Positions 1 to 64,000 of a stretch of DNA of 64,000 nt are shown here, piece after piece; within the stretch, counting starts at the first letter, position 1, and each line of letters begins with the position of its first letter. The notes beneath the pieces were generated by a model, which was not told the DNA's origin, did not search any database, and was given only the letters and a program-made list of their open reading frames with translations. Source of the stretch: Chloroflexi bacterium ADurb.Bin180. GTDB taxonomy: Bacteria > Chloroflexota > Anaerolineae > UBA2200. The stretch spans positions 1 to 64,000 of the forward strand of contig MWCV01000010.1 of NCBI GenBank assembly GCA_002070215.1. The letters run 5' to 3'. The position numbers were made by a program, and so were the translations under genes.

Positions 1-298
1 CTGCTGACGGGGGTACCCTTCAGAGGCCGGGCCAGAGCTCTGGCCTAAGCCGAGGGAGAGGTACGCCTGGTGAGCGAGGAGGCACGCTAAGAGCGACCTG
101 CTGGCAAGAAACAGGCCGTACCTGGCCCTTTGGCAGCCTTTGCAGTGAGCTCGTACGGGCCATCACCGTTCCACAAGCGGCCGAATTCTCCCCTCAGAGG
201 GAGAGCACTTCCTCCAATTCCCTCTTTTTCCACACTCTCCGCCGCTGGTCCGCTTGCGGCCAGGGAGGCGGTTGACCGAGCTGCCCGGCCGACCGCGG
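1..298. other. Gene-free left edge with a possible folded RNA element
   Basis: I see no credible gene here. Positions 60-69 can pair with 112-122 as a 10-base-pair helix with one bulged C, enclosing about 42 bases. Positions 30-45 form a perfect 16-base palindrome just upstream. This could be the 3' part of a structured RNA that begins outside the window, or an untranslated region. I compared it by eye with RNase P RNA, tmRNA, SRP RNA and common riboswitch cores and found no match. Positions 125-298 show nothing recognisable. Confidence 0.2.
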
Positions 299-327
299 TT
301 GACGTCGTCGACCGTACCGGTTACACT
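299..327 (+). promoter_or_regulatory. Sigma70-type promoter for the esterase gene
   Basis: TTGACG at 299-304 and TACACT at 322-327 are separated by exactly 17 bases. Transcription would start near 334, about 20 bases before the start codon and just upstream of the GAGGAGG ribosome binding site at 341-347. Confidence 0.7.
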
Positions 328-353
328 GCAGCCGCAAACAGAGGAGGACTGTG

Positions 354-1106
354 ATGTCCAACATCATTCCCGGCGCCGAACCATTCCACTTCCGCGGTAA
401 TCAGGTTGGCTGTCTGTTGATTCACGGTTTTACCGGCACGCCGCAGGAGATGAGGCGGCTCGGGCAGTTCCTCAACACGCAAGGCTGGACCGTGCAGGGA
501 GTACTGGTGGCGGGCCACGGGACAACCGAGCAGGAGCTGGCCCGCACCAGGTGGCAAGACTGGACGCGCTCGGTAAGCGAGGCAATGGACGAGCTTGCTG
601 GCTCGTGCCGCCAGACCTTTGTCATCGGCCAGTCGGTGGGAGGTGCGCTGGCGCTGCATCTGGCCAGCCATTTTCCGGTGTCGGGTGTTGTGGCGATGGC
701 CACTCCGCTGGTGACGGATCTCAAGCTGCTCTGTTTGGCCCGGGTGGTCAAAGCGATTCGGCCCTACCGCAAGAAGGGCCCCAGCAATATCCTCGACCCC
801 GAGTCGTTGAAAACCAGGGTGGCCTATCAGTACTGGCCGAATGCCGGTAACGAGCAGATCGTGCGCTTTTGCCGCCACTTGCGCGATGACCTGCCCGAGA
901 TCCGCTGCCCCGCACTGCTGATCCATTCCCGACAGGACAAGACGGTCAACCCGGAGATGATGCCTCGGCTCTACGAGCTGCTGGGGTCGAGACAGAAGAC
1001 GATGGTCTGGCTGGAGAACAGCGGTCACGTTGTGACTGAAGACTATGAAAGGGACAGGGTCTATGCTCTTGTGAGCGACCTGGTGCAGGCGCAGTTGGCG
1101 GCGTAG
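354..1106 (+). CDS. Alpha/beta hydrolase, carboxylesterase / monoacylglycerol lipase-like
   Basis: This 250-residue cytosolic protein has the serine hydrolase layout of the Est30/YvaK-type carboxylesterases. The oxyanion-loop motif HGFTGTPQEM lies near residue 22. The nucleophile elbow GQSVGG gives the catalytic Ser near residue 94. The acid is the Asp in SRQDKTVNP, and the base is the His in NSGHVVTED near the C-terminus. The ATG at 354 is preferred over the GTG at 351 because GAGGAGG ends six bases before it. The gene stands alone, with its own promoter, and converges on lepB. The natural ester substrate cannot be read from the sequence. Confidence 0.88.
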   Translation: MSNIIPGAEPFHFRGNQVGCLLIHGFTGTPQEMRRLGQFLNTQGWTVQGVLVAGHGTTEQELARTRWQDWTRSVSEAMDELAGSCRQTFVIGQSVGGALALHLASHFPVSGVVAMATPLVTDLKLLCLARVVKAIRPYRKKGPSNILDPESLKTRVAYQYWPNAGNEQIVRFCRHLRDDLPEIRCPALLIHSRQDKTVNPEMMPRLYELLGSRQKTMVWLENSGHVVTEDYERDRVYALVSDLVQAQLAA

Positions 1107-1110
1107 CGGG

Positions 1111-1147
1111 AAAAAAAGAAGAGCCGGTGCCCGCAGGTACCGGCTCT
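1111..1147. terminator. Bidirectional terminator between esterase and lepB
   Basis: Positions 1120-1131 pair with 1136-1147 (12 pairs, one of them G-U, four-base loop). On the minus strand the hairpin is followed by a long T run (the A run at 1111-1117 read in reverse), so it should end the rpsO-pnp-lepB transcript. On the plus strand the tail is weaker (CTTT). Confidence 0.8.
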
Positions 1148-1160
1148 CTTTGGTCAGTTG

Positions 1161-1853
1161 CTACTTGAGCAGCCCGAGTTCTGTTAGGGGCCAGTAGCGC
1201 AGCCAGGCGTGGCCGATGATGTCGGCCAGCGGGACCTCGCCAAAGCTGCGCGAGTCGTTGCTGTTGGGACGATTGTCGCCCAGCACGAACAGGTGTCCCG
1301 GAGAAACGACCCGCGGCGACATGTCGCTGGTCGACCAGCTTGGCAGGAAGGTCAATGCGGACGTGTAGGGTTCGGTCAGCTCCTTGCCATTGACGTAAAC
1401 GCGCCCGTTCCTGGTTTCGATGGTTTCCCCGGGCAGGGCGATGACGCGCTTGATCAGCGGCTCTGGCAGCACCAGGGCAGGCGCCCTGCGCATCAGTGTG
1501 GCCAGCCAGGCAGCGAAACGAGTGGTGACAGGCACAGGCTGGAAAAAAGGAGCCTTGATCACCACGATATCGCCTCGAGCGGGCGGCCGGAGGTGGTAAG
1601 AGACCTTCTCAATGATCAGGCGCTGGTTGTTGTGGAGGTTGGGTTCCATACTCTGGCCCTCCACGCGCGTGGCCTGCGCAATGAAGAGATTCACCACCAG
1701 CACGATGAGCAGGGCCGGCAGGATGGTCTCGAGGATGTCCCGAGTCCAGCCCCCCAACCTCTGTTCCCAGGAGACGGGAGGAGGCGGTGACGCCACCTCC
1801 GTTACGGGTTGAGCTTCGATGTCGAGTTGGGTCCCCGCGTCAGGTTGGGTCAT
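1161..1853 (-). CDS. lepB: Signal peptidase I
   Basis: Membrane-anchored type I signal peptidase, 230 residues, which removes signal peptides from exported proteins on the outer face of the membrane. A cytoplasmic N-terminal tail of about 37 residues precedes one transmembrane anchor at roughly 38-60. The catalytic Ser lies in GQSMEPNL, and the general-base Lys in IKRVIALPGE. The C-terminal box GDNRPNSNDSRSFG is also present. The start codon overlaps the pnp stop as ATGA, so the two are translationally coupled. The gene ends at a bidirectional terminator. The many secreted proteins in this window would be natural substrates. Confidence 0.96.
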   Translation of the reverse strand: MTQPDAGTQLDIEAQPVTEVASPPPPVSWEQRLGGWTRDILETILPALLIVLVVNLFIAQATRVEGQSMEPNLHNNQRLIIEKVSYHLRPPARGDIVVIKAPFFQPVPVTTRFAAWLATLMRRAPALVLPEPLIKRVIALPGETIETRNGRVYVNGKELTEPYTSALTFLPSWSTSDMSPRVVSPGHLFVLGDNRPNSNDSRSFGEVPLADIIGHAWLRYWPLTELGLLK

Positions 1854-4063
1854 CGCCGTGACCGCGAGTCTCCCCTTCCGCCTTCAGGGCGACGGTCGCC
1901 CGAACCGCGGGGTCGAAACGGCCGTGGACCCGAGCCGCCGCTGCTTCTGTTGCGCTGATCGCGCTCGCGCGCCTGTTCGGCAGTGAGCCCCTCCAGTACC
2001 GCGGAGCGAGAAAGCCGGATCTTGCCGTCGCCATCGATATCGATGACCATGACCATGATCTCGTCACCAAGCTTGACGACGTCCTCTACCTTGCCCACCC
2101 TAAAGTCGGCTAGCTGAGAGATGTGCACCAGACCATCGGTGCCGGGCAGGATTTCCACAAACGCGCCAAAGTCGGTGATGCGTACTACCTTGCCGACGTA
2201 GATCTTGCCGACTTCGGGCACTTCGGTAAGCTGGCGGATCATGGCCACCGCCTTGTCGCTGCCTTCCTTCTCGACAGAAGCGACAAACACGGTGCCATCG
2301 TCTTCGACGTCGATCTTGGCGCCTGTCTCCTCGATAATCTTGCGAATCATCTTGCCGCCGGGACCGATGACCGCGCCGATCTTCTGCGGATCGATCTTGA
2401 GCAGCGTGATCCGCGGGGCGTAGGGAGAGAGCTCGGGTCGGGCCGAGCCGAGCGTGCTGAGCATTTTGTCCAGGACAAAGAGACGCGCTTCCCTGGCCTG
2501 AGCCAGCGCCGTGCGCATAACGTCCGGGGCGATGCCCTTGATCTTGAGGTCCATCTGCAGAGCAGTAACGCCGTTGGCGGTTCCGGCGACCTTGAAATCC
2601 ATGTCGCCGAGAAAGTCCTCCATGCCCTGGATATCCGTGAGCACTGCGACCCGGTCATCTTCCTTGATCAGGCCCATGGCGATGCCCGCCACCGGCGCCT
2701 TGATCGGCACACCGGCGTCCATCAGCGCGAGGGTACTGGCGCAGACGCTGGCCATAGAGGTCGAACCGTTGGACGACAGTACTTCTGACACCAGGCGGAT
2801 GGTGTAGGGGAACTGCTCCTGCGGCGGGATCATCGGCACCAGGGCGCGCTCGGCGAGTGCGCCGTGGCCGATCTCACGCCTGCCCGGCGAGCGCGGTCGC
2901 GACGTCTCGCCCGTGCTGTAGGGGGGAAAGTTGTAGTGGTGCATATAGCGCTTGGTGTCTTCTGTGCCAAGGCCGTCGATGATCTGCTCATCGCTGGCGG
3001 TGCCCAGAGTGGCGATCGTCAGAACCTGCGTTTCGCCGCGGGTGAACAGCCCCGAACCATGAGTGCGGGGCAGCAGGCCGACTTCGCAACTGATGGGACG
3101 GATGGTCTTGAGGTCGCGGCCGTCAGGGCGGTGCCCTTTGGCCAGGATTGCCTCGCGGACCAGGCGCTTGACGTGGTTGTCGAACGCCGTCGAGACCTCG
3201 GCCGCCGGGTACGTTTCTGCGAACAGCTTGGCCAGCTCTGTGCGGAGGTCGTTGAGCATCTGGTTGCGCTGCTCTTTGGTCGGCGCCGCCAGCGCCTGTG
3301 CGGCCCGGTCACCGACTCGGGCCAGGACTGCCTGCTCTGTTTCCGGGCTTACTTTGAAGAGAGGGAACTCTCGCTTGGCCTTGCCCAGCTCGGCCTGCAT
3401 CTGCTGCTGCATGCGGATCACGTCCTGGAAAGCCTGATGGCCTTCCTGGAGCGCCTGCAGGAGCACGTCTTCGGGCACTTCGTTCGCGCCTGCTTCGACC
3501 ATGATTACGGAATCGGCGGTGCCAGCGATGCGCAGGTCCATCTGGCTGGTCTGCATCTGCGAAGTGGTGGGATTGAACAGCAGCTTGCCATCGGCATAGC
3601 CCAGACGGATGGCACCGACCGGTCCATTGAAGGGGATATCCGAGATCATGAGCGCAGCAGACGCACCGATGATCGCCAGAATGTCGAGGTAGTGCTCCTG
3701 GTCAGTCGATAGTGCGGTGATGATGACCTGCACGTCGTTGACCATACCCTTGGGGAACAAGGGCCGCAGGGGACGGTCTACCAGGCGGCACAGCAGCGTA
3801 GCCTCTTCGGTGGGACGCCCCTCGCGCTTGAAGAAGCCGCCAGGGATCTTGCCCGCCGCGTAGAGGCGCTCTTCATAGTCCACGGCCAGGGGGAAGAACG
3901 AGACGTCGGCCCTGGGCTGCTGAGCGGCCGTCGCGGTGGCGAGGATGACCGTGTCGCCGCAGCGCACTGTAACGGCGCCGCCGGCCTGGCCCGCCAACTT
4001 GCCCGTCTCGACCACGATCTTGCTGTCGCCAAGTGTGGCCTCAAAAGTCTTTGCCATATTCAT
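1850..4063 (-). CDS. pnp: Polyribonucleotide nucleotidyltransferase
   Basis: PNPase, 737 residues, the phosphorolytic 3'-5' exoribonuclease of mRNA decay. Order of parts: first RNase PH domain (about 10-145), helical domain (145-240), second RNase PH domain (310-545), KH domain (about 555-615) with the loop IGPGGKMIRKI, then an S1 domain (about 620-690), and a basic Arg/Gly-rich tail. The length is normal for the family. I take the first ATG (4063) because AGAAGG lies nine bases upstream; a second ATG is two codons in. The gene follows rpsO, as in many bacteria, and couples to lepB by ATGA. Confidence 0.97.
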   Translation of the reverse strand: MNMAKTFEATLGDSKIVVETGKLAGQAGGAVTVRCGDTVILATATAAQQPRADVSFFPLAVDYEERLYAAGKIPGGFFKREGRPTEEATLLCRLVDRPLRPLFPKGMVNDVQVIITALSTDQEHYLDILAIIGASAALMISDIPFNGPVGAIRLGYADGKLLFNPTTSQMQTSQMDLRIAGTADSVIMVEAGANEVPEDVLLQALQEGHQAFQDVIRMQQQMQAELGKAKREFPLFKVSPETEQAVLARVGDRAAQALAAPTKEQRNQMLNDLRTELAKLFAETYPAAEVSTAFDNHVKRLVREAILAKGHRPDGRDLKTIRPISCEVGLLPRTHGSGLFTRGETQVLTIATLGTASDEQIIDGLGTEDTKRYMHHYNFPPYSTGETSRPRSPGRREIGHGALAERALVPMIPPQEQFPYTIRLVSEVLSSNGSTSMASVCASTLALMDAGVPIKAPVAGIAMGLIKEDDRVAVLTDIQGMEDFLGDMDFKVAGTANGVTALQMDLKIKGIAPDVMRTALAQAREARLFVLDKMLSTLGSARPELSPYAPRITLLKIDPQKIGAVIGPGGKMIRKIIEETGAKIDVEDDGTVFVASVEKEGSDKAVAMIRQLTEVPEVGKIYVGKVVRITDFGAFVEILPGTDGLVHISQLADFRVGKVEDVVKLGDEIMVMVIDIDGDGKIRLSRSAVLEGLTAEQARERDQRNRSSGGSGPRPFRPRGSGDRRPEGGRGDSRSRR

Positions 4064-4226
4064 TTCTTTGTACCTTCTCTACCGATGATTGAGGGCGAGA
4101 CGGGTGGCCAGGGACTGGGGACTGTGTCGCTGCGCGGCCGTCTTGTGCGTACACGGCCACAGCGCCGCACTCCCCAATTCCTGCCCTGCCTGCTCGGTGC
4201 CTCCTTACCTGCTTCTCAACAAACGA

Positions 4227-4255
4227 ACGAGTAGATGAAACGGCCATCTACTCGT
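4227..4255 (-). other. Stem-loop in the rpsO-pnp spacer
   Basis: A perfect 11-base-pair inverted repeat (4227-4237 with 4245-4255, seven-base loop) sits in the 227-base spacer between rpsO and pnp. On the minus-strand RNA it is followed by TCGTTTGTTG, a poor T tract, so it is a weak or partial terminator at best. It could instead be an mRNA processing site. In E. coli the rpsO-pnp spacer carries an RNase III-cleaved hairpin through which PNPase controls itself; that role here is inference. Confidence 0.5.
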
Positions 4256-4290
4256 CCATCCGTGTATGCCTTTCAGCGCTGCGAATCGAG

Positions 4291-4560
4291 CTATTTGCGC
4301 AGCTCCAGCTTGGCCACGATCTGCTTGTAGCGAGCTGCATCCGTGCGGCTGAGATAAGCCAGATGCCGACGACGCTGCCCTACCATCTTGAGCAAGCCGC
4401 GTCGCGAGGATTCGTCATGCTGGTTGGCCTTCAGGTGCTCAGTCAGGACGTTGATGCGCTGAGTCAACAGCGCTACCTGCACCTCGGGTGAGCCGGTGTC
4501 ACTCGGATGGACGCGATATTCTTTGATGGTGGCTTCCTTGGCGGTTTTCTCCAAAGCCAT
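4291..4560 (-). CDS. rpsO: Ribosomal protein S15
   Basis: Small-subunit protein S15, 89 residues, the usual length. The signature region [19 protein letters not shown] is followed by LTEHLKAN and the [18 protein letters not shown] segment that binds 16S rRNA. The reading frame is open further upstream, but translation should begin at 4560: AGGGAGGTG lies about five bases before that ATG, and homology starts there. A strong promoter lies 43-71 bases upstream. It is the first gene of the rpsO-pnp-lepB transcript. Confidence 0.97.
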
Positions 4561-4602
4561 GCCGCACCTCCCTTCTAGAAACGACATCGAACGCGAGTTG
4601 CC

Positions 4603-4631
4603 AGTATACCATACTTCGAACAGGAATGCAA
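4603..4631 (-). promoter_or_regulatory. Promoter of rpsO-pnp-lepB
   Basis: Read on the minus strand: TTGCAT (4631-4626), a 17-base spacer, and TATACT (4608-4603). Transcription would start near 4596, giving a leader of about 35 bases before rpsO. Confidence 0.75.
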
Positions 4632-4713
4632 ACTCACGGGCCTCGCTGCGTTCCGCTGGCTTCAGGAGACCTCGCTCACATCCGGGGCGAGAACTACGCA
4701 AAAGGAAGACACG

Positions 4714-4742
4714 TTGACAGACGGCTGGAAACCCGGCATAAT
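4714..4742 (+). promoter_or_regulatory. Promoter of the TPR protein gene
   Basis: TTGACA at 4714-4719 and CATAAT at 4737-4742 with a 17-base spacer. It lies back to back with the rpsO promoter, about 80 bases apart. The predicted start near 4749 leaves a leader of about 45 bases before the AAAGGAGGA ribosome binding site. Confidence 0.75.
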
Positions 4743-4793
4743 TGTTCTGTTGGGCGTGGCTGCATCGTGCTCGGATGGACCAAAGGAGGATGC

Positions 4794-6722
4794 ATGGCCA
4801 GGGTTGCTCTGCAAGAGTACCTCAGCGAAGCTCGCGAACTGATCGATACCCAGGCTTTTGACCAAGCTATTGCCATCTGTCGGCATATCCTGTTGCGCTA
4901 TCCGAAGCATATCCGCACCTACCAGATTCTTGGTGAAGCCTGCCTGGAAAAGGGCGAGACCAGTGAAGCCATCGCGGTTTTCAAACGGCTTCTCGAGCAC
5001 GCCGACCCGGAGAACTTTAGCGCCTACGCCGGTCTGGGGGTGGCCTACGAGGACCTTGGTCAGTTGGAGCAGGCCATCTGGTACATGGAGAGAGCTTTCG
5101 AACTGGCGCCAAGCAACGAAGACGTGAGCAACGCGCTCAAGCGGCTCTACCAGAAGCGCGATGGCAGCAAACCGGACCGGATTCGCCACAACAAGGTCGC
5201 GCTGGCACGCCTCTATTGCAAAGGGGGGCAATACCAGCAGGCCATCCAGGAGCTGCGCGAGGTGCTCGAGTCGGAGCCGGCTCCTGGCCGGCTGGACCTG
5301 AGACTGTCCCTGGCAGAGGCCCTCTGGCGTGACGGCCACCGTGAGCAGGCGGCCGATGCGGCCAGGAGCATCCTTCAGACGGCACCAGACTGCCTGAAAG
5401 CCATCCTCATCCTGGGCAAGATCCTGATTGAAAAGGGACGTCGCGATGAAGGCGTGGCAGTCCTGGTGCGCTCGAGGGCGCTCGATCCGGAGAACCTGGT
5501 CGCGCAGGCCTTGTTTGGAGCAGACTCGCCTCTGCCGCCCGAAGTGGTGTTGCTCCCGAGAATGCGCGCCGAGGCGACTGCCGAGATCGTGGCAGCACCA
5601 GACGAGGCTGAGTCAGTGACAGCCGCTGCTGCACCAGAAGCCGCAGAGGTTGTTGAACCGGCTGGCCCGGCCGGCCAGGAGTCACAACCCGCAGAGGCCG
5701 GCGAGCCCGTTGAGGAATCTGCGCTTGCGGCTGCTCGGGAAGAGGTCGGCCCAGAGACGCCAACGCCGGAGCTGCCCGCGGAGGCGGTACTGAGCACAAC
5801 CCCGCCGGCGGATCAGCCGGCCGAGGAGATTGAAGCAGCCGCTGTCGCGCCAGCGCTGGAGCCGGTCGAACCGGTTGGCGTGACTCCACCGGAGGCTGCA
5901 CAGCAAGAGACGGAAACAGTCGAAGCGACTCCATCTGAGCCAGCACCGTCAGCACCCGAGGCAGCCGTAGCTGAACCGCCCGTCTCTCAAGAGCCAGGCC
6001 AGGAGTGGGACCAGCCGCGCCCAGTGGCAGAGGTGATGGTGCCGGCGGCGGAGACGGATGGATTGCTGCTGGCACCGCCTCCGGTTGAGTTGCTGGCTGC
6101 ACCAACCGGGCCCGCTGCCGAGCTGGCAGAGCCGGTGGCCGAACAGGCTGTCGAGGCCCAGACCGTCAGGCCGGAGCCGGCAGCGCTAGAAGCAGTGGCG
6201 ACGGTCGAGGCTGAGACGCAGCCCCTACCAACGGAGCCGGTCGCAGCGCAACCCTTGGGCACTGAAGTGCCGCCTCCCACTGAATTGGCGGTGACCGAGC
6301 TGGCCGGGCCTGCGCCAACGAAGAGCACCACAGCGCGAAGGCGACGCAAGAAGGCAGCGGAGGCCCCGCCACCTCTGGAAGCGATGGCCGGGGTCAGCGC
6401 GGGGCTGCTGTCGGAGATAGAGCGCTGCCGCCAGCAGTTGGAAGTCAAGCCGAAAGACGACGATGCCCGACTGGCCCTGGCGCGGGCCTACCGCGATGCG
6501 GCGCAGATCAAGCTGGCACTCCAGGAATATGACATCCTGGCACACAGCAAGACCAAGAGAACGGCGGAGATTGTGGCCGATATGGAGGGGCTGGTCGCCT
6601 CACGGCCAGACAATCTGGAAGCGCACGAGCTGCTGGCCGATGTCTATGCCAAGAACGGGCAGCTGCAGTTGGCTCTTCAACGCTATCGCTGGGTGTTGGA
6701 GCGGATGCGACAGCAGTCGTGA
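4794..6722 (+). CDS. Tetratricopeptide repeat protein with a long Ala/Glu/Pro linker
   Basis: A 642-residue protein with no signal peptide or membrane segment. Residues 1 to about 260 are degenerate TPR units (for example the stretches beginning [16 protein letters not shown] and [16 protein letters not shown]). Residues about 265-530 are low-complexity and rich in Ala, Glu, Pro and Val, with no predicted fold. The C-terminal 100 residues return to TPRs ([10 protein letters not shown] and [13 protein letters not shown]). AAAGGAGGA fixes the start at 4794; the frame is open upstream but without a signal. It is likely a scaffold for protein contacts. ndk follows 56 bases later. No specific partner can be named. 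Confidence 0.85.
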
Positions 6723-6778
6723 GATCCGGCACCATCGGCGATGGATGCTCTCATTCCCTACTTGGAGATGGCTGAGAT

Positions 6779-7228
6779 ATGGAAAGAACGCTGGTAATCA
6801 TCAAGCCCGACGGAGTGCAGCGGGGGCTCATTGGTGAGATCATCGCTCGCCTCGAGCGGCGCGGACTCAAGATCATTGGCCTCAAGATGATGCAGATCAG
6901 CCGCGAGCTGGCGGCCAAACACTATGGCGTGCATCAGGGCAAGCCATTCTACGAAGGGCTGGTCAACTATATCACCTCAAGCCCGGTGGTAGTAATGGCA
7001 GTCGAAGGCAAGAAGGCGATCGAGATGGTGCGCCAGACGATGGGCAAGACCAACCCGCTCGACGCTGCCCCCGGAACGATCCGCGCCGATCTGGCGGTCG
7101 ACATTGGGCGCAACCTGGTTCACGGCTCTGACGGTGCGCAGACTGCCGAGTTCGAGCTGGGATTGTTCTTCCGCCCCGACGAGCTGGTTGCCTGGGACCG
7201 CAGTGTAGAACCCTGGATCGTGGAATAA
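6779..7228 (+). CDS. ndk: Nucleoside diphosphate kinase
   Basis: NDP kinase, 149 residues, which equilibrates nucleoside di- and triphosphates through a phospho-histidine. The N-terminal ERTLVIIKPDGVQRG matches the family. The catalytic His is in NLVHGSDGAQTAEFE, the canonical active-site motif. Cytosolic, normal length. GGAG lies about 11 bases before the ATG. It probably shares the transcript of the TPR gene and ends at the hairpin that follows. Confidence 0.97.
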   Translation: MERTLVIIKPDGVQRGLIGEIIARLERRGLKIIGLKMMQISRELAAKHYGVHQGKPFYEGLVNYITSSPVVVMAVEGKKAIEMVRQTMGKTNPLDAAPGTIRADLAVDIGRNLVHGSDGAQTAEFELGLFFRPDELVAWDRSVEPWIVE

Positions 7229-7232
7229 GGCC

Positions 7233-7270
7233 AAAAAAAAGACCAGGGCGGGTCATCCTGCCCTGGTCTT
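7233..7270. terminator. Terminator between ndk and rsfS
   Basis: Fourteen-base-pair hairpin (7239-7252 with 7257-7270, four-base loop). On the minus strand it is followed by eight T residues (A run at 7233-7240), making it a strong terminator for rsfS. On the plus strand it follows ndk but has only a weak T tail. Confidence 0.82.
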
Positions 7271-7288
7271 GGCTTGCCGCAACGGCTC

Positions 7289-7633
7289 CTACAAGAGCCG
7301 AACTACCGTCCTCGCGTCTTTCCACAACTGCTCGAGGTTGTAGTATTGCCGCGTCGGCGCCGAAAAGATGTGCACTACCACCGAGCCATAGTCAAGCAGC
7401 AGCCACCCCGAAGCAGGGCTGCCCTCCGAATGGATCAGCGTGGCTCCGCTGGCCCGCGTCTTGGCGCGGATCTCCTCAGCCAGGGCGTGCAACTGTTTCT
7501 GGCTGGCTCCGCTGCAGACGACGAAGTAGTCGGCGAAAGATGACAGGCCGCGAATGTCGAGAAGCAGGACATCCTCGCCCATCTTGGCGACCGCTGCATC
7601 CACGATTGTCTGACCTAGCTGCTCCGGCTCCAG
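7289..7633 (-). CDS. rsfS: Ribosomal silencing factor RsfS (Iojap family)
   Basis: RsfS binds ribosomal protein L14 on the large subunit and blocks subunit joining when nutrients are short. The family core is clear: EDVLLLDIRGLSSFADYFVVCSG, then the loop SGWLLLDYGSVVVHIF and the tail YYNLEQLW. The first in-frame ordinary start is GTG at 7603. However, GGAGGAGG lies just before a CTG at 7633 that adds ten residues (LEPEQLGQTI), and family members usually have about ten residues at that place. I therefore give the CTG start, with the GTG as the alternative. The protein would be 114 residues. Confidence 0.85.
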   Translation of the reverse strand: MEPEQLGQTIVDAAVAKMGEDVLLLDIRGLSSFADYFVVCSGASQKQLHALAEEIRAKTRASGATLIHSEGSPASGWLLLDYGSVVVHIFSAPTRQYYNLEQLWKDARTVVRLL

Positions 7634-7724
7634 AGCCTTCCTCCTCCGGGCATGTACCAGCCTGCCACAAACGCTGACGGTATTATTCTAGCTTGTTCCG
7701 GCTCTGGCAGCAAACGGCTCTGGT

Positions 7725-8174
7725 TCAGATGTCCCGCAGCCATTTCTCCATCGCCGCTCGGTGCGTTCCGGACCAGTAGAATCGGGCGCACCGGGGACAG
7801 AGGTGAAACTCGTTCTGTGTCTGGAAGGTGAAGGGCGGCACTCTGCCCCGGGCTTGCTCCTTGTCGATTGGTGTCAATGGAGAGTTGCAGCGCGGGCAGC
7901 GAGTGAAGGTGGCCTGAGGCTTGCCTCCTACGAACTGCAGTACCTGCGCCAGTTGTCGGCGAAGGCCCGTTTCCTCAATAAGAAGGCAGGCTGGTCCTCG
8001 CCGGGCGGCCAGGCCGCGATCCCTGGTGAGCAGCAGGCGACCCTCCGACATTGCCAGGCGCACCAGAGCGTCGTCGTCCAGCCGTGCATCGTAGACGGTG
8101 TCATAACCGAGGATGCGCAGCCACTTGGCGAGTGTGCCGAGCATAGCATCGACGAGAAAGGATACATCGCTCAT
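7725..8174 (-). CDS. Mut7-C RNase domain protein with zinc ribbon
   Basis: A 149-residue protein of the Mut7-C family (PIN-like nuclease fold). The N-terminal half carries FLVDAMLGTLAKWLRILGYD with the conserved Asp, and LLLTRDRGLA with a second acidic cluster. The C-terminal half has two CxxC pairs (CPRCNS and CPRCAR) that should bind zinc, with the usual FxxCP-FYW ending. ATG at 8174 is chosen because AGGGG lies seven bases upstream. RNase activity is inferred from the fold; the target RNA is unknown. Confidence 0.85.
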   Translation of the reverse strand: MSDVSFLVDAMLGTLAKWLRILGYDTVYDARLDDDALVRLAMSEGRLLLTRDRGLAARRGPACLLIEETGLRRQLAQVLQFVGGKPQATFTRCPRCNSPLTPIDKEQARGRVPPFTFQTQNEFHLCPRCARFYWSGTHRAAMEKWLRDI

Positions 8175-8379
8175 CAGCAAGCCCCTGTCAACTCATCTCC
8201 TGGCCATCTTACCCGGCACGCACTCGGAGGGCAAGCCTCTGCACGGCGTCGGGATTGATTGACAAAGGAATGAGAGTGCGCTACAGTTGCAAGCGTCTCG
8301 TGCACCCGGCAAGGATCGAACTCTCAGAGCTCGTCCGAAGTCTTGTGCCGCCGACGAGTGCAGAGAGAAATGGTGCAGC

Positions 8380-8694
8380 ATGCAGAGCGGGTGGGGTTGG
8401 AAGAGCATCGTCGTGGCGCTATTGGGTGCTGTAGTCGGGGCACTGCTGGAACCTGTGGTGAACGGGTTGATCGGCCGGGTGCTCATCCGGGACGGCCAGC
8501 TCTGGGGTGCTGTAGTGGCCCTGTTTGCGATGTCCATCCCCAACCTGGCGCAGATGGGCCGGATGGCCGTCAAGAGCGACCGGCCAGCGGTCAATCTGGC
8601 CGTTGGATTCGGGTTGTTCGTCGTTATCTCTCTGTTGATCATTCTCATCATGGTGGGCATCTTGCTGGGCGTGGGGCGCATCATCGGATCATGA
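8380..8694 (+). CDS. Small membrane protein of unknown function
   Basis: I do not recognise this 104-residue protein. It has a hydrophobic N-terminal segment (about 9-30), a central segment around residues 40-55, and a very hydrophobic C-terminal segment (about 75-100), so two or three membrane helices. I place the start at the ATG at 8380 because the upstream in-frame stretch is Arg/Cys-rich and unlike a membrane protein, but the ribosome binding site is weak. The next gene begins 56 bases downstream in the same direction. Confidence 0.55.
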   Translation: MQSGWGWKSIVVALLGAVVGALLEPVVNGLIGRVLIRDGQLWGAVVALFAMSIPNLAQMGRMAVKSDRPAVNLAVGFGLFVVISLLIILIMVGILLGVGRIIGS

Positions 8695-8749
8695 CCGGGC
8701 CAGCAGAGACCCTGGCAGGCTTGATGGCCGTCAGGGGAAGGAGCAAGTT

Positions 8750-9256
8750 GTGGGACGTTTGGAACTCGGACTGCTGGGGGCAGTCAGGCGCAATCACGCT
8801 CTGGAGCACGCTACCCTTCATGTGCTGACCGAGCGCTTCCCGGGCATGCGGCTGGTGGGTCGCAGCGACTGGGGCGGATTCACGCTCTACGGCCCGGTCG
8901 AGACGGCACAGGTGAGTGAGGCTGTTACTGCCGCGATGACTCGCCTCAGGGCAGGGGAGAAAGAACTGGCCATCCACCCGCACTGCGGTACCAACCTGGC
9001 CACCGGCTTTGTGTTGGCCGGGGTGGCCTCGTCGGCCGTGCTGGGAGGGCGGCGGCGCTCGCGACTCGAGAAGGTCCTCGAGCTAGTGATCGGGGTTGGG
9101 GCAGCACTGAGTGTGGCGCAGCCCCTCGGTGCGGAGGTGCAGCGGGTCGTAACGACGGACCCCGATGTTTCACGGCTCATTGTCAGCCGCATTCTGCGCC
9201 TGGAGCGAGGCACTGTTGTCGTCCATCGGGTCGAAACCGTCCAGGGGCACGGATGA
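8750..9256 (+). CDS. Conserved protein with HALEHAT motif (probably DUF6391)
   Basis: A 168-residue protein whose N-terminus contains RRNHALEHATLHVL, a motif I associate with the DUF6391 family of cyanobacteria and Chloroflexota; I am not certain of the family number. The middle has HPHCGTN and a Gly/Ala-rich hydrophobic stretch (about 83-120) that could span or touch the membrane. Two or three conserved His and a Cys suggest metal binding, which is speculation. The GTG start at 8750 is supported by AAGGAG six bases upstream. The gene overlaps holA by ATGA. Confidence 0.7.
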   Translation: MGRLELGLLGAVRRNHALEHATLHVLTERFPGMRLVGRSDWGGFTLYGPVETAQVSEAVTAAMTRLRAGEKELAIHPHCGTNLATGFVLAGVASSAVLGGRRRSRLEKVLELVIGVGAALSVAQPLGAEVQRVVTTDPDVSRLIVSRILRLERGTVVVHRVETVQGHG

Positions 9257-10266
9257 TCTGGCTCTTTCACGGCGAGGATGAGCTCACGAGGTCGGAGGAG
9301 CTCCTGCGGCATAGAGCGAGCCTGGGAGATCCTACCGTCGCCGGTCTGAATACCACGGTGCTCGACGGGCGCTCACTGTGCCACTCAGATCTCGTTGGGG
9401 CCTGCGCCGCAATGCCCTTTATGGCCCTCAAACGTGTGGTAATCGTGGAGGGCTTTTGGTCGCGGTTTGAGTCGGCGGAGGGGGGCAAAGGCAAGGGGAG
9501 AGCCCCAAAGGTATCCGAAGCAGACCAGAAGCTGATGGCAGCCATCAAGGAGACTCTGCGGACCCTGCCTGATACCACCGACCTGTTCTTTTCCGAGAGC
9601 CGCGCTCTCAAACCGTCGAACCCCGTCTTCGCCGCTCTGCCCAAGGAGCCAGGCAAGGTAGAAACGAGGCAGTTCACGCTGCCCAGGCCCCGTGAGTTGG
9701 CAGGCTGGATTGAGGCGCGAACCAAGAGCAAGGGAGGCACGATCACGTCTCAGGCCGCTGAGGAGCTGGGGCGTCTGGTAGGGGGCGAGCTGCGCCAGCT
9801 TGACCAGGAGCTCGACAAGCTCCTGGCATTCGTGAACTATGCCCGCGATGTGGGCATAGGCGATGTTCACAGCGTCGTTTCGGCTAGCCAGCCAGACGAT
9901 ATCTTTGCCTTGGTCGATGCGATTGGCATGCGTCAGAAACCGAAGGCCATGCAGGCCTTGCACTCTCTGCTCAATGCCGGTGCCGCTCCTCAGTACATCC
10001 TCAGTATGATCGAGCGGCAGATCCGCATTCTCCTTCAGATCAAAGAGATGAAGGCCAATGGGGTTTCCACCGCCGACATCCAACAGGCGCTGAATATCTG
10101 GCATAGCTGGGTGATGGAGAAGAACATCAGTCAGGCCCAGAACTTTGCTCAGTCAGCCTTGTTGCGCTTTTACTCACGCCTGGCGGACGTCGAGCAGGAG
10201 ACCAAGACGGGTGTCATGGACGAGCGCCTGGCGCTTGACCTGCTCGTCACGGAGCTGGCCGCGTGA
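9253..10266 (+). CDS. holA: DNA polymerase III delta subunit
   Basis: HolA, 337 residues, the clamp-loader subunit that opens the sliding clamp. The N-terminus IWLFHGEDELTRSEELLRH is the usual opening of the degenerate AAA+ fold. The middle has the family region AEELGRLVGGELRQLDQELDKL, followed by DDIFALVDAIGMRQKPKAM, and the C-terminal collar domain ends in LALDLLVTEL. The start codon overlaps the previous gene as ATGA, so the two are coupled. Confidence 0.93.
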   Translation: MIWLFHGEDELTRSEELLRHRASLGDPTVAGLNTTVLDGRSLCHSDLVGACAAMPFMALKRVVIVEGFWSRFESAEGGKGKGRAPKVSEADQKLMAAIKETLRTLPDTTDLFFSESRALKPSNPVFAALPKEPGKVETRQFTLPRPRELAGWIEARTKSKGGTITSQAAEELGRLVGGELRQLDQELDKLLAFVNYARDVGIGDVHSVVSASQPDDIFALVDAIGMRQKPKAMQALHSLLNAGAAPQYILSMIERQIRILLQIKEMKANGVSTADIQQALNIWHSWVMEKNISQAQNFAQSALLRFYSRLADVEQETKTGVMDERLALDLLVTELAA

Positions 10267-10314
10267 CAGGGGCGCGCCAGCCGCGCCAGATTCTTCCCGC
10301 CGGGAGAGTGTAGA

Positions 10315-11292
10315 GTGGATTCAGCGACACTGCACCGAGACTCCATCGTCTTTGATGGACACTGTGACACGCTGCTGGAGATCCTCAACGGTAAGCGCAA
10401 GTTTGGCGAGCGTTCGACCAAGGGTCATATCGACCTGCCGCGTCTTCAAGACGGCGGGGTAACCGCCCAGGTGTTTGCGGTCTATCTCGAAGACCAGTTC
10501 CTCCCTGCGGGGGCGATAAAACAGACCCTGCGTGTGCTGGATGTGCTGTATCGAGAGCTGGACTCGCACCCCGAGGAGATGCTGCTTGCCACCCGAGCCG
10601 CCGACATCGAGAGGGCTAAAGAAGAAGACAAGGTAGCAGCGGTGATTGGCCTGGAAGGGGCCGAGGCTCTCGAGGGCGACCTCGGCGTGCTGCGGGTGCT
10701 GTACCGGCTGGGAGTGCGGCTGCTGACGGTGACGTGGAGCCGGCGCAATCAGGCCGCCGACGGTGGTTACGAAATGCGCACCGGTGGCGGGTTGACCGAG
10801 TTCGGCGTCAAGCTGGTGGAGGAATGCAACAACCTGGGTATCATCCTGGACATATCGCACTTGTCGCCGGCCGGGGCGCGGGATGTTCTGGAGCTGAGCA
10901 AACGGCCGGTGGTTGCATCGCACAGCAACAGCCGCGCCCTATGTTCACACTGGCGAGGGCTCGACGACTTGCAGCTCCAAGCTCTGGCGCGAAACGGCGG
11001 CCTGTCGGGCGTGACCTTCGTTCCGGCCTTTGTCGCCAACGAACGCAAAGAGGCCAGTCTGCAGAAACTGCTCGACCATGTGGACCACATAGCCCAGGTA
11101 GCCGGCATAGATCACGTGGGCCTGGGTTCTGACTTTGATGGATTCGCTCCGCCTGGCCCGCGTGGGCTCGAGGATGTTACCAAGATGCCGTCAATCACCG
11201 AGGGGCTGCTCAAGCGCGGGTACGCCGATGACGATGTGCGCAAGGTGCTCGGGGGAAACTGGATGCGCGTATTCCGCGAGGTTGTCGGTTAA
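10315..11292 (+). CDS. Membrane dipeptidase-type peptidase (M19 family)
   Basis: A 325-residue zinc dipeptidase of the renal dipeptidase family. The metal site begins with the HxD of VFDGHCDT near residue 16. GLEGAEAL carries the bridging Glu, and ISHLSPAG and ASHSNSRAL carry the two later His ligands. GLGSDFDG near the C-terminus completes the site. No signal peptide is visible, so it is probably cytosolic despite the family name. The GTG start at 10315 follows GGGAGAG. Expected substrates are dipeptides, possibly including D-amino acid forms. Confidence 0.9.
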   Translation: MDSATLHRDSIVFDGHCDTLLEILNGKRKFGERSTKGHIDLPRLQDGGVTAQVFAVYLEDQFLPAGAIKQTLRVLDVLYRELDSHPEEMLLATRAADIERAKEEDKVAAVIGLEGAEALEGDLGVLRVLYRLGVRLLTVTWSRRNQAADGGYEMRTGGGLTEFGVKLVEECNNLGIILDISHLSPAGARDVLELSKRPVVASHSNSRALCSHWRGLDDLQLQALARNGGLSGVTFVPAFVANERKEASLQKLLDHVDHIAQVAGIDHVGLGSDFDGFAPPGPRGLEDVTKMPSITEGLLKRGYADDDVRKVLGGNWMRVFREVVG

Positions 11293-11336
11293 GGGCCGAG
11301 CGCAAACACAAAGAGGGAGGTCGTGCAATTCAAGCG

Positions 11337-12509
11337 ATGAAGCGACACTGCGGCAAATGGATGCTTCTAGTTACCCTGCTCGTCGCCCTGCTGGCAATGG
11401 GAGGCTGCGGTTCTGGTTCGAATCAGGACCTGCCGCCAACGCGCACGCCAAAACCAACCTTCACCACCATCCCTGCTACGCCCATTGTTGTGGACACACC
11501 CACACCTCTGTGGACAGCAACCCCGCTCCCGACGGCCACTCCGACAGCTACGCCCAGTCCTATCCCGACGGCCACGCCCAACCCGTACCTGAACCCGTTG
11601 ACCGGGGAGATGGTCGCGGACCCCGCCGTACTGCAGCGTCGGCCGTTGCTGGTGCGAATTGGCAATGACTATGAGGTGCGGCCTCAATCGGGCCTCTCTC
11701 TGGCCGATATGGTCTGGGAGGAGGCGATGGACGGGTGGACGATTACCCGGCTGACCGCCGTCGTGTGGAGCCGCGACCCCGAAGTGCTCAAACCCATCCG
11801 CAGCGCGCGCCTTTTTACCATTGACCTCGGCTACATGCTCGACGGGGCACTGGTGCACTCTGGCGCCAATGACCAGGTGCGCTGGCTGTTGTCTCAATCG
11901 ACGCTGGTGGATCTGGACGAGTACTTCCACTCCGCGCCCTATTCGTGGCTCAAGCCAGAAGGCAAGTGGATTGACTATCCCTGGATGGGCCGGGTGGCCA
12001 CGAGCGCCAAAAAAGTGCGTGACTACCTGAAGAAGATCGGCAAAGAGAAGGCGGTGCAACTGCCCGGGTTTGTCTTCTCGGAGCAGGTCCCCGCAGGCGA
12101 TGCTGCCACCTACGTGGAGATACCCTACCCCAAGCGGGCGCTGGTGGAGTATCGCTACGACGCCGCCACGCACCACTACAAGCGTTGGGCAAGGGGTGAG
12201 CCGCACACGGATGCCGTGACCGGTGAGCAGCTTGCCGCCGCCAACGTGATCGTGGTCTATGCCACATACCAGGAGACCAGTGTGAAGGATGTGAACGGGC
12301 AGCCGACGTTCAACATCGTGTCGACTGGCGAGGGGAGGGCCCAGATCATTCGCGACGGTGTGGTTGTGGAAGGCAAGTGGATCAGGCCGACCCGCGAGGC
12401 GTTCCTGCAGCTCGTGCGCCTGGATGGCTCACCCATACCGCTGCGCGTGGGGCAAAGCTGGGTGGAGGTCGTGCCTCCCGACTACCACGTGACCTTCAAA
12501 GTGGAATAG
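11337..12509 (+). CDS. DUF3048 (YerB-like) lipoprotein
   Basis: A 390-residue lipoprotein. The signal peptide LLVTLLVALLAMGGCGSG has a lipobox with the modified Cys near residue 24. A Pro-Thr-rich spacer (about 34-82) holds the domain off the membrane. The rest matches the DUF3048 family of B. subtilis YerB: NPLTGEMV, RPLLVRIGNDYEVRPQSGL, KPIRSARLF and a C-terminal half with GKWIRPTREAFLQL. The function of the family is not established. AGGGAGG upstream supports the ATG. A strong terminator follows directly. Confidence 0.88.
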   Translation: MKRHCGKWMLLVTLLVALLAMGGCGSGSNQDLPPTRTPKPTFTTIPATPIVVDTPTPLWTATPLPTATPTATPSPIPTATPNPYLNPLTGEMVADPAVLQRRPLLVRIGNDYEVRPQSGLSLADMVWEEAMDGWTITRLTAVVWSRDPEVLKPIRSARLFTIDLGYMLDGALVHSGANDQVRWLLSQSTLVDLDEYFHSAPYSWLKPEGKWIDYPWMGRVATSAKKVRDYLKKIGKEKAVQLPGFVFSEQVPAGDAATYVEIPYPKRALVEYRYDAATHHYKRWARGEPHTDAVTGEQLAAANVIVVYATYQETSVKDVNGQPTFNIVSTGEGRAQIIRDGVVVEGKWIRPTREAFLQLVRLDGSPIPLRVGQSWVEVVPPDYHVTFKVE

Positions 12510-12529
12510 CTGGGCACAAGTGCAGCGAT

Positions 12530-12562
12530 GAGGGGCAGAGCCACGGCTCTGCCCCTCTTTTT
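12530..12562 (+). terminator. Intrinsic terminator after the DUF3048 gene
   Basis: Perfect 11-base-pair stem (12530-12540 with 12547-12557), six-base loop and a five-T tail at 12558-12562. The convergent phosphodiesterase-like gene ends six bases beyond. Confidence 0.88.
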
Positions 12563-12567
12563 GTGGA

Positions 12568-14433
12568 CTAGCGCCAGATGTTTGGAATGACCGAACCGTC
12601 CAGGCCGACAGGGATGCGAACATCGAGTGCCTGACAGATGGTCGGGCCGATGTCCAGCAAGGAGACTGGCACCGATACGGAACCGCTGGCCAGCCTACCG
12701 CCTGCAGCTACCAGGATGCCGCGCATTTCTGGAATCGAGCTGGCATAGCCCTGGGCAGCAAAGACCGCGGACGGCGCCTCCACCTGCTTGACGCCCAGCC
12801 CATCGGACAATACGTAACCTGGCGCAGCTTGCGCCACGACGTCACCGGCATCGGCAGTACCAAGGTCGAATGGGGACAGATCTTCCCGTTTGGCAACCCG
12901 CGCGAAAAACGGTTGATTCGCCTCATCCCTGACTGCGCTGAGTGCGGCCATCACCTGTTCCTGGACCTTGGCATAGCTGTCGGGCGCGACGATCCCGGAT
13001 TCCTCTCTCCCCTGCAGGTTGATGTACACGTGTGCCAATCCCTCGTTTGTGGCTGCCCAGGCCTTGGTCTTGGCGAGGTCAAGGGAAGGAACACCGCCCG
13101 TCTTGACTGACTGCAGTTTGGCACCGGCCAGGATGGTGTTGACGTTCACCGTAGTGTGGGCCGGCAGGTACCCATTGGGCGACACCACAAACACGCTCGA
13201 ATTGACCAGGCTCACCTGATTGAGGAGATCACCCAGTGCATCGTCCAGAGTGATGTGCGCTCGTTTGAGGTAGCCGGCAAAGGCCTCGGCCCGCTCTGGC
13301 CCGTATCCCGTCTGGCGACCATCGACCAACAGGAATGCCCGTGCGCAATCGGCGATGAGACCCCTTGAGGTGAGCAACAGCTCGGGCGCGTACTTGGAGT
13401 AGACGTAGAGGGTCACCTCGTCCACCCAGCGCTCCCGGTCAAGAGCCATGGCCAGGTATTGCTCAGGGTTGATCCAGCCGGCGTTCAGTGCCGCAAGGTC
13501 CGGTGGCGGTGGCGGAGCGCCGAATTCTCGGTTGACGTCCCGCAGCAGTTGATCGGGACGAGCCTGGCTGTAGACGGACTGGCTCGTGTACAGGGTGATG
13601 GTGAGGCCGGTCGAACTCGAAAACAGGAGCCGCAGTGAGCTGTGCAATCTCGGGCTAGTGGGTACGGTCGTCCACTGGCCGAGGTTGACTCTGACCGACC
13701 CGTTGTCGGGGTCAGCGTCATCGTCCAGGACTAGCTGGTCATAGCTGGTCTGGCCGTCGTCCGTGGTGTCGAGGGCCAGCACTCGCAAGGTCAGAGCAGG
13801 ATTGCCCGCGGAGCTGTGGAGAGTCAGGGCCGCCTGACGCGGCGGGCTAAAGGTCGGAGGACTGCCCTGCCACTCGACTGTGTCAGACAAGACGAGGCTG
13901 TGCACGGCGCCGGGGATGCCACTCTCTCGCGTAGCGATCACGAGGTCGGCATACTGAGCCGGGTTGTCGAGGGTAGCGGCAGGCCAGAAGAGAGCTGCCG
14001 TCAGCAGGCCACTGCGCATTGCAGTGCGCCAGACTGGCTCTGTATGGCTGTCTGCTTCAGGGCGCCCAAGCTCCACCGGCGGGGTCACTGGTGAGTCCAG
14101 ACCGTTCTTCAACGGGTACTTGCCCGTGCTGAGCATGAAGAAGCTCGCGCTGGCGAGCGACGGTTCGGCGGGCGATAGGTACTGTGCAGCAAAGCCTCGC
14201 TTGGCCAGGGCAGCCAGGTTCGGCAAGAGTCCATCCGCCTGGTATTGGCTTATCCAGTCGGCACGAGCGCCCTGCCAGGCAACTACCACGGCCCGCGGCT
14301 TGGGCTGCGGAGCGGGGCTGGCAGTTGGGCTCGCGCCCGGGGTAGGGCCCGGGGTGCTCCGGCAGGAGCTGACCAGGGCCAGTACAGCAACGATCAAACC
14401 AAGATGCGATGCCCGGGAATGTCTTGGACGCAT
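12568..14433 (-). CDS. Phosphodiesterase-fold lipoprotein lacking catalytic residues
   Basis: A 621-residue lipoprotein (lipobox LALVSSC, Cys near residue 24, then a Pro/Ala/Ser spacer) with the type I phosphodiesterase / nucleotide pyrophosphatase fold. The fold is clear at VVVAWQGARADW, TGKYPLKNGL, VYINLQGREESGIV and AAQGYASSIPEMRGI. The residues that define the enzyme are altered. The metal Asp of the IDG motif is Gln, the nucleophile Thr of the TFPNH motif is Ala, SDHG is SPNG, and the His of GTHGY is Gln. I conclude it is probably a non-catalytic binding protein. It lies seven bases after the solute-binding protein gene, in the same transcript. Confidence 0.8.
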   Translation of the reverse strand: MRPRHSRASHLGLIVAVLALVSSCRSTPGPTPGASPTASPAPQPKPRAVVVAWQGARADWISQYQADGLLPNLAALAKRGFAAQYLSPAEPSLASASFFMLSTGKYPLKNGLDSPVTPPVELGRPEADSHTEPVWRTAMRSGLLTAALFWPAATLDNPAQYADLVIATRESGIPGAVHSLVLSDTVEWQGSPPTFSPPRQAALTLHSSAGNPALTLRVLALDTTDDGQTSYDQLVLDDDADPDNGSVRVNLGQWTTVPTSPRLHSSLRLLFSSSTGLTITLYTSQSVYSQARPDQLLRDVNREFGAPPPPPDLAALNAGWINPEQYLAMALDRERWVDEVTLYVYSKYAPELLLTSRGLIADCARAFLLVDGRQTGYGPERAEAFAGYLKRAHITLDDALGDLLNQVSLVNSSVFVVSPNGYLPAHTTVNVNTILAGAKLQSVKTGGVPSLDLAKTKAWAATNEGLAHVYINLQGREESGIVAPDSYAKVQEQVMAALSAVRDEANQPFFARVAKREDLSPFDLGTADAGDVVAQAAPGYVLSDGLGVKQVEAPSAVFAAQGYASSIPEMRGILVAAGGRLASGSVSVPVSLLDIGPTICQALDVRIPVGLDGSVIPNIWR

Positions 14434-14440
14434 CGGTGTG

Positions 14441-15808
14441 TCACCGGTTCAGAATTGTGGTTGCGGCCGTATCCGCAGCCAACAGCGCCTGTTGCGGCTC
14501 GGCCTGACCCTGGCACACCGCGCGGGCTGCCGTGCTCATCAGGCTGCGGACCATCGGCATCACGGAAACGGCTGGCTCGGTGTGGGCGTAGGCCACGAGC
14601 CTGGCGGCAGTCAAGTACTGGGGATGCTCCTCTACGTACTGCTTCAATTCGGACGACTCCAGCGCGCTGCGATGCAGCGGGAGGCTGCCAGTGGCCAGCA
14701 CCCAGTACGCATCATTCTGTGGCTCCAGGAACCACTTGACCAGCAGCCAGGCGGCAAGCTGCTGATTGGGAGAGGTTCGAAGGATCCCCATCGTCAGGCC
14801 TTCGACCATAACCGCCGGTTCGCTGGTTACAAATGGAAACGGGGCCACATCCCAGGCGAACCTGGGTATGTTGGTTTTGGGGTTCAGAATCGCTTCGCGG
14901 TAGCTGTTCAGTTCGGACGAAGATCCGAAAACAAAGGGGATCTTCTCCGACGCCAGCTCCTGCCGGGCAGCACCAGGCTCGTAGGAACAGAGCAGGCATC
15001 CGTCCCGGCGCAGGTCGTTCAGGGCCGTGAGGGCCGCGTTGGTCTCCGGGCTGGCCAGGGACAGTTGCCCTGTCTTGTCGAGCAGGCTGCCCCCCAGACT
15101 GGCAATCCAGGCGCTGACACTGAGCGAGGAGCCGTCGAACGCAACGCCCCACGTGCCGGCCTTTTTGTCGTGGGCGGAATTGCAGAGGGTGCGCAGGTTG
15201 TCCCAGCTAGTGGGCGCGGTGTCCGGCTTGAGGCGCTTTAGCCAGGCCGCGTTGTAGTAGAGCAACTGTGCTTGCAGGTCAAATAGCATGCCCAATGGCT
15301 GGTCACCGCCGTCTTTCAGGCAGCCCTGTAGCACGACCGGCCACAGGTCGGCGGCTTGCTCGCCGCCAAGCCCATACGTTGGGTCTTGCAGGTAGGGGCC
15401 CAGGGTAGCGACCAGGCCGTGCGAGGCAAACAGGGCCAGCTCAGAGCACAGCGTGATCACCAGGTCCGGCGGGGTTCCGGCGGATGCGGCGGTCAACACC
15501 TCGGTCTGCAAGTCGACGTGGTATTCCAGGCGGACACGAATCTGTTCCGGGTTCTGCGCCACAAACGACTCGACGATGGCTCGCAGGCTGGCCTCTTTCG
15601 CTCCGCTGAGCGAGTGCCAGACGTGCAATTCGCTGCCGGCGGCGTTGGGCGACGGAGCCGGGATAACCGTCGCCGGCGTCGTTGCGGTGGGGGCCGGCCG
15701 GGTCGCGGTTGGCGTGGAGGTTGGCAAAGGCGCACAGCTGCATAGGGCGATGGCGAGTGCCAGCGCGCTCTTGCCTATGGGGTGCCTGAGACGACCAAAT
15801 GCTGACAT
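14441..15808 (-). CDS. ABC-type extracellular solute-binding lipoprotein (family 1)
   Basis: A 455-residue lipoprotein. The signal ALALAIALCSC provides the modified Cys at about residue 25, followed by a Pro-Thr spacer. The mature domain resembles sugar-binding proteins of the UgpB/MalE group: ELHVWHSLSG at the start, TPPDLVITLCSELALFASHG, YYNAAWLKRLKPDTAPTSWD, and a C-terminal WLLVKWFLEPQNDAYWV. No permease or ATPase gene is in the window, so it is an orphan here. The -10 box lies only eight bases from the ATG, so the mRNA should be leaderless or nearly so. The downstream partner is the phosphodiesterase-like pseudoenzyme. Confidence 0.85.
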   Translation of the reverse strand: MSAFGRLRHPIGKSALALAIALCSCAPLPTSTPTATRPAPTATTPATVIPAPSPNAAGSELHVWHSLSGAKEASLRAIVESFVAQNPEQIRVRLEYHVDLQTEVLTAASAGTPPDLVITLCSELALFASHGLVATLGPYLQDPTYGLGGEQAADLWPVVLQGCLKDGGDQPLGMLFDLQAQLLYYNAAWLKRLKPDTAPTSWDNLRTLCNSAHDKKAGTWGVAFDGSSLSVSAWIASLGGSLLDKTGQLSLASPETNAALTALNDLRRDGCLLCSYEPGAARQELASEKIPFVFGSSSELNSYREAILNPKTNIPRFAWDVAPFPFVTSEPAVMVEGLTMGILRTSPNQQLAAWLLVKWFLEPQNDAYWVLATGSLPLHRSALESSELKQYVEEHPQYLTAARLVAYAHTEPAVSVMPMVRSLMSTAARAVCQGQAEPQQALLAADTAATTILNR

Positions 15809-15816
15809 CGTGCGCG

Positions 15817-15845
15817 ATTATAGGTCAGAAGGCGGCTCTGGCCAA
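15817..15845 (-). promoter_or_regulatory. Promoter producing a leaderless mRNA
   Basis: Read on the minus strand: TTGGCC (15845-15840), a 17-base spacer, and a perfect TATAAT (15822-15817). The ATG of the solute-binding protein starts at 15808, so the predicted first base of the RNA is at or within a base or two of the start codon. From here to the thrS promoter (15846-16111) I see no gene and no clear signal. Confidence 0.72.
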
Positions 15846-16111
15846 AGGCGGGCGTCTGCCAGTGACAAGCTGTCGCTCGATGAGACGTTTGTCGCGCTGC
15901 TGTTCTGCGACGCCAGGCCACTAGGTTCTGGGTGGGTGGTGTTGTTCGTCAGGTGAAAGGCACGTTGGTGGAGGTCCCTGCACCGTCAAGGTCAGGCGAT
16001 GAGAGCATCATATCGAGCGTCGAGGGCACACTGACGCCGCTCTCCGAACACCAGCGGAGCGCTCCACAGGGGGAAGAGCATGAGCCGGCAGCTTCTGGCT
16101 CTGCTGGCGAT

Positions 16112-16140
16112 TTGACAGAAATAGTCTCTGTGTGTAGACT
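16112..16140 (+). promoter_or_regulatory. Promoter of the thrS T-box leader
   Basis: Perfect TTGACA at 16112-16117, a 17-base spacer, and TAGACT at 16135-16140. Transcription would start near 16147, giving a leader of roughly 345 bases before thrS. Confidence 0.82.
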
Positions 16141-16157
16141 GGCCCCATAAGGCAAAG

Positions 16158-16183
16158 AGGCCCGGGGCATATCCCCCGGGCCT
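16158..16183 (+). other. GC-rich hairpin at the 5' end of the thrS leader
   Basis: Perfect ten-base-pair stem (16158-16167 with 16174-16183, six-base loop) immediately before stem I of the T-box. It has no T tail, so I do not call it a terminator. It would form about ten bases into the transcript and could protect the 5' end. Confidence 0.5.
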
Positions 16184-16191
16184 TGCTTATC

Positions 16192-16445
16192 GGCGATGAT
16201 CAGGACGAGTAGCTGATCAGAGGCGTCACAGGAAGAACGGGCCGTAGCCTGAGAGCCCTTTCGGCGCCAACCAGCGAAAACCCCCTGCTAGCCGGCTTCG
16301 GAAAGGCGCTCCGCGCCGAGTATGGAGCCCCGGAGGCACCCGTTATCGGCCCTAGTGAGTGGTTGCCCGGCCAAGTCTCGCGGGCAGCCGAGTTGGGTGG
16401 AACCGCGTGAGTCAACCTCTCGCCCCATGGGCGAGAGGTTTTTTT
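16192..16445 (+). promoter_or_regulatory. T-box riboswitch controlling thrS
   Basis: A T-box leader senses uncharged tRNA. The start of stem I is typical (GATGATCAGGACGAGTAG from 16195), and its base pairs with 16342-16351. The T-box core GGTGGAACCGCG lies at 16396-16407; its variable base A would pair with a U discriminator of the tRNA, which fits many tRNA-Thr. A terminator hairpin (16414-16425 with 16429-16440) ends in seven T at 16439-16445. The competing antiterminator pairs 16390-16395 with 16413-16419. A possible threonine specifier ACC sits at 16338-16340 beside the stem I base; that assignment is tentative because the next base is C rather than the usual purine. Confidence 0.9.
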
Positions 16446-16492
16446 GTTCTCGGCAGGCCGCTGAGGCCATTGTACTATGAAGGAGGAGAACC

Positions 16493-18280
16493 ATGTCCGA
16501 ACACGATGATTTCATGCACCGGCTGCGACACTCAACGTCGCACATCATGGCCCAGGCCGTGCTGGAGCGATTCCCTGAGGCCAAGCTGGCCATCGGGCCG
16601 GCCATCGACGAGGGTTTCTACTATGACTTTGATCTCCCTAGGGCGCTAACGCCACAGGACCTGCAGGCCATCGAAGCGCGGATGAAGGAGATCATCCCTC
16701 AAGGGCAGGCCTTTGAGTACAGCGAGGTATCGGAAGAAGAAGCTCGCCGGCTGTTTGCAGATCAGCCATACAAACTGGAACTCATCGACGATATCCTGAA
16801 GCTGGGCCGCGATGAGTACGGTGAGGCGTCCGATGCCCCGCCGACGCTGAGCGTCTACCGGCATGGGTCGTTCGTTGACCTGTGCCGCGGGCCTCATGTG
16901 TCGAACAGCAGGGAAATCAACCCCAGGGCCATCAAGCTGCTCAACATCGCTGGTGCCTACTGGCGGGGCAGAGAAGACCGGCCGATGCTGCAACGCATCT
17001 ATGGCACGGTATTCCCCACGAGTGAGGAGCTGGATGCCTACCTGGCCAGGCTAGCCGAGATCGAGCGCCGTGACCATCGCCGGCTGGGCAAAGAGCTGGA
17101 TCTCTACAGCACGCATGATATCGGTGGCGCGGGTCTTATCTACTGGCACCCGAAAGGCGCAGTGATCAGGGAGACCATCGAGAACTTTTGGCGGGAGGAG
17201 CACCGCAAACGCGGTTATGACATCGTCTACAGCCCGCACATCGGCCGCGTAGACCTGTGGAAGATCAGCGGCCACTGGGATTTCTACCGCGAGTCGATGT
17301 ACTCGCCCATCGACATCGACGGCATCCAGTACCTGCTCAAACCGATGAACTGCCCGTTCGCGGTACTGATGTACAAGACCAGAACTCGTTCCTATCGCGA
17401 CCTGCCCTTGCGCTGGGGCGAGCTGGGCACGGTCTATCGCTACGAGCGCAGCGGCGTGCTTCATGGTATGCTGCGCGTGCGCGGCTTTACGCAGGATGAC
17501 GCACACATCTTTTGCCGCCCGGATCAGCTTATGAACGAAATCGTCGGCGTGCTGGATCTGGCGTTCTTCATGCTGCGCACCTTTGGCTATGAGCAGTTCG
17601 ATGTCGAGCTTTCGGTGCGCGACGCCGAGCACAAGGGCAAGTTCATCGGCGAGGACAGCGTGTGGGAGAACGCCGAGAGTGCTCTCCACGAGGCGCTCAA
17701 GTTCAGGAACGTGGCGTACAAGGTGATGCCCGGCGAGGCCAAGTTCTACGGACCGGCCATCGATATCAAGATGAGGGATGCCCTCGGCCGCGGCTGGCAG
17801 GGACCCACGATCCAGGTTGACTTTAACTTCCCGGAGCGGTTTGACTTAAAGTTCGTCGGCGAGGATGGTCAGGACAAGCGACCGGTGATGGTACACCGCA
17901 CGGTTCTGGGCAGCATGGAGCGCTTTGTGGGTGGATTGATCGAGCATTACGCCGGAGCCTTCCCGGTGTGGCTCGCGCCGGTGCAGGTCAAGGTCATCCC
18001 CATTGCCGACCGCCACAACGACTATGCACGCCAGGTCCTCGGCAAGCTGCGCGAAGCCGGGTTCAGGGCCGAACTGGATGATACCGCCGACCGAATGAAC
18101 GCCAAGGTGCGCAAGGCCCAGTTGGAGAAGGTGCCCTACATGCTGGTGATGGGCGACAAGGAAGCCGAGGCGGGCACGGTGTCGGTCCGGCTGCGTTCGG
18201 AGGAGAACCTGGGGCCCAGGCCGCTCGACGAGTTCATCGCGATGGCCCATCAGGCCATCGCCGACAAGAAGAACGTGTAG
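16493..18280 (+). CDS. thrS: Threonyl-tRNA synthetase, without TGS domain
   Basis: Class II synthetase of 595 residues. The usual N-terminal TGS domain is absent: the protein starts directly with the editing domain, whose HSTSH near residue 13 and CRGPH near residue 130 form the zinc-like hydrolytic site for Ser-tRNA. The catalytic core has the zinc ligands Cys in KPMNCPF, His in TQDDAHIF and His in VMVHRTVLGS. Motif 2 is RYERSGVLHGMLRVRGFTQ. The anticodon-binding domain fills the last 100 residues. AGGAGGAG lies before the ATG at 16493. Expression should depend on the T-box just upstream. Confidence 0.97.
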   Translation: MSEHDDFMHRLRHSTSHIMAQAVLERFPEAKLAIGPAIDEGFYYDFDLPRALTPQDLQAIEARMKEIIPQGQAFEYSEVSEEEARRLFADQPYKLELIDDILKLGRDEYGEASDAPPTLSVYRHGSFVDLCRGPHVSNSREINPRAIKLLNIAGAYWRGREDRPMLQRIYGTVFPTSEELDAYLARLAEIERRDHRRLGKELDLYSTHDIGGAGLIYWHPKGAVIRETIENFWREEHRKRGYDIVYSPHIGRVDLWKISGHWDFYRESMYSPIDIDGIQYLLKPMNCPFAVLMYKTRTRSYRDLPLRWGELGTVYRYERSGVLHGMLRVRGFTQDDAHIFCRPDQLMNEIVGVLDLAFFMLRTFGYEQFDVELSVRDAEHKGKFIGEDSVWENAESALHEALKFRNVAYKVMPGEAKFYGPAIDIKMRDALGRGWQGPTIQVDFNFPERFDLKFVGEDGQDKRPVMVHRTVLGSMERFVGGLIEHYAGAFPVWLAPVQVKVIPIADRHNDYARQVLGKLREAGFRAELDDTADRMNAKVRKAQLEKVPYMLVMGDKEAEAGTVSVRLRSEENLGPRPLDEFIAMAHQAIADKKNV

Positions 18281-18315
18281 CTCCTGGCTGGTGGTTCAAG
18301 CGAGGTGAGGAATGG

Positions 18316-18350
18316 GCGGGACGGGGCGATGAACCCCGTCCCGCTTTCTC
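18316..18350 (+). terminator. Intrinsic terminator after thrS
   Basis: Perfect 11-base-pair stem (18316-18326 with 18334-18344), seven-base loop, and tail TTCTCTT. The convergent ComEA-like gene ends at 18354. Confidence 0.78.
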
Positions 18351-18353
18351 TTG

Positions 18354-18980
18354 TCAGCGCACGGTGACGAGGTCGCGCACTTTGGCCAGGATGACATCGC
18401 CGATGCCTTTGACCCGGGTGATATCCTCCACACGGACAAAAGGCCCGTTCTGTTGCCGATAGTCGATCACTCGCTGAGCGATCACTGGGCCAATGCCCGG
18501 CAGCGTGGCCAGGGTCGCTGCATCGGCCGTGTTGATGTTGATCGCTGCACTGGAGGAAGGTGCTCCCGGAGCCAGTTGCGCCACGACAGGTGTGGGCAAA
18601 GCGGGTGGCACCTGGCCCAGCGCTGGCACGAAAAGCTGCTGACCGTCGTGCACCCGCTCGGCCAGATTGATGCCGGCCGGGTCAGCGTTCAGACTTAGCC
18701 CTCCGGCGAGCGATACCGCGTCCCGAATCCGGCTGTCCCAAGGCAACTCGTACACCCCTGGCCTCTCCACCGAGCCGAGAATGTAGACCAAAACCGGCAG
18801 AGGCGTGGCAGTCGGGAGGGCGGCGAGCGGGGCCGGGGTTTCCAAGGGGCTGATGACAATCGCGGCCGGAATGGGTCGACGCAGGAAGATGATGACCAGA
18901 CCCAGGAGGATGCCGAAGGCAAGGTTCTGAACAAGACCTACTAGCACTGCCTCGCGATGCTTCTGCAGCCAAAGGTGCAT
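18354..18980 (-). CDS. ComEA-like DNA-binding protein (SLBB plus helix-hairpin-helix)
   Basis: A 208-residue protein. One N-terminal membrane helix (about 13-33) is followed by a short Pro-rich spacer and an SLBB-type beta domain (VYILGSVERPGVYELP to HDGQQLFVPA, about 64-125). The C-terminal pair of helix-hairpin-helix motifs runs ININTADAATLATLPGIGPVIAQRVIDYR then VKGIGDVILAKV. This is the architecture of ComEA, the extracellular double-stranded DNA receptor of natural transformation. No other competence gene is present in the window, so a role in uptake is inferred from domain order alone. Confidence 0.88.
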   Translation of the reverse strand: MHLWLQKHREAVLVGLVQNLAFGILLGLVIIFLRRPIPAAIVISPLETPAPLAALPTATPLPVLVYILGSVERPGVYELPWDSRIRDAVSLAGGLSLNADPAGINLAERVHDGQQLFVPALGQVPPALPTPVVAQLAPGAPSSSAAININTADAATLATLPGIGPVIAQRVIDYRQQNGPFVRVEDITRVKGIGDVILAKVRDLVTVR

Positions 18981-19134
18981 TGCACGCCTCCGTTGGGCAG
19001 CCAGAATCGCTGATTACGTCACCTGTCTCGGCACCACTCCACCCTGTTCTCGTGGCAAGGCTACGCCGGCGCGCCGAGTTCAGCCTGGCGATTGATCAAG
19101 AGACAATCCAGACTGCGGCCCTGCTGCGCCTGAC

Positions 19135-20226
19135 TCAGCCTGGATAGGTCTGGAAGAGCTGTCCCCAGGGACTCTCGCCAAGCCACTGGTCTACCACTCG
19201 CTTGCCCTTGAGCGGGTACCAGAGCCGGTCGTGATAGGTCTCGCTGGCAAAGATAAAGATGTTCACGATGGGCGTATGGAACAGCAGCTTCTGGAATACA
19301 CGCAGCGGCGTTCGCCAGAGCAGCATGCCCGTGCCAGTGCCAAGATTGACCCCCACGCGAAATCCCCAGCGCTCGTCGGCCAGCTCTGGCTGGCCCACGA
19401 CCTCAATGTCCCGCAGTTTGCCATGGCCCAGGCCCAGTTCGTCGGCGTGGGCGATGTACTGGATCTTCAGCGGGTCAAAGCCCATCATAGCAGCGGCAAC
19501 GGCATCGATGGCCACTTGATCGGCCGAAGCCAGGATCACATCCTTGCGTACTGGTTCGAGTGTGCGTGGCCCAGCGCCGCTGCCGGCGGTGGTGCCGTCC
19601 ATCGTGGCAAAGATGCCGCTGTGAATCTCTTTCTGAATTGCCAGGAGGTCCACCAACGTGTCGTGGATCCAGGTGTGGGTATAGTGTCGGTTGACGTTCA
19701 GCAGGCCACCAAAGGCATTTTTCATCGCGCCTGTGGTGACTGTATACGAGTGCGCCTTGACCGTTGGCAGGTGCACGATGTTCTTGCCGGCGAAATAGTC
19801 CGGGATGTAGATCCCCTCGGGAAAGATCTTGTCCAGCACCAGCATTTTGGCCCTGGGCTGGTAGCGAACCCAGCTCATGTCTTCGGCCTTGAAATTGTAC
19901 TTCTTGGGGATGCCGTACTTTTCGAGCACCGGCCCGTACTTGTTGAACCGGTCGCCAAGATCAGCGATGGTGACTACCGTCTTGTTGTGCACGCAGACAA
20001 GGTCGTTGAGCCCCTCGGTCTTGAGCGCCTGAATGGTCCCCTCGAGCTGCCAGGGCGTAGTGTTCGCTGCAGGGTACAGCAGGTGCCAGCTAATGTTGTC
20101 CTTGAGGATGGTGGTACTGGAAGGATGGAGGGCCTGCTTCATCCCGGCGAGCTGACAGAGACGCTGGTAGTCATCCAGAACGGTCTGAGGCGTGGTGCGC
20201 AGGACGGCTACTGTGGACTTGGACAC
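19135..20226 (-). CDS. DUF362 family protein
   Basis: A 363-residue protein of the DUF362 family. The recognisable parts are KNIVHLPTVKAHSYTVTTGAMKNAFGGL (around 190-215) and DVILASADQVAIDAVAAAMMGFDP (around 275-300). No ferredoxin-type cysteine cluster is present, although some relatives carry one. No signal peptide. The biochemical role of the family is not established. It lies 43 bases downstream of xthA on the same strand and may share its transcript. Confidence 0.85.
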   Translation of the reverse strand: MSKSTVAVLRTTPQTVLDDYQRLCQLAGMKQALHPSSTTILKDNISWHLLYPAANTTPWQLEGTIQALKTEGLNDLVCVHNKTVVTIADLGDRFNKYGPVLEKYGIPKKYNFKAEDMSWVRYQPRAKMLVLDKIFPEGIYIPDYFAGKNIVHLPTVKAHSYTVTTGAMKNAFGGLLNVNRHYTHTWIHDTLVDLLAIQKEIHSGIFATMDGTTAGSGAGPRTLEPVRKDVILASADQVAIDAVAAAMMGFDPLKIQYIAHADELGLGHGKLRDIEVVGQPELADERWGFRVGVNLGTGTGMLLWRTPLRVFQKLLFHTPIVNIFIFASETYHDRLWYPLKGKRVVDQWLGESPWGQLFQTYPG

Positions 20227-20269
20227 GAAAACCTCCCCAATTGCACCGGAGCACCAGAGAGCCCCGGCT

Positions 20270-21058
20270 CTACAAAGCGAACTCGGCCACTACGAAAGTG
20301 TGGTCTGATGGCCTGGCGCCGCGGCGGACGTCGACGTCGATCCAGGACTTGACGCACCTGGACGCCAGCGGCACAGTAGCCCAGATGTGGTCGACTCGCC
20401 AGCCGATATTGCGGTCAACAGAATCCTTCAGACGATAGTCCCAGAAGGTGTAGTGCACTTCGCCCGGGTGGAGCTGGCGGAACACGTCGACGAATCCCCA
20501 GTCTTTGACGTGCTGCAGTGCCGCGCGGACATCAGGATGAAAGGCGACGTGTTTGGCCAAACCCTTGGGATCGTGAACGTCAATGGGTTCCGGGGCGACG
20601 TTGAAATCGCCCACCCAGAGCAGCGGCTGGTCGGGGGCATAGTGACGCTCAAACCACTTACGCAGGCGGGCCAGCCACTCGAGCTTGTAGGGATAGTAGG
20701 GGGAATCCAGAGCCTGGCCCTGTGGTATGTAGGTATTCACGATGGGTACCCCGGCGACCACGGCGCGGATCAACCGCGTGTGGTCTGGTTCTCCGCCATC
20801 ATCCAGCCCCGACGACACGTCGACTGCTGGCTCCTTGCTGGCGATGGCCACGCCGGCATAGGTCTTTTGTCCACGGAACTCGACGTTGTAGCCGATGGCC
20901 TTGAACGCGTCAAGCGGGAACTCGGAATCCTGTACTTTGATCTCTTGCAGGCAGAGGACGTCGGGCTGGTGCTGACTGAGCCACGACGTCACCAGCTCGA
21001 GCCGGATGCGAATAGAGTTCACATTGAACGTTGCCAGCTTGAATGGCCGCGAGGGCAT
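20270..21058 (-). CDS. xthA: Exodeoxyribonuclease III (AP endonuclease)
   Basis: A 262-residue exonuclease III of the base-excision repair pathway. The active-site set is complete: FNVNSIR at the start, LCLQEIKV with the metal-binding Glu near residue 39, the Tyr and VNTYIPQG around residue 110, GDFNVAPEPIDV with Asp and Asn near 151-153, and the closing RVDHIWAT and PSDHTFVVAEF, which supply the catalytic Asp-His pair. Cytosolic. A tRNA gene lies just upstream on the same strand. Confidence 0.96.
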   Translation of the reverse strand: MPSRPFKLATFNVNSIRIRLELVTSWLSQHQPDVLCLQEIKVQDSEFPLDAFKAIGYNVEFRGQKTYAGVAIASKEPAVDVSSGLDDGGEPDHTRLIRAVVAGVPIVNTYIPQGQALDSPYYPYKLEWLARLRKWFERHYAPDQPLLWVGDFNVAPEPIDVHDPKGLAKHVAFHPDVRAALQHVKDWGFVDVFRQLHPGEVHYTFWDYRLKDSVDRNIGWRVDHIWATVPLASRCVKSWIDVDVRRGARPSDHTFVVAEFAL

Positions 21059-21093
21059 ACCGTCTGCTCCAGCGCTTGGGCATCAACGAAAAG

Positions 21094-21165
21094 AGCGGGT
21101 GATGGGATTCGAACCCACGACATTCTGCTTGGGAAGCAGACGCTCTACCCCTGAGCTACACCCGC
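21094..21165 (-). tRNA. tRNA-Gly, anticodon CCC
   Basis: A complete cloverleaf is readable on the minus strand in 72 bases. Acceptor GCGGGTG pairs with CACCCGC, the D arm is AGCTCAGGGGTAGAGC, and the anticodon stem TCTGC/GCAGA encloses the loop TTCCCAA (anticodon CCC). The T arm is GTGGGTTCGAATCCCAT. The discriminator base is U and no CCA is encoded. Confidence 0.97.
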
Positions 21166-21175
21166 GACTGTGCTC

Positions 21176-21204
21176 ATTGTAGCGGACAAGAGCTCCGTTG
21201 TCAA
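21176..21204 (-). promoter_or_regulatory. Promoter of tRNA-Gly
   Basis: Minus strand: TTGACA (21204-21199), a 17-base spacer and TACAAT (21181-21176), ending ten bases before the mature tRNA. This is close to the consensus, as expected for a stable RNA gene. Confidence 0.85.
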
Positions 21205-21301
21205 AAGCACTGGCTAGGGGATGGGCATCTGCCGGCACAATGCTCGAGCGCTGGTGCTGGCCGTAGCGACTCCTGGTGCGCAGGCCAATCTGGCGCATGC
21301 T

Positions 21302-21330
21302 TTGACAGAACGCTGCATGTTCTCTAGAAT
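21302..21330 (+). promoter_or_regulatory. Promoter of nnr and following genes
   Basis: TTGACA at 21302-21307, a 17-base spacer and TAGAAT at 21325-21330. The predicted leader to nnr is about 85 bases; I see no regulatory fold in it. Confidence 0.8.
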
Positions 21331-21420
21331 GGCAGTTCACCAGCCTGACGCGCCAGAGCTGTTGTTCTCCTACCACAGCCTGATGCCAGGCGTTGGACAA
21401 GTCAAATCAGAGGATGGACC

Positions 21421-23097
21421 TTGGTGCATGTCGTAACAGTCGAGCAGATGCGGTCCGCCGAACGATCCGCCGATGCGAGTGGGCTCTCGTATGAGGCAAT
21501 GATGGAGAACGCGGGTCGGTCTGTTGCTCGATGGCTCGAGACCCGGGGCATTGCCGGACAGCGGGTGTTGGTGCTGGCCGGTCCCGGCAATAACGGCGGA
21601 GATGGGCTGGTTGCTGCGCGCTACCTTCATCAGATGGGGGCCAGGGTGTCGGCCTATGCGGTGCAGCGCAACGTCTTGGCGGACGAGAACTGGTCCAGAG
21701 CCGAAAAGGCCGGGGTCCCGTTGCTGCGGTTCGAGGATGATTCGCGCCAGAAGAGGCTGCGTTATCTGGTAGCCGACGCGGACTGGGTGGTGGATGCCCT
21801 CCTTGGGACGGGTGTCTCCAGGCCGGTGGCAGGAGAGCTGCTCCGCACTTTGACTGTGCTCCGCGACGGGGCGGAGCGCCGCCGACGTCACGCGCAGGCT
21901 GCGGTGCCGTGGGTCGAAACTGCGCACATTTCCCCTCCGCAGAGCGCCTCGCCACAGATCCTTGCCGTGGATGTGCCCAGCGGCCTGAACGGCAACACGG
22001 GCGCAATCGATCCCGCTGCTGTACCGGCGGATGTGACCATCACCTTTGCCTGCCCGAAGGTGGGACTGTTTCGATTCCCTGGTGCTGCTTATGTGGGCAA
22101 ACTGGTAGTCGCCGACATCGGCCTACCCGCTGCTGCTTCTCCCGACACGCTTCTGGAGATGACGACGGCGCGCCAGGTGGCCGACCTGCTGCCGGCCCGG
22201 CCGATCAATGGCAACAAAGGGACTTTTGGCAAGACCCTGGTCATCGCCGGGTCGGCCAACTACACCGGTGCGCCGGTGCTGGCGGCGGGCGGCGCGATGA
22301 GGTCAGGGGCTGGCCTGGTGACCCTGGCAGTAGCCGAAATGCTGCATCCCATTCTGGCTTCGCGCCTTGTAGAGGCGACCTTTCTGCTTCTGCCCCATGA
22401 ACTTGGCGTGCTGGTGCCTGAGGCCCTGCGCGTGCTTGACAACAGACTCGGTGAGTACGATTCGCTGTTGGTCGGACCAGGGCTGGGCACGGATCCGAAG
22501 ACGGTTGCCTTCGTGTTGCGGCTCCTGTCTACCTCGAGCGTCTCGGCCAAAGGACGGCTGGGGTTTGTCGACACGACCACCGTCCTCAGCTCGCGCCAGG
22601 CGGCCTTGCCGCCGCTGGTGGTGGATGCCGATGGGCTGAATGCACTGTCCAGCCTGGATGACTGGCCGAAGCAGATCCATCGCCCGGCCATTCTCACGCC
22701 CCATCCCGGCGAGATGGCGCGCCTCCTCAAGACAAGCGTAGATCAGGTCGAGGCGGATAGAATCGGCGTCGCACAGCGTGCCGCCCGGGAGTGGAATGTG
22801 GTGGTTGTACTCAAGGGTGCCTTCACTCTGATCGCAGAGCCCGAGGGCAAGGTGCATGTGAATCCGTTCGCCACGGCCGCGCTCGCTACCGCAGGCACGG
22901 GCGATGTGCTGGCGGGGGTGATCGCCGGGCTTCTTGCCCAGGGTCTCTCCCCGGCTGACGCTGCAGTGGCAGGAACCTATCTTCACGGGGCTGCAGGCCA
23001 GATGCTCGCCGAAGAGATCGGACCATCCGGCTGCGTTGCCGGGGATCTCTTGCCCCGCCTTCCCCTGATCATGCGGCAGCTTGGCCAGGGAGTCTGA
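21421..23097 (+). CDS. nnr: Bifunctional NAD(P)HX epimerase / dehydratase
   Basis: A 558-residue fusion that repairs hydrated NAD(P)H. The N-terminal YjeF domain (about 1-220) is the epimerase, with the loop GPGNNGGDGLVAARYL and the Asp of DALLGTG. The C-terminal ribokinase-like domain (about 250-555) is the ADP/ATP-dependent dehydratase, with GNKGTFGKTLVIAGS, TPHPGEMARLL and the nucleotide motif TAGTGDVLAGVIAGL. The insertion at about 140-175 (RRRRHAQAAV) is longer than I expect. The start is TTG at 21421 or GTG at 21424; GAGGAT upstream fits the first better. Confidence 0.94.
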   Translation: MVHVVTVEQMRSAERSADASGLSYEAMMENAGRSVARWLETRGIAGQRVLVLAGPGNNGGDGLVAARYLHQMGARVSAYAVQRNVLADENWSRAEKAGVPLLRFEDDSRQKRLRYLVADADWVVDALLGTGVSRPVAGELLRTLTVLRDGAERRRRHAQAAVPWVETAHISPPQSASPQILAVDVPSGLNGNTGAIDPAAVPADVTITFACPKVGLFRFPGAAYVGKLVVADIGLPAAASPDTLLEMTTARQVADLLPARPINGNKGTFGKTLVIAGSANYTGAPVLAAGGAMRSGAGLVTLAVAEMLHPILASRLVEATFLLLPHELGVLVPEALRVLDNRLGEYDSLLVGPGLGTDPKTVAFVLRLLSTSSVSAKGRLGFVDTTTVLSSRQAALPPLVVDADGLNALSSLDDWPKQIHRPAILTPHPGEMARLLKTSVDQVEADRIGVAQRAAREWNVVVVLKGAFTLIAEPEGKVHVNPFATAALATAGTGDVLAGVIAGLLAQGLSPADAAVAGTYLHGAAGQMLAEEIGPSGCVAGDLLPRLPLIMRQLGQGV

Positions 23098-23169
23098 CGT
23101 GTACCCTGACGCGATTCTGCACCCGATGTCGCAACCCAAGCCCGCCGGCCTGCTGAGGAGCGCCTGATC

Positions 23170-23409
23170 ATGCCGGTACCAGTCTTTGTGGAGGACGTGG
23201 TCCGTCTGCGAAAGGTCCACCCCTGTGGCGGCTATGAATGGCGTGTGGTGCGCATCGGAGCCGATATTGGGCTCAAGTGCCTGACTTGCGGGCGGCACAT
23301 TATGATTCCGCGCACGGTTTTTGAGCGGCGCCTGAAGGCGTTTGTATCGCGGTCACCGTTGTTTGAGGCACTGTCTTCATCAGATGCCACAGACCCGAGC
23401 AGCCAATGA
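23170..23409 (+). CDS. DUF951 small protein
   Basis: A 79-residue member of DUF951 (B. subtilis YyzM type). The pattern is complete: DVVRLRKVHPCGGYEWRVVR, then LKCLTCGRHIMIPRTVFERR. Three Cys and one His (HPC, CxxC) suggest a small metal-binding or beta-barrel protein. Function is unknown in the family. The start at 23170 has GAGGAG upstream. Its stop overlaps the transporter start as ATGA. Confidence 0.92.
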   Translation: MPVPVFVEDVVRLRKVHPCGGYEWRVVRIGADIGLKCLTCGRHIMIPRTVFERRLKAFVSRSPLFEALSSSDATDPSSQ

Positions 23410-24734
23410 CCAATAGCAACCAGGAAACAGGGCAGCGCAGCAGCCTGGCCTCTCTGTTCCAAAACCGCAATTTCGCCCTGCTCTGGGTGTCGCAGGTATT
23501 CGGGCAGTCAGCACAAAACGCGATACTGTTTGTGCAGATGGTGATGGTTGAGGATCTCAGCCGCTCCAGTGGACTGGTTGGCCTGATGGTGCTGGTCTAC
23601 AATCTGCCGTCGTTGCTTTTCAGTATGCCCTTTGGCGTGGTGATCGACCGATACAAGAAGAAGGCCATTCTTCTCTTCTGCAACATCTCGCGCATTTTTG
23701 TGGTGGCAGCCTTCATTCCCCTTCGTCGCTTTGAGTGGAGCGGCGGGCTGATGTCGGTGGTCTACGTCCTGACTTTTGTCCTCCAAGCCATTGGGCAGCT
23801 ATCGGACCCGGCTGAAGTGGCCATGGTGCCCATACTTGTTCCTACTGGCCAGCTTCTGGCAGCGAACTCGGCCTTTCGTATGCTGTTCAACGTCTCACAG
23901 GTACTCGGATTGCTCTTTCTGGCTCCCCTGTCACTCAAGCTGGCCGGCATTGATGGCGCCTTTGTGGTGATCTCGCTGACCTACCTGCTGACATCAGCGC
24001 TCATTTGGCCAATTGCTGCCAACGAGCCGCCTCCTGACCCCTCTCTGGTACACAACGTGCTGCCCCGTCTGTGGCAGGAACTGCGGGCCGGTTGGAAGTT
24101 TGTCATCTCCAGCACCTCGATCTTTGTGGCCATCTGCCAGCACTCTCTGATGCAGATGCTCTCCATGACCATTGCTGTGCTCGCCCCGGGTTTCGCGGCT
24201 CGCGTGCTGGGGATGCCTGCGACGGATGCTATCTATATCTTTTTCTCAGCCGGTCTGGGCATGTTCCTGGTGACCATGTTCACCAGCCATGTCGGGTACC
24301 GATACCGGCGCGAGATGCTGGTCGCCGTTGGGCTGTTTTTGTCGGGACTGGCACTGCTGGGCTTTACTCTGGTGGCCTGGAACAACAGGGTTACCGGAGA
24401 GACGGTGGTTGCCGGCTCTCTTGGTCTGATTGCTCAAGTGGTGCTGATGGCTCTTATCCTTGGTGCTGGCGGCACTCTGGCCACAGTGGCCGCACAGACG
24501 CTGGTGCAAGAACGGACCCCCATCGAGATCCGCGGCCGCGTGATCACCGCCGAGTTCCTGTTTGCCAACATCAGCGGCCTGCTGCCCATGCTGCTGGTGA
24601 GCGGTCTGGCCGACTTTGTCGGCATACCCGAAGTGCTCGCCGGGCTCACGACGCTGTTCCTTGTCGCAGCTCTGCTGAGTTACCGGTATGGCAGGAATCA
24701 GCCGCATAGCCAGCCCGAACATGTACGCTCTTGA
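23406..24734 (+). CDS. MFS exporter
   Basis: A 442-residue major facilitator protein with about 11-12 membrane helices. The first loop motif between helices 2 and 3 reads FGVVIDRYKKKAILL, the family A motif. The layout (SLFQNRNFALLWVSQVFGQ at the start, QELRAGWKFV in the centre and IRGRVITAEFLFANIS later) resembles the MFS_3 group that includes the enterobactin exporter EntS and many drug exporters. Substrate unknown. It is coupled to DUF951 by ATGA and overlaps mnmE by 14 bases. Confidence 0.9.
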   Translation: MTNSNQETGQRSSLASLFQNRNFALLWVSQVFGQSAQNAILFVQMVMVEDLSRSSGLVGLMVLVYNLPSLLFSMPFGVVIDRYKKKAILLFCNISRIFVVAAFIPLRRFEWSGGLMSVVYVLTFVLQAIGQLSDPAEVAMVPILVPTGQLLAANSAFRMLFNVSQVLGLLFLAPLSLKLAGIDGAFVVISLTYLLTSALIWPIAANEPPPDPSLVHNVLPRLWQELRAGWKFVISSTSIFVAICQHSLMQMLSMTIAVLAPGFAARVLGMPATDAIYIFFSAGLGMFLVTMFTSHVGYRYRREMLVAVGLFLSGLALLGFTLVAWNNRVTGETVVAGSLGLIAQVVLMALILGAGGTLATVAAQTLVQERTPIEIRGRVITAEFLFANISGLLPMLLVSGLADFVGIPEVLAGLTTLFLVAALLSYRYGRNQPHSQPEHVRS

Positions 24735-26124
24735 TGATACCATCGCCGCTATTGCCACTCCCATCGGTGAGGGCGGAATCGGCATCGTGCGGCTAAGTGG
24801 CCCTCAGTCGACCTCAATCCTGCGCCGCGTCTTTAGCCCGGGAAGGGAGGCGCGTGCAGGGCGCGATGCGCGTCTCGAGTCTCGGCGGCTAACGTACGGC
24901 CACGTCGTGATTCCGGAGAGCGGCGAGACCGTTGATGAGGTTCTGGCGGTGTTTATGGCGGCACCGCGCACCTATACCAGAGAGGACGTGGCCGAGATTC
25001 ACTGCCACGGCGGAGTGGTTCCGCTCCGGCGAACGCTCGAGCTCGTCCTGCGCAGCGGCGCGAGGCTGGCCCGGCCGGGGGAGTTCACCCTGCGCGCGTT
25101 TCTGAACGGCCGCATCGACCTGGCCCAGGCGGAAGCCGTTCTGGACGTGGTGAGGGCCAGGACCGAGGCCTCGGCGCGCATCGCCGTGGGTCAGCTCGAA
25201 GGGCGAATGTCGGAGCCAATTCGGCAGGCTAGGAGCGCCCTCTTGCACTGCCTGGCCAGCCTTGAGGCTACGCTCGATTCCCCCGATGAGGATGTGAATG
25301 CCAGCAGCCAGGGAGCCTCAGGCTCGCTGAATCTGCCTGATGCGCTGCACCAGACCGCTCATCTGCTGGGAGACCTGTTGTCGCAGGCGGACCAGGGCCT
25401 CGTCTACCGACAGGGAGTGCGGGCGGTGATCGTCGGGCGGCCCAATGTCGGCAAGTCGAGTCTGCTCAACGCGCTGCTGCGCTATGACCGGGCCATTGTC
25501 ACTCCGCTGCCCGGCACGACACGCGACACGGTAGAGGAGACAATCGACCTGAGCGGCGTGCCGTTCTGTCTCGTGGATACGGCGGGAATCGCCGAGAGCC
25601 ACAACCCCATCGACCAACTGGGCATCGAACGCTCCCGTTCGGCCCTGATCAACGCCGACCTGGTGTTGTTTGTTGTGGATGGCAGTGAGCCTCTGACGGC
25701 GGAGGACCGCGCTCTGGATGAGGAACTGCGGAACCGCTCCGTGCTGGTGGTCGTCAACAAGGCGGACCTCCTGCAACTGGCTGACTGTGCCAACATCGTG
25801 CCGGACGCTGTGCATGTCTCAGTCTCGGCCCTGACCGGCAGCGGCCTGACTGACCTGGAGCAGGCGATGACCGATGCCGTATTGGCTGGTCAGGTGCTGG
25901 TCTCTGACCGGCCTGTGGTCAGCAATCCACGACACAAGGAGGCCCTGAGCAGGGCCCTGGCTCGCCTGTCGGCGGCGATTGAGGGGCTGTCCAGCGGGGT
26001 GCCGGTGGACATGCTGGCCTCTGACCTGAGACAAGCGGCAGGCGCGCTGGGTGAGATCACGGGCGAGAGCGTCGACGAGGACCTGCTATCGACTATCTTT
26101 GGTGATTTCTGCATCGGAAAATAG
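24721..26124 (+). CDS. mnmE: tRNA modification GTPase MnmE
   Basis: MnmE works with MnmG to place the xm5U34 modification on tRNA wobble bases. The N-terminal folate-binding domain starts DTIAAIATPIGEGGIGIVRLSG. The G domain has GRPNVGKSS (P loop), the switch GTTRDT, DTAGI and NKAD. The C-terminus is FCIGK, with the conserved Cys. I choose the ATG at 24721 (467 residues) rather than 24688, because homology begins there. Neither has a good ribosome binding site, so it is probably coupled to the transporter gene. mnmG is not in the window. Confidence 0.96.
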   Translation: MYALDDTIAAIATPIGEGGIGIVRLSGPQSTSILRRVFSPGREARAGRDARLESRRLTYGHVVIPESGETVDEVLAVFMAAPRTYTREDVAEIHCHGGVVPLRRTLELVLRSGARLARPGEFTLRAFLNGRIDLAQAEAVLDVVRARTEASARIAVGQLEGRMSEPIRQARSALLHCLASLEATLDSPDEDVNASSQGASGSLNLPDALHQTAHLLGDLLSQADQGLVYRQGVRAVIVGRPNVGKSSLLNALLRYDRAIVTPLPGTTRDTVEETIDLSGVPFCLVDTAGIAESHNPIDQLGIERSRSALINADLVLFVVDGSEPLTAEDRALDEELRNRSVLVVVNKADLLQLADCANIVPDAVHVSVSALTGSGLTDLEQAMTDAVLAGQVLVSDRPVVSNPRHKEALSRALARLSAAIEGLSSGVPVDMLASDLRQAAGALGEITGESVDEDLLSTIFGDFCIGK

Positions 26125-26188
26125 TCCCATGACTCTCGCTGGCCGACGGCCGTGCGGGTCGGGCAGCCTGGGCTGAGGTGGTCGCGGT

Positions 26189-27298
26189 TTGAAGCTGGCA
26201 CTGGTCTGCTCGTGGCTAAACCAATACGGCGGGGCGGAGCGCGTGCTCGAGGTAATCCACGGGATGTACCCCGATGCGCCTATCTACACCTCCATCTTCT
26301 GGCCGCAAGCCCTGCCTCCAGCCTACCGCGGCTGGGATATCAGAACCTCGTTTATGGATCGGCTCCCGTTCGTGCATCGCCGCCACCAGGCTTTCCTGCT
26401 GCTCTACCCACTGGCCTTCCACTCGTTGGACCTTTCGGGCTATGATCTGGTGGTGAGCGTCACCAGTGCCTTCGGGCACGGGGTGACGAGGGGCCCGCAG
26501 GCCAGGCATATGTGTTACTGTTTGACGCCGGCACGGTTTCTGTGGGACTATGAGAGCTATGTAGCCCGTGAGGGTCTGGGAGGCATAGTCCGACGGGTGA
26601 TGCCGCTTTTCCTGGGCAGCCTTCGTGGGTGGGATCGCCGCGCCGCGGCAGAAGTTGACCAGTTCGTGGCCATCTCTGAAGCCGTGCGCGGGCGGATCCG
26701 AAAGCACTACCGGCGCGAGTCGCAGCTCATCTATCCTCCCGTTGATGTTCAGGGCCAGCCGCTCTCCACGAATGTGGGGGAGTACTATTTGATCATCTCG
26801 CGACTCGTGCCGTACAAACGCATCGACCTCGCCGTTCGTGCCTTTAACGAGCTTGGCCTGCCGCTGGTGATCATCGGCGAAGGCAGGGACAGGCAAGCAC
26901 TGCAGGCCATGGCCGGACCCAATGTACGCCTCCTGGGAAGGCTGAGCGACCAGGAAGCCAGGGCCTATCTGGCTGGCTGCCGTGCTTTTGTGTTCCCTGG
27001 AGAAGAGGACTTTGGAATTGCGCCGCTGGAGGCACAGGCCGTCGGCAAACCGGTGATCGCTTATGCCGGAGGTGGTGCGCTTGAAACGGTTGTCGATGGG
27101 GTGAGCGGCACTTTCTTTCATCAGGCGGATTCCGCGAGCTTGGTGGATGCAGTGAGACGTATGGAGAGCGACTACCGGCGGTTCTCCGGACCCCAGATCC
27201 GCGAGCTGGCCCTGCGTTTCGACCGCTCGGTGTTTGTTGACCAGTTTGCACTACTGGTTAGCTCAATGAACGGGCCTGCCAGCTCAGGCAAGGAGTAG
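26189..27298 (+). CDS. Glycosyltransferase, GT4 family
   Basis: A 369-residue GT-B glycosyltransferase and the first gene of the exopolysaccharide locus. The N-terminal KLALVCSWLNQYGGAERVL contains the Gly-Gly acceptor loop, and TPARFLWDYE is typical of capsule mannosyl- or rhamnosyl-type GT4 enzymes. The C-terminal domain has ISRLVPYKRIDLAVRAF and the sugar-nucleotide motif EDFGIAPLEAQAVGKPVIAY. The start is TTG at 26189 with GAGGTGG about eight bases upstream. It is cytosolic, acting at the membrane. Donor and acceptor cannot be told from sequence. Confidence 0.92.
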   Translation: MKLALVCSWLNQYGGAERVLEVIHGMYPDAPIYTSIFWPQALPPAYRGWDIRTSFMDRLPFVHRRHQAFLLLYPLAFHSLDLSGYDLVVSVTSAFGHGVTRGPQARHMCYCLTPARFLWDYESYVAREGLGGIVRRVMPLFLGSLRGWDRRAAAEVDQFVAISEAVRGRIRKHYRRESQLIYPPVDVQGQPLSTNVGEYYLIISRLVPYKRIDLAVRAFNELGLPLVIIGEGRDRQALQAMAGPNVRLLGRLSDQEARAYLAGCRAFVFPGEEDFGIAPLEAQAVGKPVIAYAGGGALETVVDGVSGTFFHQADSASLVDAVRRMESDYRRFSGPQIRELALRFDRSVFVDQFALLVSSMNGPASSGKE

Positions 27299-27303
27299 CA
27301 CCA

Positions 27304-28005
27304 ATGGAACTGCGCCAGTATTGGAACATCATCCGTCGCCGGGGTTGGATCGTCCTGGCCATCGTCGCCATTGTCCTGGTGGTGAGCCTGCTGACCAGAC
27401 CCACTCATGCGCCCGTCTATGCGGCTTCGATGCGCTTTATGATGGGTCTGGAGCCAGAGGCCAAGACGGGAGATTACTACACTTACGACCGATACTACAC
27501 CTGGCTGACCACCGAGTATCTGGTTGATGATGTGGCTGAGTTGGTGCGCAGCGGCGCTTTTGCCCGGGCAGTGAGCGACAGCCTCGCCGCTGCCGGGATC
27601 ACCGTGCCAGCGGGCGCCATACAGGGTTCTACTCAGGCAGGGACGCTGCACCGCGTCCTCACGGTGAGCGTCGTCTGGGGCGATGCACAGCAGTTGGGGC
27701 TCATCGCGAATGCGGTGGCAAATCTGTTGCCGTCGGAGATCGCACGGCACTTTGCGCAGGTGGGCACGGCTGGCGTACATGCCAGTTTGATTGACCCACC
27801 GGCAATCGGTGGGGTCGGACAGAGCCTGCGCAACAAGATGGACTTGCCGATCCGCCTCGTTCTGGCCCTTGCTGCTGGCCTGGCTCTCATCCTCCTTCTG
27901 GACTATCTGGACGACAGCGTTCGCGACCAGTCAGAGCTCGAGTCCAGGGGGTTGACGGTGCTGGCGCAAGTGCCGCCCCAACGCAGAGGCGGGCGCGTCC
28001 CGTAA
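27304..28005 (+). CDS. Wzz-like chain length determinant protein (first copy)
   Basis: A 233-residue inner membrane protein. It has a short cytoplasmic start (MELRQYWNIIRRRGW), a first helix at about 16-34, an extracytoplasmic alpha/beta domain, a second helix at about 185-202, and a short cytoplasmic tail. This is the Wzz/PCP topology that sets polymer length. It starts five bases after the glycosyltransferase stop. The tail lacks the tyrosine kinase domain, which is encoded by the separate gene at 28960. Confidence 0.88.
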   Translation: MELRQYWNIIRRRGWIVLAIVAIVLVVSLLTRPTHAPVYAASMRFMMGLEPEAKTGDYYTYDRYYTWLTTEYLVDDVAELVRSGAFARAVSDSLAAAGITVPAGAIQGSTQAGTLHRVLTVSVVWGDAQQLGLIANAVANLLPSEIARHFAQVGTAGVHASLIDPPAIGGVGQSLRNKMDLPIRLVLALAAGLALILLLDYLDDSVRDQSELESRGLTVLAQVPPQRRGGRVP

Positions 28006-28169
28006 GCAGGCGACGCGAAGGAACCGTCAGGCTAGAGCGCAGCGTCGGCGGGCAGGATTGCCGGCATTTGGACGTCGCGTGGTAGAATAGCAAGTCGGGT
28101 TGTGAGCTGGCCAGGGCAGCGGAGAAGGCCAGCCGGCGTATCGTTGAGCAATGAGCTCTCAGGAGGCCT

Positions 28170-28862
28170 ATGGAGTTCCGAGACTACCTGAACGTACTGG
28201 TAAAGAGGGGATGGATCATCTTGCTGGTGGCTGTGATCACCGCCAGCAGCGCGTACGTGTTCAGCACGATGCAGACCGTCACCTATCGCTCGAGCATCTG
28301 GCTCAACGTCTGGCCTGGCCGTCCCGACTGGGGACTGCAGCAGACGATCAAGGGCCTGCTGCGCAACTATAGCGGGCAGATTCGGTCGCGCGACGTGGCC
28401 CAGCAGGTCATCAACCTCAAGCAGTTGGACATGAAGGTGGACGATGTGCTGGCCGAGATGACGGTCAGCCCGATCGAGTCTGATTTCCTCATTCAAATCG
28501 ATGTCGATGACATTGATCCACAAAGGGCTCAGATCATCGCCCAGACTGCAGCAGAGATCTTTGTCGAACGGATCCGGGTCTATATGCTCGAGCAGGACAA
28601 GTCCGACCGGGTGGATGTGAACATCCGTGATAACGCCACGGAGGGCGCTGTTTTCTGGCCCAAGACCAGGTTGCTGGTGATCGCCGGAGGGTTGTTCGGG
28701 TTGGTGGCGGGGGCGCTGGTGTTGCTAGGACTGGAGGCACTCAGTGCTGACCTGATCCGCAGCAGCCGTGACCTGGAACGGCACGCTGGTCTGGTCGTGG
28801 TGGGTACGATCCCCGCAACGCAGAGCCGGCGGGCGGGTGCGGGCGCGGTGCCGCCGCGCTAG
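28170..28862 (+). CDS. Wzz-like chain length determinant protein (second copy)
   Basis: A 230-residue paralogue of the preceding protein with the same opening (MEFRDYLNVLVKRGWIILL), helices at about 14-32 and 168-192, and an extracytoplasmic domain. The sequence between the helices is largely different from copy one, so the two are old duplicates or were acquired separately. It is separated from copy one by 164 bases, which hold no clear gene and a weak TAGAAT-like box near 28084. A good ribosome binding site (CAGGAGG) precedes the start. Confidence 0.88.
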   Translation: MEFRDYLNVLVKRGWIILLVAVITASSAYVFSTMQTVTYRSSIWLNVWPGRPDWGLQQTIKGLLRNYSGQIRSRDVAQQVINLKQLDMKVDDVLAEMTVSPIESDFLIQIDVDDIDPQRAQIIAQTAAEIFVERIRVYMLEQDKSDRVDVNIRDNATEGAVFWPKTRLLVIAGGLFGLVAGALVLLGLEALSADLIRSSRDLERHAGLVVVGTIPATQSRRAGAGAVPPR

Positions 28863-28959
28863 GCAAGAGTCGAACTAGACCGGCAACGGGGAGGGATCCG
28901 CATATTCTCCCGTCTGGTGAATCACGTGTCTCCCCGAGTTACGATGGAGGAACAGGAAC

Positions 28960-29655
28960 ATGACTGACAAGACCGCAAGCGACCTGCTGGTTACGCTGTC
29001 TGACCCGCGCTCGCCGATCAGCGAGGCCTATCGCACGCTGCGCACCAATCTGCAATTCGTCAGCCTGGACAAGCCGCTGCGCACCATTCTGGTGACCTCG
29101 GCCGGGCCGGACGAAGGCAAGTCCACCCTCATCGCCAACCTGGCCATCGCTATGGCTCAGGGCGAGCGCAAGGTGATTCTGGTGGATTGCGACCTGCGCC
29201 GCCCGTCGCTGCACAAGTTGTTTGGCCTGGGCAGCCGCGAGGGGCTCACATCGATGATGGTGGCAGAGGGCGGATCCGCCGAGCCGCCCCTGCAGGAGAC
29301 GGGCGTACCCGGTCTGACATTGCTGGCCAGCGGCCCACTGCCCCCGAGTCCGTCGGACCTGCTTGGTTCGCGGAGAATGGATGCTGTGCTGGCGACACTG
29401 AAGGAGCGAGCCGACGTTGTTCTGCTCGATTCGCCGCCGGTCGTTGCTGTGAGCGATGCTGCGGTCCTGGCGACCAAAGTGGATGGAGTGCTGCTGGTGG
29501 TCAGCGCCGGGCATACCAGGCGCGAGGGCGTGCAGGCAGCCAAGGCCAAGCTGGAGAAGGTGAACGCCAACCTGCTGGGCGCCGTGCTGACCAACGCGAC
29601 AATGGACACGAGTCTGTCGCGCTACTATGACGCCCGCGAGGAGGTCAGTGGATGA
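28960..29655 (+). CDS. Capsular tyrosine kinase (BY-kinase, CpsD/CapB-like)
   Basis: A 231-residue cytosolic ATPase that phosphorylates itself on tyrosines and controls polymer export through the Wzz partner. The Walker A motif is TSAGPDEGKSTLIANLA near residue 47, Walker A' is VILVDCDLRRPSL, and Walker B is DVVLLDSPP. The C-terminus has a short Tyr pair (SRYYDAREE), poorer in Tyr than the clusters of E. coli Wzc. GATGGAGG precedes the ATG. It overlaps rmlA by ATGA. Confidence 0.92.
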   Translation: MTDKTASDLLVTLSDPRSPISEAYRTLRTNLQFVSLDKPLRTILVTSAGPDEGKSTLIANLAIAMAQGERKVILVDCDLRRPSLHKLFGLGSREGLTSMMVAEGGSAEPPLQETGVPGLTLLASGPLPPSPSDLLGSRRMDAVLATLKERADVVLLDSPPVVAVSDAAVLATKVDGVLLVVSAGHTRREGVQAAKAKLEKVNANLLGAVLTNATMDTSLSRYYDAREEVSG

Positions 29656-30716
29656 AGGGGCTGATTCTCAGCGGCGGCAAGGGTACGCGCCTGTATCCCT
29701 TGACCTACACCTGCGCCAAGCAGCTCGTACCAGTGGCGAACAAACCGGTCCTGTTCCGCGTGATCGAGGCGATTAAGGAAGCGGGTATCTCGGAGATTGG
29801 CATCGTGGTCGGGGACACAGCCCCGGATATTCGAGAAGCAGTGGGCGACGGCTCCCGATGGGAGGTAGCGATCCGCTACATCCCGCAGGAGGCCCCGCTG
29901 GGTCTGGCCCACGCGGTCAAGATCTCCCAGGATTTCCTCGGCGACGACCGCTTTGTCATGTTCCTGGGCGACAACGTGATTCAGGGCGGCATTTCTGGTC
30001 TGATCCGCCAGTTCGAGTCCTCCGATGCCAACTCACAGATCGTGCTGACCCGCGTGGCGAATCCACAGCAGTACGGTGTGGCCGTGCTCAAGAACGGCCA
30101 GATTGTACGGCTAGTGGAGAAGCCTCGCGATCCGCCGAGCGACCTGGCGCTGGTGGGTATCTACATGTTCGACCACAACGTATTCGAGGCAGTGAACGGA
30201 ATACGACCCTCGTGGCGCGGCGAATTGGAGATTACCGACGCCATTCAGTACCTGGTTGACCATGGCCGCAAAGTCAACCCTTACGTTCACACCGGCTGGT
30301 GGATCGATACGGGCGCCCCGGGAGACATGCTGGACGCCAACCGCCTGGTGCTGGATGAACTGGAGCCCAAGGTGGAGGGCTATGTCGACAAGGCCTCCAA
30401 GCTGATTGGCAAAGTCACGGTGCAGAAGGGCGCCGAGATCATTGACAGCGTGATCCGCGGACCGGCCATCATCGGTGAAGAGACGCGCATTGTGAATTCG
30501 TTCGTGGGTCCCTTTACGTCGATCTATCACCATTGCCTGGTCGAAAAGAGCGAAATCGAGCACTCGATGGTGCTGGAACACAGCCGCCTGGTGGACATTC
30601 CCCAGCGCGTCGAAAACAGCCTGATTGGCCGTAACGTCGAAGTCACCCGGTCGCCGCTGCTGCCCAAAGCCTACAAGATGGTGCTGGGTGACAATAGCAG
30701 GGTTGGGCTGCTATGA
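29652..30716 (+). CDS. rmlA: Glucose-1-phosphate thymidylyltransferase, long form
   Basis: A 354-residue enzyme making dTDP-glucose from dTTP and glucose-1-phosphate. The nucleotide loop is LILSGGKGTRLYPLT. LVPVANKP, FLGDNVIQGG and VEKPRDPP follow, then WWIDTGAPGDML. The last 110 residues form a left-handed beta-helix with hexapeptide-like turns (GAEIIDSVIRGPAIIGEETRI), as in the long RmlA group found in antibiotic and archaeal sugar clusters. It is coupled on both sides by ATGA overlaps. Confidence 0.93.
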   Translation: MKGLILSGGKGTRLYPLTYTCAKQLVPVANKPVLFRVIEAIKEAGISEIGIVVGDTAPDIREAVGDGSRWEVAIRYIPQEAPLGLAHAVKISQDFLGDDRFVMFLGDNVIQGGISGLIRQFESSDANSQIVLTRVANPQQYGVAVLKNGQIVRLVEKPRDPPSDLALVGIYMFDHNVFEAVNGIRPSWRGELEITDAIQYLVDHGRKVNPYVHTGWWIDTGAPGDMLDANRLVLDELEPKVEGYVDKASKLIGKVTVQKGAEIIDSVIRGPAIIGEETRIVNSFVGPFTSIYHHCLVEKSEIEHSMVLEHSRLVDIPQRVENSLIGRNVEVTRSPLLPKAYKMVLGDNSRVGLL

Positions 30717-32107
30717 GCTTGAAAGTAACGCTCGTCTGTGCTGGAATCGCCGGCAAGGGATTCAACAGCCTGGGACAGGGTATGGATTCGGGCTGGATCA
30801 GCCACGGCCTGGCTATCCTCTCCGCCTGTGCCAAGGCCAAAGGGTTCGAGGTCAACCTCCTCGACCTGCGAGCGTTGCGCGACTGGGACCACGTGCGCTC
30901 AGAGCTTGAACTCCGCCAGCCAGACGTGGTCGGCGTCAGTATGATGAGCGTAGACTATAACCCGGCAATGGAGTGCCTGGCGGTGGTGCGGGAGGTTCTA
31001 CCCCACGCCATCACCGTTGTCGGCGGGGCTCATCCCACGATTATGCCCGACGAAGTCAAGGACAGCACGCTGATTGATCACGTCTTTCTGGGAGAGGCGG
31101 AGATTACCTTCCCCGATTTCCTGGAGCGGTGCCAGCGCGGCGAGCCGAGCGAAAGGGTCATCAGCCCGGTCCAGCCTGATCTGGACGCGATACCGTTCGC
31201 CGATCACGAGCTGTTTCTTCAAGAGTGGCGCAAGTGGGGCTATCAGCAGGACTCGCCAGAGGCGCCCTTTGTAGCCGAGCTGCCGCCGCCGTTTGTGACC
31301 ATCATCGCCGGCCGGGGCTGCATCTACAACTGCAGCTACTGTCAGCCGGCGGAGAGGCACATCTTTGGCCGTCGTGTGAGGCGGCGCAGCGTGGCCAATG
31401 TCATGGCCGAGCTGCGGGAGCTCCACCAGCGCTACTCCTTCAACAGCTTGATGTTCCACGATGACTGCCTGACTGAGGATCGAGAGTGGGTCATCGCCTT
31501 CTGTCAGGCCTACCGCGAGGCGGGCTTCCGTCAACCCTTCTTCTGCCAGAGCCGTGCCGACATCATCGTCAAGAACGAGGACATGGTGCGCCTGATGGCC
31601 GAAGCGGGTCTGCGAGGGTACCTGATCGGCTTTGAGAGCGGCAGCGACCGAGTCCTGCGGTTCATTCGCAAGGGCACCAAGCGAGCGCAGAACCTGGAGG
31701 CGGCGCGCATCTGCCGCAGGTATGGTATTGCCATCTGGGCCAACTATATGCTGGGCCTGCCCACCGAGACCAAAGAAGAAGTGATGGAAACGGTCTCGAT
31801 GCTGAAAGAAATCGACCCGGACTATTACAGCCCTGCGTTCTATACACCCCACCCTGGCAGCGACCTGTACACCTACTGCCAGGAGAACGACCTGTCGCTG
31901 ATCAAGAGTCACGACAGCTATCGCCGCAACCCAGATGAAGCCAAGATCAAGGGCGTCGACTATGTCTGGCTGCAAGGTGCGCTGGCCGAGTCACAGCGCC
32001 GCACCCTGCCCAATCGGCTCAGGCGCTCGGTGCGCTACTACTGGAAGCGCTACGCCCAGCCCAAGAAGATCGTGCGCCGCGTCAAGCGCCTGCTTCGAGT
32101 CCACTAG
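30713..32107 (+). CDS. B12-binding-domain radical SAM protein
   Basis: A 464-residue protein. Residues about 1-140 form a cobalamin-binding Rossmann domain (VVGVSMMSVDYNP, VVGGAHPTIMPDEV, FLGEAEITF). The radical SAM barrel begins with GRGCIYNCSYC near residue 202, supplying the three cysteines for the 4Fe-4S cluster. YLIGFESGSDRVL and ANYMLGLPTET are the later SAM-binding elements. The basic C-terminus (RYAQPKKIVRRVKRLL) could touch the membrane. Relatives include methyltransferases and hopanoid enzymes. Its ATGA overlap with rmlA suggests work on a sugar nucleotide or lipid intermediate, which is inference. Confidence 0.88.
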   Translation: MSLKVTLVCAGIAGKGFNSLGQGMDSGWISHGLAILSACAKAKGFEVNLLDLRALRDWDHVRSELELRQPDVVGVSMMSVDYNPAMECLAVVREVLPHAITVVGGAHPTIMPDEVKDSTLIDHVFLGEAEITFPDFLERCQRGEPSERVISPVQPDLDAIPFADHELFLQEWRKWGYQQDSPEAPFVAELPPPFVTIIAGRGCIYNCSYCQPAERHIFGRRVRRRSVANVMAELRELHQRYSFNSLMFHDDCLTEDREWVIAFCQAYREAGFRQPFFCQSRADIIVKNEDMVRLMAEAGLRGYLIGFESGSDRVLRFIRKGTKRAQNLEAARICRRYGIAIWANYMLGLPTETKEEVMETVSMLKEIDPDYYSPAFYTPHPGSDLYTYCQENDLSLIKSHDSYRRNPDEAKIKGVDYVWLQGALAESQRRTLPNRLRRSVRYYWKRYAQPKKIVRRVKRLLRVH

Positions 32108-32121
32108 GAGGATTGGCAGCT

Positions 32122-33150
32122 TTGCGTAACCTACTCGTCGCCGGCGGGGCCGGATTCATCGGCAGCAATTTCGTGCGGTATGTGCTGGGCAAGTACCCCG
32201 ATTATCACGTGGTGGTGTATGACAAGCTCACCTACGCCGGCAACCTGCAGAACCTGCTTGACGTCGACGATGATCCGCGCTACGCCCTTGTCAAGGGAGA
32301 CATCTGCGACGGCGCGGCGGTGGAAGCGGCGCTGAGGCAATACCCTGTTGACACCATTGTCAACTTCGCCGCCGAGACGCATGTTGACCGATCGATCATG
32401 GATCCGGATGCGTTCATCAAGACCGACGTCTATGGTACCTACGTGCTGCTCGAAGCGGCGCGTAAGCATGGACTCGAGCGTTACCATCAGGTTTCTACGG
32501 ACGAAGTCTATGGCCATATCCCGGGCGAACACCGGTCGCTCGAGTCGGACAATGTCGCGCCGCGCAGTCCCTACGCGGCAAGCAAGGCCGGCGGCGATTT
32601 GATGGCCCTTGCCTACCACATCACCTACGGCCTGCCGGTGACGGTGACTCGCGGAGCCAATAACATCGGACCGTATCAGTATCCGGAGAAGGTACTGCCG
32701 GTGTTTGTCACCAATGCTATAGACGACCAGCCCCTGCCCGTGTACGGTGATGGCAAGCAGAGGCGTGACTATCAGTACGTGATGGACCACTGCGAGGCTC
32801 TCGACGTGGTTCTGCATCGAGGCAAACCGGGCGAGGTCTACAACATCGGCACCGGCAGCGAGATGGAGAATCTGACCATGGTCGAGATTCTGCTGGACGA
32901 GCTGGGCAAGCCGCGCAGCTTGATTCAGCACGTGACTGACCGCCCGGGGCACGACCGACGCTATTGTCTCAACGTCGACAAGGTCAGGGCGCTGGGGTGG
33001 CAGCCGCAGCACACGCACGAGGAGGCGATCCGCGCCACAGTGCGCTGGTACGTGGAAAACGAGTGGTGGTGGCGCCCCATCAAGTCGGGCGAGCGGTACA
33101 AGCAGTACTATGAGGCGAACTATGCCCAACGGCAGGTGTTGAGCGAGTAG
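32122..33150 (+). CDS. rmlB: dTDP-glucose 4,6-dehydratase
   Basis: A 342-residue short-chain dehydrogenase-type enzyme, the second step of dTDP-deoxysugar synthesis. The NAD motif is GGAGFIGSNF. The catalytic residues are in STDEVYG (Thr-Asp-Glu) and SPYAASKAGGD (Tyr-x-x-x-Lys). YGDGKQRRDYQYVMDH and RPGHDRRY are the substrate loops. I start at TTG 32122 rather than TTG 32113: AGGAGGA at 32106-32112 would sit one base from the latter and about ten bases from the former. rmlC and rmlD are not seen in the window. Confidence 0.95.
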   Translation: MRNLLVAGGAGFIGSNFVRYVLGKYPDYHVVVYDKLTYAGNLQNLLDVDDDPRYALVKGDICDGAAVEAALRQYPVDTIVNFAAETHVDRSIMDPDAFIKTDVYGTYVLLEAARKHGLERYHQVSTDEVYGHIPGEHRSLESDNVAPRSPYAASKAGGDLMALAYHITYGLPVTVTRGANNIGPYQYPEKVLPVFVTNAIDDQPLPVYGDGKQRRDYQYVMDHCEALDVVLHRGKPGEVYNIGTGSEMENLTMVEILLDELGKPRSLIQHVTDRPGHDRRYCLNVDKVRALGWQPQHTHEEAIRATVRWYVENEWWWRPIKSGERYKQYYEANYAQRQVLSE

Positions 33151-33219
33151 TCCCGCGGCGCCCGCGGTCGTTCACATTCCCGTCACTCTGGCGAGCTCAC
33201 CCTGTCAAGAACGTAATGT

Positions 33220-33248
33220 TTGACAATTCGATGCAGGTGTGATAGGAT
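33220..33248 (+). promoter_or_regulatory. Promoter of the SAM-cycle operon
   Basis: TTGACA at 33220-33225, a 17-base spacer, and TAGGAT at 33243-33248. Transcription should start near 33255, about 30 bases before the riboswitch. Confidence 0.82.
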
Positions 33249-33285
33249 GCTCGCCGTTCGCCAACTGAATAGCTGACAGTTCAAT

Positions 33286-33490
33286 CTCATCTAGAGGGGT
33301 GTAGGGACCGGCCCGTTGAGACCCCGGCAACCTAGGCGCTGTGCGCCAGTAGCGAAGCGCAGCAGCGACTCATGGTGCCAATTCCGGCAGCTCCTGTTCG
33401 CAGTAAGGAGTCTGAAAGATGAGAGGGAAGCGCGCCTTCTCTCCCATCGCCTGCGGCGGAACGCAGGAGTAGCATCGGGAGAGATTTTTT
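33286..33490 (+). promoter_or_regulatory. SAM-I riboswitch (S-box) with terminator
   Basis: The aptamer runs from 33286 to 33423. P1 is closed by CTCATCT (33286-33292) and AGATGAG (33417-33423). The conserved core AGAGGGGTGTAGGGACCGGC and the GACCCCGGCAACC segment are plainly those of SAM-I. A terminator pairs 33438-33445 with 33477-33484 and ends in six T (33485-33490). Without SAM, the 3' strand of P1 plus flank (33418-33429) can pair with 33437-33448 (11 of 12 positions, one G-U), destroying the terminator. This should switch the operon off when SAM is plentiful. Confidence 0.95.
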
Positions 33491-33517
33491 GTGTCGAGAG
33501 AGTGTGGTGGAGGGGCC

Positions 33518-34669
33518 GTGCGTACCGTAGAGTGGCAAGACGGCAAAGTGAAAATGATCGATCAGCTCCGGCTGCCATCGGAGCTGGTCATTCTCGAATA
33601 CGCTGACTGGCGGGGTGTAGCCGATGCGATCAAGACCATGAAGATTCGCGGCGCTCCGGCCATCGGCGCTGCGGCGGCGTTTGGCATAGCACTGGCCGCC
33701 TGGCAGAATCGCGACAAAGGTCGCCCGCAACTGCTGGCCGAGCTCGCCCACGCTGCGGACGGCCTCGCTCAGACCAGACCCACCGCAGTGAACCTGTTCT
33801 GGGCGCTTCAGCGCATGAACCGGGTGGCCAATGCGGCCGGCCTCAAGACCCCGGAAGCCATTGTGAACGCACTGCTGGCCGAGGCCCAGCACATCGCCGA
33901 TGAAGACGTAGCGGCCTGCAAGCGTATGGGCCGCCTGGGAGCAGAGCTGGTTCGCGATGGAGACAATATCCTGACCCACTGCAACACCGGAGCCCTGGCC
34001 GTGGTCGACTATGGCACGGCACTGGGCGTGGTGCGCGCAGCCCACGAGCGGGGCAAGCGGATTCACGTGTGGGTTGATGAGACGCGCCCCTACCTCCAGG
34101 GGGCCCGATTGACTGCCTGGGAACTTCAGCAGGCTGGGATCCCGCACACGCTCATCACCGACAACATGGCCGGCCACTTTATGTCCCGGGGCAAGGTGGA
34201 CATCGTCTTTCTGGGCGCCGACCGCATCGCCGCCAACGGTGACGTGGCCAACAAGATTGGCACCTACTCCCTGGCGGTGCTGGCTCGGGAAAATGGCATC
34301 CCCTTCTACTCTGTGGCGCCAACCACAACCATCGATCTCGACATTGCCAACGGCAGCGAGATTCCCATCGAAGAGAGGGACTCGCACGAGGTTACCCATC
34401 TTCGTGAGGTTCCGATTACCGCCGCGGGCGTGCAGGCCGCTCATCCGGCGTTCGATGTCACACCACACCGCTACATCACGGGCATCGTGACCGATGCAGG
34501 CATCATCTACCCGCCCTTTGAGGTCGGTCTAAGACGGGCCAAGGGAGAGCCAAGTACCTCAGTGCGCGAGTGTGTGGAACGCTGCTGGCAGGCCGACGAA
34601 GCATCGCACGGTGGCGCGGGCTCGGCATCGACGGCGGTGGAGAACGACACCACCAAGGGAGCCGCGTAA
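33518..34669 (+). CDS. mtnA: S-methyl-5-thioribose-1-phosphate isomerase
   Basis: MtnA, 383 residues, converts methylthioribose-1-phosphate to the ribulose form in methionine salvage. Signatures: MKIRGAPAIGAAAAFG, THCNTGALA with the catalytic Cys, and LGADRIAANGDVANKIGTY with the catalytic Asp. The frame is open from the GTG at 33491, which lies right against the terminator T run, but family homology begins with MRTVEWQDG at GTG 33518, which has GGAGGGG just before it. First gene of the SAM-I-controlled operon. Its stop overlaps the next start by one base (TAATG). Confidence 0.95.
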   Translation: MRTVEWQDGKVKMIDQLRLPSELVILEYADWRGVADAIKTMKIRGAPAIGAAAAFGIALAAWQNRDKGRPQLLAELAHAADGLAQTRPTAVNLFWALQRMNRVANAAGLKTPEAIVNALLAEAQHIADEDVAACKRMGRLGAELVRDGDNILTHCNTGALAVVDYGTALGVVRAAHERGKRIHVWVDETRPYLQGARLTAWELQQAGIPHTLITDNMAGHFMSRGKVDIVFLGADRIAANGDVANKIGTYSLAVLARENGIPFYSVAPTTTIDLDIANGSEIPIEERDSHEVTHLREVPITAAGVQAAHPAFDVTPHRYITGIVTDAGIIYPPFEVGLRRAKGEPSTSVRECVERCWQADEASHGGAGSASTAVENDTTKGAA

Positions 34670-35742
34670 TGGCTGATTCATTCGTTCCGGCCTGGCTGCC
34701 CATGGCCATTGGCAGTTTTCCTCAGCCCGAGCCGCAGGCAGCCTGGGATCTCGTGCTCAAGTACACCCCCGTCGTGCCGGTCTGGCCCCAGTTGCCCCGC
34801 CGGTCATTCCTGGAAAACATGTACGTGCAGTACTCGGAGGCCTTTCCTGGTGTGGTGGTGGACCTGGCCAGCGAAAAGATCTACATCGACCGCAGCCAGA
34901 ACCTGGACCGGGACCTGGAACGCCTCTATGTGGCTTACCTGCAGTCGGAGGTCGAGTTTGGCGCCCTGTCGCCGCGCTATGCCGCCGGCCTGCATCACCT
35001 GCTGAACCAGCCTGACCTGCTCTCGTCAGCGAATGGTGGTCCGGCGGCCATCAAGGGCCAGGTCACCGGGCCCGTCAGCTGGGGGCTGAGTGTAGTGGAC
35101 CAGAATCGCCGGCCGGTGCTGTACGATGACATCCTGGCCGACGCGATAGCCAAGCACCTGCGCCTGAAGGCCACGTGGCAGGAGGCCAAGCTCAAGCCAC
35201 ATGCGCCTCACACCATCATGTTCGTCGACGAGCCCTACATGAGCTCGTTTGGCTCCGGGTTCATTTCGCTGAGCCGTGACCAGGTGCTGACATTGCTTCA
35301 GGAGGTCTTTGACGGTATCAGCGGGCTCAAGGGGGTGCACTGCTGCGGCAACACCGACTGGTCGGTGCTCCTGGAGACGTCGGTGAACATCCTGAACCTC
35401 GACGCCTTTGAGTATGCCGAGTCGCTGGCCCTGTACCCCGAGGCGGTGAATGCGTTCCTGGAGCGTGGCGGCATCATAGCCTGGGGCATCGTTCCGGCGG
35501 GACCGGCCTGTGAGGGTCAGACGGCCGAATCACTGACCGAGCGGCTGGTGAAAGCCATTGACTTGCTGGTGGCCAAGGGCGTTCCCGCCGAGAGACTGCT
35601 GACGGCGGGCCTGGTCACGCCTTCCTGCGGAACAGGGTCGCTTGACCCGCCGCTGGCCGAGAAGGTGGTTTCCCTTACTGCAGGAGTGTCGGCCCTGATG
35701 CGGGCACGCTACGTGCCCACGTCAAATGCGTCGGCTAGCTGA
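34669..35742 (+). CDS. MetE-core (folate-independent type) methionine synthase
   Basis: A 357-residue protein of the UROD/MetE-like superfamily, only the catalytic barrel of MetE, without the N-terminal half. The zinc ligands are visible as HCC in GVHCCGNTDW (His-x-Cys) and the Cys of TPSCGTGSL. Short MetE homologues take the methyl group from a corrinoid or other protein instead of folate; which donor applies here is unknown. Position in a SAM-cycle operon supports methionine regeneration from homocysteine. Other methyltransferases of the same fold cannot be excluded. Confidence 0.8.
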   Translation: MADSFVPAWLPMAIGSFPQPEPQAAWDLVLKYTPVVPVWPQLPRRSFLENMYVQYSEAFPGVVVDLASEKIYIDRSQNLDRDLERLYVAYLQSEVEFGALSPRYAAGLHHLLNQPDLLSSANGGPAAIKGQVTGPVSWGLSVVDQNRRPVLYDDILADAIAKHLRLKATWQEAKLKPHAPHTIMFVDEPYMSSFGSGFISLSRDQVLTLLQEVFDGISGLKGVHCCGNTDWSVLLETSVNILNLDAFEYAESLALYPEAVNAFLERGGIIAWGIVPAGPACEGQTAESLTERLVKAIDLLVAKGVPAERLLTAGLVTPSCGTGSLDPPLAEKVVSLTAGVSALMRARYVPTSNASAS

Positions 35743-35760
35743 GTAGAAGGAGCGTTAAGG

Positions 35761-36744
35761 TTGAGCATTCTGGTCGTTGGTTCAGTGGCTCTGGACTCGG
35801 TCCAGACGCCGTTTGGGAGAATAAAGGAGGCTCTCGGTGGATCGGCTACCTATTTTGCCGCCGCCTCCAGGATGTACAACCCGGTCAATCTGGTCGCAGT
35901 GGTGGGGACGGATTTTCCTCAAGAGCACGTGCAGTCATTTCGCGAGTGGGGCGTCAACCTGGATGGCCTGCAAGTAGCTGAGGGCAAGACCTTCCGTTGG
36001 TCAGGTCGCTACGGCTATGACATGAACACGGCGGAAACGCTCGATACGCAGCTCAACGTGTTTGCCACCTTTCACCCGGAGCTGCCCGAGTCGTACAAAG
36101 AGTCCGAGTTTGTCTTCCTGGCCAACATCGATCCGGTGCTCCAGCTCGAGATCCTGTCGCAGATACGCAAGCCCAGGCTCACCGTACTCGACACGATGAA
36201 CTACTGGATCAACTATCGCAAAGACGCCCTGACCAGAGTGATGTCCGCCGTCGATATCGTGCTGCTGAACGAGGCCGAGACACGGCAATACGGTAACACT
36301 TTTAGTCTGATCAGATCCGCTCGCAAGATCCTGAGCCTGGGTCCCAAAGCACTGGTGGTCAAGAAGGGTGAGTACGGGGCAGTCCTCTTTGCCAACGGCG
36401 GCGAGCTGAACGACTCGTTCTTTTTCGTCCCGGCCTATCCGCTCGAAAAGATTCAGGACCCGACCGGTGCGGGAGACTCATTTGCGGGCGGCTTTATCGG
36501 CTACTTGGCGAGCCGCGGCAGCACTGAGATGGCGGATCTCAGGCGCGCCATGGTGCACGGCAGCGTGGTGGCATCCTACACGGTGGAGGATTTCGGTCTG
36601 GGCAGACTCAGAGCGCTCACACGAGAGCAGGTTCAGCAGCGCTATCTGGACTTTAAGCGATTCACGAACTTTGAGCCGACCTGTCCCTGGTCGGACAGTT
36701 GCAGCCATCTCGCCTCCGTCGAGGGCGGGCTGGAAGGTCACTGA
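35761..36744 (+). CDS. PfkB family kinase, probable adenosine kinase
   Basis: A 327-residue ribokinase-fold kinase. The N-terminal substrate region is VVGSVALDSVQTPFGR followed by LGGSATYFAA. The phosphate and catalytic motif is DPTGAGDSFAGGF, with Asp as base. In this operon the expected substrate is adenosine, released by AhcY; phosphorylation to AMP would pull the reaction forward. Related enzymes act on other nucleosides or sugars, so the substrate is inferred from context. The start is TTG at 35761, with AGAAGGAG about eight bases upstream. The C-terminus has a short Cys/Trp-rich tail (EPTCPWSDSCSH). Confidence 0.85.
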   Translation: MSILVVGSVALDSVQTPFGRIKEALGGSATYFAAASRMYNPVNLVAVVGTDFPQEHVQSFREWGVNLDGLQVAEGKTFRWSGRYGYDMNTAETLDTQLNVFATFHPELPESYKESEFVFLANIDPVLQLEILSQIRKPRLTVLDTMNYWINYRKDALTRVMSAVDIVLLNEAETRQYGNTFSLIRSARKILSLGPKALVVKKGEYGAVLFANGGELNDSFFFVPAYPLEKIQDPTGAGDSFAGGFIGYLASRGSTEMADLRRAMVHGSVVASYTVEDFGLGRLRALTREQVQQRYLDFKRFTNFEPTCPWSDSCSHLASVEGGLEGH

Positions 36745-36819
36745 GCACAAAGGCGCCGCTCGTGGAGTTGACAGGCTCCCAGGCCGGTGTCCTTAAGGTC
36801 AATCCATTAGGAGGAAGAA

Positions 36820-39362
<2,543 letters not shown>

Positions 39363-39440
39363 ACCTCTCCAGTTCATCAAGGCATGGATCGCCCGGCGCA
39401 GCGGTGCCGCGCAATGGCACAGGCAGTGCGCCGGGCGATT

Positions 39441-39469
39441 TCGCGTCAGGTGGGCGCGAGGCTATAATC
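39441..39469 (+). promoter_or_regulatory. Possible promoter of the GDP-sugar gene group
   Basis: TATAAT is perfect at 39464-39469; the -35 at 17 bases (TTCGCG, 39441-39446) is poor. It lies just after ahcY and before the reductase gene, giving a leader of about 75 bases to the CTG start. Confidence 0.5.
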
Positions 39470-39554
39470 AGGCCTTGAGTCCGGCGGGGTGAGCTTGGCC
39501 CGGTCGGGCAGCGCTGATCGCGTAGCATGGATTCCGTTCGCGAGGAGGGCGGCC

Positions 39555-40526
39555 CTGAAAGCGCTCATAACCGGCAGCGGCGGGTTCGCCGGCGGCCACC
39601 TGGCCGAATACCTGCTCCAACATACCGACTGGGAAGTGGCAGGCCTGGACCTGGTGGCGGGACGCCCCGCTGCGTGGCGCGACAAGATGACGCAGCGCGT
39701 GGGAGATATCCTGACTGACCTGGCTCAGTTGCAGGCGTTCTTTGCCGAGATCAGGCCCGACTATGTGTTTCACCTGGCGGCGCAGGCCTTTGTGCCCAGT
39801 TCCTGGGCTGATCCGTGGAGCACGCTGGCGAACAACATTCGCGGCCAGCTCAATGTTCTGCTGGCGGCGATCTCCCTGGGAACCATGCCGCGCGTTCTGG
39901 TCATTGGTTCGGCCGAGGAGTACGGTGCGGTGACTTCCGCGGACTTGCCCATCGACGAGGAAACCCCGCTGCGCCCCACTAGTCCCTACGCGGTCAGCAA
40001 GGTAACGCAAGACGCGCTGGGCTATCAGTACTATGCCAGTCACAGGCTGCCCGTGATCCGGGTGAGACCGTTCAACCACATTGGGCCGGCGCAGAGCCCG
40101 GCCTTTGTCACCTCGGACTTTGCCAAGCAGGTCGCTGAGGCTGAGGCGGGACAAAGAGAACCGATCCTGCGTGTTGGTAACGTGGAAGTCAGGCGCGATT
40201 TCAGCGACGTCAGGGACATTGTTCGGGGTTACCATCTGGCACTGACCCGCGGTGAACCGGGCGAAGTCTATAATCTGGGCGCAGAGCGATCCTATTCGAT
40301 CCGGCAGGTGCTGGACATCCTGCTTTCCCTGAGCCGGGTCAAAATGACCGTGGAGCAGGATCCGAAACGACTTCGCCCTGCCGAGATCCCTGACCTGGTC
40401 GCCGACTGTGCCAGGATCCGTGCCAAGACCGGCTGGAAGGCGACTATTCCCGTGGAGCAGAGTCTGTACGACGTTCTCGAATACTGGCGCGGTCAGGTCA
40501 GGCAAACTGCTGAACGACCGGCCTAG
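39555..40526 (+). CDS. GDP-4-keto-6-deoxymannose reductase-like SDR enzyme
   Basis: A 323-residue extended SDR enzyme. The NAD(P) motif [14 protein letters not shown] begins almost at the N-terminus, the active site is [13 protein letters not shown], and [12 protein letters not shown] is the substrate loop. Closest in form to RMD (GDP-rhamnose) and GDP-6-deoxytalose synthases, which use the product of Gmd encoded next door. The frame is open from GTG at 39489, but that adds 22 residues unlike the family. GAGGAGGG at 39542-39549 sits six bases before CTG 39555, so I take CTG as start. Which C4 isomer is made is unknown. Confidence 0.85.
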
Positions 40527-40558
40527 CAAGTTCTATTCCTCTCTCAAGGTGGGTCCCT

Positions 40559-41539
40559 ATGGCCAAGAAAACGGCGTTGATTACCGGTGTCACGGGGCAG
40601 GACGGCTCCTACCTGGCCGAGTTCCTGTTGAGCAAAGGATACGACGTGGTGGGTATGGTCCGCCGGACCAGCACCCTCAACTTTCAGCGACTGGAACACA
40701 TCCAGGACCGCATCGTTCTGGTCCAGGGCGACTTGCTGGACCAGACGTCGCTGGTGGATCTCATTCGCGAATATCGCCCGCAAGAGGTCTACAACTTGGC
40801 GGCCCAGTCGTTTGTGCCTACCTCGTGGAAGCAGCCCGTCCTCACGGGCGAGTTCACCGCCCTCGGCGTGACCCGAGTGCTGGAAGCGATCCGCATGGTC
40901 GACCCTTCGCTCCGCTTCTACCAGGCCAGCTCCAGTGAGGTCTTTGGCAAGGTGCGTGAGGTGCCGCAGAGCGAACGGACGCCTTTCTACCCGCGTAGCC
41001 CCTACGGGGTGGCAAAAGTGTACGGGCACTGGATCACCGTCAACTATCGTGAAAGCTACGGCATGTACGCGTGTTCGGGTATCCTGTTCAACCACGGCTC
41101 ACCACGGCGTGGGCTTGAATTCGTCGAGCGCAAAGTAGCCCATGGTGCCGCAAGGATCAAGCTGGGTCTGGCCAACGAACTGCGGCTGGGCAATCTCGAC
41201 TCGCGGCGCGACTGGGGCTTTGCCGGAGACTATGTGCAGGCAATGTGGCTTATGCTGCAGCAAGAGCAGCCGGATGACTACGTTGTAGGTACGGGTTCGA
41301 CCCATTCCATCCGCGAGCTATGCTCTGTGGCCTTCTCTTATCTTGGACTGAACTGGGAGGACTATGTAGTCGTCGACCCGGCACTCATCCGCCCGGCTGA
41401 GGTGGATCTCTTGATCGCTGATCCGAGCAAGGTTCGAGAAAAGCTGGGCTGGCAGCCGAAGGTATCCTTTGAGGAGCTGATCCATATGATTGTGGATCAG
41501 GACCTTGAGCTGTTGCGGCGAGACAAGCAGGCAAGCTAG
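40559..41539 (+). CDS. gmd: GDP-mannose 4,6-dehydratase
   Basis: A 326-residue SDR enzyme that turns GDP-mannose into GDP-4-keto-6-deoxymannose. The NADP motif [16 protein letters not shown] is diagnostic. Others are [28 protein letters not shown] with Tyr-x-x-x-Lys, and [24 protein letters not shown] lies before the ATG. It follows the reductase by 32 bases, giving a two-enzyme path to a GDP-6-deoxyhexose for the polysaccharide. Confidence 0.96.
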
Positions 41540-41564
41540 CGGTATCAGGCAGAGGGAGGCAAGG

Positions 41565-43004
41565 ATGGCAACCATCAAGTTCGGCACCGATGGCTGGCGG
41601 GCGATCATCGCCGAAGATTATACCTTTGACAACGTTCGCATCTGCGCCCAGGCCATGGCAAGGTACCTTATCGACAACCAGCAGGCCGCGAAGGGAGTGG
41701 TGGTCGGCTACGATACCCGGTTTGCCTCGGAGGACTTTGCCGCAGCGGTGGCCGAAGTCATGGCCGGGAACGGGATTCGCGCCTATCTGTGCGACCGCTT
41801 TGCTCCAACGCCAACCATCTCCTACGCCATCCTGGAGAAAAAGGCCGGCGGCGCGGTGATCATCACTTCGAGTCACAACCCAGGCATCTGGAACGGGTTC
41901 AAGGTCAAGCCCGAATACGCGGGCAGTGCTTCGCCGGAGGTCATTTCGGTCCTGGAGGAGAATATCGTCGCCATCCAGCAGGGGGCGGCCTCAGTCAAGC
42001 GTGTGTCTCTGGCCGAGGGAGCACAGGCCGGCCTGGTGGTCAGCTTTAATCCCGCGCCGGGCTACCTCAAGCAGGTGTCCTCTCTGGTCGATCTGGAGGG
42101 AATCAAGGACGCGGGCCTTACGGTGGTGGCTGACGCGATGTTCGGCGCCGGCATTGGCTACTTCCCGGCTCTGCTGGCCGGCGGCAACACGCGGGTCATC
42201 GAGCTCAACAATGTGCGCAATCCCACGTTCCCCGGGATGCACAACCCCGAACCGATCGCGCGGAACCTGGCCGCTCTGACGGCCGGAATCGCTCAGAACC
42301 AGGCGCACGTCGGCCTGGCCACAGACGGCGACGCTGACCGCATTGGCCTGATGGACGAGAACGGCGTGTTCATCAACCAGTTGCAGGTCTTTGCGCTGCT
42401 TCTGCTGTACCTTCTGGAGGTGCGCGGCAAGCGCGGACCGGTGGTCAAGACGGTGACCACTACAGCCATGGCGCACAAGCTGGCCAAGCTCTACGATATT
42501 CCCGTATATGAGACACCGGTTGGCTTCAAGTACGTGGGACCCAAGATGATGGAGACCGGGGCGATCATGGGCGGAGAGGAGAGCGGCGGCTTTGGCTTTG
42601 CGGGCCACATTCCCGAGCGTGATGGCGTGCTGGCGGGGCTGTTCCTGCTGGACCTGATGATCAAGCTGAACAAATCGCCCTCCGAGCTGATTACCTATCT
42701 GTATTCGCTGGTGGGCCCTCACTATTATGACCGGGTCGATATGGTGCTCCAGGCCTCGCAAAGAGAGGAGACCATTGCGCGTGTCAAGGCCGCCCGGCCG
42801 CAGCGCATCGCCGGGCTCAAGGTGACGCATGTTGACACGCTGGACGGCTTTCGCTACATGCTTGAGGACGGCGGGTGGCTGCTGATCCGGTTCTCGGGGA
42901 CCGAGCCGTTGGTGCGAGTCTATACCGAGACAACCGACAAGTCACGCGTGGCGGCGATCCTGGCCGATGGAAAGAGGCTGGTCGAGTCCGGAGCGGTGGC
43001 GTAG
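41565..43004 (+). CDS. Phosphoglucomutase / phosphomannomutase
   Basis: A 479-residue alpha-D-phosphohexomutase. The phosphoserine is in IITSSHNPGIWNG near residue 103. The metal loop is TDGDADRIGL, the sugar loop is GGEESGGFGF, and the phosphate loop is RFSGTEPLVRVY. AGAGGGAGG precedes the ATG. It would supply mannose-1-phosphate for GDP-mannose or glucose-1-phosphate for RmlA; specificity for one sugar cannot be read. No GDP-mannose pyrophosphorylase is in the window. Confidence 0.95.
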   Translation: MATIKFGTDGWRAIIAEDYTFDNVRICAQAMARYLIDNQQAAKGVVVGYDTRFASEDFAAAVAEVMAGNGIRAYLCDRFAPTPTISYAILEKKAGGAVIITSSHNPGIWNGFKVKPEYAGSASPEVISVLEENIVAIQQGAASVKRVSLAEGAQAGLVVSFNPAPGYLKQVSSLVDLEGIKDAGLTVVADAMFGAGIGYFPALLAGGNTRVIELNNVRNPTFPGMHNPEPIARNLAALTAGIAQNQAHVGLATDGDADRIGLMDENGVFINQLQVFALLLLYLLEVRGKRGPVVKTVTTTAMAHKLAKLYDIPVYETPVGFKYVGPKMMETGAIMGGEESGGFGFAGHIPERDGVLAGLFLLDLMIKLNKSPSELITYLYSLVGPHYYDRVDMVLQASQREETIARVKAARPQRIAGLKVTHVDTLDGFRYMLEDGGWLLIRFSGTEPLVRVYTETTDKSRVAAILADGKRLVESGAVA

Positions 43005-43031
43005 GCTGGTTCGCAAGTTGGAACATTCACT

Positions 43032-43835
43032 GTGATCTTGATCGATACTCACGCGCACCTGCACGACCGCAGGTTCGCGGCGGACCAGGAGGAGGTACTG
43101 GCCCGTGCGATGGCCGCGGATGTGCAGGGCATTATCACTGTGGGCACAGACCTGGAGTCGAGCAAGAAGGCTATCGCTCTGGCCTCCCGCCACAGTGGAA
43201 ACGCCGTAGAGCCAAGGGGCCCAGTGGTCTATGCGACCGTTGGTGTACACCCCCACGATGCCTCCAAGCTGAATCCGGAGATGCTCGCCGAGCTCGAGCG
43301 GCTGGCGAGTGAGAAGGCTGTGGTGGCCATTGGCGAAATCGGCCTGGATCTGTACCGCAATCTCTCTCCGCCGGCGGTACAGGAGAAGGTTTTTGTGGAG
43401 CAATTGGAGCTGGCACGGCGTCTCGACAAGCCGGTGGTGATACATGACCGCGATGCCCACACGCGGGTGCTGAGCCTGCTGCGCCAAGTCGGCAAGGACT
43501 GGCAGGGCGTGCTGCACTGTTTTTCTGGCGACGAGGAGATGGCCAGGCAAGCCATGTCTATGGGTTTCTTGATTTCCCTGGCAGGGCCCCTCACCTTTGA
43601 GAATGCGCACCGGCCTCAGGCAGTTGCCCGGCTGGTCCCACTGGAGCGGCTGCTCATCGAGACAGATTGCCCCTACCTCGCACCTGAGCCCTATCGCGGC
43701 AAGCGCAATGAGCCGGCCTACGTCCGCCAGGTGGCAGTCAGACTGGCCGAGCTCAAGAACACCAGCCTTGAGCACGTGGCACAAGTGACGACGGAAAATG
43801 CAGTACGGCTCTTCCGGCTCCCGCCGCTAGGGTGA
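43032..43835 (+). CDS. tatD: TatD family metal-dependent hydrolase
   Basis: A 267-residue TatD-type nuclease with a TIM barrel. Metal ligands: DTHAHLHD (His pair) at the start, GEIGLD (Glu), VIHDRDAH (His), LHCFSGD (His) and ETDCPYLAP (Asp). The family acts as a 3'-5' deoxyribonuclease in DNA repair. The GTG start at 43032 has a weak ribosome binding site. Its place among polysaccharide genes looks incidental. Confidence 0.93.
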   Translation: MILIDTHAHLHDRRFAADQEEVLARAMAADVQGIITVGTDLESSKKAIALASRHSGNAVEPRGPVVYATVGVHPHDASKLNPEMLAELERLASEKAVVAIGEIGLDLYRNLSPPAVQEKVFVEQLELARRLDKPVVIHDRDAHTRVLSLLRQVGKDWQGVLHCFSGDEEMARQAMSMGFLISLAGPLTFENAHRPQAVARLVPLERLLIETDCPYLAPEPYRGKRNEPAYVRQVAVRLAELKNTSLEHVAQVTTENAVRLFRLPPLG

Positions 43836-43883
43836 TGTGAGCCGGTTCCTGAATCCTGACTGGGACGGAGCACCGCTCTCGGT

Positions 43884-44822
43884 ATGACCACTCTATCTGT
43901 GGTGATCGTCAGTTGGAATGTCCGCGAACTGCTCCGGCGGTGTCTGGGGTCTGTCACCCACAGCGCTCAAGAGAGTGACCTGTCCTGTCAGGTGACCGTC
44001 GTAGACAGCGCTTCGTCGGACGGTAGTCAGGCTATGGTGCGCGAGTCTTTCCCCGGCGTCGAGCTGGTTGCCTGTGAGAGCAACATCGGCTTTGTCAAAG
44101 GGAACAACGTCGGCGTCTCGCGCAGCGGTGGTCGATACATCCTCCTGCTCAACCCCGACACGGAGGTACTGGGAGACGCCCTGGCCCAGATGGTGAGCTG
44201 TATGGATGCTCATCCTGATGTAGGCGCTCTCGGCCCGCGCCTGCTGGACGCGCAGGGGCAGATACAGTCGTCACGGAGGCGGTTTCCGACTGTGGCCACC
44301 GCGCTTGTGGAAAGCACAATGTTCCAGCCCTGCTTCGAAGACAGCTCCTTGCTGCGCCGTTACCACTGCCTGGACCGCTCACCCGACGAGGAGCAAGAAG
44401 TCGACTGGGTGGTGGGAGCCTGCCTGCTGCTCCGGCGGGAGACCTGGGAGGCCGTCGGGCCGCTGGACGAGAACATCTTTATGTACTCGGAGGAGCTCGA
44501 CTGGTGTCGGCGGGCCAGGAGCAGGGGCTGGAAGGTCGTATACCTGCCTGCGGCGCGCATCGTCCATCATGAGGCGCAGAGCAGCAATCAAGTGAGCGGG
44601 CCACGACACATCTACTTTCAGACCAGCAAGGTCTACTACTTTCGCAAACACCACGGCGCTTTCGTTGGCGAGACTCTGCGTGTGTTTCTGCTGGGTACAT
44701 ACGTCCTGCAACTAGGACTGGAAGCGGGCAAGTGGCTCGTTGGTCACAAACGGGCTCTGCGGAGCGAGCGCATTCGGGCCTATGTAGGGGTGCTTCGGTC
44801 CGGGTTGCGCCCTCCTGCATAG
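43884..44822 (+). CDS. Glycosyltransferase, GT2 family (rhamnosyltransferase-like)
   Basis: A 312-residue GT-A glycosyltransferase. Core: LSVVIVSWNVRELLRRCL, VVDSASSDGS, NIGFVKGNNVGV and LLLNPDTEV carrying the metal-binding DxD-like group. VDWVVGACLLLRRETWEAVG and DENIFMYSEELDWCRRARS form the acceptor part. This is the pattern of WbbL-type rhamnosyltransferases. A hydrophobic C-terminal stretch (about 265-285) may anchor it. With Rml and GDP-deoxysugar genes nearby, a deoxyhexose donor is likely but unproven. Confidence 0.93.
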   Translation: MTTLSVVIVSWNVRELLRRCLGSVTHSAQESDLSCQVTVVDSASSDGSQAMVRESFPGVELVACESNIGFVKGNNVGVSRSGGRYILLLNPDTEVLGDALAQMVSCMDAHPDVGALGPRLLDAQGQIQSSRRRFPTVATALVESTMFQPCFEDSSLLRRYHCLDRSPDEEQEVDWVVGACLLLRRETWEAVGPLDENIFMYSEELDWCRRARSRGWKVVYLPAARIVHHEAQSSNQVSGPRHIYFQTSKVYYFRKHHGAFVGETLRVFLLGTYVLQLGLEAGKWLVGHKRALRSERIRAYVGVLRSGLRPPA

Positions 44823-44841
44823 CTGGACAGGACAAGCGGCA

Positions 44842-46062
44842 GTGAAGATCTGTCTGGTCAGCGCGGAATATCCGCCTATGCAGGGTGGAGTAGGGGACTG
44901 TACGCGAGAGCTGGCTCGAGCGATGCTTGAGCTGGGGCACAATGTGCTGGTGCTTACCTCGCGCAAGGCCACTGGAGAGGTGCATCCAACGCACGTCACT
45001 GCCAGAGAGCCCGCCTTGTTCCCGCTGGTCGATAACTGGAACTGGGGCTGCTGGTCCGCCGTCCTGAGTATGCTGCGGTCAGAGCGGCCGGACGTGTTGA
45101 ACGTCCAGTACCAGACGGCGGCCTACGGGATGCATCCGGCGATCAATCTCCTCCCCTGGCGACTGAAGAGAAGCACTCGGCGGCCGGTAGTGGTGACTAC
45201 TTTTCACGACCTGCGGCTGCCCTACCTGTTTCCGAAGGCGGGCGCGGTGCGTCGCTGGGTCACCAATGCGCTGGTCCTGTGGAGCGATGCGGCCATTGCC
45301 ACCAATACAGAGGACCTGCGGACACTCAGCCGCGTTCGCTGGCCGAGGTTCGCCCCTCGGCCGCAGCGTTACCTGGTGCCGATTGGCAGCAACATCAGGC
45401 CGGTGCCCCCTCAGAACTATGACCGTGCACAATGGCGTAGGGGGCTCGGAGTGTCGGCGGATGAGCTGCTGCTGTGCTACTTTGGCTTTCTGAACAAGAG
45501 CAAAGGCGGCGACGTTTTGGTCCGGACTCTGGCCGAATTGGTGCAGCGACAGCGAAAGGCCAAGCTGCTGATGGTCGGCGGAGAAGTAGGTGATAGTGAT
45601 CCCACGAATGTGGCCTATGCGGGGTACATACATCGGTTGGCATCCGAGCTGGGGGTGTCAGACCAGGTGATCTGGACCGGCTACTCAGCCAGCGAGGTGG
45701 TCAGCGCGAACCTGCTGGCGGCCGACGTGTGCCTGCTCCCTTACCGTGACGGAGTCTCTTTCAGGCGTGGGAGCCTCATGGCGGCTCTGGCGCATGGTCT
45801 GCCGATCGTTAGCACCAAACCACGCGCTCCTGTGGAGGGGCTGGTGGAAGGAGAGAACATCCTGCTCGTCCCTGCGGATGATGTCTCTGGCGCCGCTGAT
45901 GCGGTGGAGAGACTGGGCCAATCGCCTGACCTGCGTGCGAGGCTCGGCCGCGGTGCCCTGGAGCTGGCACATCAGTTTGGCTGGCCGGGGATCGCTGCCC
46001 GGACGGTCGAAATCTATGAGGACCTGCTGTGCAGCAGGGACAACCCACTTGGCGCATCCTGA
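44842..46062 (+). CDS. Glycosyltransferase, GT4 family
   Basis: A 406-residue GT-B enzyme. It opens KICLVSAEYPPMQGGVGD, with the Gly-Gly loop of GT4. VTTFHDLRLPYLF and NVQYQTAAYGMHPA belong to the acceptor domain. The donor domain has LLCYFGFLNKSKGGDVL and LADVCLLPYRDGVSFRRGSL-type sequence with Gly-Leu-Pro-Ile-Val, in place of a strict EX7E motif. The GTG start at 44842 lies 19 bases after the GT2 stop. The end overlaps the GT39 gene by 14 bases. Confidence 0.9.
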   Translation: MKICLVSAEYPPMQGGVGDCTRELARAMLELGHNVLVLTSRKATGEVHPTHVTAREPALFPLVDNWNWGCWSAVLSMLRSERPDVLNVQYQTAAYGMHPAINLLPWRLKRSTRRPVVVTTFHDLRLPYLFPKAGAVRRWVTNALVLWSDAAIATNTEDLRTLSRVRWPRFAPRPQRYLVPIGSNIRPVPPQNYDRAQWRRGLGVSADELLLCYFGFLNKSKGGDVLVRTLAELVQRQRKAKLLMVGGEVGDSDPTNVAYAGYIHRLASELGVSDQVIWTGYSASEVVSANLLAADVCLLPYRDGVSFRRGSLMAALAHGLPIVSTKPRAPVEGLVEGENILLVPADDVSGAADAVERLGQSPDLRARLGRGALELAHQFGWPGIAARTVEIYEDLLCSRDNPLGAS

Positions 46063-48865
46063 GACAGGCCCGACTCCGTCGACGGCGTCGCACGGGCCAA
46101 CGCTAGCGCGATGGGTGATGGTTGCCCTCCTGCTGGGGGTTTTCTTCCTCTACGTGCGCTTTCTGGACCGACAGAGCCTCTGGTTTGACGAAGGTCTGAG
46201 CGTTGCTTTTGCGTCACGGCCGCCGCGCGAGCTGATCAACACCCTGGTTACTCAGGATCTCCACCCACCCCTCTATTACCTCATCCTGTACTTTTGGATG
46301 CTGCTCGCGGGGACCAGCGAAATGGCTGTTCGGCTGCCGTCGGTGCTGGCCCTGTGCGTCATGCTGCCCCTGGCTCTGGTCACAGTGCGCGAAATCGAAG
46401 GCCGGGCGGCCTCTGATCCACACTCACCCTGGATAGCCGGTCTGGCGGCGGCGGCGCTGGTTGGCACGTCTCCCTTTCTCGCCTACTATGCGCAGGAAAC
46501 GCGGATGTACAGTCTGGCAGCGTCGCTCTGCCTGGGCACTACCTGGGCCTACCTGGTTGCTCTGCGCGCCAGGACTGGCTTCTTGCGGTGGGCACTTTTC
46601 TCGGTGTTGCTGGCAGCCTCTCTGTACACCCAGTACTTTACCGGTCTGATTATTCCCGCCTTTCTGCTCCATGCCTTGTTTCTGGAGCAGAGGCAGCTCG
46701 GACGCACGCTGGCCTCTATGGTCCTGGCAGCCCTGCTCTACCTGCCCTGGATTGGAGCGGCGTACCAGCAGATAGCGCGCCTGCTCGTCTCGCCCGACTA
46801 CTGGGTTTCGACGCGCATCGACCTGAGGACCTTCCTGCGAGCGCTGCTGCATACCCTCCTCCCCGGGGTTTCAGGAGCGATGCTGCGCAGCAGGAGCGTG
46901 GTCGCCGCCGGGCTAGTTGTGACCCTCGGGCTACTCATGCTTGGGTTGGCGCGCAACGCCAGTATACGGGCCAAGCTTCGGCCCGGGCGCCGCCTGCCAG
47001 ACACAGCGCGACGCTGGCTGCTGGTGCTGCTGACCTTTCTGTGCCCTGTGGCCCTGACCTACGTTGTGGTCAGCCTCGCTCCCAAGTTCGCCACGCGCTA
47101 CACGATTACCGCCGTAGCGCCGCTGTACATCTGCGCAGCGGCAGCTCTGAATCATTTGATTGGGCGCAGAGGGCGGCGCGCGGCTGCGTTGTATGCCATC
47201 GTGGTGTCGGCCATAGTCTGCCTTTCGTTGAGTCCGACTCTGGCCATCACTGAAGGGCGCCGCGACGCCCGCGATGATGCCCGGGGCCTGGCCAACTATC
47301 TGACCACGAACGCCCGCCCGGACGATGCAATAATGCTCGTGGAGAATGCCCCCTACGCGCTGCTCCACTACTACCGCGGTGCGGCCCCCTGGTTTGGGCT
47401 GCACGTCGGGACAGGCTTTCAGGGCGGAGCCGATGTTCTCAATTCTATGCTGCAGACTAGGCCGAGAAGGGTATGGCTTGTGCTGTGGCATCACGAGTTT
47501 GCCGACCCCAGCGACATGGTCGTTACAGAGCTGATGCGCGTTGGCCACGAGCAAGAGTTGTCGGCCGGGTTCCTTGGCTATGATCTCCGGGCGTTTGACA
47601 TTGAACGACGAGACGCCCCCGTGCAGGCTATTCCCACGCCGTCTCGACCGCTGGAGGCCCTGCTCCCGGGGGGCATGCACCTGGTCGGTGTCGACCGCTA
47701 TGACCCCTACCGGGGCAAGTTGTCCTACGTGCTCTACTGGCGGGCCGACCAAACCCCGGACAGCAACTTGAGCTGCACGCTGAGCCTGGAGAGCCAGGAT
47801 GGCGCCGAGTACCTTCGCGTCGATCAGGCGCTCAGCACCCCCTACTTTCTTCCCCCCGCGTGGCCGCTGCAGGTGCCCATCCGTGGCCGGGTCGACGTGC
47901 CGCTGCATGCGGACCTGCCTGCACAACGGTACCGGGTGCTGCTCCGGGTGTTCGATCCCAAGACCAATGGCAACCTGGATTGGACCGATTCTCTGGGCCT
48001 GCCGCTGGGTGAGGCGCTCCTTCTCGAGGAACTGGACCTGACCAAGTCGCAGTTGGTGGGCGTGGCTGAGGCGCCCCCGTTGCGTCTCGATTGGTCAGCC
48101 TCGCCTGCTCTTCACCTGGTGGGCACGGACCTGGAGCCGACCCGAATCCGGGCCGGGAACTCAATCCGCTTTGGCCTCTGGTGGCGACTCTCAGGTCCAT
48201 CGGCTGCGGACGTGGCCGTCCGCTTTTGTCTGCGCGATGCGCAGGGCGACGAGGTCTGGTGCGAGGAAGAACCGGTGGCTCCATTCTATCCAGTGTCGAC
48301 CTGGGCCACTGGCGAAACGAATCGCATCCTGTACAGTGTGGATATCCCTGCCACGCTAGTTAGCGGCCAGTATGAGCTTGCTGTCTCCTCTGGCAGTAGC
48401 ACTCAGACGCTGGTGAGCCTCGACGTCAACGCCATCGAACACGTCTATGTGGTTCCCTCCATGCAACACGCGGCTGGAGCCAGGTTCGAACAGGGCATCG
48501 CGTTGCTGGGTTTTGACCTGTCATCAACAACGGTCCGGCCGGGAAGTGCCTTGACGGTGACCCTCTACTGGCAAGCTGAGCGTGCCGTGGAAGCAAGCTA
48601 CAAGGTAAGCCTGCAGCTCCTGGCGCCCGGGCCGAAACTCGTCGTTCAAGATGATGCGATACCGGTTGGCTGGACGCACCCGACTAGTGTCTGGCTTCCT
48701 GGCGAGGTCATACGCGATGAGCACTCGCTTCCTATCCCGATGGAAGCGTCCGGCGACTGCAACCTGATCGTGGCGTTGTACGACGAGGGGACCGGACGCC
48801 GTCTCGTTCCCCAGGGTGGCCCTGATGATTTCCTCACCCTGGAGGGCATCACCATTGCCCCATAA
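46049..48865 (+). CDS. GT39-type membrane glycosyltransferase with three C-terminal beta modules
   Basis: A 938-residue protein. Residues about 25-420 are a polytopic GT-C glycosyltransferase like ArnT/PMT, with the extracellular acidic loop FDEGLSVAFASRPP and DLHPPLYYLILYFW, where the Asp residues bind the metal and lipid-linked sugar. Residues about 540-938 form three similar modules, each with LVG-x-D or LLG-x-D followed by a Trp (LYWRAD, GLWWRLS, LYWQAE). They look like outward-facing beta sandwiches. The start is taken as TTG 46049 after AGGGA; ATG 46118 is the alternative. The donor should be a polyprenyl-phosphate sugar. Confidence 0.85.
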   Translation: MAHPETGPTPSTASHGPTLARWVMVALLLGVFFLYVRFLDRQSLWFDEGLSVAFASRPPRELINTLVTQDLHPPLYYLILYFWMLLAGTSEMAVRLPSVLALCVMLPLALVTVREIEGRAASDPHSPWIAGLAAAALVGTSPFLAYYAQETRMYSLAASLCLGTTWAYLVALRARTGFLRWALFSVLLAASLYTQYFTGLIIPAFLLHALFLEQRQLGRTLASMVLAALLYLPWIGAAYQQIARLLVSPDYWVSTRIDLRTFLRALLHTLLPGVSGAMLRSRSVVAAGLVVTLGLLMLGLARNASIRAKLRPGRRLPDTARRWLLVLLTFLCPVALTYVVVSLAPKFATRYTITAVAPLYICAAAALNHLIGRRGRRAAALYAIVVSAIVCLSLSPTLAITEGRRDARDDARGLANYLTTNARPDDAIMLVENAPYALLHYYRGAAPWFGLHVGTGFQGGADVLNSMLQTRPRRVWLVLWHHEFADPSDMVVTELMRVGHEQELSAGFLGYDLRAFDIERRDAPVQAIPTPSRPLEALLPGGMHLVGVDRYDPYRGKLSYVLYWRADQTPDSNLSCTLSLESQDGAEYLRVDQALSTPYFLPPAWPLQVPIRGRVDVPLHADLPAQRYRVLLRVFDPKTNGNLDWTDSLGLPLGEALLLEELDLTKSQLVGVAEAPPLRLDWSASPALHLVGTDLEPTRIRAGNSIRFGLWWRLSGPSAADVAVRFCLRDAQGDEVWCEEEPVAPFYPVSTWATGETNRILYSVDIPATLVSGQYELAVSSGSSTQTLVSLDVNAIEHVYVVPSMQHAAGARFEQGIALLGFDLSSTTVRPGSALTVTLYWQAERAVEASYKVSLQLLAPGPKLVVQDDAIPVGWTHPTSVWLPGEVIRDEHSLPIPMEASGDCNLIVALYDEGTGRRLVPQGGPDDFLTLEGITIAP

Positions 48866-48905
48866 GGTCCCCAAGGAACCGGGGCTTGCCCCGGACGGCA
48901 GGGTT

Positions 48906-48934
48906 TGCGGGGCACTGACCCCTGTGCTAATATG
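48906..48934 (+). promoter_or_regulatory. Promoter of the ligase-like gene
   Basis: TTGCGG at 48906-48911, a 17-base spacer, and TAATAT at 48929-48934, giving a leader of about 25 bases. Confidence 0.6.
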
Positions 48935-48964
48935 CTCCGCAATGAATTCCTCGACTGACGGCCG

Positions 48965-50479
48965 ATGAAACGCACGGCGATAGCAACCTGGATGCAATCC
49001 TGGCTGACTTCGACTGACCAGACCAAACGGATCGCTGCCACGGTGCTGGTCTGTGTGGCGGTGGGTCTGGCCGGAGGCGCGCTTTTTGGTTTCCTGGGCC
49101 CACTGCTCGCCGTCGCAGTGGTGGTCGGATTGGCCGGCGTGTTGATTATGCTGCGCAGCACTCTGGCCATCCTGGCGGCCATGATCGGTGTGATCTGCCT
49201 GCTGCCTTTTGCGGCCTTGCCCCTGCCAGGGGTGGGCTTTTCTCCGACGGTTCTGGACGTTGTATTGGCCATGCTCCTCGTCACGTGGATGTTCCAGGTG
49301 GCGCGCAAGAAGCAGACGGACCTGCGCAGCTCGACGGTGGGGCCGGCAGTGCTGGCGTTGATGGTGCTGGCCTGTGTGTCGTTCGTCATCGGCCTTTCCT
49401 TTGGCAGCATCACTACGTCGCTGGCGCGGCAGTTCGCCGAGCTTTTGCTCAGTCTGGGGCTGTTCTTCCTCATCCTCAACAACGTGCGCGGCCGCGAGCG
49501 CATCGAACAGGTGGTAACGCTGCTCATCCTCGGGGGATGTGCGGCGGCGACCGTTGGCGTTGTACTCTACCTGCTGCCCGAGAATGTGACCATCCGTCTG
49601 CTATCGCTGCTGCGGGTGTTTGGCTACCCGACAGGTTCGGACGTGATGGTGCACGTCGAGAGCAACCCCGAGCTGCCATTTCGCGCCACCTCAACTTCGA
49701 TCAATCCCAATGTCCTGGGTGGCATGCTGACACTGGTGGCGGCGGTAGCGCTTCCGCAATTGCTGTCACGCGACCCGCTGCCCCTTTTTGCCCGCGGACC
49801 CCGCCGATGGGGGCTGAACTGGCTGGCGGTGCCGGTCGTGGGCGCGCTGGTACTGTGTCTGCTGATGACCTTTTCTCGTGGGGCCATGGTCGGGCTGGCC
49901 GCTGCGGCTGTTGTGATGGCTTTGTTGCGCTATCGTAAGCTGCTCCTGCTCGGTGTCGTTGGGCTTGGGCTGCTCTTGCTGATTCCCCAGATGCAGTGGT
50001 ACCTGGCCCACTTCCTGGAGGGCGTGCAGGGCGAGGACCTGGCCACTCAGATGCGCTTTGGTGAGTACAAGGACGCGCTGATCCTGATTTCTCGCTACCC
50101 GTGGTTTGGCGTCGGTTTCTCTGGCGCTCCGCAGATTGACGTTTATGTCGGTGTGTCGAACATGTACCTGTTGATCGCTGAGGAGATGGGTTTGGCCGGT
50201 CTGGGCACGTTCCTGGCGGCGATGGGGCTCGCGCTGCGAGAGATGTTCGGGGGGCTGCGCAGAGTGGCTGATGATGCCCGCCTTGAATCGGTGCTCCTGG
50301 GTCTGGTTGGTGCAACCGTTGCGGTGCTGGTGACCGGCATCTTTGACCACTATTTCCTCAACATCAACTTTCAGCACGCTGTGGCCCTGCTGTGGGTACT
50401 GGTAGGTCTTGGGGTAGCCGCAGCCGGCCAGGCTAAAGTCGCCGGGACCGACTCCGGCCAGCCTCCGCGGGTGGAATAG
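48965..50479 (+). CDS. O-antigen ligase / polymerase family membrane protein
   Basis: A 504-residue polytopic membrane protein with 11-13 helices. The large extracytoplasmic loop region carries RATSTSINPNVLGGML and, further on, RFGEYKDALILISRYPWFGVGF. This is the Wzy_C (PF04932) pattern shared by O-antigen ligases and polymerases; the conserved Arg and the GxG after PWFG are visible. In this locus it would polymerise repeat units or join the polysaccharide to its acceptor. No Wzx flippase was recognised in the window. Confidence 0.88.
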   Translation: MKRTAIATWMQSWLTSTDQTKRIAATVLVCVAVGLAGGALFGFLGPLLAVAVVVGLAGVLIMLRSTLAILAAMIGVICLLPFAALPLPGVGFSPTVLDVVLAMLLVTWMFQVARKKQTDLRSSTVGPAVLALMVLACVSFVIGLSFGSITTSLARQFAELLLSLGLFFLILNNVRGRERIEQVVTLLILGGCAAATVGVVLYLLPENVTIRLLSLLRVFGYPTGSDVMVHVESNPELPFRATSTSINPNVLGGMLTLVAAVALPQLLSRDPLPLFARGPRRWGLNWLAVPVVGALVLCLLMTFSRGAMVGLAAAAVVMALLRYRKLLLLGVVGLGLLLLIPQMQWYLAHFLEGVQGEDLATQMRFGEYKDALILISRYPWFGVGFSGAPQIDVYVGVSNMYLLIAEEMGLAGLGTFLAAMGLALREMFGGLRRVADDARLESVLLGLVGATVAVLVTGIFDHYFLNINFQHAVALLWVLVGLGVAAAGQAKVAGTDSGQPPRVE

Positions 50480-50508
50480 AGCGCTACCGAGTCCGCTATC
50501 CGCTATGC

Positions 50509-50514
50509 TATAAT
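50509..50514 (+). promoter_or_regulatory. -10 box before the partner-switching genes
   Basis: A perfect TATAAT lies 32 bases before the STAS start codon. No acceptable -35 is present at 16-18 bases, so the promoter may need an activator or another sigma factor. Confidence 0.4.
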
Positions 50515-50545
50515 CGACGTCATCGAATCGAGCAAGGAGGTTCAG

Positions 50546-50884
50546 TTGGAGATCAAGACCAAGCAGCTAAAGCGCGTTGACATCATCGAGCTCTATGGCC
50601 GGGTGGACAGCAACAGTGCCGCGCAGCTTGAGGAAGCGTTCAAGGCCATCACCTCCGAAAAGCGCTTTCGAATCGTGGTGGACATGGAGCACCTGGAGTA
50701 CATCAGTAGCCGAGGGCTGCGCGCCCTGATTACGGCCCTGAAAGAGACCAGGCGCTGGAATCGCGGCGATGTGCGGCTGTGCTGCATTCCCCAGCGCATC
50801 AAGCTTGACGTTTTTGACCTGACTGGCCTGACACCGCTCTTCAAGATCTATAGCAGCTCGGTAGAGGCGGTCGGCAGCTTCTAG
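50546..50884 (+). CDS. STAS domain anti-sigma factor antagonist (first)
   Basis: A 112-residue single STAS domain like SpoIIAA/RsbV. The phosphorylation helix reads MEHLEYISSRGLRALI, where the usual DSSG is SSRG; two Ser remain as possible phosphate acceptors. Start TTG 50546 with AAGGAGG six bases upstream. It should bind the kinase encoded at 50997 when unphosphorylated, releasing that kinase's target. Sequence LCCIPQRIKLDVFDLTGLTPLF matches the C-terminal half of the fold. Confidence 0.88.
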   Translation: MEIKTKQLKRVDIIELYGRVDSNSAAQLEEAFKAITSEKRFRIVVDMEHLEYISSRGLRALITALKETRRWNRGDVRLCCIPQRIKLDVFDLTGLTPLFKIYSSSVEAVGSF

Positions 50885-50996
50885 TTCGGTCGACCGTTAC
50901 GATCAGGTTCGCTCTGTTGACTGGCGAGCCGGCCGGTCCATCGGGCGCGGACGTGCTTGGTCCTGGGCGCATATCTCACAGGTACAGGTTGCGGGC

Positions 50997-51470
50997 ATGA
51001 CGGGTGTTTCGACGCGGCGAAAACAGGCACGAGCTAGGTTGTCGCTGACCAGCGATATGAAAAACCTGACCACAGTCAGCGATTTTGTGGCCGAATTTGC
51101 GCGCAGGCAGAAAATCTGTGAGGATGACACATTTGCGCTGCAAACGGCCATTGACGAAGCGTGTGCGAACGTTGTCGATCACGCCTATCAAGGCAAACCA
51201 GATGGCAAGATGCACATCCAGTGCCGGTTGTCCGACGGCGAGGTCACGGTAACCATCGTCGACTATGGCCGCCCATTCGATCCGCGTTCGGTGCCGCGCC
51301 CGGACATTTCCGCTCCTCTGCACAAGAGGCAAGAGGGCGGCCTTGGTCTCTATATGATGGAGAGACTAATGGATTCGGTCGAGTTCAAGTTTGATGCCGC
51401 GAAGGGGAACAGGCTTACCATGAAGAAGAAGGTGCGCCATGAGAACCTACCCCTCGGCCAGTCATCCTGA
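50997..51470 (+). CDS. RsbW-like anti-sigma factor / serine kinase
   Basis: A 157-residue HATPase_c_2 protein. N box: DEACANVVDHAY near residue 57; G1: VDYGRPFDP; G2: GGLGLYMMERLMD. Such proteins bind a sigma factor or other target and also phosphorylate the STAS partner. It overlaps the following STAS gene by 32 bases. The spacer before it (50885-50996) contains no clear signal. Confidence 0.92.
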   Translation: MTGVSTRRKQARARLSLTSDMKNLTTVSDFVAEFARRQKICEDDTFALQTAIDEACANVVDHAYQGKPDGKMHIQCRLSDGEVTVTIVDYGRPFDPRSVPRPDISAPLHKRQEGGLGLYMMERLMDSVEFKFDAAKGNRLTMKKKVRHENLPLGQSS

Positions 51471-51855
51471 CGTCTCGGTCGTATTGCCAGAAGGGCGCCT
51501 GAACGCGGAGGCAGCCCCCGCTCTTGACGCCGCGCTCTCGGGCCTGGAGGCGCACGGCGCACAGAGGATCATCGTCAACCTCTCGAGTTGCATCTACATC
51601 AGCAGCAGCGGTCTGCGCGCGATCATCTCCCATGCCCGCCGCCTCAGACAGCTCGGCGGCGACTTGAAGCTGTGCTGTCCCTCGCCGCGAGTGATGCACG
51701 TTCTGGATATTGCTGGATTGGATGCAGTGCTGGAAATCTCGGTCAGTGAAACGGATGCAGCTGACGCATTCTCGCCGCTGACCAGTGCGAGCAGCGGTCA
51801 GCAGTCCACCGGTCGAGCCAGACCCCCGTCTGGCCTCGACGATCACCCCGCCTAG
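51439..51855 (+). CDS. STAS domain anti-sigma factor antagonist (second)
   Basis: A 138-residue STAS protein. The conserved helix is SSCIYISSSGLRAIISHARR, with a Ser-rich SSSG phosphorylation site, and KLCCPSPRVMHVLDIAGLD follows. A disordered Ser/Gly/Pro tail of about 30 residues ends it. Two different STAS proteins beside one kinase suggest two inputs to the same switch. The start lies inside the kinase gene, so they are translationally coupled. Confidence 0.9.
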   Translation: MRTYPSASHPDVSVVLPEGRLNAEAAPALDAALSGLEAHGAQRIIVNLSSCIYISSSGLRAIISHARRLRQLGGDLKLCCPSPRVMHVLDIAGLDAVLEISVSETDAADAFSPLTSASSGQQSTGRARPPSGLDDHPA

Positions 51856-51869
51856 AGTTGCCAAAGAGT

Positions 51870-54800
51870 ATGGCTGAGCGCCGTCCGCTGGATTTGCGCC
51901 CCTGGCGCGGGAGCCTTATCGCCGCCTACAGCCTGGGCATCGGCATCCTGGGATGGGTGCTGCTTCTGCACCGCACGCGCTGGGCGGAACTCTGGCCCGC
52001 CAGCGGCGGCATTGCCCTCTTTACTGCTCTCTCGTGCCTTCTCAAACACCTCGGATTTCGTGTTGAACGTGATGTCACCCACAGTCTGGTGGGCATTGTG
52101 GACCTGGCGGCGGTGTTTGTGTTTGGTCCGGTTGCTGGCGGCTGGGTGGCCGCTCTTAGCGGGCTGTTGTACCTGGGCTTGAGAGCGCTTCTCAGCACGC
52201 CAAAGACAACGCCGGTCGCACCAGCTTTCGACTGGAAATCCGCCATCGAGTTTCCTCTGTTCAGTTCCGGGCTCAAGGCGTGCATGGCACTGGCCAGCGG
52301 AGCGCTTTACCTCACCCTGGGTGGCACAATTGGGGCGAGTACGACCACCTGGTCCATGCTGACCCCGCTGTCAGCAACCGTGCTACTCTGGTTCCTGCTG
52401 GACCACGCTGCATGGGGCGGACGAGCGCTTCTGCGAGGGGGCAGAGCCGGGCTGCGGGACTTTTACCGTCGCATCGGCGCCTACTCGCTGCTGGTAGAAC
52501 TCGCCCCACTGCCCCTGTCGATCGTTGTTTCCCTCACCTACGCCGACCTCGGTGGTCCCGCCTTTGTCTTTTTGGCCATGGCACTGGTGGCGTCGGCATA
52601 CCTGTTGCGAAGCCTCAACGAGGCGTGGGAGCGGCTTGGTCTTCGGGCCACCGAGCTGGAGCAGCTATTCCAGGATGAGCAGAAGAAGGCCCGCCAGGTG
52701 GCAGCAATCGGCACTGTGGCGCAAAAGGTGGCATCCATCCTGGACCTGGAGACCCTGTTTGGCCAGGTGGTCGAGCTGACCAGGTCCACCTTCTCTTACG
52801 ACCACGTGGGTCTCTTCACCATTGATCCTGACGGTCAAGTCGTGTTCCGCACCAGCACGAGCGCGGCAATTCGGGAGCGGGGTCTGGAGGTTGCCACCGG
52901 ACAAGGCATCATCGGCTGGGTGGCCCAGCATGGAGAACCGCTGCTGGCCAACGATGTGAGTCGGGAGCCGCGGTTCTGCTTCGATGAGGCCCTCGTGGAT
53001 ACGCGCGCGGAGCTGGCTGTGCCCCTGAAGGTGGAGCAGCGCATCGTCGGGGTGATTGACGTCCAGAGCAACCGGGTTGGCGCCTTCGGAGCCGATGATC
53101 TGATGGTGCTGCAGTCACTCGCCGCGCCCGTGGCCGTGGCGATCGAAGCGGCCCGGCTCTATGCCCTCAGGCAAGAAGAGGCGTGGACCTCCACGGCTCT
53201 CTTGCAGGTGGCGGAAGCAGTGGGCAACCTCGATTCGCTGAACGAGATTCTCATGACCGTTACCCGCATCACTCCATTGCTGGTGGGAGTGGACCGCTGC
53301 ACGATTCTGCTGCTCGACGAGCAGATGCACGAGTTTGTTGCCGCTTCTGGTTACACCCGCCAGCCCGGCGTAGGCCCGTTGTTTGACGGCCTGCGGTTTC
53401 AGCCAGGCGACTTGCCTTTGCTGGATCGCCTCCGCGATTCGGGTTCGTCAGTACTTATGGAGGGCAACGCCGACCCCAGGCTGATACCGGATGGCCTGCT
53501 CAAGGCCTATCAGGTAGGCAGTCTCTTCGCCCTGCCATTGCGTTCGCGGGGCGAGACCTACGGAGCGATGATTGTTGACTATGTGAACCAGGCGACGCGC
53601 TTCACCGAGCGCAAGAAGGCCATCCTGACCGGGGTGGCAGATCAGGCCGCCATGGCGATTGCGAACGCCCGGCTGCTGGACGCGCAACACGAAGAGGCCT
53701 GGGTGACCGCAGCACTGCTGCAGGTGGCACAGGCCCTGGTGTCGTCGGCGGACCTGGCCGAGAACCTGGCCAAGATCGTTCGGCTGACGCCGCTGCTCGC
53801 TGGCGTGGACCGGTGTATGATCTTTATGTGGGAGAAGGGGTCGCAGGAGTTCGTGCCTTACACCTCACACGGACTCACCAAAGAACTGATGGCGGCTTTT
53901 CACGGTCTGCGCTTCAAATCAGGTCAGATGCCGCTGCTGGATGAGGTCGTGCGCCAGCAGGGCAGGGTGTCCGTTGAAGCCGCAGCCGACTCTTCCCTTA
54001 TCCCTGAGCAGATGCAGGCATTTCAGATCAAATCCGTGCTCGCTGTGCCGCTGGTCAGCAAAAATGACCTGTTTGGAGTGCTGCTGGTGGACTGCACGGA
54101 ATCCGCGGGCGCCTTTTCGCCGCGGCGGATCAGCATCGTTGAGGGCATCGCTCACCAGGCAGCGATTGCCATTGAGAACGCGCGGCTCTATGAGACAGTA
54201 TTGCAGCAAGAACGGATGTCGCAGGAGCTGCGGCTGGCGCGCGACATTCAAGTCAGTTTCCTGCCCGATAGCTGCCCCTACCGGCCTGGCTGGGAGATCG
54301 CCGCCGATTGGCACGCCGCCAGAGAAGTCGGTGGCGACTTTTATGACTTTATCGAGCTTGACGCCGACTCGATGGGGCTCGTCATTGCCGACGTGTCGGA
54401 CAAGGGTGTGCCCGCCGCGTTGTTCATGAGCCTGTCGCGCACTCTGGTTCGGGCCAGCGCCCTGGAACGGCGGACTCCCGCGGAGACCCTCAAGCGCGTC
54501 AACGAGCTGATCATGTCGGACACCCGCAGCAACATGTTTGTCACCATGTTTTACTGCGTTCTGAACTGGCACACTGGCGAACTGGCTTTTGCCAGCGCAG
54601 GCCACAACCCGCCCATTCTCTGGCGACGGTCCTCAGCCCGCGCCGAGCTGCTCCGGGCGAAGGGTGTGGTGCTCGGTGTCATCGAAAAGGCCGAGCTGGA
54701 GGACGGGCACACCAGGTTGGAGCACGGGGATGTTCTGGTGTTGTATACCGATGGGGTCACTGAGCCGGTGAACGAACAGGAGGAAGAGTTCGGGGAAGAC

Positions 54801-54947
54801 CGTTTGATACAGACCGTTGCTGAGGGGAGCGTCAGGCCCTGCACGGAGCTGGTCAAGCTGGTTCGGGAGCGTGTGGCTGAATTTGTGGGTGCCCAGCCGC
54901 AGTTCGACGACTATACCCTCGTGGGAGTGAAGCGCCTAGCCGAATAG
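51870..54947 (+). CDS. Membrane GAF-domain PP2C (SpoIIE/RsbU-type) phosphatase
   Basis: A 1025-residue sensor phosphatase. Residues about 10-245 are six to eight membrane helices of an uncharacterised sensor region. Three GAF domains follow (about 285-425, 450-600, 620-780); the second and third are similar to each other (VDRCTILLLDEQMHEFVAAS versus VDRCMIFMWEKGSQEFVPYT). A short coiled coil with RDIQVSFLPD precedes the PP2C domain (about 800-1025), where REVGGDFYDF, VIADVSDKGVPAALFM and VLYTDGVTE carry the metal-binding Asp residues. It should dephosphorylate the STAS proteins. An in-frame TTG at 51858 is an alternative start. Confidence 0.93.
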   Translation: MAERRPLDLRPWRGSLIAAYSLGIGILGWVLLLHRTRWAELWPASGGIALFTALSCLLKHLGFRVERDVTHSLVGIVDLAAVFVFGPVAGGWVAALSGLLYLGLRALLSTPKTTPVAPAFDWKSAIEFPLFSSGLKACMALASGALYLTLGGTIGASTTTWSMLTPLSATVLLWFLLDHAAWGGRALLRGGRAGLRDFYRRIGAYSLLVELAPLPLSIVVSLTYADLGGPAFVFLAMALVASAYLLRSLNEAWERLGLRATELEQLFQDEQKKARQVAAIGTVAQKVASILDLETLFGQVVELTRSTFSYDHVGLFTIDPDGQVVFRTSTSAAIRERGLEVATGQGIIGWVAQHGEPLLANDVSREPRFCFDEALVDTRAELAVPLKVEQRIVGVIDVQSNRVGAFGADDLMVLQSLAAPVAVAIEAARLYALRQEEAWTSTALLQVAEAVGNLDSLNEILMTVTRITPLLVGVDRCTILLLDEQMHEFVAASGYTRQPGVGPLFDGLRFQPGDLPLLDRLRDSGSSVLMEGNADPRLIPDGLLKAYQVGSLFALPLRSRGETYGAMIVDYVNQATRFTERKKAILTGVADQAAMAIANARLLDAQHEEAWVTAALLQVAQALVSSADLAENLAKIVRLTPLLAGVDRCMIFMWEKGSQEFVPYTSHGLTKELMAAFHGLRFKSGQMPLLDEVVRQQGRVSVEAAADSSLIPEQMQAFQIKSVLAVPLVSKNDLFGVLLVDCTESAGAFSPRRISIVEGIAHQAAIAIENARLYETVLQQERMSQELRLARDIQVSFLPDSCPYRPGWEIAADWHAAREVGGDFYDFIELDADSMGLVIADVSDKGVPAALFMSLSRTLVRASALERRTPAETLKRVNELIMSDTRSNMFVTMFYCVLNWHTGELAFASAGHNPPILWRRSSARAELLRAKGVVLGVIEKAELEDGHTRLEHGDVLVLYTDGVTEPVNEQEEEFGEDRLIQTVAEGSVRPCTELVKLVRERVAEFVGAQPQFDDYTLVGVKRLAE

Positions 54948-54981
54948 GGGAGCAGTTCTGCGAGGAGCCTCCAGATACAGA

Positions 54982-55010
54982 ACGCGGGCTGCCCAAAAGG
55001 CAGCCCGCGT
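54982..55010. terminator. Bidirectional terminator hairpin
   Basis: Perfect 12-base-pair stem (54982-54993 with 54999-55010), five-base loop. It separates the convergent phosphatase gene and the secreted-protein operon. T tracts on both sides are short (GTGTTTG on the plus strand), so termination may be partial. Confidence 0.6.
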
Positions 55011-55036
55011 GTTTGTGCTGATGGGGTCCAACGACG

Positions 55037-57418
55037 TTACTGCTTGGCGACCTTGAGGGCGTTCAGCATGGGATTGTCGGCAGAGCCACGAGAGAGATCC
55101 ACGTTGAGCTGGCCATCGGCAACGGTCACTGTGAAGGTGCGCACCAGCGCCCGGAAGGCTCCTCCTGCTGAGGCAAACACATCCAGGTCGACGAGAACCG
55201 TCTGGCCTTCGAGGATCACATCGAACTTGCGGGCATTGGCACTGCGTCGGTACAGCTCGGCAAAGTGCAGCTCCACTTCGTATGTCCCATTCGGAACGTC
55301 GAACTGGTAGCCAAAGGCGCCCTCGGACCAGCGCTGGGTCTGGTAGAGGGTCGGGTCGGTGGTGTTGTCAATCGACCTGCTCACGGCAAAGGCGGCGGTA
55401 TCTCCCACGTAACCCCATCCGCCCGCATGGTAGGCCTGGTCCGCTTTCCAGGTTTGCGCGGCGCCATCCGTATAGGCGACATCAGACCCACAATCAACCA
55501 GATACTCCAGTCGCGGCCGGAAGGCGAGGGGCAGGTAGACAGGCCGCGCTGTGCCTGGTTCGACTGTGCGGGTGGGAGTGGCCGTCGGCGTCGACGTAGG
55601 AGAAGGACTCACGGTGCTGGTTGGTGTCGGCGTCCTTGTTGCGGTGGGAGTTGTCACCGGAGGAGGCTGGCACTGGAGTGCCAGGCTGTAGCTTCCCGCT
55701 TCGGAGCCATCCACGGCTATCAACAACCTGGTGTCGGCGGCGATGCCCGGGATGACCACTGAGCCTCCAGCGTAGAGACATGTGAGCGGACTCGCGCCGG
55801 AGAGGACAAAGGCCGCCAGGTCCTCCTCAGAAGCGAGGCTGATGTTCAGTCGGTCGAGGTTGTAGGTTGCTTTGAACTCAAAGATGATCTCAGGTCCGAG
55901 CAGCCCTGCCCCGCAAAGGCCATAATCCTGGATCACGGCCGGGCGACCAACCGTGGTGCCGCTGTACCGACCTTCGCACACAACAGGAATGGGATCCCAC
56001 AGGCTGCCTGCCGGAGTGCCGCGAGGCGTGGGCGTCAGGGTGAAAGTGGGTGTGGCGGTCGGTGTCGAAGTAGGCACACTGGTCTTGGTGACAGTCGCGG
56101 TAGGCGAGTGGGTAGGGGTTGCCGTGTTCGTGGCGGTCGGACTGGGCGTAGCGGTGCTGGTCGGCGTGGCTGTCTCGGTAGGTGTATGGGTCGCGGTATT
56201 GGTGGGTGTGGGCGTATCGGTTGAGGTGGGCGTCGCGGTGGGGGTGGCTGTGGGCCAGGGGACAAAGCCAAAGTCCATCCCCGAGAGGTGCTGGCCTCCC
56301 AGCAAGTAGAACGCGTACGAACCCGCCACAGGGTAGCTGAGCGTGTACCCCGTCAGGTCTTCTCTGGTCAGGACATAGCTATCACCAGGCAGATTGGTGA
56401 AGGCATAGGTGCCGTCGAGGCCAGTGACCTGCCGGGCCAGCTCCTGGTGGTTGGCATCCTTTAAGATGATGGTTACCCCTGCCAGTGGCGCTGGTGCCGC
56501 TGGTGGCTCACCGGGGTCACGAGTGCGGTTGGCGTCGTCGTCCCGCCAGGCCAGGCCGGAGACCACGGCCGTGGTGACAATGGCCGTGGGGGAGGGTGTG
56601 TAAGTGCGGCTGGGCGTTGCAGTCAAGGTGGGTGTGCGCGTCGGGGTGGCACTCGCCGTGGGCGTAGCAGTTGGCTCGGGAACATAGTACGACACGATGA
56701 GCCGCGGCCGTGAAGAGGCTTCGGCTTGAGATGAGGCGATCAACCACTGTTGCCTGGTTGTCGAAAGGCCGAGCAAGATCATCCCAAGGTTCGAGTCGGG
56801 CTCGGCCGCCCATCTCTGCACCAGATCGCGCAGCAAGGCGTTCTCCCAGGTCTGCCAGACGCCCACGTTGCGCAGGCGACTCACGGCGATATAGTCACCC
56901 GCTCGGTCTTGCTCTCCTTCACATCCGGCAACCTGCCAGGGCGTGCTCGCTGAGGCGTTGAGCCAGGTGGCTCCCCCCTCCGTCCAAGGCTTGAGCAGCT
57001 CATACAGCCCGACGTCAGTGGTCGTAGCGGGCTGTTCGCGGTAGTAGACCTGGAGTTCCAGTCGCGCTGACACCACCGTGGCATTGCGTGGCAGGTGCTG
57101 CGCCAGGTCAAAGCGCAGCAGTATTCGGTAGCGCAGGTCGTACGACATCCGCAGCTCGGGCTGAAAGCCATAGTTGGTAGTGGGCGCGAAGAGGCTGATA
57201 TAAGTGTCGCGGGTGCCGGTATAGCCGGCGGTTGGCGAGACGCCTTGCTGGAAGGTGAGGGTGAGAGTCACCGGCGTTGCACTGGCTGAGGAACCGGCCA
57301 GACGCGGTGCAGGAGCCACGCCCGACTTGCCCTCGGCTACTGCGGCGATAGCCAGCCAGCCCATAAGCGTGAGCGCCAACAGCAGTACGGGCGCCAGAGT
57401 CACTGACCATCTCTTCAT
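55037..57418 (-). CDS. Secreted DNRLRE-SdrB-malectin surface protein
   Basis: A 793-residue exported protein. Signal peptide about 1-29. DNRLRE domain about 50-250 (GTRDTYISLFAPTTNYG, LLRFDLAQHLP). Pro-Thr linker to 285. An SdrD/B-type domain about 287-385 (GLAWRDDDANRTRDPGE, DGTYAFTNLPGDSYVL). Second linker to about 470. A PPC-like beta domain about 475-590. Third linker, the motif VYLPLAFRPR, and finally a malectin-like carbohydrate-binding domain about 640-793 (DCGSDVAYTD, ELHFAELYRR). It is last in the minus-strand operon. No catalytic domain or sortase signal is seen. Confidence 0.85.
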   Translation of the reverse strand: MKRWSVTLAPVLLLALTLMGWLAIAAVAEGKSGVAPAPRLAGSSASATPVTLTLTFQQGVSPTAGYTGTRDTYISLFAPTTNYGFQPELRMSYDLRYRILLRFDLAQHLPRNATVVSARLELQVYYREQPATTTDVGLYELLKPWTEGGATWLNASASTPWQVAGCEGEQDRAGDYIAVSRLRNVGVWQTWENALLRDLVQRWAAEPDSNLGMILLGLSTTRQQWLIASSQAEASSRPRLIVSYYVPEPTATPTASATPTRTPTLTATPSRTYTPSPTAIVTTAVVSGLAWRDDDANRTRDPGEPPAAPAPLAGVTIILKDANHQELARQVTGLDGTYAFTNLPGDSYVLTREDLTGYTLSYPVAGSYAFYLLGGQHLSGMDFGFVPWPTATPTATPTSTDTPTPTNTATHTPTETATPTSTATPSPTATNTATPTHSPTATVTKTSVPTSTPTATPTFTLTPTPRGTPAGSLWDPIPVVCEGRYSGTTVGRPAVIQDYGLCGAGLLGPEIIFEFKATYNLDRLNISLASEEDLAAFVLSGASPLTCLYAGGSVVIPGIAADTRLLIAVDGSEAGSYSLALQCQPPPVTTPTATRTPTPTSTVSPSPTSTPTATPTRTVEPGTARPVYLPLAFRPRLEYLVDCGSDVAYTDGAAQTWKADQAYHAGGWGYVGDTAAFAVSRSIDNTTDPTLYQTQRWSEGAFGYQFDVPNGTYEVELHFAELYRRSANARKFDVILEGQTVLVDLDVFASAGGAFRALVRTFTVTVADGQLNVDLSRGSADNPMLNALKVAKQ
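56030..56255. repeat. Low-complexity repeat coding a Pro-Thr linker
   Basis: Degenerate six- to twelve-base units (GTGGGCGTCGGC-like on the plus strand) code for alternating Pro-Thr, Ala-Thr and Ser-Thr. Similar tracts occur in the neighbouring genes. They evolve by slippage and are prone to assembly errors. Confidence 0.8.
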
Positions 57419-57452
57419 AGTCTACCTCGCGTGTCTGCCAGACCGATATCGA

Positions 57453-59612
57453 TCACCGCTGAAACGCTCTCAAGATCAGAGGCAGGAGCAGGTAGTGGCC
57501 GCGCGTTACAGACGGTGTTGGCGATACTTCGGGTGTGTTCGTCTCAGTTGGCGTTGGCGACAGTGTGGGACTGTTCGTGGCGGTGGGCGTGGGCGACCGC
57601 GTCACCGTGGCGGTTGGCGTGGGCGACAGCGTCACCGTGGCGGTGGGCGTTGGTGATGCCGTCACAGTGGCAGTTGGTGTGCACGTTGGCGTAGCTGTTG
57701 GTAGCAGGGTACTGGTTGCCGTCGGCGTGTGCGTTGGAGGAATCCAGGCACCGAGATTGACGCGCACGCTGGCAGAACTGGTCACCAGAACATCGAACCT
57801 GTCGCCCGTTGTCGACGTGTATCCCATCGGGTTCTCCCGCAGCAGAGTGTACCAGCCAGGAGCCAGGCTGGCAAATGCGAACAGGCCATCGGCTCCGGTA
57901 ATCAAGGGCGGGCGAGCTGGCGGCCCTGGCTCCGGGTGGGCAGAATCGTACAGATAGAGGGTGGCACCGGCCAGCCCTACCGCGTCTGGCTCCATGATCC
58001 CGTCACCGAGAAGGTCGTTCCACACCATGCCCAGGATGGTGCCCGGCAGCGGTGTGGCGGTGGGCGTCGGGGTCACCGTTGGCGTGGACGTTGGGGTAGG
58101 GGTCAGGGTAGGAGTGGCTGTGGGCGGCGGGAGGCAGTAGGCAACCTCCAGCTTGGGCCGCTGAGCGGCCACCGGGTACTCGCTGGAGTAGAACCTGAAC
58201 TCCTGGCTAAAGCCGCTGCCGATCAGGAAGACTCCTCGGTTCTCTGCAGGGTTGTTGACCCAGTATTGCACGATCTCGCGCACAGGGAACAGACGCCATT
58301 GCCATTCAGGTATGACGCCAATATCGAGACTGGTTTCGGCCACATAGCTGCGGTCGGTAGCACCGTCGCCCCCTGCGCTGGCCCACGAATCGAGCGCCGT
58401 TGCCTTGTACCACGTGGCCTCCGCAGCGTTCCAGTTGCGGTGAGCGGCATAGACCCCGACCGATGAGGAAAAGGTGTCATTCTTGCGGTATGGATCCTGC
58501 GCCAGATGCAGCGTTGCCGCCGTGACCAGAGAGCCTACCGGAATGCGGCTCACATCGAACCGCAACAGGGGCCGCTTGCCGCCATTGGCATCGTTCTTCA
58601 TCTGCAGGGAGATACTTCCGCCGTGGGTGACGGTCGCCTCATCGATACTCAGGAATGTGTCGGCAACCCCGGTATAGGAGGCATCCGGCAATATGCCCTG
58701 TTGCAGCCAAATGGTAATCGGGACGCACTGTCGTGTCGCCGTCGGGGTGGGGGTTGCCGTGGGACTGGGAGTGTCGGTAGTGGTAGGTGTCGCAGTAGGT
58801 GTGGCTGTATCGACCGGTGTCGATGTATGCGTTGCCGTCGCGGTGCTGGTAGGGGTTGCCGACAACGTCGCCGATGGGGTCACGGTCCAGGTCGCCGCGG
58901 GCTGCTCGCCAGAGATGACCACGGCTCCGTCCTCAACCCCTCCGAGAACAGAGACTCCTCCGTAAGTGACTTCGGTCTTGAATGGCAGAGCGTTGCCGAA
59001 GGTGAGAGGGGTGGTGAGTCCGGCTGTCCCCCAGAGGGCCTTGAAACGCACCGTAGCCACAGGGAAGGTTCCGCTCGGCTTGGGCTCTTCCGGGTCGTAG
59101 ATGCCTGCGGCAAAATGAATGCGGCCCGTGTCAGTGTACACGCGGTTGCGCAGAATCTGGCTCAGGTAGCCGCTGGAGGTAATGCGGTCGGTGGGGTTGC
59201 CGGCCGCGTCTACGACCTGGAGATAGGACGGGTCAAAGAAGAGGTGTACCTCGGCGCCGTCGACCTGCTGGCTGCCAGCCACGAGCTGCAGGTCCACGGT
59301 AAAGATCTGGCCCCTGGCGACGTTGGAGAGTGATGGGTTGAGGTTGACCACGACTGTCCCTGACGACTGGGACGCGGTCAGAGCGGCTGAAGAGTCAGGC
59401 GAGCGCATGGCCAGAACTGACGTCTGCCCAAGCGCTGCCATCAGCAGAAGAGACAGGAGGCTCGTCAGCAGAACCAGCGCGGCTGGCCTAAGGGCCGAGG
59501 CCGCCGGCTCGGCGGACCAAATGCGGCCCGGCACTGCTCTCGTGATATGGGCACAGGGCTCGGACAGATCAGACTGCCCGAGCGTTGCCTCAGCCTGAAC
59601 TCGAAATACCAT
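57453..59612 (-). CDS. Secreted cohesin-DNRLRE-SdrB protein
   Basis: A 719-residue exported protein. A long n-region precedes the hydrophobic signal at about 43-62. A cohesin-type domain covers about 86-235 (VVVNLNPSLSNVARGQIFTV, DGAEVHLFFDPSYLQVVD). A Pro-Thr linker leads to a DNRLRE domain at about 297-475, another linker, an SdrD/B-type domain (GMVWNDLLGDGIMEPDAVG) at about 515-615, a long linker, and the C-terminal motif YLLLPLILRAFQR. AAGGAG six bases before the ATG fixes the start. The cohesin should bind a dockerin; one is encoded at the head of this operon. Confidence 0.86.
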   Translation of the reverse strand: MVFRVQAEATLGQSDLSEPCAHITRAVPGRIWSAEPAASALRPAALVLLTSLLSLLLMAALGQTSVLAMRSPDSSAALTASQSSGTVVVNLNPSLSNVARGQIFTVDLQLVAGSQQVDGAEVHLFFDPSYLQVVDAAGNPTDRITSSGYLSQILRNRVYTDTGRIHFAAGIYDPEEPKPSGTFPVATVRFKALWGTAGLTTPLTFGNALPFKTEVTYGGVSVLGGVEDGAVVISGEQPAATWTVTPSATLSATPTSTATATHTSTPVDTATPTATPTTTDTPSPTATPTPTATRQCVPITIWLQQGILPDASYTGVADTFLSIDEATVTHGGSISLQMKNDANGGKRPLLRFDVSRIPVGSLVTAATLHLAQDPYRKNDTFSSSVGVYAAHRNWNAAEATWYKATALDSWASAGGDGATDRSYVAETSLDIGVIPEWQWRLFPVREIVQYWVNNPAENRGVFLIGSGFSQEFRFYSSEYPVAAQRPKLEVAYCLPPPTATPTLTPTPTSTPTVTPTPTATPLPGTILGMVWNDLLGDGIMEPDAVGLAGATLYLYDSAHPEPGPPARPPLITGADGLFAFASLAPGWYTLLRENPMGYTSTTGDRFDVLVTSSASVRVNLGAWIPPTHTPTATSTLLPTATPTCTPTATVTASPTPTATVTLSPTPTATVTRSPTPTATNSPTLSPTPTETNTPEVSPTPSVTRGHYLLLPLILRAFQR
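57535..57735. repeat. Low-complexity repeat coding a Pro-Thr linker
   Basis: Near-tandem units of about 30 bases (GTGGGCGACCGCGTCACCGT and variants) code repeated SPTPTATVT blocks in the C-terminal linker of the cohesin protein. The regular long unit suggests recent expansion. Confidence 0.8.
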
Positions 59613-59728
59613 GCCTCGCTCCTTGAACTCTGCTCTGGCGACAGCACCGGATGCTGTGAGAGGAGCAACCGCGTCAACGCCGACGCAGGACTCGCTGCCA
59701 CCAAGTCGCTTCGTGGCAGGATCTGCGA

Positions 59729-62700
59729 CTATCTCATACGAACGATGACTGGCACAAAGATGGCATACAGCTCCGGCGTCTCGGTCTGAGTGGGCGAAGC
59801 AGTTGGCGACAGGGTCGGCGCAGGCGTCCAGGTGACCGTTGCGGTGGGCGTGTGCGTTGGCGTCAGGGTGCTGGTGCCAGTTGCCGTGGGCAAGGGCGTA
59901 ATGGTGATGGTAGGCGTCGGCGTAGGCGTGGCCGATGCGGTAGCTGTCGCCGTCGCCGTCGGGCTATGGGTAGGTGTCGGCTCGGGCGTGCTGGTCTGCG
60001 TCGCCGTTGCCGTAGCCGTCGCGGTCGCCGTAAGAGTCGCCGTGGCGGTGTGAGTAGCTGTCGGCGTGCTGGTGGGCGTGTCCGTCGGCGTTGATGTGGC
60101 TGTTGCGGTTGGGCTGTTGGTCGGTGTCAGAGTAACCGTCGGCGTGGGGCTGGGTGTGGCCGTCTCGGTTGGCGTCGCCGTCGGGGATGGTCGGTAGAAT
60201 ACCACCCACAGTTTTGGCCGCGAAGCGGTGGTGGGGTTCTGCGACGAGGTGGCTAACCAGAACTGCCGCTCGGTCGGCGATTGGCCGATCAGCACCACAC
60301 CGTTGTTGGCCGAGGGGTCGCTCACCCATTTTTGCACTAGTTGTGTCAGACCGACGTCCTGCCACATATGCCATCCGGTCGCGTCCACGACGGTCGACGC
60401 TGCCGGCACGCTGCTGCGGTCGACGACACCATCGCACCCGGTCCAACTCAGGCCGGTCACCGGACGTCTCCAGGTGGCCTCATACTCGGCCCAGGGACGC
60501 AGAACTTCGAAGGCTCCTATTTGAGTCGGAACGCCCGGATAGCGCGAGTCGAACATGTAAAAGTTGACATCGAGCCGGGCGCTGGTGACCACGGCGTCAC
60601 TGGGGACATGGCGCGAGAGGTCAAACCTGACGAGCGTCTTTTCGCGGCCATCATAGTTGATCCTGAGTACAGACTCACCGCCCGAGTTGCGGTTTTCGTC
60701 GCTGGAGGTGATGTAGGTATCGGCAACGCCGTTGTAGCCGGCAGGCGATATGCCCATCTGGAACCAGCGCGTGATGGGCAGGTCATAGGGAATCGGCGTA
60801 TTCGTCGCCGTCGGACTGAGGGTGGGTGTGAAGGTGGAGGTTGGTGTCGACGTCCTGGTTGGAGTCGGCGTGTTGGTCGGGGTTGGCGTGGGCGTATCAG
60901 TCGTGGTTGGCGTCGCCGACCTGGTGGGCGTTTCGGTCGGCAGCAGGGTTCCGGTCGCCGTCTCAGTTGGCGTTCTGGTAGCAGTGCTCTCTGTGGTCCA
61001 CGTGGGTGTGGGTGAGACGGTGGCGGTAGGCGTCGGAGTGGGCGGAGTCCCCTCTCCAAAGTAGGTGATGCAAAGCTGCGGCCTAAAGTTGGGATCCGGG
61101 TGGTTTGACGATTGAAAGCTCACCTCGCGGTTCAGGTCGCCCTGCCCCAGGAGCAGCATACCGTTGTTGGGCGCGCCGTTGGTCACCCAATCCTGTACCA
61201 GGGCAGTGACATCCCAGACAACCCAGTTCCCCTGCTCCGCCGGGATCGACGCCGTGGCGACTGCCGTTCCCTCGCGGTCGGACGGAACCGCGTCGCAGCC
61301 AGCCGCGGCCCACGGGCTCAGCCAGGTGGCGGAGGCGTGGTCCCACGGGCGATTGATGCGAAAGACCGACGCGGTCATAGCGTAACTGTTGCTGACATAA
61401 GCCAGGGAAAGGCGAAGAGTGGCGTTGACAACGGTGACACCGGGTCCAATGGGGATCACCGGCTCGAGCCGGAACTTGAGCGCCGGACGGGCACCGTTGT
61501 CGGTACGCAATCGCAAGAAGGCCTCGGCTCCGTTGACCGTGGTCGGATACCAGGAGTGCAGATGAGTATCCTGCGCACCGTTGTAGCCGGTGTTAGGTAA
61601 GAGCCCTTGGGACAGACACACCGAGTAAGTAACCTTGGGCGTGGGCGTGATGGTCGGCGTGCTAGTGCGAGTGGGAGTCGACGTCGGCGTACTGGTCATC
61701 GTCGCGGTGGACGTCTGGGTCCGCGTTGGGGTGAACGTGTTGGTCGGGGTGGCAGTGGGTGTGGGGGTCATCGGCGGCTCCGGGCCGGAGATGGTGACGC
61801 TGCCGTTTCCTACTCCGGCAAGCACTGAACCTCCACCAGAAGTGACCTCGGTTTTGTAGGGCAGCTCGATTCCAAATGTCAAAGGCGTGCTGCCCGCTCC
61901 GGTTCCCCATAACGCCTTGAATCTGACGGTGGCCAGCACGAACGTCCCGCTGGGTCTGGGCTCCTCTGGATCATAGATGCCAGCGGCGAAGTAGACGCGT
62001 GCCTGCTGTGTGTCCGTGTAGACCTTGTTACGGATGACCTGACTGAGCAGCCCGCTAGACTGAATGCGATCCGTCGGGTTCCCCGAAGCGTCCACGACTT
62101 GCAGGAAGAGCTGGTCGAAGAAGAGGTGGATCTCCGCACCGTCGATGGGCTGTGCCCCGGCCACAACCTGAATGTCAACGGTGAAGAGCTGATCTCTGGC
62201 CACAGAGGACATCGACGGGGCAAGGTTGACGTACACAGTGCGGCCTGGCGCTTTCGTGTTGGTCGGCGTCGGCGTTGGAGTGGCGGTTGGCGCGAGCGTG
62301 AAGGTGGCCGTAGGGGTTGGGGTCATCGGCGGAGTTGCTCCGCTGATGACCACTCCGCCGTTTTCCACGCTGCCGAGCACGGAGCTGCCGGCAAAGGTGA
62401 CCTCGGTGCGGTATGGCAAGACAGTCCCAAAGGTCAAGGGAGTGGTGCTGCCCCCCGTGCCCCACAGCGCTTTGAAGCGAACCGTGGCCAGAGGGAAAGT
62501 GCCGCTTGGTTTGGGTTCTTCGGGATCGTAGATGCCCGCGGCAAAGTAGATGCGGGCCTGCTGCGTATCGGTGTAGACCTTGTTGCGGATGACCTGGCTC
62601 AGGTAGCCGTTGTCCTGGATACTTCCCACCGGGTTGCCCGCGAGGTTGACCACCTGCAGGTACGTTTGATCAAAGTACAGATGGACTTCGGCACCATCGA

Positions 62701-63016
62701 CCGGCTGTGCGGCGGCCACTATCTGGATGTCGACAGTAAAGATCTGATCCTTGCTGACAGCGGAGACGGACGGATTGAGCTTGACCACGACCGTCTGGCC
62801 AGCCGATGCCAGACCAAGCCACCGGGACCCTTGCGCTGAGGCCGCCTCTCCAGAAGGCCGAGCAGCGGGCATCGCCGCCGGTGCCAATCGGAGGCCACCT
62901 GCGCGGGCCGCTGCTGGCGGGGCAACGCACAGACAGATCAGCATTAGCCCAACTAGCAGCGAGCGGAATTGCCCGAGCCCAGTGGCGGCTCGGTTGTCTT
63001 GGTGTGACACTCTCAT
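59729..63016 (-). CDS. Secreted protein with two cohesin and two DNRLRE domains
   Basis: A 1095-residue exported protein. Signal peptide about 1-40. Cohesin A about 75-226 and cohesin B about 260-411 are close relatives, sharing SQVIRNKVYTDTQQAR and YFAAGIYDPEEP. DNRLRE domain 1 lies about 465-650 (GYNGAQDTHLHSWYPTTVNG). A linker of about 95 residues follows, then DNRLRE domain 2 at about 750-925. A final Pro-Thr linker of about 150 residues ends in the motif IFVPVIVRMR. GAAGGAG precedes the ATG by five bases. It lies 50 bases after the dockerin gene and looks like the main scaffold of the group. Confidence 0.87.
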   Translation of the reverse strand: MRVSHQDNRAATGLGQFRSLLVGLMLICLCVAPPAAARAGGLRLAPAAMPAARPSGEAASAQGSRWLGLASAGQTVVVKLNPSVSAVSKDQIFTVDIQIVAAAQPVDGAEVHLYFDQTYLQVVNLAGNPVGSIQDNGYLSQVIRNKVYTDTQQARIYFAAGIYDPEEPKPSGTFPLATVRFKALWGTGGSTTPLTFGTVLPYRTEVTFAGSSVLGSVENGGVVISGATPPMTPTPTATFTLAPTATPTPTPTNTKAPGRTVYVNLAPSMSSVARDQLFTVDIQVVAGAQPIDGAEIHLFFDQLFLQVVDASGNPTDRIQSSGLLSQVIRNKVYTDTQQARVYFAAGIYDPEEPRPSGTFVLATVRFKALWGTGAGSTPLTFGIELPYKTEVTSGGGSVLAGVGNGSVTISGPEPPMTPTPTATPTNTFTPTRTQTSTATMTSTPTSTPTRTSTPTITPTPKVTYSVCLSQGLLPNTGYNGAQDTHLHSWYPTTVNGAEAFLRLRTDNGARPALKFRLEPVIPIGPGVTVVNATLRLSLAYVSNSYAMTASVFRINRPWDHASATWLSPWAAAGCDAVPSDREGTAVATASIPAEQGNWVVWDVTALVQDWVTNGAPNNGMLLLGQGDLNREVSFQSSNHPDPNFRPQLCITYFGEGTPPTPTPTATVSPTPTWTTESTATRTPTETATGTLLPTETPTRSATPTTTDTPTPTPTNTPTPTRTSTPTSTFTPTLSPTATNTPIPYDLPITRWFQMGISPAGYNGVADTYITSSDENRNSGGESVLRINYDGREKTLVRFDLSRHVPSDAVVTSARLDVNFYMFDSRYPGVPTQIGAFEVLRPWAEYEATWRRPVTGLSWTGCDGVVDRSSVPAASTVVDATGWHMWQDVGLTQLVQKWVSDPSANNGVVLIGQSPTERQFWLATSSQNPTTASRPKLWVVFYRPSPTATPTETATPSPTPTVTLTPTNSPTATATSTPTDTPTSTPTATHTATATLTATATATATATQTSTPEPTPTHSPTATATATASATPTPTPTITITPLPTATGTSTLTPTHTPTATVTWTPAPTLSPTASPTQTETPELYAIFVPVIVRMR
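59800..60190. repeat. Long Pro-Thr linker repeat
   Basis: About 390 bases of degenerate six-base units encode roughly 130 residues of alternating Pro/Ala/Ser and Thr. It is the longest such tract in the window and spaces the DNRLRE domain from the C-terminal hydrophobic motif. Confidence 0.82.
60800..61045. repeat. Pro-Thr linker repeat between the two DNRLRE domains
   Basis: Degenerate GTCGGCGT-type units encode TPT/TAT repeats of about 80 residues. Same type as the tracts at 59800, 57535 and 56030. Confidence 0.8.
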
Positions 63017-63066
63017 CCTGACTCCTTCAGCAAGGGTCCAGTCGGGAGATTTCGCCTGGACAGGGT

Positions 63067-64000
63067 CTATGGAGCGCAGTCGCCGTGTCCGCCAAAGTTG
63101 AGCGAAAGCAGCGAAAAGTCGTTGATGTTGACGTAGCCATCCTGGTTAAAGTCGGCGGCAGCGTTGTAGCTCGGGAAGAACCCCGCGGACAGCAGGGAAA
63201 AGTCAACGATGGTCACATAGTCATCGTTGTTCCCATCGCCCTCGCGCAGGGTGCCAAAATCGACATTGTTCGTGCCGCTCGCCAGGACGATGCCGGTGCG
63301 CTTGTTCGACAAAGCGTGACTGTTCTTGACACAGATGTCGTAGGTGCCGGGAACGATTCCGGGCACGGTAAAGTTACCTGAAGCGTCTGTCGTGGCTGAG
63401 TATGAGCTTCCTCCCACCTTGACCGTCAGGGCCACCACCCACTGGGCATTCGGCGGCGCTGGCCGGCCCTGGAGGCTGACCTTACCGGCCAGCGTGGCCA
63501 CAACCGGCGTGACGGTGGGCGTGACTGTCGGCGGCTGGGAGCCGCCCTTGGTCACTTCAACAAAGCTGATCCACTCGTTGCCGTCGTTAGAGCAGTAGAT
63601 GGAAAAGTCGGTGCCTCCCGGCTGGCCGTTGGCAAAGCGGGCGTCGGTGATATAGAACACCGCCTTCTTCCACAGCCCCGAGTTGTCTTTCTGCACCCAG
63701 GGGTTGGCCGACCCGGCGGGGGTCGCGGCCTTGTCGAGGTTGCCAATGGCGTCGTAGCGCAGCTCCCAGCGGTCAGTGCCAGTAGAGTAGTAGGTGACGC
63801 TGATAGTGACCGTGCTGAAGCTGCCGTGGTAGAGATAGTTGTTGTCGATGTCGAAACGCATGCGGTTGTTGCCACTTGCCTGATCGGTTCGGCGGCAGAA
63901 CCGGCCTACCGCCGGAGAGCCGGTCCAGACTACTCTCATGGTCTGGTAGAGCGTGTCATCGTTGGTGCCGATGATATCGCTCGTGCTCTGGTACGTGCTG
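63067..64000 (-). CDS. Dockerin-bearing secreted protein, 5' end outside the window
   Basis: The reading frame is open to the window edge, so at least 310 residues are the C-terminal part of a larger protein; the Met at 63939 is internal. The visible part starts in a beta domain (TMRVVW, RFCRRTDQASGNNRMRFDI, FSIYCSNDGNEW). A short Pro-Thr-Val linker and a carboxypeptidase-regulatory-like domain follow (GKVSLQGRP, GNFTVPGIVPGTYDICV). It ends in a type I dockerin with two calcium loops, GDGNNDDYVTIVDFSLL and ADFNQDGYVNINDFSLL. The catalytic part, if any, lies upstream of the window. First seen gene of the operon. Confidence 0.88.
   Translation of the reverse strand, partial: STYQSTSDIIGTNDDTLYQTMRVVWTGSPAVGRFCRRTDQASGNNRMRFDIDNNYLYHGSFSTVTISVTYYSTGTDRWELRYDAIGNLDKAATPAGSANPWVQKDNSGLWKKAVFYITDARFANGQPGGTDFSIYCSNDGNEWISFVEVTKGGSQPPTVTPTVTPVVATLAGKVSLQGRPAPPNAQWVVALTVKVGGSSYSATTDASGNFTVPGIVPGTYDICVKNSHALSNKRTGIVLASGTNNVDFGTLREGDGNNDDYVTIVDFSLLSAGFFPSYNAAADFNQDGYVNINDFSLLSLNFGGHGDCAP

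Follow-up and report, generated by a model that had tools for sequence, protein, structure and literature searches.

Does an extracytoplasmic protein that has kept the fold of a phosphodiesterase and lost its catalytic residues still serve a function, and through which of its surfaces? This question is raised by a lipoprotein gene of Chloroflexi bacterium ADurb.Bin180, located in the 64,000 nucleotides of contig MWCV01000010.1 analysed here (hereafter the window). An initial annotation, comparing the translation by eye with NPP-type enzymes, had described a fold stripped of almost all its metal ligands and suggested a pseudoenzyme selected for binding, perhaps of a nucleotide or phosphodiester, outside the cell. 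As detailed below, the protein (hereafter the query) is a real pseudoenzyme, and its family preserves a well-documented series of catalytic loss. Coordinates of the locus, including the phosphodiesterase-like (PDE) gene and the solute-binding protein (SBP) gene that accompanies it, are collected in Table 1.

Table 1 Features of the SBP–PDE locus, in window positions
Feature	Position	Strand	Basis or remark
NPP/alkaline-phosphatase-fold lipoprotein gene, catalytically dead (0/7 metal/nucleophile residues)	12568..14433	-	621 aa, ATG start
Signal peptide with lipobox (LVSSC, Cys24)	14362..14433	-	Read from translation
Q54, replacing the first metal Asp (IDG/LDG motif)	14272..14274	-	Homologue alignment, Xac NPP profile
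A94, position of the Thr nucleophile	14152..14154	-	Homologue alignment, Xac NPP profile
P115, position of the phosphate-binding Asn	14089..14091	-	Asn in 5/5 intact-clade members
Inserted all-beta domain, residues 199-293, acidic cluster D222/D225/D226/D232	13555..13839	-	Model and alignment
A361, replacing the second metal Asp (VDExGH motif)	13351..13353	-	Homologue alignment
R365, replacing the VDExGH metal His	13339..13341	-	Homologue alignment
P419-N420, replacing the metal Asp-His pair in SDHG	13174..13179	-	Homologue alignment, Xac NPP profile
Q561, replacing the last metal His (GQHGY)	12751..12753	-	Homologue alignment, Xac NPP profile
Solute-binding lipoprotein gene (PF13416/PF01547; weakly UgpB-like), 455 aa	14441..15808	-	Pfam, sequence matches
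Promoter-like site TTGGCC-17-TATAAT, ending 9 nt ahead of the SBP start codon	15817..15845	-	Consensus match only

The proposed NPP-type fold was borne out. PF01663 (Type I phosphodiesterase/nucleotide pyrophosphatase) was the sole Pfam match of the query, at 81.8 bits (E = 9.5e-23) and thus far above the curated cut-off of 23 bits. An AlphaFold model computed from the query and 23 homologues had a mean pLDDT of 86.7 and a pTM of 0.85. When this model was searched with Foldseek, the top PDB matches were all NPPs, including human ENPPs; it superposed best on the Xanthomonas NPP (E about 1e-17, TM about 0.7 when normalised on the smaller target). A viral structure library returned only weak matches of the sulfatase/alkaline-phosphatase fold. 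Apart from the signal peptide, the translation shows no hydrophobic segment.

In NPPs, a di-zinc site is formed by the strictly conserved residues D, T (the nucleophile), D, H, D, H and H, represented in NPP3 by D168, T206, D326, H330, D373, H374 and H483, and an Asn holds the zinc-coordinated phosphate (PMC6052110). We placed the seven columns by aligning the query with intact homologues and by profile alignment to the Xanthomonas (Xac) NPP (2gsn/7mw8). None of the seven residues is kept (D54Q, T94A, D361A, H365R, D419P, H420N and H561Q in the alignment), and the phosphate-binding Asn is replaced as well, by Pro115. Four substitutions called by eye were correct in both the homologue alignment and the Xac NPP profile: Gln for the metal Asp of IDG (Gln54), Ala for the nucleophile Thr (Ala94), SPNG for SDHG (S-P419-N420-G), and Gln for the last metal His of GxHGY (Gln561). 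The metal Asp thought to survive in VDGRQTGYGP (D371) was a misalignment, intact homologues reading VDERQ or VDKRQ there, and the supposed replacement of its partner His by Thr was equally mistaken. The true metal pair lies ten residues upstream, where intact members carry PVDECGH or PVDEAGH and the query reads LIADCAR, with Ala361 in place of Asp and Arg365 in place of His. The claim that almost all ligands are lost was therefore right about the loss and too cautious about its extent. Judged by its missing residues, the query is predicted not to hydrolyse phosphodiesters or pyrophosphates.

When did this loss occur, and how often? A scan of genome contigs with the single query protein found no loci; a scan with a five-member alignment recovered 15, of which 11 were close relatives in Chloroflexota MAGs. 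Across other genomes of the class, the family shows graded preservation of the site. All seven residues are present in five members (G003b, G029, G080, G132 and G386), which share 33–38% identity with the query. Partial sites are found in G094 (6/7), G067 and G034 (4/7 each) and G006 (3/7), and two residues remain in G002, G003a, G018 (with its first site masked) and G053. One is left in G005 and in the query's sister G001, and none in G004, as in the query itself. A far branch (G070, G038, G096 and G115), as well as G017, G135 and G405, retains 0–1 of seven. The five nearest relatives of the query keep 0–2 of seven each, in differing combinations. Genome G003, which belongs to the query's family, carries both an intact paralogue and a degenerate copy. 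In the query genome, the only other PF01663 match, at C5, was rejected as an intact paralogue, being an unrelated membrane-type protein.

In a tree built from the alignment minus the seven active-site columns, the query and its five nearest relatives formed a clade (support 100/99) with no intact site within it, and the five intact members formed another (98/95), nested among degenerate lines. A single clade of all degenerate members was rejected (p-AU 1.9e-10, or 0.0018 with the 6/7 member added). A constraint that united only part of this set (the six query-clade members with G006, G018, G053, G067 and G034, 11 degenerate members in all, plus the 6/7 member G094) was not rejected (p-AU 0.21). 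Multiple loss is thus established for the whole degenerate set, and not inside this subset. Intact homologues aligned at the substituted positions, which the initial annotation had regarded as fatal to its claim, do exist, but all five fall outside the query clade and sit in a different gene context. Given this placement and their greater distance from the query, they place the loss in time and do not overturn it.

We then considered whether the emptied pocket might have been put to a new use. If it had been re-tooled for metal-free binding of a nucleotide or phosphodiester, in the manner of a sensor, as the initial annotation envisaged, it should have gained new conservation. The opposite was observed. 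In the six-member query clade, mean pair identity was 0.30 at the seven sites versus 0.67 at the remaining 136 columns that do not vary among intact members (permutation P = 0.0015; P = 0.0002 for all degenerate members), and the neighbouring active-site columns 95-97, 422-424 and 558-561 had decayed too. Position 94 reads A/S/P/Q/A/K across the clade, position 420 N/N/H/Y/H/E and position 561 Q/E/V/T/G/G. Checked for conservation, the substituted residues thus proved variable, A361 being the only one of the seven to show a fixed switch; outside the seven, A364 next to it and six further columns elsewhere were fixed likewise. Such a pattern fits a pocket that has fallen out of use and is under relaxed constraint, and speaks against a newly conserved ligand site in it. 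A re-tooled pocket would agree with the retained fold, and has a precedent in the same superfamily in YejM/PbgA/LapC, an LPS-sensing pseudo-hydrolase scaffold (PMC13125744). With its positions varying among the closest relatives and the phosphate-binding Asn gone, we regard ligand binding in the old site as unsupported and the re-tooled pocket as decidedly unlikely.

Conservation is found instead in the inserted all-beta domain, described as a beta-sandwich and modelled with a pLDDT of 86.9. Its acidic residues D222, D225, D226 and D232 are each kept in 21–22 of 22 members, active or dead. When pair identity in the dead clade was set against that in the intact clade, the insertion stood at +0.15 and the rest of the protein at -0.02, a difference of 0.17, and about 1% of circular shifts were as extreme. 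Searched by itself against the PDB with Foldseek, the insertion had no significant match (best E 0.2). Could the acidic cluster, together with the conserved H426, mean that the protein has remained an enzyme, relying on another metal site or on no metal? Pseudoenzymes with migrated catalytic residues do exist (PMC10211241). However, no set of residues that could stand in for the lost site was seen, and H426, D397, Q374 and D222/D226/D232 are equally conserved where the standard site is intact, and so are not replacements. Continued catalysis by such a route is in our estimate highly improbable.

Degenerate relatives of the query remain under purifying selection after the loss. Since the query's nearest relative is only 55% identical to it, dN/dS was estimated among degenerate relatives, giving 0.25, 0.18, 0.12 and 0.16 in four pairs. 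In two pairs, the paired SBP gene evolved under similar constraint (0.22 versus 0.25 for the PDE gene, and 0.12 versus 0.12). These values bear on the view that the protein is a non-functional relic, heading for loss with selection gone. Such a view could draw on the seven catalytic columns, which decay faster than the other columns invariant in intact members, and on the faster evolution of the PDE gene relative to a neighbouring M19 peptidase gene in the same genome pair (dN/dS 0.12 versus 0.04), which marks the PDE gene as the less constrained of the two. Yet the frame is open and free of internal stops in every relative in the query's clade, and dN/dS of 0.12–0.25 largely refutes this reading. 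Neither the conserved fold columns and insertion, the confident and compact model and the retained SBP pairing, nor persistence in six species at 37–70% identity would be expected of a relic, and we consider this explanation very unlikely. The complete loss of the site, the model with its NPP matches and the dN/dS of degenerate relatives together support the original proposal of a selected, fold-preserving pseudoenzyme outside the cytoplasm.

Gene context offers a further line of evidence. The SBP gene lies directly upstream of the PDE gene in the same operon, with a gap of 7 bp. The promoter-like site ahead of the SBP gene, if real, would imply a leaderless mRNA. No permease or ATPase genes adjoining the query's SBP gene were found. 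The pair occurs in the same order in G001, G002, G005, G003a, G004 and others, and in eight genomes (G006, G067, G034, G018, G053, G070, G096 and G038) a PF00459 (inositol-monophosphatase-family) gene stands between the two. Overall, in most degenerate loci with flanks, an SBP gene adjoins the PDE gene or is one gene off. Among openly available papers, we found none describing this pair.

The surroundings of intact members are different. In G003b, G029 and G386, an SBP gene and two MalF/MalG-type permease genes lie alongside, and in G132 a MalF-type gene is nearby, divergently oriented. Among loci with usable flanks, permeases of this set accompanied 4/4 intact versus 0/14 degenerate genes (Fisher P = 0.0003, the loci being phylogenetically non-independent). 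Degenerate G034 does have permeases about 6 kb off, but they belong to another, divergently oriented operon that carries an SBP gene of its own.

Several other observations were made in and around these loci. In G003 (L069:8091-15751), two permease genes precede a gene for a 1019-aa fusion of a phosphonate-binding-type domain with an SBP_bac_8 domain, followed by the intact PDE gene G003b, possibly an organophosphorus uptake operon. In G386 (L083:10524-11402), a gene resembling DHH-family phosphoesterases (a weak Pfam match, below cut-off) lies between the intact PDE gene and the permeases. A DUF3048 (YerB-like) lipoprotein gene (window 11337-12509, +) adjoins the PDE gene in seven genomes, including G132 with its intact PDE. 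Also in the window, a T-box leader upstream of thrS (16187-16430, +; 79.1 bits, E 1.3e-17, below the Rfam gathering score of 93) is accompanied by a terminator at 16414-16440, and a SAM riboswitch (S box) was detected at 33284-33425 (+; 71.9 bits).

Alternatively, the SBP might use permeases encoded elsewhere, with the dead PDE doing something unrelated in the envelope, such as binding lipids or polysaccharides, and the two proteins not partners at all. In line with this, the query genome has 20 BPD_transp_1 matches, none of them beside the SBP–PDE operon, and no SBP match was found near the dead PDE genes of G017, G405 and G135, two of which are cut on one side by a contig end. A 1083-aa SBP encoded with permeases at C6 was dismissed as this system's transporter, its SBP being only 24% identical and no PDE gene occurring there. 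The close spacing in the query and the pairing kept family-wide, by active and dead members alike, speak against independent roles, and we see this arrangement as unlikely.

The explanation we favour, with a probability of roughly one half, is that selection has kept this pseudoenzyme for its association with the co-expressed SBP outside the cytoplasm, where it would act as a binding or scaffold protein through surfaces other than the old pocket; a ligand and the partnership itself are what we infer here. The lipoprotein would then probably work by binding rather than cutting. The ancestor may have been an ecto-phosphodiesterase: it would have cleaved an extracellular phosphodiester and handed the product on to the SBP of an ABC importer, a coupling suggested by the intact homologues that still have an SBP gene and both permease genes next to them. 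In the query lineage, catalysis and the neighbouring permeases would both have been lost, and the SBP–PDE pair would have stayed. The dead protein would remain anchored on the membrane's outer face and partner the SBP there, in binding or as a scaffold, its working surface most likely the all-beta insertion with the acidic cluster. Together, the two proteins might serve to capture, retain or sense a ligand, or might rely on a permease whose gene lies at another locus. A broader and more tentative scenario, which we consider unlikely, is a recurrent conversion in Chloroflexota of an importer-coupled ecto-phosphodiesterase into a pair of dead enzyme and orphan SBP, in which the dead PDE would serve as a dedicated extracellular SBP co-receptor via its insertion and the pair as a transport-independent sensing or capture module.

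Pseudoenzymes are already well known. What is unusual here is a single family in which the stages from 7/7 to 0/7 are represented, reached more than once, with gene context shifting in parallel. Its living intermediates, together with one genome's intact and degenerate paralogues, provide a test bed for the fate of enzymes after catalysis ends. In practical terms, annotating a PF01663 match as a phosphodiesterase is probably wrong for one entire branch of Anaerolineae proteins.

Compared with known systems, the query shares fold, motif order and Pfam match with the NPP family (Xanthomonas NPP 2gsn and 7mw8, human ENPP1-7, PF01663). It differs from that family in having lost all seven zinc and nucleophile residues and the phosphate-binding Asn, and in being a lipoprotein with an extra all-beta insertion of ~95 residues and a co-encoded SBP. 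The upstream SBP resembles UgpB/maltose-type binding proteins in its Pfam families (PF13416/PF01547) and matches UgpB at E 4e-8, and Thermus-type sugar-binding proteins better (E 2e-18). However, it scores 31.7 bits against a UgpB equivalog cut-off of 411 and is not flanked by permease or ATPase genes. The combination of inner-membrane helices and a periplasmic domain, a lipid A motif and a LapB partner that marks YejM/PbgA-type proteins is not found in the query; YejM/PbgA/LapC is an integral membrane regulator of gamma-proteobacteria from the sulfatase/LtaS-like branch, without an SBP partner. The likeness is thus an analogy of principle only: in both cases, an extracytoplasmic fold of the alkaline-phosphatase superfamily has been kept without its catalytic residues, and in YejM/PbgA/LapC it serves as a scaffold for binding and sensing (PMC13125744).
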